Source of the DNA: Mycobacterium sp. UM_CSW
Lineage (GTDB): Bacteria > Actinomycetota > Actinomycetes > Mycobacteriales > Mycobacteriaceae
NCBI RefSeq assembly: GCF_000455205.1
Contig: NZ_AUWQ01000051.1
Coordinates: 1 to 39,170 of the forward strand
Direction: 5' to 3'
DNA length: 39,170 bases
Below the pieces are notes generated by a model. That model saw only the letters and a program-made list of their open reading frames with translations, was not told the DNA's origin and ran no database searches. This document shows, in pieces, positions 1 through 39,170 of this stretch (within the stretch, counting starts at the first letter, position 1; the number at the start of each line of letters is the position of its first letter). A program made the position numbers and the translations under genes.

Positions 1-850
1 CGCGGGGATCGGCGCCGGTGAAGTACTGGCCCACCCGTCGCCGCAGGTCGACGGCGGTCCCGACGTAGAGCACCTCGCCCGCCGGTCCGCGGAACAGGTA
101 GACCCCGGGCCGGTGCGGCAGCCCTTCGGCCAGCACTTTTTTGCGGCGCTGGGCCGGTGTCACGTCGGGCAGGTAGGACCGCAAATCGGCGTAGGTGTGC
201 ACGCCCTGGTTGCCGACTCGCTCGATGAGGGCGTGCAACACCTCGACGGTGGCGCGGGCGTCGTCGAGCGCGCGGTGCGTGGGCTGCGCGGCGACGGCGA
301 ACAGTCGCGCCAGCGCGGCCAGCCGCACACTGGGGGCTTCCTCGCGGCTGAGCACCCGGCGGGCCAGGCGGACCGTGCACAGCACCGGCGGCCGGGGCCA
401 GGCGATGTCGCATCGCCGGGCGGCCGCCCGCAGGAATCCGACGTCGAACCCGGCGTTGTGCGCGACCAGCACCGCGCCCCCGGCGAACTCGAGAAACATC
501 GGCAGCACCGCGTCGATGGTCGGCGCGTCGCACACCATCGCCGTCGTGATGCCGGTGAGCTGCACGATCTGGGGCGGGATGCTGCGCTGCGGGTCGACCA
601 GGGTGGCGAACTCGCCCAGCACGACGCCGCCGCGGACCTTGACCGCCCCGATTTCGGTGATGGCGTCACACGGCGTGCCGTCGGCGCTTTTCGTGCGCCC
701 GCCGGTGGTTTCCAGGTCCACCACGACGAAAGTCGTTTCGCGCAAAGGGAGTTCGTCGACTGGGGAGGCGACCGGGTCCCAGCGCGGGCCCAAGTCGGCG
801 AAACTCAGCTGAGTCGCACCGCTCGCACCCATGGCGGTGACGTTAGGCAT
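1..850 (-). CDS. DnaQ-type 3'-5' exonuclease with GIY-YIG domain (partial, Rv2191-like)
   Basis: About 283 codons are visible; the C-terminal part lies beyond the window start. The N-terminal domain has the three DEDDh exonuclease motifs: D45-L-E47 ([10 protein letters not shown]), an AHNAGFD motif, and HRALDDA. It resembles the epsilon proofreading subunit of DNA polymerase III. It is followed by the start of a GIY-YIG nuclease domain (GPGVYLF, then VLYVGTA). This is the architecture of the M. tuberculosis Rv2191 family, where a DnaQ exonuclease is joined to a UvrC/Cho-like nuclease, so a role in DNA repair is likely but inferred. The ATG at 850 was chosen. An in-frame GTG six bases upstream (856) and an ATG at 832 are alternatives. 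The gene diverges from the small cysteine-rich gene at 971. Confidence 0.85.
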
Positions 851-970
851 GTCCACCGACAGCCGCGGGGTTCCCACGCCGGGCGGGACGCGGCGGGCGA
901 TACGTGTCGGTGGCCGTCGTTAGCGTGCGGGTATGAGCTTCACGAGGCCAGACCGAGAGGACGGCACCTG

Positions 971-1204
971 ATGGCATACGGCAAGACGCACCCCGACGGG
1001 GCGGCGCCGGTGGTGATCGATTGTGACGACTGCGCGGTGCGCGGCCCCGGCTGCCGCGATTGCGTGGTCAGCGTGCTGCTCGGGGTGCCGGAGACGTTGT
1101 TGCAGGACGAGCGGGAGGCACTCGAGGTGCTCGCGGAGGTCGGGCTGGCGCCGCGGTTGCGTCTGGTGCCGATTCATCGCGGCCGCGGGTCTGGTGTAGC
1201 TTAA
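971..1204 (+). CDS. Small cysteine-rich conserved hypothetical protein
   Basis: This 77-residue protein starts at ATG 971, preceded by a purine-rich ribosome binding site (GAGAGGA, about 8 bases upstream). Near residues 18-28 it has a C-x2-C-x6-C-x2-C pattern (CDDC, then CRDC), which could bind a metal such as zinc. The rest is a short amphipathic helix-like region (VPETLLQDEREALEVL) and a basic tail. I do not recognise a functional family. The open frame extends upstream to about 113, but that part is antisense to the exonuclease gene and is not considered coding. It lies directly upstream of the NlpC/P60 hydrolase gene and in the same direction, though a 204-base AT-richer leader separates them, so they need not share a promoter. 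Confidence 0.65.
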   Translation: MAYGKTHPDGAAPVVIDCDDCAVRGPGCRDCVVSVLLGVPETLLQDEREALEVLAEVGLAPRLRLVPIHRGRGSGVA

Positions 1205-1323
1205 TTGCCTTGTGCGCCAAAACCGCTGGACCGTCTTAGGGGATTGCCATCATTCACAAAGTAAGGCCAGAAATCTTTCCGATTTCTTAACGATCCCGCT
1301 TGGACAAACGTCGATATCGTTTC

Positions 1324-1346
1324 GTAACCTGTTTGAGACCTAAACT
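1324..1346 (+). promoter_or_regulatory. Candidate MtrA-type direct repeat with adjacent -10 box, upstream of ripC-like gene
   Basis: GTAACC (1324-1329) and GAGACC (1335-1340) form a direct repeat with an 11-base period, one helical turn. A TANNNT-type -10 hexamer, TAAACT (1341-1346), follows at once. The layout resembles the GTAAC-type direct repeats described for the response regulator MtrA, which controls cell-wall hydrolase genes in actinobacteria. Overlap with the -35 region would fit an activator. Assignment to MtrA is inference. Confidence 0.4.
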
Positions 1347-1408
1347 CGTCCGACGGCGCGCCGGCAGTGCCAGGCATCAGCCGTCCTAGGCCGTTTAAGG
1401 ATGCAATT

Positions 1409-2572
1409 TTGAGCTTCGCTAGTAGGTACCCGTGTGCGCGTGTCATTACACGTTCTGCCCTCGGGACGTTAGCGGGCTTGACCGTCTTCGCGGGGACTTT
1501 TGCCGCGATTTCCTCGGCCGATCCGGCCGAGGACGCGCTGGCGAAACTCAACCAGCTGTCGCGTCAGGCCGAGCAGACCACCGAGGCGATGCACACCGCA
1601 CAGCTCGACCTCAACCAAAAGCTGGCGGCCCAGCAGGCGGCGGAGAAGAAGCACGCCGATGACCAGGCCGCGGTGGATTCGGCGAAGGCACGCCTGGCCG
1701 CCTTCCAGGGAGCCGTCAACAAGCTCGCCGCCGCGCAGTACATGGGTGGCCGCGTCGACGGCATGGAGGCCATGCTGACCGCGGGGTCGCCCCAGGGCCT
1801 GATCGACAAGCTGGCCGTGCAACGGCTGATGGCGACTCAGATGCGCACGCAGATGGCGAACTACCGCATCGCCGGTGAGCAGGCCGCCAAGGCCGAGCAG
1901 GCATCCGCCAAGTCCGCGGCCGACGCGAAGAGCGCGGCCGAGCAGGCCGCCGCGGTACGGGCGAGCCTGCAGTCCAAGCAGAGCCAGCTGCAGGTGCAGA
2001 TCGCCGTCGTCAAGTCGCAATACGTGTCCCTGACGCCGCAACAGCGCACCGCGCTCGCCGACCCCGGGCCGATCCCGGCGGGTCTTCCGGCTCCGGGCGC
2101 GCCGGCACCGGACGCGGCGCCACCCGGCGCGCCGCCCGCCGACGCTCCGCCGATCAACGCAATGATGCCCGGCATGCCAGGTCCCGGGGTGCCCGGAATG
2201 GTCCCCGGCGGGGGTGTGGGCGGCGGTGACCGCGCGACCGTCGTGCAGGCCGCGCTGACCCAGGTCGGCTCGCCCTATGTGTGGGGCGGTGCCGCACCCG
2301 GCGGTTTCGACTGCTCCGGTTTGGTGATGTGGGCGTTCCAGCAGGCCGGCATCTCGCTGCCGCACTCCAGCCAGGCACAGGCCCAGGGCGGTCAGCCGGT
2401 GGCGCTGTCGGATCTGCAGCCCGGCGACGTGGTGACCTTCTATAACGACGCGTCACACAGCGGCCTTTACGTCGGTGACGGCATGGTGATCCATTCCTCC
2501 ACCTACGGCCAGCCGGTGCGGGTGGTTCCGATGAATGCCGCAGGCCCCGTCCACGACGCCCGCCGCTACTGA
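1409..2572 (+). CDS. ripC: Secreted NlpC/P60 peptidoglycan endopeptidase (Rv2190c/RipC-like)
   Basis: This is a D,L-endopeptidase of the NlpC/P60 family expected to cut peptidoglycan stem peptides outside the membrane. From N to C it has a signal-like hydrophobic segment (ALGTLAGLTVFAGTFAAISSA, about residues 17-37), a long Ala/Gln/Lys-rich coiled coil (about 40-215), a Pro/Ala/Gly-rich linker, and the catalytic domain. The probable catalytic residues are C302 (FDCSGLV), H350 (ASHSG) and H362 (VIHSS). I place the start at TTG 1409, because an AAGGA site lies 7 bases upstream and the resulting N-terminus aligns without gaps to M. tuberculosis Rv2190c as I recall it. The ATG at 1367 would add 14 residues. 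The protein is 387 residues long. The gene end overlaps the next gene by 38 bases. RipC is known to be regulated by FtsEX; its coiled coil is the likely contact region. Confidence 0.88.
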   Translation: MSFASRYPCARVITRSALGTLAGLTVFAGTFAAISSADPAEDALAKLNQLSRQAEQTTEAMHTAQLDLNQKLAAQQAAEKKHADDQAAVDSAKARLAAFQGAVNKLAAAQYMGGRVDGMEAMLTAGSPQGLIDKLAVQRLMATQMRTQMANYRIAGEQAAKAEQASAKSAADAKSAAEQAAAVRASLQSKQSQLQVQIAVVKSQYVSLTPQQRTALADPGPIPAGLPAPGAPAPDAAPPGAPPADAPPINAMMPGMPGPGVPGMVPGGGVGGGDRATVVQAALTQVGSPYVWGGAAPGGFDCSGLVMWAFQQAGISLPHSSQAQAQGGQPVALSDLQPGDVVTFYNDASHSGLYVGDGMVIHSSTYGQPVRVVPMNAAGPVHDARRY

Positions 2573-3449
2573 CCGTCCCGTCTGGCGTCGGCGGCTGCCG
2601 ATCCTGCTGGCCTGGGTGTTTGCCCTCGAGCTGATCGTGGCCGCGGCCGTGCCGTTCGACGAGGCCGCCGACAGCAAGGCACGACACGCGCAACTGGTCA
2701 CGCCCGCGCGCAGCCAAGCGGGCGCCGGGGCGAAATCGCTGGTGATCGGCGACCGCACCGTCCGCCTGGTCGGCCTGGGCGGTCCGGCCAGCGACCGGCT
2801 GCTGTCCCGGGTGGCGACCAACATCGGCACCGCCATCAAGGCGGTGGAGGCCTTCTGGGGTGTGGACTGGCCGCGCGAGATCTCCGTGCTCGCCGCCGGC
2901 TCCGACGAACAGTTTCGCGCCGCGGCCGGCGGGGGACCGCCGTCGCAGTGGGCCGACATCGCGGCCGTGACGGTCGCCGAGCGCGTCGACCCCGTGCACC
3001 GGGTGGTGCTCGGCCAACGGATCGTGTTCGCGCCGGGCGCCGCCAACATGAACGAGGGCGCGCTGCGAATTGTCTTGACCCACGAGCTTTTTCACTACGC
3101 CGCCCGCCCTTACACCACGTCGGATGCGCCCGAGTGGCTCACCGAGGGCGTGGCTGATTTCGTCGCCCGGCCGCAGACCCCCGTGCCCGCCGATGCGTTG
3201 CCGGTGCCGCTGACGCTGCCGACCGATGCCGATCTGGAGGCGCCCGGGCCGCAGCGCTCGCTGGCGTATGACCGCGCGTGGTGGTTCGCCCGGTTCGTGG
3301 CCGACACCTACGGAGCGCCCAAGCTGCGCGACCTGTACCTGGCCAGTTGCGGTGTGGGGCACACCGACGTGCCCACCGCGGTGCACGCGGTCCTCGACAT
3401 CGACCCCGCCGGGCTGCTGGTGCACTGGCACCAGTGGGCGGCCCGCTAG
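2535..3449 (+). CDS. Membrane-anchored gluzincin-like metalloprotease (Rv2189c-like)
   Basis: This 304-residue protein has one N-terminal membrane segment (ILLAWVFALELIVAAAVPF, about residues 22-40). Its C-terminal half carries a zinc peptidase signature: H183-E-L-F-H187, with a downstream glutamate E204 in LTEGVADF that would be the third zinc ligand, as in gluzincins of the peptidase MA group. The catalytic domain should face outside the membrane. The substrate is unknown. It overlaps the NlpC/P60 gene by 38 bases, so translation is probably coupled, and PimB' follows 9 bases later. This suggests a role in envelope maintenance, which is inference from context. The homologue in M. tuberculosis is listed as conserved hypothetical. 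Confidence 0.75.
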   Translation: MPQAPSTTPAATDRPVWRRRLPILLAWVFALELIVAAAVPFDEAADSKARHAQLVTPARSQAGAGAKSLVIGDRTVRLVGLGGPASDRLLSRVATNIGTAIKAVEAFWGVDWPREISVLAAGSDEQFRAAAGGGPPSQWADIAAVTVAERVDPVHRVVLGQRIVFAPGAANMNEGALRIVLTHELFHYAARPYTTSDAPEWLTEGVADFVARPQTPVPADALPVPLTLPTDADLEAPGPQRSLAYDRAWWFARFVADTYGAPKLRDLYLASCGVGHTDVPTAVHAVLDIDPAGLLVHWHQWAAR

Positions 3450-3458
3450 CCTACGCAG

Positions 3459-4601
3459 GTGAGCCGGGTCCTGCTGGTAACCAACGACTTTCCGCCCCGC
3501 CCGGGCGGCATCCAGTCCTACCTCGGCGAGTTCGTCGGGCGGCTGGCCGGCGCCGGCTCGCACTCCGTGCTGGTGTACGCGCCGCAATGGAAGGGCGCCG
3601 ACGCCTTCGACGGCGCCGCCGAGGCGGCCGGGTATCGGGTGGTCCGCCACCCGGGCACCCTCATGCTGCCGGGCCCGGCGGTGGACGGGCGGATGCGCCG
3701 GCTGATCGGCGAGCACGGGATCGACACCGTCTGGTTCGGCGCGGCCGCGCCGCTGGCGCTGCTGGCGCCGCGCGCCCGGCAGGCGGGGGCGACCCGGGTG
3801 CTGGCCAGCACTCACGGCCACGAGGTCGGCTGGTCGATGCTTCCGGTTGCGCGGTCGGTGCTGCGTCGCATCGGCGACGGCACCGACGTCGTAACGTTCG
3901 TGAGCCGCTACACCCGGTCGCGCTTCGCGTCGGCGTTCGGCCCCGAGGCGAGGCTGGAATACCTGCCGCCCGGCGTCGACACCGACCGGTTCCGGCCCGA
4001 TCCGGCCGCCCGGGCCGAGCTGCGTGCCCGCTACGGGCTCGGCGAGCGGCCGACCGTGCTGTGCCTGTCGCGGCTGGTGCCGCGCAAGGGTCAGGACGCC
4101 CTGATCAAGGCGCTGCCCTCGATCCGGCGGCGGGTGGACGGGGCGGCGCTGGTCATCGTCGGCGGCGGGCCGTACCTGGACGCGCTGCGCAAGCTGGCCA
4201 CCGACTGCGGCGTGGCCGAGCACGTGACGGTCACCGGTGGTGTGCCGGCCGCCGAACTGCCGGCCCACCACGCGCTGGCCGACGTTTTCGCGATGCCATG
4301 CCGAACCCGCGGCGCCGGCATGGACGTCGAGGGCCTGGGCATCGTCTTCCTGGAGGCCTCGGCGACGGGCGTGCCCGTCATCGCCGGCCTGTCGGGCGGG
4401 GCCCCGGAAACCGTGCGGCACAACAAGACTGGGCTTGTGGTCGACGGCCGCTCGGTGGATGAGGTCGCCGAGGCAGTCGGCGAGTTGCTGGCCGATCCGG
4501 AGCGGGCCGCCGCGATGGGCGCGGCCGGCCGCGAGTGGGTGACGTCCCAGTGGCGCTGGGACACGCTGGCGACGCGGCTGAGCGACCTGCTGCGCGGCTG
4601 A
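3459..4601 (+). CDS. pimB: GDP-mannose-dependent phosphatidylinositol monomannoside mannosyltransferase PimB'
   Basis: This is a GT4-family glycosyltransferase that adds the second mannose, from GDP-mannose, to the 6-position of inositol in PIM1. The product is PIM2, the anchor of lipomannan and lipoarabinomannan, and the enzyme acts at the cytoplasmic face of the membrane. The N-terminal acceptor domain begins TNDFPPRPGGIQSYL. The C-terminal domain has the E-x7-E motif of retaining GT4 enzymes (E291 and E299, in VEGLGIVFLE), then SGGAPETV. The protein is 380 residues, close to the 385 of Rv2188c. The start is GTG 3459, nine bases after the preceding stop. Lipomannan assembly recurs in this window with the two mannosyltransferases near 10-11 and 16-17 kb. 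The gene converges with fadD15 across a palindromic repeat. Confidence 0.93.
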   Translation: MSRVLLVTNDFPPRPGGIQSYLGEFVGRLAGAGSHSVLVYAPQWKGADAFDGAAEAAGYRVVRHPGTLMLPGPAVDGRMRRLIGEHGIDTVWFGAAAPLALLAPRARQAGATRVLASTHGHEVGWSMLPVARSVLRRIGDGTDVVTFVSRYTRSRFASAFGPEARLEYLPPGVDTDRFRPDPAARAELRARYGLGERPTVLCLSRLVPRKGQDALIKALPSIRRRVDGAALVIVGGGPYLDALRKLATDCGVAEHVTVTGGVPAAELPAHHALADVFAMPCRTRGAGMDVEGLGIVFLEASATGVPVIAGLSGGAPETVRHNKTGLVVDGRSVDEVAEAVGELLADPERAAAMGAAGREWVTSQWRWDTLATRLSDLLRG

Positions 4602-4609
4602 CGGCCCGC

Positions 4610-4693
4610 GAGCGTCACGCTGGCGTGACGCTCGGCGGTCGGCGTCACGCTGGCGTGACGCTCGGCGGTCGGCGCCACGCTGGCGTGACGCTC
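4610..4693. repeat. Three tandem 30-bp units, each a near-perfect palindrome
   Basis: Units begin near 4611, 4641 and 4671, with an exact 30-base period. The first unit is an 11-base arm (GAGCGTCACGC), a two-base spacer TG, and the exact reverse complement arm (GCGTGACGCTC). The other two differ by one or two bases in the left arm. They sit between the convergent genes pimB' and fadD15 and could act as a bidirectional terminator, although no T-run follows. The same unit occurs twice near 38.0 kb. Confidence 0.85.
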
Positions 4694-4705
4694 GGCGCCG
4701 GGCGG

Positions 4706-6511
4706 TTAATCCTTCTCGTAGATCGATTCGATGTCGGAGGCGAACTTCTCGGCCACCACGTTGCGCTTGACCTTCATCGTCGGCGTCAGCTCGCCGGTGT
4801 CCTCGGTGAAGTCCACCGGCAGGATGCGGAACTTGCGGATCGACTCGGCGTGCGACACCGCCAGGTTGGCGTTCTTGACGGCCGCGTCGATCTCGGCGAA
4901 CAGGTCGGGGTCGGTGGCCAGATCGCCGACCGACGCGTCGGCCGGCTTGTGGTTGCGTTCCTTCCAGGGGCCGAACGCCTCGGGGTCGATGGTGATCAGC
5001 GCGCCGATGAACGGCTTGGCGTCGCCCACCACCATGGCCTGACTGATGAGCGGGTGCGCCCGCAGCTGGTCCTCGAGCACCGCGGGGGCGACGTTCTTGC
5101 CGCCGGCGGTCACGATGATCTCCTTCTTGCGGCCGGTGATCTTCAGGAAGCCGTCCTCGTCCAGCGCGCCCAGGTCGCCGGTCTTGAACCAGCCGTCGGT
5201 GAACGCGTCACGGGTGGCCTGCTCGTTGTGCCAGTAGCCGCTGAACACCACGCCGCCGCGCACCAACAGCTCGCCGTCCTCGGCGATGCGCATGCTGTTG
5301 CCGGGCAACAACGTTCCGACGGTCCCGATCTTGACGTTGCCGACCTGGTTGACCGTGATGGCCGAGCTGGTCTCGGTCAGGCCGTAGCCCTCGTGGATGG
5401 TCAGGCCCACCCCGCGGTAGAAGTGGCCCAGCCGCGCGCCCAGCGGAGCGCCACCGGACACGGACGCGTGGCAGTCGCCGCCGAGCGCCGCGCGCAGCTT
5501 GTGGTAGACCAGCCGGTCGAACAGTGCGTGCCGGGCCCGCAGCAGCAGGCCCGGTCGCCCGCCGTCGGCGTGGGCCTGGCTCCAGTCGACCGCGGTTTGC
5601 ACGGCCATCGCGAAGATCCGGCCGTTGCCGTCGTTGGCGGCGTTCTGCTCGGCGGTGTTGTACACCTTCTCGAACACCCGCGGCACCGACACCACCACCG
5701 TCGGCTTGAACACCGCGAACATCGGCAGCAGGTTCTTGATGTCGCTGGTGAAGCCGACCGTCACCTTGTTGGCGCACGCGGACAAGGTCAGCGACCGGGC
5801 CAGCACGTGGGCCAGCGGCAGGAACACCAGCAGCCGCTGCCCCTCGTTCAGCAGGGTCGGCAGGCATTCCTTGGCGCCGCGGCTCTCGTAGAGCAGGTTG
5901 GAATGGGTGAGCTGGCAGCCCTTGGGCCGCCCGGTGGTGCCCGAGGTGTAGATCAGGGTCGCCGGGTCGTCCGCGCGCAGCGCGTCCAGCCGGGCGGTCA
6001 ACTCGGCCGGCTCGACGTCGGCGCCGGCCTCGACGAGCTGCTCGAGCGCCTTGGGGCCAGAACCGTCGATGTGCAGCACCCGGCGCAGCTCGGGCAGCTC
6101 GGCGGTGAGCTCGGTGACCATGGCGGCGTGGGCGTCGGTCTCGGCGAAGGCCACCACCGCTCCCGAGTCCTGCAGCACCCAACGCACCTGCTCGGCCGAC
6201 GACGTCTCGTAGATCGGCACAGTGACCGCACCCACCGCCAGGATCGCGAGGTCCAGGATCGCCCACTCGTAGCGGGTGGCAGAAAAGATGGACACCCGGT
6301 CGCCGGCCTGCACCCCGAGGGAGATCAGGCCCAGCGCCGCGGCACGCACCTCCTTGGCCGCCTCGGCGCAGGTGACATCGGTCCAAACCCCGTCGATCTG
6401 CCGTTGGAAGATGACGAAGCTGGGGTCGTCGCGCTCGTGCTCGAAGACCATGGCCGCGACGTTTTCGTGCTCGCCGACGGTAAAGCGGGCGGGGACGCTG
6501 TACTCACGCAC
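4706..6511 (-). CDS. fadD15: Long-chain fatty acid-CoA ligase FadD15
   Basis: This AMP-forming acyl-CoA synthetase activates fatty acids to acyl-CoA through an acyl-adenylate. It has the ANL superfamily P-loop [11 protein letters not shown] (about residues 188-198), the core motif GYGLTE, the hinge-region FKTGDLG, and the late K-containing motif [17 protein letters not shown]. The length, 601 residues, is almost that of M. tuberculosis FadD15 (600). The start is GTG 6511 with a GAGGT site 8 bases upstream. It is the only minus-strand gene between 1 and 10 kb and diverges from an SRPBCC gene over a 174-base gap, which includes a small hairpin (CCCCGC, loop CCCTT, GCGGGG, 6540-6556). It probably serves general lipid metabolism; substrate range cannot be read from sequence. 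Confidence 0.93.
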
Positions 6512-6685
6512 TCTGGTGACCTCGATTGATAGTGACGTTCCCCGCCCCTTGCGGGGCCGGCTTGCTGTTGCCCAGCCTAATCCGCAAATTTACGCAGCAT
6601 GGCTGAGGTCGGCCGGGCCGCCATGAAGCTTGCGGAGTCGCGGCGGGTGCCTAGACGCGGGCGATCCGGATCGGTGTGTGAAGCT

Positions 6686-7081
6686 ATGGCTGTGAACAGC
6701 ATTCAGATCGCCGACCAGACGTTCGTCGCCGCCGACGGCGCGCGGGTGGGTGCCGTGGTCGCCGACCCGTCATCGTGGCGCCGGTGGTGGCCGGACCTGC
6801 GGCTGCAGGTCGTCGAGGACCGCGCCGAGAAGGGGATCCGGTGGACGGTCACCGGCGCACTGACCGGCACCATGGAGATCTGGCTGGAGCCGTCGCTGGA
6901 CGGGGTGGTGCTGCACTACTTCCTGCACGCCGAACCGACCGGCGTGGCGGCCTGGCAGCTGGCAAAGTTGAATTTGGCGAAGATGACGCACCGCCGTCGG
7001 GTGGCGGGCAAGAAAATGGCCTTCGAGGTCAAACGGACGGCGGAACGGTCGCGTCCGGTCGGCGTTTCTCCGGTAGCTTAA
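6686..7081 (+). CDS. SRPBCC (polyketide cyclase/START-like) family protein, Rv2186c-like
   Basis: This 131-residue protein shows the beta-rich pattern of the START-like SRPBCC fold, for example WRRWWPDLRLQVVEDRAEKG then GTMEIWLEP and VVLHYFLHAEP. A basic C-terminal helix follows (KMTHRRRVAGKKMAFEVKR). Such proteins enclose a hydrophobic ligand pocket, but no catalytic residues can be assigned and the ligand is unknown. I chose ATG 6686, because the resulting N-terminus (MAVNSIQIADQTF) matches the family. The open frame continues to 6599 without a better ribosome site. A second SRPBCC gene follows 100 bases downstream, suggesting an old duplication. Together with the ATPase and acyltransferase genes further on, the context hints at lipid handling, which is inference. 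Confidence 0.78.
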   Translation: MAVNSIQIADQTFVAADGARVGAVVADPSSWRRWWPDLRLQVVEDRAEKGIRWTVTGALTGTMEIWLEPSLDGVVLHYFLHAEPTGVAAWQLAKLNLAKMTHRRRVAGKKMAFEVKRTAERSRPVGVSPVA

Positions 7082-7181
7082 CCGGATCAAGGTTGGCGGT
7101 AGGAGTACCGTTTCGCCCCGAAGGCCGGGGTAGTCCTGTACATGCGGGGTACTCGCTTGCGGGAGAGAGGGCATCAGCCAG

Positions 7182-7619
7182 GTGGCGGAGAAGACGACGC
7201 AGACCATCCACATCGACGCCGATCCGGGCACGGTCCTGGAGGTGATCGCCGACATCGATTCGTACCCCGAGTGGATCTCGGAATACAAGGAAGCCGAGGT
7301 GCAGGAGCGGGGCGCCGACGGCTACCCGAAGACGGTGCGATTCGTCATGGACGCCGGCGTCATCAAGGACACCATGGTGATGTCTTACAAGTGGCCCAAG
7401 GACCGCCAGTCGCTGAGCTGGACCCTGGTCTCCAGCTCGCTGCTGCGCTCGCTCGAGGGCTCGTATCGCTTGGCGCCCAAGGGATCCGGCACCGACGTCA
7501 CCTATGAACTCTCGGTCGACCTGGCCATCCCGATGATCGGATTGCTCAAGCGGAAGGCCGAGCGGCGCCTGACCGACACCGCGTTGAAGGATCTAAAGAA
7601 ACGAGTCGAGGCTGAGTGA
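7182..7619 (+). CDS. SRPBCC family protein TB16.3-like (Rv2185c)
   Basis: This 145-residue protein has the START-like fold typical of the coenzyme Q-binding/polyketide cyclase subgroup. It begins with a strand containing TTQTIHIDADPGTVLEVI, followed by DIDSYPEW, a strongly conserved SRPBCC signature. It probably binds a hydrophobic molecule; the ligand is not known. M. tuberculosis TB16.3 is a well expressed 144-residue protein of the same type. The start is GTG 7182 with a GGGAGAGAGGG site about 11 bases upstream. The gene ends in TGA at 7617-7619, inside the start region of the ArsA-like ATPase gene, so the two are likely to be translated together. Confidence 0.85.
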   Translation: MAEKTTQTIHIDADPGTVLEVIADIDSYPEWISEYKEAEVQERGADGYPKTVRFVMDAGVIKDTMVMSYKWPKDRQSLSWTLVSSSLLRSLEGSYRLAPKGSGTDVTYELSVDLAIPMIGLLKRKAERRLTDTALKDLKKRVEAE

Positions 7620-8871
7620 GTCCAGCGCCACCCCGGCCCGGATCAGCCTGTTCGTTGGGAAGGGCGGGGTAGGAAAGTCCACCCTGGCAGCTGCCACCGC
7701 CGTCGGCGATGCGGGCACGGGGCAGCGGGTGCTGGTGGTGTCGACCGATCAGGCGCACTCGCTGGGCGACGTGCTCGGGGTCCCGGTCCCGCCCAGCGGC
7801 GAGGGCGAGCTGGTGCGGGTGCTCGCCGATGACGCGGAGGCCGGCGGCGGCTTCCTCGACGCGCTGGCGCTGGACACCCTGGCACTGCTGGAGGCCCGGT
7901 GGCACGACGTGGTCAGCACCTTGGACGGCCGGTTTCCCGACTCCGAGTTGAGCACCATTGCGCCCCAAGAGCTTTCGGCGTTGCCGGGCGTCCAGGAAGT
8001 GCTGGGCCTCTACGCGGTCGGGCAGCTGGCGGCCTCGGGGCGCTGGGATCGCATCGTCGTCGACTGCGCCTCGACCGCGGACGCGTTACGCATGCTTACC
8101 CTGCCCGCCACCTTCGGGCTCTACGTGGAACGCGCGTGGCCACGGCATCGCCGGCTGTCCATCGCCGCCGACGACGCCCGCTCGGGCGCGATGGTCGAGC
8201 TGCTGGAGCGCATCAGCGCCAGCGTCGATCGCCTCAGCGAGTTGCTGACCGACGGGGAGCTCGTCACCGCGCATCTGGTGCTCACCCCCGAGCGGGTGGT
8301 GGCGGCCGAGGCGGTGCGCACGCTGGGTTCGCTGGCGCTGATGGGGGTGCGGGTCGAGGAGCTGATCGTCAACCAGGTTCTGACCGAGGACGAGTCCTAC
8401 GAATACCGCAACCTGCCCGAGCACCCGGCGTTCTATTGGTACGCCGAGCGCATCGCCGAACAACGCGTCGTGCTCGACGAACTCGACGCCACCATCGGCG
8501 ACGTGGCGCTGGTGCTGACCCCGCATTTGTCCGGCGAGCCGATCGGCCCCAAGGCGCTGGGTGCGCTGCTCGACAGCGCCCGTCGACGCGGCGGGGCGGC
8601 GCCGCCGGGGCCGCTGCGGCCCGTCGTGGACCTCGAATCCGGATCGGGGCTTGGGTCGATATACCGTATGCGGCTAACGTTGCCCCAACTTGATCCCGGA
8701 GGGCTTTCGTTGGGCCGAGTCGATGACGACCTGATCATCAGCGCTGGAGGGTTGCGGCGCAGGGTTCGGTTGGCGTCGGTGCTGCGGCGTTGCACGGTGC
8801 TCGACGCGCATCTGCGGGGCGGTGAGCTGACTGTTCGTTTTCGACCGGATCCGGAGGTGTGGCCTAAGTGA
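7612..8871 (+). CDS. ArsA/GET3-like P-loop ATPase with non-canonical start (Rv2184c-like)
   Basis: The translated frame holds a complete deviant Walker A motif, VGKGGVGKST (its second K at 7675-7677), followed by VLVVSTDQAHSLGDVLG and a switch region IVVDCASTADALRML. This is typical of ArsA/Get3/MinD-class ATPases. The first ATG, GTG or TTG in this frame is the GTG at 7729, which would remove the P-loop. Upstream of it the frame is open back to a TAA at 7594. The GTG overlapping the preceding stop (7616) is in another frame. I therefore place the start at CTG 7612, five bases before the TB16.3 stop, giving 419 residues; the exact start is uncertain. The C-terminal part contains small beta-rich sequence with VYRMRL-type strands. 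The cargo or substrate is unknown. Confidence 0.75.
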   Translation: MSESSATPARISLFVGKGGVGKSTLAAATAVGDAGTGQRVLVVSTDQAHSLGDVLGVPVPPSGEGELVRVLADDAEAGGGFLDALALDTLALLEARWHDVVSTLDGRFPDSELSTIAPQELSALPGVQEVLGLYAVGQLAASGRWDRIVVDCASTADALRMLTLPATFGLYVERAWPRHRRLSIAADDARSGAMVELLERISASVDRLSELLTDGELVTAHLVLTPERVVAAEAVRTLGSLALMGVRVEELIVNQVLTEDESYEYRNLPEHPAFYWYAERIAEQRVVLDELDATIGDVALVLTPHLSGEPIGPKALGALLDSARRRGGAAPPGPLRPVVDLESGSGLGSIYRMRLTLPQLDPGGLSLGRVDDDLIISAGGLRRRVRLASVLRRCTVLDAHLRGGELTVRFRPDPEVWPK

Positions 8872-9257
8872 GTGGGGCTCATTCCGAAATCGGTCCGGAG
8901 TTGCGCAGGCTCGCCCAGGCGATCCTGGACGGGATCGATCCGGCGGTGCGAACGGCGGCGGCGTTGACGGCGGGCGGCGGCGTCGGGACTGGCAAGTGCC
9001 AGCAGGTGTGGTGCCCGGTGTGCGCGCTGGCCGCGCTGGCGACCGGTGAGCAGCACCCGTTGCTCACCGTGATCGCCGACCACAGCATCGCCCTGCTGGA
9101 GGTGATCCGCGGGATCGTCAACGACGTCAACGACATCGACCGGTCGCCGACGCCGCCACCCGACGGGTCGCCCGGCGGCCCCGGCGCGGAACCCCACGAC
9201 GGTGACGGCACCGTCAAGACCCGATACCAGCCCATCCCGGTCACCGTCGAGGAGTGA
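8868..9257 (+). CDS. Conserved hypothetical protein (Rv2183c-like)
   Basis: This 129-residue protein begins at GTG 8868 and overlaps the ATPase stop codon by four bases (GTGA), a sign of translational coupling. It is mostly helical at first (ELRRLAQAILDGI), then has a cysteine cluster C-x4-C-x2-C (CQQVWCPVC) that could bind a metal, a helical segment (HSIALLEVIRGIVNDV), and a Pro/Gly/Asp-rich tail. No function is recognised. Its fixed position after an ArsA-like ATPase suggests it may be a partner of that ATPase, which is inference only. Confidence 0.75.
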   Translation: MSGAHSEIGPELRRLAQAILDGIDPAVRTAAALTAGGGVGTGKCQQVWCPVCALAALATGEQHPLLTVIADHSIALLEVIRGIVNDVNDIDRSPTPPPDGSPGGPGAEPHDGDGTVKTRYQPIPVTVEE

Positions 9258-9344
9258 CCCGCCCGCGGACAAGGTGGTCCCTTGCGCCGGGGATCGGTAC
9301 AGTTGGCCAGAACACTGCGGGTGGCGGGAGCGAGAGGGAGGGCC

Positions 9345-10073
9345 ATGTGGTACTGGCTATTCAAGTACATCTTGCTGGGCCCGCTGCTGTCCCTGCTTGG
9401 CCGACCGAAAGTTGAAGGGCTGGAATACGTTCCGACTTCCGGGCCGGCGATCCTGGCGAGTAATCACCTCGCCGTGATGGACAGCTTCTTCCTGCCGCTG
9501 GTGGTCCGTCGCCGGATCACCTTCCTGGCGAAGTCCGAATATTTCACCGGCACCGGCCTGAAGGGCTGGTTCAGCCGGTGGTTCTTCACCGCCGTCGGGC
9601 AGGTGCCGATCGACCGCACCGACGCCGACGCCGCCCAGGCCGCGCTCAACACCGCCGAGCAGGTGCTGAAGCAGGGCAAGCTGCTGGGCATGTACCCCGA
9701 GGGCACCCGCTCGCCCGACGGCCGGCTGTACAAGGGCAAGACCGGGCTGGCGCGCCTCGCGCTGCACACCGGTGTCCCGGTGATCCCGGTGGCGATGATC
9801 GGCACCAATGTGGTCAACCCGCCGGGCACCACGATGCTGCGCTTCGGGCGCGTCACGGTGCGGTTCGGCAAGCCGATGGACTTCTCCCGGTTCGAGGGAA
9901 TGGCCGGCAACCGCTTCATCGAGCGGGCCGTCACCGACGAGGTGATCTACGAGCTGATGCGGCTCTCCGGGCAGGAGTACGTCGACATCTACGCGGCCAG
10001 TATCAAGGAGCGCAGCAACGGGGACGAACCGACCGGTGAGGCGGCGCGCATCCCCGAGACGGCCGTCGGCTAG
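9345..10073 (+). CDS. 1-acyl-sn-glycerol-3-phosphate acyltransferase family protein (Rv2182c-like)
   Basis: This PlsC-type acyltransferase has the H-x4-D catalytic motif (NHLAVMD), the substrate-binding motif YPEGTRS, and the later [10 protein letters not shown] block. It is expected to transfer an acyl group from acyl-CoA or acyl-ACP to lysophosphatidate or a similar lyso-lipid at the membrane. ATG 9345 is preceded by a strong GAGGGAGG site, and its N-terminus ([15 protein letters not shown]) is hydrophobic and matches M. tuberculosis Rv2182c as I recall it. The longer open frame from 9282 is not used. The protein is 242 residues. It converges with the downstream mannosyltransferase gene with a four-base overlap of the two stop ends. 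Confidence 0.9.
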
Positions 10074-11365
10074 CTCGCGGCTGATACCGGCGTCAGCGGG
10101 CGCGTTGCCGAATCCCGCGACGTCGCCCGCGCGGTGACCGTCAACCCAGCCGCGACGATGACCGCCAGCGCCCACCACACGTAGGACGCCCCGACGAGTT
10201 GGCGCCACCAGTTGGCCGTGGTCTCGTGGTGCTTGGGCAGCAGGTCGATCGGCGTCCACCTCATCAGCGCCACCCCGACGGCGCTGAGCACGCCCAGCGC
10301 GACGTTGCGGCGCCGCCAGGCCAGCACCGCGGTCACCAGCACCGTCGGCAGCGCCCAGACCCAGTGGTGCGACCACGACACGGGGGAGACCACCAACCCG
10401 AACAGGGCGACGCAGATCACCGCCATGATCGGCTCGCCGGCCCGCAGCACCCGCCGCATCGCCCAGATCGTCGCCGCCAGCACCAGCAGGCACGCGGCGA
10501 CCCACAACGGGAACCGCTCGTGCTCGTCGAGCCCCAGCCTGGCCAGGGCGCCCGCGATGTTTTGGTCGGTGTTCAGCGCGGCCTCACCGATCCGGTCGGT
10601 GTGGTGGACGGTGCGGGTCCAGTACTCCCACGAATCGCTCCAGGCCAGCGCGAAGCCCAGCAGGGTCATCGCCATGAACGACGCCATGGCGGTCAGGGCC
10701 GCGCGGTTGTCGCGGCGCAGCAGGAAGTAGAGCAGGAAAACCGCCGGGGTGAGTTTCAGCGCGATGCCCAGGCCCAGCAGCACCCCGCGCGGCCACGGCG
10801 TGCGGCGCGGCACGCAGTCGGCGATCACCAATGTCATCAGCACGACGTTGATCTGGCCGAACGCGAAGTTGGAAACCACCGGCTCCAGCCAGGTGGCCGC
10901 CGCGGCCGTGATGAGCACCGCCAACCACAGCCTCCGCAGCCAAGCCGGGCCGCCCAGCACGGTCGACGTGCTCCAGACGTCCAGGCCGGTCAGCAGGATG
11001 GTGGTCGAGACGATCAGCAGCGCCAGCGTCAACACCGTGATCGCCACGCTAGCGGCGGGCATGTGCAGCCAGGAGAACGGGCAGAACACGATGGCGGCCA
11101 GCGGGGGATAGGTGAACGGCAGGTTCAACCCGATCGGTGTGTGGAACTTCACGTCGCCGCGGTAGAGGGGATGATTGTCCAGCCAGGCCTGCCCGCCCAT
11201 CTGGTAGACGTCGATGTCGATGCGGTACGGCGTATGCCCGAACAGGTCCAAGGCCACGTAATACATCGCGGCGGCCGCGACCAGCCAAGCCAGGCACCAC
11301 AGCAATACGCGCCCGGGGCCACGTTCCGTTACGAAGCCCGTGCCGGGCGCCCGCCATCTACTCAT
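10070..11365 (-). CDS. mptC: Polyprenol-phosphomannose-dependent alpha-(1->2)-mannosyltransferase, GT87 (Rv2181/MptC-like)
   Basis: This is a polytopic GT-C type enzyme of about a dozen membrane segments. In M. tuberculosis the orthologue Rv2181 adds the single alpha-1,2-mannose branches to the lipomannan core and also acts in mannose capping, using polyprenyl-phosphate mannose on the outer face of the membrane. Seen here are an early extracytoplasmic loop with acidic residues ([12 protein letters not shown]), the FGQINVVLM segment typical of the DUF2029/GT87 family, and [10 protein letters not shown] near the C-terminal third. The length is 431 residues, against 427. The start is ATG 11365. 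It diverges from the membrane protein gene at 11434 across only 68 bases, so the promoters must be compact. Confidence 0.9.
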
Positions 11366-11433
11366 GTCGAAAACAGCGTAATGGGTGCGGGGGCCGGCAA
11401 CGTGTCGCAGCGCGGCTCCCGCGTTGCCCGGAA

Positions 11434-12339
11434 ATGCAGGCGTACGTTTCTAGAGTGCTCCACTGGTTCGTGTTCGGGGTGGCCCACTGGTTCGCGCACG
11501 ACATCATCGACCGTGGCCGGCTGCCGTTGCTGTGCTGCCTGGTCGCGTTCATCCTGACCTTTTTCGTCACGCGGACTTGCGTGCGGGTGATCCGCCACCG
11601 CGCCCAAACCGGTCGTTCGGCGCGATGGTGGCAACCGCGCAATGTCCACATCGGGGAAGTGCACATCCACCACGTGGCGTTCGGCGTGGTCCTGGTGATG
11701 CTCTCGGGGTTGACGTTGGTGACCCTGTCCGTCAGCGGGCAGGAGCCTGAATTCACCTTGGCGGCAACCCTTTTCGGGGTCGGCGCCGCGCTGGTCCTCG
11801 ACGAGTACGCGTTGATCCTGCACCTGTCCGACGTCTACTGGGAAGAGGACGGCCGCACGTCGGTGGACGCGGTGTTCGCGGCGGTGGCGGTGGCCGGGCT
11901 GTTGATGATGGGCCTGCACCCGCTGATGTTCTTCCTTCCGTTCTGGCACGGCGCCGACGCGGTGGTGCTGCGCGCCGGGGTGGCCGGTGAGCTGGTGTTC
12001 ACGCTGCCGCTGGCCGTGGTGGTGGTGCTGAAGGGCAAGGTGTGGACCGGTTTGCTGGGCATGTTCATCGTCGTGCTGCTGGTCATCGGCGCGATCCGGT
12101 TGTCGCGTCCGCACGCCCCGTGGGCCCGGTGGCGCTACACCACCCAGCCGGACAAGATGCGGCGCTCCCTGCAGCGGGAACGTCGGCTGCGCCGCCCGGT
12201 GGTGCGGGTCAAGCTGTGGGTGCAGTGCGCGATCGCGGGGACCCCGCGCCTGCCCGACAAGCGCCTGGTCGACGCCACGCTCGACCACGACGTGCACGCC
12301 GCACCGCCGCCGACGGGGCCCATCCTGATCAGCCGATAG
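11434..12339 (+). CDS. Polytopic membrane protein of unknown function (Rv2180c-like)
   Basis: The 301-residue protein has several hydrophobic segments, including [48 protein letters not shown] and [18 protein letters not shown] histidine-rich stretch, [14 protein letters not shown], lies before the second segment; its polar residues could bind a metal or head group. The C-terminal tail is basic and cytosolic by the positive-inside rule. I do not recognise a functional family beyond the mycobacterial Rv2180c group. The start at ATG 11434 is favoured, and a GTG at 11455 is possible. Position between a lipomannan enzyme and RNase AS gives no firm clue. Confidence 0.8.
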
Positions 12340-12371
12340 TTTCCGCCGGGGCTTGTCCTAGGCTTTCGCGG

Positions 12372-14298
<1,927 letters not shown>

Positions 14299-14299
14299 G

Positions 14300-14378
14300 T
14301 TCTTCTGGGAGCGAGGGCGCGTGTTTGCACAGCGACACGCCGTGGAAGGCGTACAAACACGGACGCTCGCGGGAAGAA
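14300..14378. repeat. Long imperfect inverted repeat between convergent aroG and pknL
   Basis: The inner arms are 14311-14333 and 14348-14370, with 17 of 23 positions complementary. Both include the GTGTTTG core and its complement CAAACAC. Outer arms TTCTTC (14300) and GAAGAA (14373) extend the pairing. The position between two gene ends suggests a bidirectional transcription terminator. Similar elements are common in mycobacterial genomes near convergent genes, from general knowledge. In M. tuberculosis this gap holds a transposase gene that is absent here. Confidence 0.6.
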
Positions 14379-14380
14379 AG

Positions 14381-15580
14381 CTAGAGCAGTCCGCTGAGGT
14401 TGCTGCCGATCGTCCAGGCCACGGTGGCGACCAGCCCGGTGAACGCGATCACGACGGCCGCCCACACCAACACCATCCGCCGCGCGTGCTGGCGGGCCCA
14501 GACGAACTCGCTCATCGCGATACCCGCGAATTCGCCTGCGACCGGCTGGTATTCGTTCTCCCGGTCATCGGGTTGGCGGGGGAGCTGCCGGGTGGGATTG
14601 CGGACCGGTGCCGCGGCCGGCGGGCGTGATTGCGGGGCGGCGGACGGGCGCTGGGTCATCCGGCTGCGGTGCAGCGCCGCCGACCGGTGCTGGGCGGAGT
14701 TACTTGGCGCGGGCACCCGGAAGTCCGGCAGCGCGAGTTCTTCGGCGATCGCCGCGAGGTCGGCGCCCATCTCGATGGCGTCGGCGTAGCGGTCGGCGGG
14801 GTCGCGCGCGGTCGCCCGTGCCACCAATTCGTCGAATTGCGCTGGCACGCCGTCGATTGCGGCGCTGGGCGGCGGCACGTCGGCGTCCAGGCGCCGGTAG
14901 GCGATCGACAACGCCGAGTCGCCGGTGAACGGCGTGTGCCCGGTCAGCAGCTCGTAGGTGAGGATCCCGGCGGAGTAGACGTCGCTGCGGGGCCCGGCGT
15001 TGCCGTCGCGCACCTGCTCGGGCGACAGGTAGGCGGCGGTGCCGAGAATGACGCTGGTGGAGGTGATTCCGGCGGCGGCGACGGCGCGGACCAGCCCGAA
15101 GTCGGCGATTTTGACGTCGCCGTCGTCGGAGATCAGGACGTTCTCGGGCTTGACGTCACGATGCACCAGGCCGGCGCGGTGCGCGTCGGCCAGGCCGCCC
15201 AGCACCGGGCGAAGCACCGCCGCCACGGCGTGCGGCGGCATCGGCCCGCGCTCGGCCAGCAGCTCGCGCAGCGTCCCGCCCTCGATGAGCTCCATCACCA
15301 AAAACGGATGCCGGGCGTCCATGCCCTGGTCATAGACCGCGACCAGCCCCGGATTTTTCAGGCGGGCGACCGTGCGCGCCTCGAGCTGGAAGCGGGTCAG
15401 GAACTGGTCGTCGCCGGCGTAGCGCGAGTCCATCACCTTGACCGCGACCGGGCGGTCCAGCCGGACGTCGAGGCCGCGGTACACCGTCGAGGTGCCGCCG
15501 CTGGCAATCCTGGACTCCACCAGGTAGCGGCCGTCCAGCAGCGTGCCCTCCAAGGGGTCGCGGATCCCGGCTTCGCTCAC
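14381..15580 (-). CDS. pknL: Membrane-anchored serine/threonine protein kinase PknL
   Basis: PknL is a Hanks-type kinase with the expected motifs: a glycine-rich loop IASGGTSTVY, the ATP-binding lysine K48 (VAVKVMD), catalytic D142 in HRDVKPEN, and DFG at D160. The activation loop keeps the TSTS stretch around T173 and T175, known autophosphorylation sites in M. tuberculosis PknL. A Pro/Arg/Gln-rich linker (about 300-350) leads to one membrane segment near the C-terminus (MVLVWAAVVIAFTGLVATVAW) with almost no extracellular domain. The length of 399 residues equals that of the M. tuberculosis protein. It diverges from the gene for its reported substrate, Rv2175c-like, over a 68-base gap. Confidence 0.95.
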   Translation of the reverse strand: MSEAGIRDPLEGTLLDGRYLVESRIASGGTSTVYRGLDVRLDRPVAVKVMDSRYAGDDQFLTRFQLEARTVARLKNPGLVAVYDQGMDARHPFLVMELIEGGTLRELLAERGPMPPHAVAAVLRPVLGGLADAHRAGLVHRDVKPENVLISDDGDVKIADFGLVRAVAAAGITSTSVILGTAAYLSPEQVRDGNAGPRSDVYSAGILTYELLTGHTPFTGDSALSIAYRRLDADVPPPSAAIDGVPAQFDELVARATARDPADRYADAIEMGADLAAIAEELALPDFRVPAPSNSAQHRSAALHRSRMTQRPSAAPQSRPPAAAPVRNPTRQLPRQPDDRENEYQPVAGEFAGIAMSEFVWARQHARRMVLVWAAVVIAFTGLVATVAWTIGSNLSGLL

Positions 15581-15648
15581 CGGGCCATCGTAGGTGCGGG
15601 TCGCGAAAACCTGGGTCCAAGGCGCTAAGCAGGGCCTACACTGGCGCC

Positions 15649-16053
15649 GTGAGCAGTATTCCGGCCGGCGACGACGTCCTGGATCCCGACGAGCCGACCT
15701 ACGATCTGCCGGGGGTGGCCGAGGTACTCGGCGTACCGGTCAGCAAGGTGGCCCAGCAGCTGCGCGAGGGCCACCTGGTCGCGGTCAAGCGCGGCGGCGG
15801 TGTGGTGGTGCCCCGAGTGTTCTTCACCAAGTCCGGTGAGGTGGTCAAGAGCCTGCCCGGGCTGCTGACGATCCTGCACGACGGTGGCTATCACGAGACG
15901 GAGATCGTGCGCTGGCTGTTCACCCCCGACCCGTCGCTGACGATCACGCGCGACGGCAGCCGCGACGCCGTCACCAACGCCCGGCCCGTCGACGCCCTGC
16001 ATTGCCACCAGGCGCGCGAAGTGGTGCGGCGCGCGCAGGCTATGGCGTACTAG
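15649..16053 (+). CDS. Winged helix DNA-binding protein next to PknL (Rv2175c-like), short N-terminus
   Basis: This 134-residue protein is almost identical in its core to M. tuberculosis Rv2175c, which binds DNA through an N-terminal winged helix-turn-helix (VAEVLGVPVSKVAQQLREGHLVA) and is phosphorylated by PknL. Its C-terminal half is rich in helices (ILHDGGYHETEIVRWLF). The only canonical start in frame is GTG 15649, giving MSSIPAGDDVLD. The M. tuberculosis protein has about twelve more N-terminal residues including the phosphoacceptor Thr9; here that region is out of frame. The target genes are unknown. The end overlaps the end of the convergent mptA gene by 14 bases. Confidence 0.88.
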   Translation: MSSIPAGDDVLDPDEPTYDLPGVAEVLGVPVSKVAQQLREGHLVAVKRGGGVVVPRVFFTKSGEVVKSLPGLLTILHDGGYHETEIVRWLFTPDPSLTITRDGSRDAVTNARPVDALHCHQAREVVRRAQAMAY

Positions 16054-17551
16054 TCGTCGATTCCGGCGCCCGGTACAGCGCGTACCAGGCGGCCAGCGCG
16101 CAGGCGGTGGCCAGCGAGAAATGCAGCCACGAGTACATGCCGTGCGACCCGTCGGGTTTGAAGATCACCATCACCCAGGTCGACAGGCCGGCGATGGCCG
16201 CGACCGCCCGCCGTGACTGGGCCAGCGGGGCCGCCACCGCCAGGGGCCAGGAGTAGTACCAGGGCAGTGCGGCCGGGACGAACAGCACCACGATCAGCAT
16301 CGACCACGCGATCCCGGTCAGCGCGGCGCGGTCGTCGCGGCGGAATCGCCACCACAACAGCGGCAGCGACACCGCGATGATCGCGATGCCGATGAACCGG
16401 GTGACGCGCAGCGTGGCGTAGAAGTCGACCGGGAAAAAGCCGCTGCCCAGAGCGTGGATCAGGTTGGCGACCGCGGTGGGCACGGTCAGCCAGTTGATGA
16501 TCTTCACCGATCCCGCCAGCGCGGTCAGCCACCCCAGCCCGACGCCGGCCGCCGCGGACAGGATCGCGAACACGGCGGCGAAAACCGCCAGGGACGTCGC
16601 GGTGGCCGCCAGGAACGCCGGCAGCGCCCGGTATCCCCGCCGGTCGCGGAGATGCCGCATCCACACCCACACCATGAAGGGCAACGAGATTCCGGCGGTG
16701 GCTTTGACCGCGATCGCCGCCGTGATCAGCACGACGCCGAGGACGTGGCGGCCCTGAAAGGTGAGCGCGATCCCGGCGGCCATCAGGCCGACCATCAGCA
16801 TCTCGTTGTGCACGCCGCCCATCAGGTGGATGAGCACCAGCGGGTTGAGCACGCAGATCCACAGCGCCAGCGCGCCGTTGGTGCCCAGATGATGGGCGAG
16901 CCGGGGAGTGGCCCAGATCAGCAGCGCCAAGCCGGGCAGCATGCACAGGCGCAGCAGCATCGTCCCGGCGATCACGTGGTTGCCCACCACCATCGTGACC
17001 AACTTGGCGATCAGGATGAACGCCGGCCCGTAGGGTGCCGTCGTGATCGTCCAGATCGGACTCACGTTGTCCAGCAAGGGGTTTGGATTGGCGACCGGGC
17101 CGACGGCGTAGGGGTCGAAGCCGTCGCGCAGCAGCGCGCCCTGCGCCAGGTAGGAGTAGGTGTCGCGGCTGAAGACGGGCACCGACAACAGCAACGGCGC
17201 CAGCCAGAAGGCGGTGGTCGCCCGCATGGTGAACTCGGTGGCGTGCCCGCCCAGCGCGCGCCGGCCCAGCATCACCCACGCGATCAGCATGAGGCCCACG
17301 CCCGTCCACAACACGATCGAGGACAGCACCAGTCCGTGGCCGAAGCGCAGCCAGGACAGGTGCAGCGCTTCCAGCAGCGGGTCGTGCGGTTTGGTGCTGC
17401 CGGCGCCCAGCCCGCCCAGGGTGATCAGCACCGAGCCCAGGAAGCCGAGCTTCGCCGGCCCGGCATCTGGCGTGGCGGCGAACGCGATAAGCCGCGAAAG
17501 ATGCTGCGCGACAGGGCGTTTGGCGGCCGGGGCCCGGGCGGGACTCGTCAT
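16040..17551 (-). CDS. mptA: Polyprenol-phosphomannose-dependent alpha-(1->6)-mannopyranosyltransferase MptA
   Basis: MptA is a GT-C enzyme with about a dozen membrane segments. It extends the alpha-1,6 mannan backbone of lipomannan and lipoarabinomannan in the later steps, using polyprenyl-phosphate mannose outside the membrane. The conserved features include the extracytoplasmic loop SVPVFSRDTYSYLAQGALL, APYGPAF, NPLVLIHLMGGVHNEMLMV, and the PAALPWYYSWPLA segment. The start ATG 17551 lies four bases after the idsA2 stop, and the resulting protein (503 residues) begins MTSPARAPAAKRPV. The upstream in-frame ATG at 17617 would overlap idsA2 and is less likely. It forms an operon with idsA2, linking polyprenyl supply and mannan extension. 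Confidence 0.93.
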   Translation of the reverse strand: MTSPARAPAAKRPVAQHLSRLIAFAATPDAGPAKLGFLGSVLITLGGLGAGSTKPHDPLLEALHLSWLRFGHGLVLSSIVLWTGVGLMLIAWVMLGRRALGGHATEFTMRATTAFWLAPLLLSVPVFSRDTYSYLAQGALLRDGFDPYAVGPVANPNPLLDNVSPIWTITTAPYGPAFILIAKLVTMVVGNHVIAGTMLLRLCMLPGLALLIWATPRLAHHLGTNGALALWICVLNPLVLIHLMGGVHNEMLMVGLMAAGIALTFQGRHVLGVVLITAAIAVKATAGISLPFMVWVWMRHLRDRRGYRALPAFLAATATSLAVFAAVFAILSAAAGVGLGWLTALAGSVKIINWLTVPTAVANLIHALGSGFFPVDFYATLRVTRFIGIAIIAVSLPLLWWRFRRDDRAALTGIAWSMLIVVLFVPAALPWYYSWPLAVAAPLAQSRRAVAAIAGLSTWVMVIFKPDGSHGMYSWLHFSLATACALAAWYALYRAPESTTSTP

Positions 17552-17555
17552 CGGC

Positions 17556-18737
<1,182 letters not shown>

Positions 18738-18793
18738 CTATGCTGGCGATCTGGGAAGCAAGTCGTCTGGTGGATCTGATCGATAGGAGCCGC

Positions 18794-19678
18794 GTGACCC
18801 TCAACACCATCGCGCTCGAGTTGGTGCCCCCCAACGTCGAAGACGGTAAGGAACGGGCCCTCGAAGACGCGCGAAAAGTGGTGCGGTACTCGGGCGAATT
18901 CGGCCTCGACGGCCGGATCCGGCACGTGATGATCCCCGGGATGATCGCCGAGGACGACGATCGGCCCGTCGCCATGAAGCAGAAACTCGACGTCCTGGAC
19001 TTCTGGTCGATCATCAAGCCCGAATTGCCGGGCTTCTCTGGCCTGTGCACCCAGGTGACCGCGTTCATGGACGAGGTGTCGCTGCGCGACCGGCTGACCG
19101 ACCTGTGCGCCGCCGGCATGGAGGGCGTCGTCTTCGTCGGCGTCCCGCGCACCATGAACGACGGCGAGGGCTCCGGCGTCGCGCCGACGGACGCGCTGTC
19201 GATCTATCGCGACCTGGTGACCAACCGCGGCGTGATCGTGATCCCCACCCGCGAGGGCGAGCAGGGCCGGCTGAACTTCAAGTGCAACCAGGGCGCGACG
19301 TACGGCATGACCCAACTGCTGTACTCCGACGCCATCGTGGGTTTTTTGACTGATTTCGCCAACAACACCGATCACCGCCCCGAGCTCCTGCTGTCCTTCG
19401 GGTTCGTGCCGAAGGTGGAGAGCCGCGTCGGCCTGATCAACTGGCTGATTCAGGACCCGGGCAACGCCGCGGTGGCCCGGGAGCAGGAGTTCGTCCAACG
19501 GTTGGCCGGCAGCGAGCCGGACCAAAAGCGCCGGCTGATGGTCGACCTGTACAAGCGCGTGATCGACGGGGTCGCCGAGCTCGGCTTTCCGCTGAGCATC
19601 CACTTCGAGGCGACCTACGGGGTTTCCGGGCCCGCGTTCCAGACCTTCGCGGAGATGCTCGACTACTGGTCGCCCTAG
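18794..19678 (+). CDS. Non-canonical methylenetetrahydrofolate reductase (Rv2172c-like)
   Basis: This 294-residue protein belongs to the mycobacterial MTHFR-like group represented by Rv2172c, which in related species is a monomeric NADH-dependent, flavin-free methylenetetrahydrofolate reductase. It begins MTLNTIALELVPPNVEDG. It has GMEGVVFVGVPRTM and LLYSDAIVGFL motifs, and ends FEATYGVSGPAFQTFAEML. It should provide 5-methyltetrahydrofolate for methionine synthesis. The start is GTG 18794 with an AGGAG site (18785-18789). The longer in-frame ATG at 18739 is less likely. A TATGCT hexamer at 18739-18744 could be a -10 element. The end overlaps the end of the convergent lppM gene by four bases. 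Confidence 0.88.
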   Translation: MTLNTIALELVPPNVEDGKERALEDARKVVRYSGEFGLDGRIRHVMIPGMIAEDDDRPVAMKQKLDVLDFWSIIKPELPGFSGLCTQVTAFMDEVSLRDRLTDLCAAGMEGVVFVGVPRTMNDGEGSGVAPTDALSIYRDLVTNRGVIVIPTREGEQGRLNFKCNQGATYGMTQLLYSDAIVGFLTDFANNTDHRPELLLSFGFVPKVESRVGLINWLIQDPGNAAVAREQEFVQRLAGSEPDQKRRLMVDLYKRVIDGVAELGFPLSIHFEATYGVSGPAFQTFAEMLDYWSP

Positions 19679-20394
19679 CTTGGCGGCTGATCGCGTGGCG
19701 CGGTGAACCGCGGCGAGCGGTCGCGGCTCATCCAGGCCAGCACCGCCACCACGCCGGCCGCCGCGAAGGACGCGATGCCCAGCCACACACCCGCGCCGGT
19801 GAAGTTACGGGTGTTCGGGTCGGTGTAGCGGGCGTTGGCGCTCATGGTGGTCACCACGCCCGGTTTGAGCTTCCACGACACCACGTCGGACTCGACGCGG
19901 TCGCCGTTGGTGGACGTCACGACGCCGGGGAAGGCGACCGTCAGCTCGACGTCGGCGTCGTTGTCGGTCACCGACGTCAGGTCGGCCCGGCCCTCGAGGA
20001 TCACCAGGTTGCCGTTCCGGCGCAGCGACAGGTTCACCCCCTGGGCGTCGGAGTTCATGTTCGCCAGCTGCGGCAACTCGGCGAAGGTCAGGTCGGAGAA
20101 CACCGCCTGCGAGCCCACGTAGCCGTCGCTGTCGTAGTTCGACACCGCCACTTTTTGGCCGAACGGCAGATTATTGGTGTCGAGCTGCGGGCCGGTGTCC
20201 TTAGGCGTCTTCGGCTTGGCCGCCGCGATGATCTCGCCGGACACCAGGTCGTCGGGCGAGACGGTGAGCGACGCCCGGACCCGCAGGCACCCGCTGGCCA
20301 GGGGCACGATCAGCAGCAGCATCGCGATGGCCAGTGCGCGGCGCCGCCGGGGCGTGAAGCCGGGGGGCCGAACCGGGGCGGGGCTGGCGTGCAC
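19675..20394 (-). CDS. lppM: Lipoprotein LppM
   Basis: The protein starts at GTG 20394 and has a lipoprotein signal peptide: basic PRRRRA, hydrophobic LAIAMLLLIVPL, and lipobox LASGC with the acylated cysteine at C36. The mature part includes VSPDDLVSGEII, which is strand-rich, and a second membrane segment near the C-terminus (VWLGIASFAAAGVVAVLAW). The length is 239 residues. In M. tuberculosis LppM (Rv2171) is reported to influence phagocytosis and phagosome maturation and resembles lipid-binding synaptotagmin-like folds, so envelope lipid binding is likely. The open frame continues to 21075 without support. It converges with the reductase gene and lies 53 bases after the acetyltransferase gene. 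Confidence 0.88.
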   Translation of the reverse strand: MHASPAPVRPPGFTPRRRRALAIAMLLLIVPLASGCLRVRASLTVSPDDLVSGEIIAAAKPKTPKDTGPQLDTNNLPFGQKVAVSNYDSDGYVGSQAVFSDLTFAELPQLANMNSDAQGVNLSLRRNGNLVILEGRADLTSVTDNDADVELTVAFPGVVTSTNGDRVESDVVSWKLKPGVVTTMSANARYTDPNTRNFTGAGVWLGIASFAAAGVVAVLAWMSRDRSPRFTAPRDQPPS

Positions 20395-20447
20395 GAGGTC
20401 ATCGTGCCAGATCCGGCGCGCCGGGTGTCTCGCCCCGGGCGGTGTCG

Positions 20448-21056
20448 CTACAGCGGAAGGGTGCGGCCCAGGATCGCGAACGCCCGTGGGTCCCCGGCGA
20501 AGTGGTAGCGGCGGATGACGTCGGTGAAGCCCAGCCGCCGGTACAGCCGCCAGGCGCGGTTCGGTTCCCCGTTGATTTCCGGGGTGGAGAGCAGGACGTT
20601 CTCCTCGGAGCGCCCCGCGAGCAGCCGGCGGGCCAGTGCCTCGCCCAGGCCGCGGCCCTGCGCGCGGGGGTGGATGTGTAGCTCGGTCAGCTCGAAGTAA
20701 CTGTTCATCAGCCGGGCGATCTCCTGGGGCGGCGAGCCGCCGCGTTGCAGGCCCAAGACCACCTGCTGCTGCCACCACTGCCCGGGCGCCCCGGGGTACC
20801 CGTAGGCCACGCCGAGCAGGGGGGCGTCGCTCAGTTCGGCGGCCGACGGGGCCTGGGCGCCGGGACCCTCGGGCGCCTCGGCCTCGACGGCGGCCACCCC
20901 TTGCCAGCCGTGCCGACGGATGTGTTCGAGCCACATGGCGGCGCGCTGGTTCTCGGTGCCTCGCGGGTATCGCATCGCTTCGACGTAGACGCCGAGGGCG
21001 TCGGACAGGCGGCGCTCCATATCGCTCGGCGGCAGATCGATGAGGAATATCGCCAA
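20448..21056 (-). CDS. GNAT family N-acetyltransferase (Rv2170-like)
   Basis: This 202-residue protein has the GNAT acetyl-CoA binding motif in RAQGRGLGEALARRLL, followed by LSTPEINGEPNRAWRLYRRLGF, typical of GNAT C-terminal strands. The N-terminal part includes RHGWQGVAAVEAE. The M. tuberculosis orthologue Rv2170 has been reported to acetylate isocitrate dehydrogenase; whether this one does is not visible. The start is TTG 21056, with GAGGAGG 13-19 bases upstream (rather far). The gene is followed by lppM on the same strand after 53 bases, a likely operon. Confidence 0.85.
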   Translation of the reverse strand: MAIFLIDLPPSDMERRLSDALGVYVEAMRYPRGTENQRAAMWLEHIRRHGWQGVAAVEAEAPEGPGAQAPSAAELSDAPLLGVAYGYPGAPGQWWQQQVVLGLQRGGSPPQEIARLMNSYFELTELHIHPRAQGRGLGEALARRLLAGRSEENVLLSTPEINGEPNRAWRLYRRLGFTDVIRRYHFAGDPRAFAILGRTLPL

Positions 21057-21372
21057 CTCGCGGTGTCCTCCTCATCGGGTGGCTTCAGGTGTGAGTTCGG
21101 TCCCGTGGCGCTGTCGCCATTATCCGACCCCCGCGGCCCGGCGCGCCCGGCGGCTGCGGGTAGCAGCGGGGCGAAACGAGCCGGTTTTGCAAGCGGGTTG
21201 CGGCGCACCGTCGTTGCGAGGTCGACCGGCGCGCGAACCCGCCCAGGATAGAATCGCTGCCGAACCAGTGGTACGCCACAGATTGACCTCGTATCATTTG
21301 TGGTAGTTGCCCTTAACGGGCATCCGCGTGCTATCGATAGTTACGTGCCAAACTGTCGGCAAGGAGGGACGA
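21057..21372. promoter_or_regulatory. Divergent intergenic region (acetyltransferase / DUF3040 gene)
   Basis: This 316-base stretch has no gene that I can support. Toward the right gene, candidate TANNNT -10 hexamers are TAGAAT (near 21249) and TATCAT (21292-21297). A short hairpin, TGCCC-TTAAC-GGGCA (about 21308-21322), lies close to a TATCGATA palindrome. The right gene has a consensus AAGGAGGG ribosome site at 21361-21368. None of the promoter elements is certain. Confidence 0.4.
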
Positions 21373-21774
21373 ATGCCACTCTCCGATCATGAACAGCGGA
21401 TGCTCGATCAGATCGAGAGCGCCCTCTACGCGGAGGACCCTAAATTCGCGTCGAGCGTCCGTGGCGGAGGGTTGCGCGCGCCGACCGCGCGGCGGCGCCT
21501 GCAAGGCGCGGCGCTGTTCGTCATCGGCCTGGCGATGTTGGTCTCCGGGGTAGCGTTCAAAGCCACGATGATCGGAAGCTTCCCAATTCTGAGCGTCTTT
21601 GGCTTCATCGTGATGTTCGGCGGCGTGGTCTATGCGATCACCGGTCCACGGTTGGCGGGCAGGCCGGACCGTTCCGGATCGGCGCCCGGATCGGCGCGCC
21701 AGCGCCGCAACAAGAGCGGCGGCTCGTTCACCAGTCGCATGGAGGATCGCTTCCGCCGGCGCTTCGACGAGTAG
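21373..21774 (+). CDS. DUF3040 membrane protein (Rv2169c-like)
   Basis: This small membrane protein of 133 residues begins MPLSDHEQRMLDQIESAL, the DUF3040 signature, with a helical acidic N-terminus. Two membrane segments follow (GAALFVIGLAMLVSGVAF and FPILSVFGFIVMFGGVVYA), then a basic cytosolic tail (RRNKSGG, RRRFDE). The function of DUF3040 is unknown. ATG 21373 is preceded by AAGGAGGG at the right distance. An intrinsic terminator follows 17 bases after the stop, isolating this gene from the dcw cluster. In M. tuberculosis an IS6110 copy sits between this gene and mraZ; it is not present here. Confidence 0.88.
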   Translation: MPLSDHEQRMLDQIESALYAEDPKFASSVRGGGLRAPTARRRLQGAALFVIGLAMLVSGVAFKATMIGSFPILSVFGFIVMFGGVVYAITGPRLAGRPDRSGSAPGSARQRRNKSGGSFTSRMEDRFRRRFDE

Positions 21775-21791
21775 CGGGCATAACGCTCAGT

Positions 21792-21823
21792 AAGAGGTAG
21801 CCATCATGGCTACCTCTTTTTTT
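21792..21823 (+). terminator. Intrinsic terminator after the DUF3040 gene
   Basis: A perfect 13-base inverted repeat (AAGAGGTAGCCAT at 21792-21804 and its complement at 21806-21818) is separated by a single C and followed by a run of T (21817-21823). This is a textbook factor-independent terminator with unusually low GC for this genome. It would stop readthrough toward mraZ. Confidence 0.9.
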
Positions 21824-21865
21824 GCGCTCGAGCGAGGGATGCGCGGGGCGTAGTTCATTTCGACT

Positions 21866-21942
21866 CCCAATCGAGCCCAAATCGAGCCATGCATGCGCGA
21901 TACGCCCCACCGGGCCCCACCAGGTCGCCCCACTGCACCCCA
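21866..21942 (-). promoter_or_regulatory. Inverted array of TGGG(G) repeats, candidate second MraZ operator
   Basis: On the minus strand TGGG-type motifs start at 21942, 21932, 21919, 21909, 21889 (TGGC), 21879 and 21869. Intervals are 10, 13, 10, 20, 10 and 10 bases, mostly one helical turn. The motif and period are those of the MraZ boxes next to mraZ, including a degenerate TGGC. No minus-strand gene lies there. It is inferred to be an auxiliary binding region for MraZ. Confidence 0.5.
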
Positions 21943-22081
21943 CTCGGCGATTCACGGCCCTGAGGTGCGGTTTTCCGTCCCGACGACGGGGTCGCAATGC
22001 GTTGTCGGGAGCCATCGGCCAGCGACTGGACCGTGCGTGGTGGCGGAAGAGCGGGAAAACTCGGCCACGACACCCTAGAAA

Positions 22082-22115
22082 TGGGGCGAAGTGGGGGATG
22101 GTGGGGTATGGTGGC
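22082..22115 (+). promoter_or_regulatory. MraZ box array upstream of mraZ
   Basis: TGGGG occurs at 22082, 22092 and 22102, with TGGC at 22112, an exact 10-base period. MraZ is known in other bacteria to bind TGGGN direct repeats at this period upstream of its own gene and to repress the dcw cluster. The array ends 49 bases before the mraZ start, so it very likely lies in the promoter or early leader. Confidence 0.8.
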
Positions 22116-22164
22116 TGAAGCGTTTGGGTGAGGCGAGAGCCGGGTCTCCACGGGAGGTGAGCTG

Positions 22165-22596
22165 GTGTTTCTCGGCACCTACACGCCCAAGCTCGACGAC
22201 AAGGGGCGGCTGACGTTGCCCGCCAAGTTCCGCGACACGTTGGCAGGGGGGTTGATGGTCACCAAGAGCCAGGACCACAGCCTCGCGGTCTACCCCCGGA
22301 CGGAATTCGAGGCGCTGGCGCGCCGGGCCAGCAAGACCTCACGCAGCAACCCCGAAGCCCGAGCCTTCCTGCGCAATCTCGCCGCCGGCACCGACGAGCA
22401 GCATCCCGATGCGCAGGGCCGCATCACCCTGTCGGCCGACCACCGCCGCTACGCGAACCTGACCAAGGACTGCGTGGTGATCGGGGCGGTCGACTACCTC
22501 GAGATCTGGGATGCGCAGGCCTGGCACGACTACCAGCAGACCCACGAAGAGAACTTCTCCGCGGCCAGCGATGAAGCACTCGGCGACATTATCTGA
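22165..22596 (+). CDS. mraZ: Transcriptional regulator MraZ
   Basis: MraZ is a ring-forming DNA-binding protein of the AbrB/SpoVT fold and the first gene of the dcw cluster. It has two such domains, each with the D-x3-R motif: [10 protein letters not shown] (about residues 10-19) and [10 protein letters not shown] (about 81-90). At 143 residues it has the family's usual length. The start is GTG 22165 with a GGGAGGTGA site 9-10 bases upstream. It is expected to autorepress through the TGGGG repeats just upstream. The next gene, rsmH, begins about 150 bases downstream after an RNA motif, so regulation can differ between them. Confidence 0.95.
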
Positions 22597-22636
22597 GGCG
22601 CGTGCCCGTGCATCGTGGCCTCTGCCCGAACCGACC

Positions 22637-22685
22637 CTGGCGTACTTCCCCAACGCCAGGTTCGTATCTTCGGACAGAGACCTGG
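22637..22685 (+). ncRNA. mraW RNA motif-like leader hairpins before rsmH
   Basis: Arms CTGGCG (22637-22642) and CGCCAG (22654-22659) close a loop containing CTTCCCC (22645-22651). A conserved CUUCCCC in a hairpin loop is the hallmark of the mraW motif described upstream of mraW in actinobacteria. A second stem, CCAGGT (22656-22661) with ACCTGG (22680-22685), shares the bases CCAG with the first, so the two are mutually exclusive. The loop can also pair with the GGGGAGG at 22734-22740. Confidence 0.75.
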
Positions 22686-22690
22686 GTGCA

Positions 22691-22731
22691 AGGGCGGCCC
22701 TAAGGGCCGACGGGGGCGCCAGGGCGGCCCT
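22691..22731 (+). repeat. Two 11-base palindromic direct repeats, 30 bases apart
   Basis: AGGGCGGCCCT occurs at 22691-22701 and 22721-22731. Each copy is itself a palindrome around a central G. They lie between the mraW-type hairpins and the rsmH ribosome site, and could fold or be a duplicated spacer. Confidence 0.6.
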
Positions 22732-22747
22732 CCGGGGAGGCGTTGCG

Positions 22748-23770
22748 GTGGCTGAGAATTCGGACGACTTCGGGCATGTGCCCGTCCTGCTGGATCGCTG
22801 CGTCGAGCTGCTCACCCCCGCACTGACGCGCCGGCACCCCGACGGCAGCGGAGCGGTCCTCCTCGACGCCACGCTGGGCGCCGGCGGTCACGCCGAGCGA
22901 TTCCTGACCGACCTGCCCGGCCTGCGGCTGATCGGGCTTGACCGCGATCCCAGCGCCCTCGACATCGCCCGAGACCGATTGGGCCGGTTCGCCGACCGGG
23001 TCACCCTGGTGCACGCCCGATACGACGGCCTCGCTGACGCACTGGCCGAATCCGGCTGTGCCACAGCCGAATCCATCGACGGGATGCTGTTCGACCTCGG
23101 CGTGTCCTCCATGCAGCTCGACCGCGCCGAACGGGGCTTCGCCTACGCCCAGGACGCGCCGCTGGACATGCGGATGGACCCGTCGTCACCGTTGACCGCG
23201 GCCGACATTGTCAACACCTACGACGAGGCCTCGCTGGCGGACATCCTGCACCGCTACGGCGAGGAGCGGTTCGCCCGCCGCATCGCCAAACAGATCGTCG
23301 CCCGGCGCGCCCGCGCCCCGTTCACCTCGACCGCGGAGTTGGTAGAGCTGCTGTACCAAGCGATTCCGGCGCCCGCGCGGCGCACCGGCGGACATCCGGC
23401 CAAGCGGACGTTCCAGGCGCTGCGGATCGCCGTCAACGACGAATTGACCTCGTTGCGCGACGCTCTTCCCGCCGCGCTGGACGCGTTGACGGTCGGCGGG
23501 TGCATCGCGGTGATGGCCTACCAATCGCTGGAGGACCGGATCGTCAAGCGCGTGTTCGCCGACGCGGTCGCGTCGCGCACGCCGGTGGATCTTCCGTTCG
23601 AACTTCCCGGGCACGAGCCGAGATTCCGGTCGTTGACGCGCGGCGCCGAACGCGCGGACGCCGCCGAGGTCGAACGCAATCCGCGCAGCGCCGCAGTGCG
23701 ATTACGGGCGGTGCAACGGCTGGGGACAGACGGGCAATCACGGCAGGCTAGCGGGAAAGGCGACTCATGA
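22748..23770 (+). CDS. rsmH: 16S rRNA (cytosine(1402)-N(4))-methyltransferase RsmH (MraW)
   Basis: RsmH methylates N4 of C1402 in the decoding centre of 16S rRNA using S-adenosylmethionine. Motifs seen are [10 protein letters not shown] at the N-terminus, the SAM-binding [49 protein letters not shown] and [12 protein letters not shown] take GTG 22748 as the start: GGGGAGG lies 7 bases upstream and the 340-residue product has the family length. The frame is open further (ATG 22571), and M. tuberculosis is annotated with a longer N-terminus, but that part coincides with the mraW RNA motif. The stop overlaps the ftsL start by four bases (ATGA). Confidence 0.93.
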
Positions 23771-24939
23771 AGGTAAAGCGCGAGACGCCCAGGCGGCGGG
23801 GCGGACGCGACGGATCCGCCCGCAAGGGCCGGCGCGCCGCGGCCGACTCGCCGTCGGCTCGCCGCACCCGGCCCGGGAGCGCCTCGGCCAATGCCCGCGA
23901 GGGTCGGTCGCATCACTCCGGGCCGCAAACCAGCCCGATCGCCCGGCCGGTCGAGCGGTCGGGCCGGCCCAAGAACGCGAGCCAGGCCAAGGCGCGGGCC
24001 AAGGCACGAAAAGCTAAGGCGCCCAAGGCTATCCGGCCCCCCCTGACCGAGCGGCTGGCCACCCGGCTCGCGTCGATCGACCTGCGCCCGCGGACGCTGG
24101 CGAGCAAGGTTCCGTTCGTCGTGCTGATCATCGGCGCGCTCGGCCTGGGGCTGGGCCTGACGCTATGGTTGTCCACCGACTCCGCCGAGCGTTCCTATCA
24201 GTTGAGCCACGCCCGCGAGAAGAACCGGATGCTGCAGCAGCAGAAGGAGTCGCTGGAACGTGATGTGCGCGAGGCGGAATCCGCACCCGCGCTGGCCGAA
24301 GCGGCCCGCAAACAGGGCATGATCCCGACGAGGGACACCGCGCACCTGGTCCAGGACCCGAGCGGTAACTGGGTGGTCGTCGGCAGCCCGAAGCCCGCCG
24401 ACGGCGTTCCGCCGCCGCCGCTGAACAGCAAGATCTCCGACGCGCCCCCACCGGCCCCACCACCGCCGCCGCTTCCGCCGGAGGTCCCGGTCCGGGTGAT
24501 GCCGGCGCCCGGGGCCCCACCGGTGCCGGCGCGGTCGGGACCTGAGGCGCTGTTGCGGGCCCCGGACGGCTCGTCGACCGTGGGCGGCCAGCACCTGCCC
24601 GCGCAGCTGCCCGTCGCGCCGCTGCCGGGGATGCCGGGCGGCCCGGCAACCGGGCACTTCCAGGGTGTGGTGCCGGTGCTGCCGACGCCGGGACTGCCGT
24701 CCCCAGCGGGCCCGGCGCAGCCTCCGGTGCCCGCCGAGGTCTCGATTCCCATGGGCGGCCTGCCGATCCCGGCCCCCGCACCGGTGCCCGCTCCGCTGCC
24801 CGCGGAGGTGCCGGTCCCGGTGCGGCCGGCAATGCCCGGTCCGGCCGCGCAAGCCCCTCAGGTCCCGCAACCGGGCGTGCCGGCTAACGGCCAACAGTTC
24901 GGGCCGCCCACCGCCGCGACGCCGGGTGCCGCCCGGTGA
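23767..24939 (+). CDS. ftsL: FtsL-like division protein with proline-rich tail (Rv2164c-like)
   Basis: The protein sits in the FtsL position of the dcw cluster. It has a long basic cytosolic N-terminus, one membrane segment ([21 protein letters not shown], about residues 115-136), and an extracytoplasmic coiled coil ([25 protein letters not shown]), as in FtsL/FtsB partners of FtsQ. A Pro/Ala/Val-rich tail of about 190 residues follows, unusual for FtsL and known in mycobacteria. The length is 390 residues, against 384 for Rv2164c. The start is ATG 23767, overlapping the rsmH stop. The end overlaps pbpB by four bases (GTGA). The tail may span the wall or bind peptidoglycan; this is inference. 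Confidence 0.85.
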
Positions 24940-26948
24940 GCCGCGGCGAGGACAGGCGGGCACGCCGGTCGCCGTCGGTGCGGCCGACGCGCCGGCCCCG
25001 TAAACCGCAGGAGCCCAAGGACGTCCGGCTACCGAAGAACCCCCGTAAAGCCAAGCAGGGCAAGCAAACCCGTCCGGCGGAGGCGGCGGGCGTCGGACAC
25101 TCGGCGCGCGAGCGGCGCACCCGCCAGATCGTGGAGGTGGGGACGCGCGGCGCGTCGTTCGTCTTCCGGCATCGGGCCGGCAACATCGTGATCGTGCTGC
25201 TGATGGCGGTCGCCGCGGCGCAGCTGTTCGTCTTGCAGGTCACCGACGCCCCGAAGCTGCGCGCCCAGGCGGCCGGACAGCTGAAGGTCACCGACGTGGA
25301 GAAGGCGGTCCGCGGCAGCATCGTGGACCGCAACAACCAACAGCTGGCCTTCACCATCGAGTCCCGCGCATTGACGTTCCAGCCCAAGCGGATTCACCAG
25401 CAGCTGGAGGAGGCGAAGAAGAAGAATCCCGCCGCCCCCGATCCGCAGGAGCGGCTGCGCGACATGGCTAAAGAGGTCTCTACCCGGCTGAACAACAAGC
25501 CGGACTACGCGACCGTGCTAAAGAAGTTGCAAAGCAACGAAAACTTCGTGTATCTGGCGCGCGCCGTCGACCCCGCCGTCGCCAGCGCGATCTCGGACAA
25601 GTTTCCGGAGGTTGGCTCCGAACGCCAGGATCTACGCCAGTATCCGGGCGGATCGCTGGCGGCCAACATCGTCGGCGGCATCGACTGGGACGGCCACGGG
25701 CTGCTCGGGCTGGAGGACTCGCTGGATTCGGTCCTTTCCGGAACCGACGGCTCGGTCACCTATGACCGCGGATCCGACGGCGTCGTCATCCCGGGCAGTT
25801 ACCGCAACCGGCACCGGGCCGTCAACGGTTCGACCGTCCAGCTGACCCTCGACGACGACATCCAGTTCTACGTTCAGCAGCAGGTCCAGCAGGCAAAGAA
25901 TTTGTCTGGGGCGCACAACGTTTCGGCGGTCGTGCTGGACTCGAAGACGGGCGAGGTGCTGGCGATGGCCAACGACAACACCTTCGACCCCTCCCAGGAC
26001 ATCGGAAAGCAGGGCGACCGGCAGCTGGGCAACCTGGCGGTGTCCTCGCCCTTCGAACCGGGATCGGTGAACAAGGTGATCACCGCGTCGTCGGTCATCG
26101 AGTACGGCCTGTCCAACCCCGACGAGGTGTTGCACGTGCCTGGCTCGATCCAGATGGGCGGGGTCAGCATCCACGACGCCTGGGACCACGGCGTGATGCC
26201 CTACACCACCACCGGCGTGTTCGGAAAGTCGTCCAACGTAGGCACTTTGATGCTGGCGCAGCGTGTGGGCCCCGAACGCTTCTACGACATGGTCCGCAAG
26301 TTCGGGCTGGGCCAGCGCACCAACGTCGGGCTGCCCGGTGAGAGCGCGGGGCTGGTGCCGCCGATCGACCAGTGGTCCGGCAGCACCTTCTCGAACCTGC
26401 CTATCGGCCAAGGGCTTTCGATGACCCTGCTGCAGATGACCGACATGTACCAGACGATCGCCAACGACGGGCTGCGGGTCCCGCCCCGGATCATCAAGGC
26501 CACCATCGCGCCCGACGGCACCCGGACCGAAGAACCGCACCCGGACGGTGTCCGGGTGGTGTCGCCGCAGACCGCGCAGACCGTTCGCGGCATGTTGCGC
26601 GCCGTCGTGCAAAGCGACCCGATGGGCTACCAGCAGGGCACGGGGCCGTCGGCCGCCGTGTCCGGCTATCAGATGGCAGGCAAGACCGGAACCGCCCAGC
26701 AGATCAACCCGGGGTGCGGCTGCTACTTCGACGACGTCTACTGGATCACGTTCGCCGGCATGGCCACCGTCGACAATCCCCGCTATGTCATCGGCATCAT
26801 GATGGACAACCCGCAGCGCAACGCGGACGGCTCGCCCGGGCACTCGGCGGCCCCGCTGTTCCACAACATCGCGGGTTGGCTGATGCAGCGCGAGAACGTG
26901 CCGCTGTCGCCGGATCCGGGCCCGCCGCTGACCCTGCAGGCCACCTAG
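24936..26948 (+). CDS. pbpB: Septal peptidoglycan transpeptidase PbpB (FtsI/PBP3)
   Basis: This class B penicillin-binding protein crosslinks septal peptidoglycan together with FtsW. A basic cytosolic N-terminus precedes the membrane anchor (about residues 82-102, NIVIVLLMAVAAAQLFVLQV). The pedestal domain contains RGSIVDRNNQQLA. The transpeptidase motifs are S377-V-N-K380 (active serine, in EPGSVNKVI), S432-S-N434, and K583-T-G585 (KTGTAQQ). A CGC pair follows the KTG motif (NPGCGCYF), two vicinal-type cysteines that could form a disulfide outside the cell. The length is 670 residues. The start is GTG 24936. It is a beta-lactam target. It is followed by a 191-base gap with palindromes, then murE; the M. 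tuberculosis genes found here are missing. Confidence 0.95.
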   Translation: MSRGEDRRARRSPSVRPTRRPRKPQEPKDVRLPKNPRKAKQGKQTRPAEAAGVGHSARERRTRQIVEVGTRGASFVFRHRAGNIVIVLLMAVAAAQLFVLQVTDAPKLRAQAAGQLKVTDVEKAVRGSIVDRNNQQLAFTIESRALTFQPKRIHQQLEEAKKKNPAAPDPQERLRDMAKEVSTRLNNKPDYATVLKKLQSNENFVYLARAVDPAVASAISDKFPEVGSERQDLRQYPGGSLAANIVGGIDWDGHGLLGLEDSLDSVLSGTDGSVTYDRGSDGVVIPGSYRNRHRAVNGSTVQLTLDDDIQFYVQQQVQQAKNLSGAHNVSAVVLDSKTGEVLAMANDNTFDPSQDIGKQGDRQLGNLAVSSPFEPGSVNKVITASSVIEYGLSNPDEVLHVPGSIQMGGVSIHDAWDHGVMPYTTTGVFGKSSNVGTLMLAQRVGPERFYDMVRKFGLGQRTNVGLPGESAGLVPPIDQWSGSTFSNLPIGQGLSMTLLQMTDMYQTIANDGLRVPPRIIKATIAPDGTRTEEPHPDGVRVVSPQTAQTVRGMLRAVVQSDPMGYQQGTGPSAAVSGYQMAGKTGTAQQINPGCGCYFDDVYWITFAGMATVDNPRYVIGIMMDNPQRNADGSPGHSAAPLFHNIAGWLMQRENVPLSPDPGPPLTLQAT

Positions 26949-27071
26949 AGCCGATATCGGCTGGCCCGTCGATTGTGCGCTGACGGCGTTCGGTGTGAAC
27001 GCTGGGCGGGATCCCGGCCCGAATCACGCCCTCGGCGCACACTGAAGGCCCTGAACGCACACTCAATTGAC
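26949..27071. repeat. Palindrome and long inverted repeat between pbpB and murE
   Basis: A perfect 14-base palindrome (AGCCGATATCGGCT, 26949-26962) directly follows the pbpB stop. A longer imperfect inverted repeat has its arms near 26968-26991 (GTCGATTG then GCGTTC) and 27053-27071 (GAACGCAC then CAATTGAC), with a GGGATCCC palindrome between. No T-run is present. It may attenuate transcription or be a dispersed repeat. Confidence 0.5.
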
Positions 27072-27139
27072 CAGCGCGCCCCTCGGTAGGGTGTCATGGC
27101 CGATCAAAAGGACCACGCGGGTGGACGGGAGGTGTTTCG

Positions 27140-28660
27140 GTGTCCACAGGTTTGCGCCCCAGCGCCGGCGCCGGCGTCCGGTTGCCCGAGCTGGCGGCCC
27201 GGGTCGGCGCGGTGATGGCCGACGGGGTGGCGGTGCCGGACGTCCCGGTCACCGGCGTGACGCTGCGCGCGCAGGACGTGCGGCCCGGCGACCTGTTCGC
27301 CGCGCTGCCCGGCTCGGCCACGCACGGCGCCCGATATGCCGCCGACGCGATCGGCGGCGGCGCCGTCGCGGTGCTCACCGACGCCGCGGGGGTCGCCGAA
27401 ATGGGCGATGCGGCCGCGACCGTGCCCACCCTGGTGCACCCCACGCCCCGCGGCGTGCTGGGCGGCCTGGCGGCCGCCGTGTACGGCAACCCGTCGGAGG
27501 AGGTCACGGTCATCGGCATCACCGGAACGTCCGGCAAGACCACCACGACCTATCTGGTCGAGTCCGGCCTGCGTGCCGGCGGGCGGACGGCCGGGCTGGT
27601 CGGCACCATCGGCATCCGCGTCGACGGCGCCGACATCCCCAGCGCGCTGACCACCCCGGAGGCCCCCGCGCTGCAGGCGATGCTCGCCGCGATGGCCGAA
27701 CAGGGGGTGGACACGGTGGTCATGGAGGTGTCCAGCCACGCGCTGGCCCTGGGCCGGGTGGACGGCACCGGGTTCGCGGTGGGCGCGTTCACCAACCTGT
27801 CCCGCGACCACCTCGACTTCCACCCCACCATGGCCGATTACTTCGAGGCCAAGGCCGCGCTGTTCGACCCCGGGTCACCGCTGCGGGCCCGCCGGGCCGT
27901 CGTGTGCATCGACGACGACGCCGGTCGCGCGATGGCCGCCCGCGCTGAGGAACCGATTACCGTCAGCGCCGCCGGCGAACCCGCCGACTGGCGCGCGGTG
28001 GACGTCGCGCCGATGGGCCCGGGGGGCCAAGAGTTCACCGCGGTGGACCCCGCCGGCGTGCACCACCGCGTCGGCATCCGGCTGCCCGGCCACTACAACG
28101 TCGCGAATGCCCTTGTGGCGCTGGCGATCCTGGACGCGGTGGGCGTCTCCCCGGAGCAGGCGGCCCCGGGGCTGCTGCAAACCCGCGTCCCCGGGCGGCT
28201 GGAAGAGATCGACCGCGGCCAGGATTTCCTCGCGCTGGTCGACTACGCCCACAAGCCCGAGGCGCTGCGCGCGGTCCTGACCGCCCTGGCGGGTCCGGGG
28301 CGCCGGCTGGCGGTGGTGTTCGGCGCCGGCGGCGACCGCGACCCGGGCAAGCGGGCCCCGATGGGCGAAATCGCCGCGGAGCTGGCCGATTTGGTCGTCG
28401 TCACCGACGACAACCCGCGCCGGGAGGATCCGGCGGCCATCCGCCGGGAGATTCTTTCCGGGACGGCGGGCGGCTCGGCGCAGGTCGTCGAGATCGGCGA
28501 CCGCCGGGCCGCGATCGAACACGCGGTGGCCTGGGCCGGCCCCGGCGACGTGGTGCTGGTCGCGGGCAAGGGCCACGAAACCGGGCAGCAGGGGGCCACC
28601 GAGACCCGCCCGTTCGACGACCGGGTGGAGCTGGCCCGCGCGTTGGAGGCCCGCCGGTGA
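27140..28660 (+). CDS. murE: UDP-N-acetylmuramoyl-L-alanyl-D-glutamate--2,6-diaminopimelate ligase
   Basis: MurE adds meso-diaminopimelate to UDP-MurNAc-L-Ala-D-Glu in the cytoplasm, with ATP. The ATP-binding motif is GTSGKTTT with K133. [10 protein letters not shown] follows, and D424-N-P-R427 (DNPRRED) is the motif that selects meso-diaminopimelate. At 506 residues it is slightly shorter than M. tuberculosis MurE. The start is GTG 27140 with GGGAGGTG 6-13 bases upstream. The end overlaps murF by four bases (GTGA). It is the first gene of the tightly overlapping mur block, after the gap behind pbpB. Confidence 0.95.
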
Positions 28661-30186
28661 TCGACCTGACCGTCGCGCAAATCGCCGAAATCGTCGGCGG
28701 CACACTGGCGGACATCACACCGGAGGACGCCGCCGAACTGCGCGTCACCGGGACCGTCGAGTTCGACTCGCGCGCCGTCGGCCCGGGCGGGCTGTTCCTG
28801 GCGCTGCCCGGCGCGCGATCCGACGGCCACGATCACGCACCCTCGGCCATCGCGGCCGGGGCCGTGGCGGTGCTGGCCGCGCGTCCGGTCGGGGTACCCG
28901 CCATCGTCGTCACCCCGACCAGGGCGGACGACACCCGGGCCGGGGTGCTCGAGCACGACGCCGACGGCTCGGGCGCCGCGGTTTTGGCCGCGCTGGCCAA
29001 GCTGGCCCGGGCGGTGGCGGCCGAACTGGTCGCCGGCGGGCTGACCATCATCGGAATCACCGGCTCGTCGGGCAAGACCTCGACCAAGGACTTGGTGGCC
29101 GCCGTGCTGGCGCCCCTCGGCGAGGTGGTCGCCCCGCCGGGGTCGTTCAACAACGAGCTGGGCCACCCCTGGACGGTGTTGCGCGCGACGCGGCGCACCG
29201 ACTACCTCGTTCTCGAGATGTCGGCGCGGCACCCCGGCAACATCGCCGCGCTGGCCGAGATCGCCACCCCGGCGATCGGCGTGGTCCTCAACGTCGGCAC
29301 CGCCCATCTGGGCGAATTCGGCTCGCGGGAGGCCATCGCGCGAACCAAATCCGAGCTACCGCAAGCCGTTCCGTCGTCGGGCGTCGTGATCCTCAACGTC
29401 GACGACCCGGCCGTGGCGGCGATGGCCGACGTCACCACCGCCCGGGTGGTCCGGGTCAGCCGCGCGAGCCAGACGGACGGAGGGCCGAGCGACGTGTGGG
29501 CCGATGGAGTGTCGCTGGACGAACTGGCCCGGCCGCGCTTTACCCTGCACGCGATGGACAGCGCCGCCCCGGTACAACTCAGCGTGTTCGGCGACCACCA
29601 GGTCACCAACGCGCTGTGCGCCGGCGCGGTCGCCTTGCAATGCGGCGCCGGCATCGAGCAGGTCGCCGACGCGCTGGCCGGGGCGGGGCCGGTGTCGCGC
29701 CACCGCATGCAGCTGACCACCCGCGCCGACGGCGTCACGGTGATCGACGACGCCTACAACGCCAACCCCGACTCGATGCGGGCCGGGCTGCAGGCGCTGG
29801 CCTGGATCGCCAATGGGCCCGACCCGGCCCAAAAGCGCCGGAGCTGGGCCGTGCTGGGCGAGATGGCCGAACTCGGCGACGACGCGATCACCGAGCACGA
29901 CCGCATCGGCCGGCTCGCCGTGCGCTTAGATGTGTCTCGACTCGTTGTCGTCGGAACCGGGAGGTCGATGAGCGCCATGCACGCCGGCGCGGTCTTGGAA
30001 GGGGCAGGAGGCTCGTGGGGTTCCGGTGAGCGAGGCTCGGTCAACGTCGCCGACGGCGACGCTGCGCTGGCCCTGTTGCGCGCGGAGCTGCGGCCCGGTG
30101 ACGTTGTCCTGGTCAAGGCGTCCAACGCCGCCGGCCTGGGCGCGCTCGCGGAAGCGCTGGCGGCCGACACCGGGGCGCGCCCGTGA
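28657..30186 (+). CDS. murF: UDP-N-acetylmuramoyl-tripeptide--D-alanyl-D-alanine ligase
   Basis: MurF joins D-alanyl-D-alanine to the UDP-MurNAc tripeptide, the last soluble step. The nucleotide-binding motif is GSSGKTSTK with K140. It has [12 protein letters not shown] and the terminal [26 protein letters not shown] block typical of MurF. The length is 509 residues. The GTG start at 28657 overlaps the murE stop; the end overlaps mraY by four bases. The segment around 29926-30040 ([15 protein letters not shown] and a Gly/Ser-rich stretch) is somewhat less GC-rich than its surroundings and aligns with the variable C-terminal domain of the family. Confidence 0.95.
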
Positions 30187-31262
30187 GACAGATACTCATC
30201 GCGGTCGCGATCGCGCTGACCGTGTCCATCCTGCTGACCCCGGCGCTGATCCGGCTGTTCACCCGCCAGGGCTTCGGTCACCAGATCCGCGAGGACGGCC
30301 CGCCGACCCACCACACCAAGCGCGGCACCCCGTCGATGGGCGGCGTGGCGATCCTGGCCGGCATCTGGGCGGGGTACCTGGGCACCCACCTGGCGGGCCT
30401 GGCGTTCGACGGCGAGGGCATCTCCGCGTCGGGTCTGCTGGTGCTGGGCCTGGCCACCGTGCTGGGCTTCGTCGGCTTCCTCGACGACCTGATCAAGATC
30501 CGCCGGTCGCGCAACCTCGGGCTGAACAAGACGGCCAAGACGGTCGGGCAGATCGTCGCCGCCGTGCTCTTCGGCGTGCTGGTGTTGCAGTTCCGCAATC
30601 CCAACGGCCTCACACCGGCCAGCGCGAACCTGTCCTACGTACGCGAAATCGCCACCGTCACACTGGCTCCCGGGCTGTTCGTGCTGTTCTGCGTCATCGT
30701 CGTCAGCGCCTGGTCCAACGCGGTCAACTTCACCGACGGCCTGGACGGGCTGGCCGCCGGGTGCATGGCCATGGTCACCGCCGCCTACGTGCTGATCACC
30801 TTCTGGCAATACCGCAACGCGTGCGTCACCGCGCCCGGCCTCGGCTGCTACAACGTGCGTGACCCCCTGGACCTGGCGATCGTCGCGGCCGCCACCGCCG
30901 GCGCCTGCATCGGCTTCCTGTGGTGGAACGCCGCGCCGGCCAAGATCTTCATGGGCGACACCGGCTCGCTGGCGCTGGGTGGCATCATCGCGGGCCTCTC
31001 GGTCACCAGCCGCACCGAGATCCTGGCCGTCGTGCTGGGCTCGCTGTTCGTCGCCGAGGTCACCTCCGTCGTCCTGCAGATCCTGGCCTTTCGCACCACC
31101 GGGCGCCGGGTGTTCCGGATGGCGCCCTTCCACCACCATTTCGAACTGGTCGGCTGGGCCGAGACCACGGTGATCATCCGCTTCTGGCTGCTCACCGCGA
31201 TCACCTGCGGGCTGGGCGTGGCCCTGTTCTACGGTGAGTGGCTGGCCACGATCGGAGCCTGA
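30183..31262 (+). CDS. mraY: Phospho-N-acetylmuramoyl-pentapeptide-transferase
   Basis: MraY (murX in M. tuberculosis) transfers phospho-MurNAc-pentapeptide to undecaprenyl- or decaprenyl-phosphate to make lipid I in the membrane. The protein has about ten membrane segments. Catalytic aspartates appear in FLDDLIK (D101, D102) and NFTDGLDG (D185, D188), and the late histidine motif is [11 protein letters not shown]. The N-terminal [16 protein letters not shown] block is a family signature. It has 359 residues, the usual length. It starts with GTG 30183, overlapping murF; murD begins after one base. Confidence 0.96.
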
Positions 31263-31263
31263 C

Positions 31264-32715
31264 GTGCTTGACCCGCTCGCGCCGGGCGCGCCCGTGCTGG
31301 TGGCCGGCGGCGGCGTCACCGGCAAGGCGGTGCTGGCGGCCCTGACCCGGTTCGGTGCCGTCCCCACCCTGTGCGACGACGACCCCGAAACGCTGCGCCG
31401 GTTCGCCGACGGCGGGGTCGCGACCGCGACGACGTCGACGGCCGCCGAAAGGGTCGCCGACTACGCCCTGGTGGTGACCAGTCCCGGCTTCTCGCCATCC
31501 ACGCCGCTGTTGGCCGCCGCGGCGACGGCGGGCGTGCCCATCTGGGGCGACGTCGAGCTGGCCTGGCGGCTCGACGCCGCCGGCCACTACGGCCCGCCGC
31601 GCCGCTGGCTGGTGGTCACCGGGACCAACGGCAAGACCACGACGACGTCGATGCTGCACGCGATGCTGGTCGCCGGCGGGAAGAACAGCGTGCTGTGCGG
31701 CAACATCGGCGACCCGGTGCTCGACGTGCTGGACCGGCCCGCCGACCTGCTGGCCGTGGAGGCGTCCAGCTTCCAGCTGCACTGGGCGCCCTCGCTGCGG
31801 CCCGAGGCCGGCGTCGTGCTCAACATCGCCGAGGACCACCTGGACTGGCACGCCACCATGGCCGAATACACCGCGGCGAAGGCCCGGGTGCTGGACGGCC
31901 GGGTGGCGGTCGTCGGGCTGGACGACGCCCGGGCCGCCGCGCTGCTGGACGCCGCGGCCGCGCCGGTGCGGGCCGGTTTCCGGCTCGGCGAACCGGCCGC
32001 GGGCGAACTCGGGGTGCGCGACGGAATGCTGGTCGACCGCGCCTTCGCCGACGACCTGGCGCTGCTGCCGGCCGAATCGATCCCGGTGCCCGGCCCGGTC
32101 GGGGTGCTGGACGCCCTGGCCGCCGCGGCCCTGGCCCGCAGCGTCGGCGTGCCGCCTGACGCCATCGGGGCGGCGATCTCCTCGTTCCGACTCGGCCGGC
32201 ACCGCGCCGAGGTGGTGGCCGTCGCCGACGGGATCACCTACGTCGACGACTCCAAGGCGACCAACCCGCACGCCGCGCAGGCGTCGGTGCTGGCCTACCC
32301 CCGGGTGGTGTGGCTGGCCGGCGGTTTGCTGAAGGGCGCATCGGTGGACGCCGAGGTCGCCAGGGTCGCATCGCGGCTGGTCGGCGCGGTGCTCATCGGC
32401 CGAGATCGCGCGGAGGTTGCACAGGCGTTATCGCGACACGCGCCGGATGTCCCCGTCGTCCACGTTGTGACAGGCGAGGATGCTGATATGGATGCGACTG
32501 CTGTGGTTCCTGATGCTTCTGTGACAGAAGTGAGACCTTCCGACGGCGACCTCGGCGCTCGCGTGATGACCGCGGCCGTGGCCGCGGCGCGGGACCTCGC
32601 CAAGCCGGGCGACACGGTGCTGCTGGCACCCGCCGGCGCGTCGTTCGACCAGTTCACCGGTTACGCCGCCCGCGGCGACGCGTTCGCCGCCGCCGTCCGC
32701 GCGGCGATCCGGTAG
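31264..32715 (+). CDS. murD: UDP-N-acetylmuramoylalanine--D-glutamate ligase
   Basis: MurD adds D-glutamate to UDP-MurNAc-L-alanine. An N-terminal Rossmann-like domain begins [13 protein letters not shown]. The P-loop is GTNGKTTTT with K124, followed by [13 protein letters not shown] and [12 protein letters not shown]. The length is 483 residues, close to the 486 of M. tuberculosis. I chose GTG 31264, one base after the mraY stop, since the open frame upstream overlaps mraY. Codons at about 32460-32540 are AT-richer than the rest (a run including ACA, AGA, TCT) and match a variable loop in the family; they hold two TGTGACA sequences and a short palindrome. The ftsW start lies 6 bases after the stop. 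Confidence 0.94.
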
Positions 32716-32720
32716 CCGCT

Positions 32721-34406
32721 GTGGGAAACGCGCTGACCCGGCGGCTGCGCCGGGGCAAGTCCAGCAAACAGGCCGCCACCCCCGAGCGGGACGAGGCGGC
32801 CGCCGACGACGCTGCCGACGCCTCGATCGACGAGGACGCGACGGACGTCTTCGAAACCGCCGATCCGCCGAACGCCAGGGCCGGGGGCGGCGCAGGAGGC
32901 GTGAAGGCCCGGGTCGCCGCCCTGCCGGCCGGCCTGCGCGGCCGGTTCGGCGCCTGGCTGGGCCGGCCGATGACGTCGTTTCACCTGATCATCGCCGTCA
33001 CCGGGCTGCTGACCACGCTCGGTCTGATCATGGTGCTGTCCGCCTCGGGGGTGCGCTCGTACGGCGCCGACGGGTCGGCGTGGGTGATCTTCGGCAAGCA
33101 GGTGCTGTGGACGATCATCGGGCTGGTCGCCGCCTATGTCGCGATGCGCGTGTCGGTGCGCTTCATCCGGCGGGTGGCCTTCACCGGCTACCTCATCACG
33201 ATCATCTTGCTGGTGCTCGTGCTGGTTCCCGGGATCGGCAACCTGGCCAACGGCTCGCGCAAGTGGTTTGTGATCGCGGGCTTCTCGATGCAGCCCTCCG
33301 AGCTGGCCAAGATCGCGTTCGCCATCTGGGGCGCCCACCTGCTCGCGGCCCGGCGAATGGAGCGGGCCTCGCTGCGCGAAATGCTGATCCCGCTGGTCCC
33401 GGCCGCGGTCATCGCCCTGGCCTTGATCGTCGCCCAGCCCGACCTGGGGCAGACGGTGTCTCTGGGCATCATCCTGCTCGCCCTGCTGTGGTACGCGGGG
33501 CTGCCGCTGCGGGTCTTCGTCACCTCGCTGCTGGCCGTCTTCATGGCCGGCGCGGTCTTGGCGATGTCCGCGGGGTACCGCTCGGACCGGGTGCGGTCCT
33601 GGATCAACCCCGAAAACGACCCGCAGGACACCGGCTATCAGGCCCGGCAGGCCAAGTTCGCGCTGGCCCACGGCGGCATCTTCGGCGACGGCCTCGGCCA
33701 GGGCGTCGCCAAGTGGAATTACCTGCCCAACGCCCACAACGACTTCATCTTCGCGATCATCGGCGAGGAGCTCGGCTTCATCGGCGCGTTCGGGTTGCTG
33801 GCCCTCTTCGGGGTGTTCGCCTACACCGGGATGCGGATCGCGCGCCGCTCGGCCGACCCGTTCCTGCGGCTGCTGACCGCCACCACGACCATGTGGATCC
33901 TCGGGCAGGCGTTCATCAACATCGGCTACGTGATCGGCGTGCTGCCCGTCACCGGCCTGCAGCTGCCGCTCATCTCCGCCGGCGGAACATCCACGGCCGC
34001 AACGCTTTTCATGATCGGGATCATGACCAACGCGGCCCGGCACGAACCGGAGGCGGTGGCCGCGCTGCGGGCCGGCCGCGACGACAAGGTGACCCGGCTG
34101 CTGCGGCTGCCGCTGCCCCAGCCGTACGTGCCCAGCCGCATCGAGGCGTTCCGCGACCGCAAGAAGGTGGGACCGCCGGCCGCCGGCAAGGCGCCCAAGG
34201 CGCCCGCGCGCAAGGCGCCCCGCGCCGCCGACGCCTCGGTGCGGGGGGCCGCGGGACGAAAGGCCGCCCGCCCGACGCGCCAGTCTGGGGGCGGCGCCCG
34301 CGGGCGGGGAGGGCATCATGGATCTGGCCAGCGCTACGCCAGCCAGGGCGCCGGCCAGCGTAAGGCACGGCGAACTCGCGCATTGGAAGGTCAGCGTTAC
34401 GGGTGA
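32721..34406 (+). CDS. ftsW: Septal peptidoglycan polymerase FtsW (SEDS family)
   Basis: FtsW polymerises lipid II at the septum together with PbpB. The 561-residue protein has an acidic, charged cytosolic N-terminus (about 80 residues), about ten membrane segments, and SEDS motifs such as [28 protein letters not shown], and the [10 protein letters not shown] block. A long basic tail rich in Arg, Lys, Ala and Gly follows the last membrane segment (from about residue 445). In M. tuberculosis the FtsW tail binds FtsZ. The length exceeds that of M. tuberculosis FtsW (524), through a longer tail. The start is GTG 32721; the end overlaps murG by four bases (GTGA). Confidence 0.93.
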
Positions 34407-35593
34407 ACGGCACGATCAAACAGCCGGCCGGCGGGCTGGGGGCAAGCCCCTCGCCCGCCGGTGCTGCATCATCGGCCCTTGATTCCGTGTCGGTCGTGCT
34501 GGCCGGTGGTGGGACGGCCGGGCACGTGGAGCCCGCCATGGCCGTCGCCGACGCCTTGCGCGCCCTCGACCCGAGCGTCCGGATCACCGCCTTGGGCACC
34601 CGCCGTGGGCTGGAGACCAGGCTGGTGCCCGAGCGCGGCTATCACCTGGAGCTGATCACGCCGGTCCCGCTGCCGCGCAAGCCCAGTGGTGACCTGGCCC
34701 GGCTGCCGCCGCGGGTGTGGCGCGCCGTGCGCGAAACCCGCGCGGTGCTCGACGCCGTCGACGCCGACGTGGTGATCGGCTTCGGCGGCTACGTGGCGAT
34801 GCCGGCGTACCTGGCGGCCCGCGGCATCCCCGGCATTCGGCGCCGGGTCCCGGTGGTGATCCACGAGGCCAACGCCAGGGCCGGCATTGCCAACCGCGTC
34901 GGCGCGCGCACGGCCGACCGGATCCTGTCCGCGGTGCCGGATTCGGGGCTGCGCGGCGCCGAGGTGGTCGGTGTGCCGGTCCGGGCGACCATCACCACGC
35001 TGGACCGCGCCGCGCTGCGCCCCGAGGCGCGCCAGCACTTCGGCTTCGCCGACGACGCACGGGTGCTGCTGGTGTTCGGCGGCTCGCAGGGCGCGGTCTC
35101 GCTGAACCGGGCGGTGTCGGCGGCCGCCGCCGACCTGGCCGCCGCCGGCGTGTCCGTGCTGCATGCCCACGGTCCCAAGAACACCCTCGAGCTGCGCACG
35201 CCCGAGCCGGGCGATCCGCCTTACGTGGCGGTGCCCTACCTCGACCGGATGGACCTGGCCTACGCCGCGGCCGACCTGGCCATCTGCCGATCCGGGGCGA
35301 TGACGGTCGCCGAGGTGTCGGCCGTCGGCCTGCCGGCCATCTACGTGCCCCTGCCGATCGGCAACGGCGAGCAGCGGCTCAACGCGCTGCCGGTGGTCAA
35401 CGCCGGCGGCGGCATGATCGTCGCCGACGCCGACCTGACCCCTGCCCTGGTGGCCCGCGAGGCCGGCGGGTTGCTCAACGACCCGGCGCGGCTGGCGGCC
35501 ATGACGACGGCCGCCGCGCGGGTGGGACACCCGGACGCGGCGCGACGGGTGGCCCAGGCGGCGCTGGACATCGCGGCGCGGAGGCGAGGGTGA
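34403..35593 (+). CDS. murG: Lipid II synthase MurG (UDP-GlcNAc transferase)
   Basis: MurG transfers N-acetylglucosamine from UDP-GlcNAc to lipid I on the inner face of the membrane, making lipid II. It is a GT28 enzyme with [18 protein letters not shown] near the start, a G-loop [23 protein letters not shown], and [24 protein letters not shown]. The N-terminal 28 residues are a Gly/Ala/Ser-rich extension not found in short MurG proteins; an internal GTG at 34487 would remove it. The length is 396 residues. The GTG start at 34403 overlaps the ftsW stop; murC overlaps its end. Confidence 0.95.
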
Positions 35594-37059
35594 CCGCCGA
35601 GCAGCTGCCGCCCGAGCTGCGGCGGGTGCACATGGTCGGCATCGGGGGAGCCGGCATGTCGGGCATCGCCCGCATCCTGCTGGACCGGGGCGCGCTGGTC
35701 TCCGGGTCCGACGCCAAGGAGTCACGCGGCCTGCACGCCCTGCGGGCACGAGGCGCGCTGATCCGCGTCGGCCACGACGCGTCGTCGCTGGATCAGCTGC
35801 CGGGCGGCGTCACGGCGGTCATCACCACCCACGCCGCCATCCCGAAGACCAACCCCGAGCTCGTCGAGGCGCGCCGGCGCGGCATCCCGGTGGTCCTGCG
35901 GCCCGTCGTGCTGGCCAAGCTGATGGCCGGGCGCACCACGCTGATGGTCACCGGCACGCACGGCAAGACGACGACGACGTCGATGCTGATCGTCGCCCTG
36001 CAGCATTGCGGGCGCGACCCGTCGTTCGCGGTCGGCGGCGAGCTCGGCGAGGCCGGCACCAACGCCCATCACGGCAGCGGCGACTGCTTCGTCGCCGAGG
36101 CCGACGAGAGCGACGGCTCGCTGCTCGAGTACACGCCCAACGTCGCGGTGGTCACCAACATCGAGACCGATCACCTGGACTTCTACGGCAGCGCCGACGC
36201 GTACGTCGAGGTGTTCGACGCGTTCGTGGAGCGGCTCGCGCCCGGGGGAGCGCTGGTCGTGTGCACCGACGACCCGGGGGCGGCGGCGCTGGCCGAGCGC
36301 ACCGCCGAGCTGGGCATCCGGGTGCTGCGCTACGGCTCCGCGGGGGACGGCCTGGCCGCCAGGCTGTTGTCGTGGGAGCAGCAGGGGATCGAGGCGGTCG
36401 CGCACATCCAGCTCGCGGGCGAGGAGCACCCGCGCGTGATGCGGCTGTCGGTGCCCGGGCGGCACATGGCGCTCAACGCGCTGGGCGCGCTGCTGGCGGC
36501 GCTCGAGATCGGGGCGTCGGCCGACGAGGTGCTCGACGGGCTGGCCGGATTCGAGGGCGTGCGGCGCCGCTTCGAACTGGTCGGGACCTCGGGAACCGGC
36601 CCGGAGGCGGTGCGGGTGTTTGACGACTACGCCCACCACCCCACCGAGATCGCCGCCACGCTGGCCGCAGTCCGCACCGTCCTCGAGCAGAGCGGGGACG
36701 GCCGCTCCATCGTGGTGTTCCAGCCCCATTTATATTCGCGCACAAAGGCTTTCGCCGCCGAGTTCGGTCAGGCGCTGGACGCCGCCGACGAGGTGTTCGT
36801 GCTCGACGTCTACGGCGCGCGCGAACAACCGCTCACCGGCGTCAGCGGGGCCAGCGTCGCCGAGCACGTCAGCGTGCCGGTGCGCTACCTGCCGGATTTC
36901 TCCGCGGTCGCCGGGGAGGTCGCCGAGGCCGCCGGCCCCGGCGACGTCGTCGTCACGATGGGTGCGGGCGACGTGACGCTGCTGGGTCCGGAGATCGTGA
37001 CCGCGCTGCGGCTGCGGGCCAATCGCAGCGCGCCGGGCCGGCCGGGGATACCGCGATGA
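35590..37059 (+). CDS. murC: UDP-N-acetylmuramate--L-alanine ligase
   Basis: MurC adds L-alanine to UDP-MurNAc, the first peptide step. It begins [25 protein letters not shown], has the P-loop GTHGKTTTT with K126, then [12 protein letters not shown], and [11 protein letters not shown] in the C-terminal domain. It has 489 residues, close to the 494 of M. tuberculosis. The GTG start 35590 overlaps the murG stop by four bases; the longer open frame reaching 34717 is a shadow of murG. The end overlaps ftsQ by four bases (ATGA). Confidence 0.95.
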
Positions 37060-37988
37060 CCGAGCCGAACGAGGCCAGCCCGCCCGAGCCCGGCGCTGAC
37101 ACCGCCGACGGCGTGATCACCGAACCGCTCTCGACGGGTCAGCAAGGCGAGGCCGCGGCCGAGGATCCGGCCGAGTTCGAGGGGCCGCGCCGGCGGGCCC
37201 GCCGGGAGCGGGCCGAGCGTCGCGCGGCGCAGGCGCGCGCCCGGGCCATCGAGGAGGCCCGCCGGGAGGCCAAGCGCCAGGCCAGCGGGCGCATCGTCAA
37301 TCAACCCAGACCCGCCCGCGGCGTGGTGCGGGGGCTGAAGATGCTGCTGATCAGCGTGGTGGTGGCCGTCGTCGGCGTCGGGTTGGGCCTGGTGCTGTAC
37401 TTCACGCCCGCGATGTCGGCGCGCGAGATCGTCGTCACCGGAACCGGCACGGTGACGCGCGAGGAGGTGCTGGACGCGGCGCGGGTGCGGCCCGGCACGC
37501 CGCTGCTGCAGATCAACACCAACCAGGTCGCCGAGCGGGTGGCCGCGATCCGGCGGGTGGCCAGCGCGCGCGTGCAGCGGCAGTACCCGTCAGCCCTGCG
37601 CATCACGATCGTGGAGCGGGTGCCGTTGGTGGTGAAGGACTTTCCGGACGGCCCGCACCTGTTCGATCGCGACGGCGTCGACTTCGCGACCGCCCCGCCG
37701 CCCCCGGCGCTGCCCTACATCGACGTCGCCGACCCCGGCCCGAGCGACCCCGCGACCAAGGCCGCGCTGCAGGTGCTGATCGCGCTGCGCCCAGAGGTCT
37801 CGGGCCAGGTGGGCCGGATCGCGGCGCCGTCGGTCGCCTCGATCACGCTGACACTCAACGACGGCCGGGTGGTGATCTGGGGGACCACCGACCGCACCGA
37901 GGAAAAGGCCGAGAAACTGGCCGCGCTGCTGACCCAGCCGGGACGGACCTACGACGTGTCCAGCCCCGATCTGCCGACCGTGAAGTAG
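37056..37988 (+). CDS. ftsQ: Cell division protein FtsQ
   Basis: FtsQ links early and late divisome proteins and works with FtsL and FtsB. A charged cytosolic N-terminus ([26 protein letters not shown]) precedes one membrane segment ([20 protein letters not shown], about residues 96-116). The POTRA domain follows ([19 protein letters not shown] to IVERVPLVV), then a beta-rich domain. It has 310 residues, near the 314 of M. tuberculosis. ATG 37056 overlaps the murC stop. It is separated from ftsZ by 248 bases with palindromic repeats and a candidate promoter, so ftsZ probably has its own start site. Confidence 0.94.
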
Positions 37989-38007
37989 CCGCGCGGGCTC
38001 TCTTCGC

Positions 38008-38061
38008 GAGCGTCACGCTGGCGTGACGCTCGGCGCCGAATGCCACGCTGGCGTGACGCTC
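38008..38061. repeat. Two 30-bp palindromic units, same family as at 4.6 kb
   Basis: GAGCGTCACGC, TG and GCGTGACGCTC (38008-38031) repeat the first unit near 4610 exactly. A second, shorter copy (GCCACGC, TG, GCGTGACGCTC at 38042-38061) follows with a 30-base period. They lie between ftsQ and ftsZ, both on the plus strand, where a hairpin could reduce readthrough into ftsZ. Confidence 0.85.
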
Positions 38062-38156
38062 GGCGCAGAAGCAGGAAAAATTTGCGTGCCGCGCGTCGGC
38101 GCGCCTGCGGGATTAGCGCCCGCCTGACCCATACCGTTCTGTTTGCGCGGAACTAC

Positions 38157-38180
38157 TTGACATAACTCTAACTCTATGGT
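38157..38180 (+). promoter_or_regulatory. Candidate ftsZ promoter region
   Basis: TTGACA (38157-38162) precedes a TANNNT-type hexamer TATGGT (38175-38180), but the 12-base spacing is too short for a normal pair, so only one may be used. Between them is a tandem ACTCTA repeat, and a TTGAGG tandem repeat follows. The region is AT-richer than its surroundings. In M. tuberculosis ftsZ has several promoters in this position. Confidence 0.4.
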
Positions 38181-38236
38181 TGAGGTTGAGGGTTTGCCAA
38201 GCGGACACACCGAGTCCCACCAGGGAGGAAGAAGTA

Positions 38237-39170
38237 ATGATGACCCCCCCGCACAACTACCTGGCCGTCATCAAGGTTGTGGGTATCGGTGGCGGCGGCG
38301 TCAACGCCGTCAACCGGATGATCGAGCAGGGCCTCAAGGGCGTGGAGTTCATCGCCATCAACACCGACGCCCAGGCGCTGTTGATGAGCGACGCCGACGT
38401 CAAGCTCGACGTCGGGCGCGACTCCACCCGCGGGCTGGGCGCCGGAGCCGACCCGGAGGTCGGGCGCCGGGCCGCTGAGGATGCCAAGGACGAGATCGAA
38501 GAGCTGCTGCGCGGGGCCGACATGGTCTTCGTCACCGCCGGCGAGGGCGGCGGCACCGGCACCGGCGGGGCGCCCGTCGTGGCCAGCATCGCCCGCAAGC
38601 TGGGCGCGCTGACCGTCGGCGTGGTCACCCGGCCGTTCTCCTTCGAGGGCAAGCGGCGCGGCAATCAGGCAGAAAGCGGCATCGCCGCGCTTCGGGAAAG
38701 CTGCGACACGCTGATCGTGATCCCCAACGACCGGTTGCTGCAGATGGGCGACGCCGCGGTATCGCTGATGGACGCGTTCCGCAGCGCCGACGAGGTGCTG
38801 CTCAACGGCGTCCAGGGCATCACCGACCTGATCACCACGCCCGGCCTGATCAACGTCGACTTCGCCGACGTCAAGGGCATCATGTCCGGCGCGGGCACCG
38901 CCTTGATGGGCATCGGCTCGGCCCGCGGCGAGGGCCGCTCGCTCAAGGCCGCCGAGATCGCGATCAACTCGCCGCTGCTGGAGGCGTCGATGGAGGGCGC
39001 CCAGGGCGTGCTGATGTCGATCGCCGGCGGCAGCGACCTGGGCCTGTTCGAGATCAACGAGGCCGCCTCGCTGGTGCAGGACGCCGCCCATCAGGACGCC
39101 AACATCATCTTCGGCACCGTCATCGACGACTCGTTGGGCGACGAGGTGCGCGTCACCGTCATCGCCGCCG
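38237..39170 (+). CDS. ftsZ: Cell division GTPase FtsZ (partial, 3' end beyond window)
   Basis: FtsZ is the tubulin-like GTPase that forms the division ring. About 311 residues are seen, almost identical to M. tuberculosis FtsZ from memory. Motifs are [13 protein letters not shown] at the N-terminus, the tubulin signature [22 protein letters not shown], and [20 protein letters not shown] in the synergy region. The open frame ends at the window edge without a stop, so the C-terminal tail that binds SepF and FtsW is not visible. Two ATG codons, 38237 and 38240, are adjacent; GGGAGGAA at 38223-38230 fits either. The second gives the usual [10 protein letters not shown] start. Confidence 0.96.

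Follow-up and report, generated by a model that had tools for sequence, protein, structure and literature searches.

Upstream of mraZ, Mycobacterium sp. UM_CSW carries two arrays of GTGGGG boxes: one at the promoter and a second, inverted one farther upstream. The inverted array appears to be a real, family-wide, genome-unique and phase-locked putative operator that would constitute a new form of MraZ control. MraZ has an AbrB-like fold and forms rings, and its gene is the first of the division and cell-wall cluster in a great many bacteria. To our knowledge, it is not settled in the field why MraZ forms rings or how it acts on its own promoter. The features of the locus are listed below, with positions given within the window, i.e. 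the whole stretch of 39,170 nucleotides that was analyzed.

21307-21774, plus strand: upstream gene, presumably DUF3040-type
21792-21823, plus strand: terminator-like hairpin and T run, 3' of the upstream gene (predicted folding energy of -26.1 kcal/mol for 21775-21830, z -5.86)
21905-21943, minus strand: inverted MraZ-type array, defined by genome scan and conservation; four GTGGGG boxes forming two dimers (offsets 0, 10, 23 and 33) at 21905-21910, 21915-21920, 21928-21933 and 21938-21943
21960-21975, plus strand: conserved element TTGAnnTGCgnTTTT (here CTGAGGTGCGGTTTTC), phased to both arrays
22081-22116, plus strand: promoter array, with ATGGGG at 22081, GTGGGG at 22091 and 22101, and a degenerate GTGGCT at 22111
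22107-22112, plus strand: inferred -10 hexamer TATGGT, inside the plus array
22165-22596, plus strand: mraZ, with a GTG start, encoding the likely binder
22600-22703: mraW RNA (RF01746, 77.4 bits), between mraZ and rsmH

Intergenic DNA of about 340 bp lies between the hairpin and mraZ. The encoded MraZ is 99% identical to those of Mycobacterium sp. E796 and sp. 1245805.9, and retains the residues shared by all 17 aligned homologues, including K13-G14-R15 and Q84-G85-R86. Its solved relatives represent four distinct MraZ sequences. No Rfam family scored above its gathering score within 21775-22164; a small RNA was rejected as a candidate, the ncS011 match being sub-threshold (27 bits versus a gathering score of 48) and regarded as chance. 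The opposite strand of the mraW RNA region reaches 40.7, short of the gathering score of 50.

The inverted array consists of repeated TGGG-type boxes on a 10-bp unit, apart from a 13-bp middle gap that departs from even spacing (10, 13 and 10 bases). Its dimers are rare. Across the 6.39 Mb genome there are just three copies of the exact dimer GTGGGGN4GTGGGG, at 21905-21920 and 21928-21943 on the minus strand and at 22091-22106 on the plus strand, all inside 202 bp of the mraZ locus; the reversed pattern, used as the control, occurs four times. Within the window, the pattern TGGS(N6TGGS)2 was observed three times, whereas shuffled sequences averaged 0.10. Of 60 genomes of the genus, 10 contain the exact four-box pattern (control 0), in every case beside mraZ by position. 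Chance or base composition as the source of the boxes is ruled out by the shuffles, the genome scan and the strand bias among relatives described below. A coding role is also unlikely: a 107-aa minus-strand open reading frame spans the region, but a 10-bp unit and varying spacer lengths are unsuited to coding. Dimers with one mismatch number 33 in this genome versus 62 for the control, which gives no indication of a wider MraZ regulon.

These results revise the extent of the array given in the first-pass annotation, which had read seven minus-strand TGGG/TGGC motifs as one mainly 10-base array. All seven are present where it placed them, but only four belong to the conserved element, in which the unit is 10, 13, 10. 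The other three (21866-21889) have no GTGGGG consensus, lie within a CTCGATT direct repeat and recur only in the nearest relatives; the motif pair there was found only in L001-L003 among 80 loci, and the cluster was rejected as part of the element. The centre-to-centre distance of about 190 bases was also an overestimate, the conserved parts being about 174 bp apart. The annotation was nevertheless right in substance: a second, inverted array of MraZ type is strongly supported by family-wide conservation and helical phasing. Its plus-strand array adjoining mraZ, with the same motif and a degenerate TGGC, is also confirmed, and its boxes overlap the inferred -10 hexamer.

To compare relatives, upstream regions were collected from 80 loci and from genomes of the family and order, and 155 were kept once identical sequences had been removed. 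These comprise 85 from Mycobacterium (the GTDB genus, window included), 63 from 30 other genera of the family and seven from the neighboring family f14. At the position of the inferred -10 hexamer, a TAnnGT hexamer sits between two boxes and overlaps the next one in 155/155 sequences, a count that partly reflects selection, because TA and T were given weight when the promoter anchor was picked. Many other families of the class have a TTGAC -35 element directly upstream of the hexamer, with two boxes in the spacer. Because TAnnGT lies among the boxes and two boxes occupy the spacer behind the -35 element, the plus array appears to be the core promoter itself. A GACAC sequence, which we take to be a WhiA-type motif, is located at 22069-22073, 22 bp upstream of the anchor box at 22091, and is in the same place in 40 of the 85 Mycobacterium sequences.

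Minus-strand dimers upstream of the plus array, counted when at least 11 of 12 letters matched, were present in 80/85 Mycobacterium sequences, 62/63 from other genera of the family and 7/7 from f14. Strand bias is pronounced: over the 330 bp preceding the plus array, exact GTGGGG boxes on the minus and plus strands number 237 and 22 in Mycobacterium, 217 and 23 in the other genera, and 48 and 1 in f14. For Mycobacterium and the other genera, the spacings of minus-strand boxes peak at 10, 13, 23 and 33 bp. The sequences without such a dimer are L004, L039 (M. leprae), L062 (M. lepromatosis), L059, L063 and L151, with best scores of 8-10/12; L004 has just 221 bp of upstream sequence, and its dimer is missing for want of sequence. 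M. leprae and M. lepromatosis retain mraZ, and their inverted boxes score 8 and 9 of 12.

The inverted boxes extend, more patchily, to the rest of the class. The survey covered genomes with an MraZ match outside families f1 and f14: 34 of the 64 at order level and 40 of the 75 at class level. Among the resulting 74 sequences, from 44 other families, 20 (in 10 families) carry a minus dimer, and exact boxes number 58 on the minus strand versus 32 on the plus strand. Boxes with at most one mismatch peak at -78 and -68 from the array (13 and 8 of the 74 sequences, against a mean of 1.1 per position). These peaks coincide with the position of a proximal inverted dimer, which is located at 75-77 bp in 21 of the 70 sequences outside Mycobacterium.

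The distance between the inverted array and the promoter array varies in steps of about 11 bp. Measured from the nearest distal minus dimer to the array, it is 118-176 bp in most Mycobacterium sequences; the 23 distinct values have a best period of 11.15 bp (R 0.73, p 0.0005), where p values are relative to jittered distances and 0.0005 is the floor of the test. For the other genera, 54 distinct genus-distance pairs gave a period of 11.05 bp (R 0.44, p 0.001), weakening when one distance per genus was used (p 0.0155 for one pick; median 0.037 and range 0-0.14 for 20 random picks). Phasing was also evident in a scan of 198 genomes for exact dimers. Of the 54 genomes among the matches listed, 50 were used; G078, G175, G096 and G016 were omitted for having no nearby opposite-strand pair among those matches, and G140 was retained although neither of its dimers resembles the usual plus array. 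The opposite-strand dimers of these 50 genomes are 107, 119, 131-132, 140-142, 151-155, 162-166 or 175 bp apart, with a period of 11.35 bp (R 0.83, p 0.0005; R 0.78 for the 18 distinct values).

Start-codon distances served as the control. Distinct dimer-to-start-codon distances are not significantly periodic (p 0.24 and 0.28); when repeated values are retained, those of Mycobacterium reach R 0.59 at 9.95 bp, which we attribute to related species sharing values. The spacing to the promoter operator thus falls in whole helical turns, as in looping operators. The distance quantum of about 11 bp would represent one helical turn, placing both sites on the same face of the helix. The first-pass annotation had proposed aligning the upstream regions of relatives and took loss of the motifs and phasing there as a refutation; in the proportions reported above, the inverted motifs are kept rather than lost, and so is their phasing.

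A third conserved element, located between the arrays, provides a further measure. Nearest-dimer distances are confounded by decay of a box pair in L008, L020 and probably L017, and the phasing analysis was therefore repeated with the distance from this element to the array, which is independent of box decay. The core pattern of the element, TGANNTGCGGTTTTC, occurs once in the genome. Its Mycobacterium form, TTGAnnTGC..TTTT, has a match above 7 bits between the dimers and the promoter in 80 of 83 sequences; 12 matches at 246-249 bp were dropped as probably false and 68 were kept, including one at 187 bp. The element is 107-110, 120-122 or 130-133 bp from the array, with single cases at 88 and 187 bp, and phasing is strong (n=68, R 0.93 at 11.15 bp). 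From dimer to element, the distance is 21-22, 31-34, 43-45 or 54 bp. In the other genera, TGAnCTGC was found in 68 of 70 sequences, 51 of them with the element 52-58 bp from the array. A second copy is present farther upstream in some of these genera, accounting for 13 matches beyond 100 bp.

Changes in the element-to-array length were reconstructed by parsimony on a tree of mraZ and rsmH DNA. Of 20 inferred changes, 11 are of 9-13 bp and none of 4-8 bp; the remainder are five of 1-2 bp and one each of 3, 14, 22 and 67 bp. As midpoint rooting and parsimony leave single events uncertain, the telling point is the gap at half a turn. A third factor at the TTGAnnTGCgnTTTT element is probably part of the same complex as the proteins at the arrays.

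The inverted array lies at the mraZ promoter, and its presence accompanies that of MraZ. MraZ was matched in 80 of the 81 genomes sampled from the order. The exception, G367 of family f14, retains a TTGAC...TAATGT promoter with degenerate plus boxes, and no minus dimer was detected within 1.5 kb even at 10 or more of 12 letters, versus 7/7 MraZ-bearing sequences of f14 with minus dimers. Likewise, all four genomes of family f33 (L272-L275) are without an MraZ match, and none has a minus dimer or an exact CCCCAC in the 1.4 kb upstream of rsmH. This co-absence is weaker evidence than G367, because minus dimers are patchy among distant families. L274 and L275 carry a TTGAC...TAAAGT promoter upstream of rsmH without GTGGGG boxes.

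On the basis of these findings, 21905-21943 is probably an auxiliary inverted MraZ operator of the mraZ/dcw promoter, cooperating with it through face-dependent contact and most simply through DNA looping. From the observed motifs, conservation, orientation and phasing, together with the loss of the inverted boxes in one MraZ-less f14 genome, we infer MraZ binding, looping and the sign of the regulatory effect. MraZ oligomers would block RNA polymerase by binding the plus array, with which the core promoter is fused; they would bind the upstream inverted boxes as well. Sites on the same face would let the two bound complexes, or MraZ and RNA polymerase, touch with the intervening DNA looped, and contact across the loop may strengthen or tune autorepression of the dcw cluster. 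Two rings stacked face to face on a hairpin loop would be compatible with the inverted orientation, as would a single ring that holds two parallel segments.

Where phase is kept across tens to hundreds of base pairs, something at the inverted boxes must face something at the promoter. The phasing favors contact between inverted array and promoter, with looping as the simplest form, and MraZ on both sites with the DNA looped would be an economical reading. As the promoter and the plus array are the same stretch of DNA, phasing does not separate MraZ from RNA polymerase as the partner. The inverted boxes could thus bind MraZ yet serve, with no repression loop, to activate or recruit in a phase-dependent way through contact with RNA polymerase or the TTGAnnTGCgnTTTT factor; a third element phased to both arrays would fit such a site. 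However, boxes of the same type lie inside the core promoter, where binding should block, and distances of 107-175 bp and more are long for polymerase contact without a loop; we regard an activating site as rather unlikely. It is less probable still that a protein other than MraZ recognizes the GTGGGG repeats of the inverted array. The 13-bp central gap does differ from the even period of the plus array, and the spacer letters of the two arrays are similar rather than identical, but both share the box and the 10-bp unit, the dimer is unique to this locus in the genome, and the MraZ-less G367 has lost its minus dimers.

Two further explanations concern the DNA and its transcription. For Staphylococcus aureus, one study proposes that the mraZ promoter contains a G-quadruplex (PMC11796246), and the minus strand of the window likewise contains four GGGG runs. 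A loose pattern (four runs of at least three G, loops up to 12) fits 77 of 149 regions, but 72 conserved regions do not fit, including both sequences of genus g5, and neither a strict 10-bp unit nor promoter phasing is required of a quadruplex, leaving this structure a very slim prospect. Equally slight is the chance that the inverted array is the operator of a leftward promoter for an antisense or small RNA. Its orientation is what such a promoter would have, but TANNNT occurs at any fixed offset from the minus dimers in at most 2 of 149 regions, and the Rfam search of 21775-22164 was negative.

The proposed auxiliary MraZ operator has parallels in well-known systems. At the lac, gal and ara looping operators, one multimeric regulator has two sites whose separation preserves helical phase. 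The two arrays described here are likewise at a helically phased distance, with a putative loop between them. The repressors of those systems are dimeric or tetrameric, whereas here inverted multi-box arrays would be combined with a ring-forming, AbrB-like regulator. The MraZ operators of E. coli, Mollicutes and Burkholderia cenocepacia are, like the plus array, 10-base direct repeats at the mraZ promoter (PMC7761207, PMC5138195). For example, the site of B. cenocepacia is given there as a single one of four seven-base repeats with three-base spacers, overlapping the start site (PMC7761207). In contrast to these single arrays, the locus analyzed here has a second, inverted and phased array, and its plus array contains the -10 hexamer. 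A search of the open-access literature found no report of an inverted or second MraZ array. In Dietzia, a member of this bacterial group, another regulator, MtrA, binds a 100-bp fragment upstream of mraZ (PMC9602371). The MtrA site is unmapped in that study, and MtrA is a possible candidate for the factor at the TTGAnnTGCgnTTTT element.

Because the second array is conserved, inverted and phased, looping of DNA by MraZ could be tested with a small set of spacer lengths. In addition, the third element points to an unrecognized third factor at the dcw promoter, and half of the regulation may be lost from promoter fragments that end close to mraZ. We consider it an evenly balanced question whether MraZ is an architectural repressor in this actinobacterial family, its oligomers holding two inverted arrays in a phased loop over the dcw promoter with a third factor at TTGAnnTGCgnTTTT. 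If so, a defined nucleoprotein switch, rather than a simple blocking operator, would control the division cluster.
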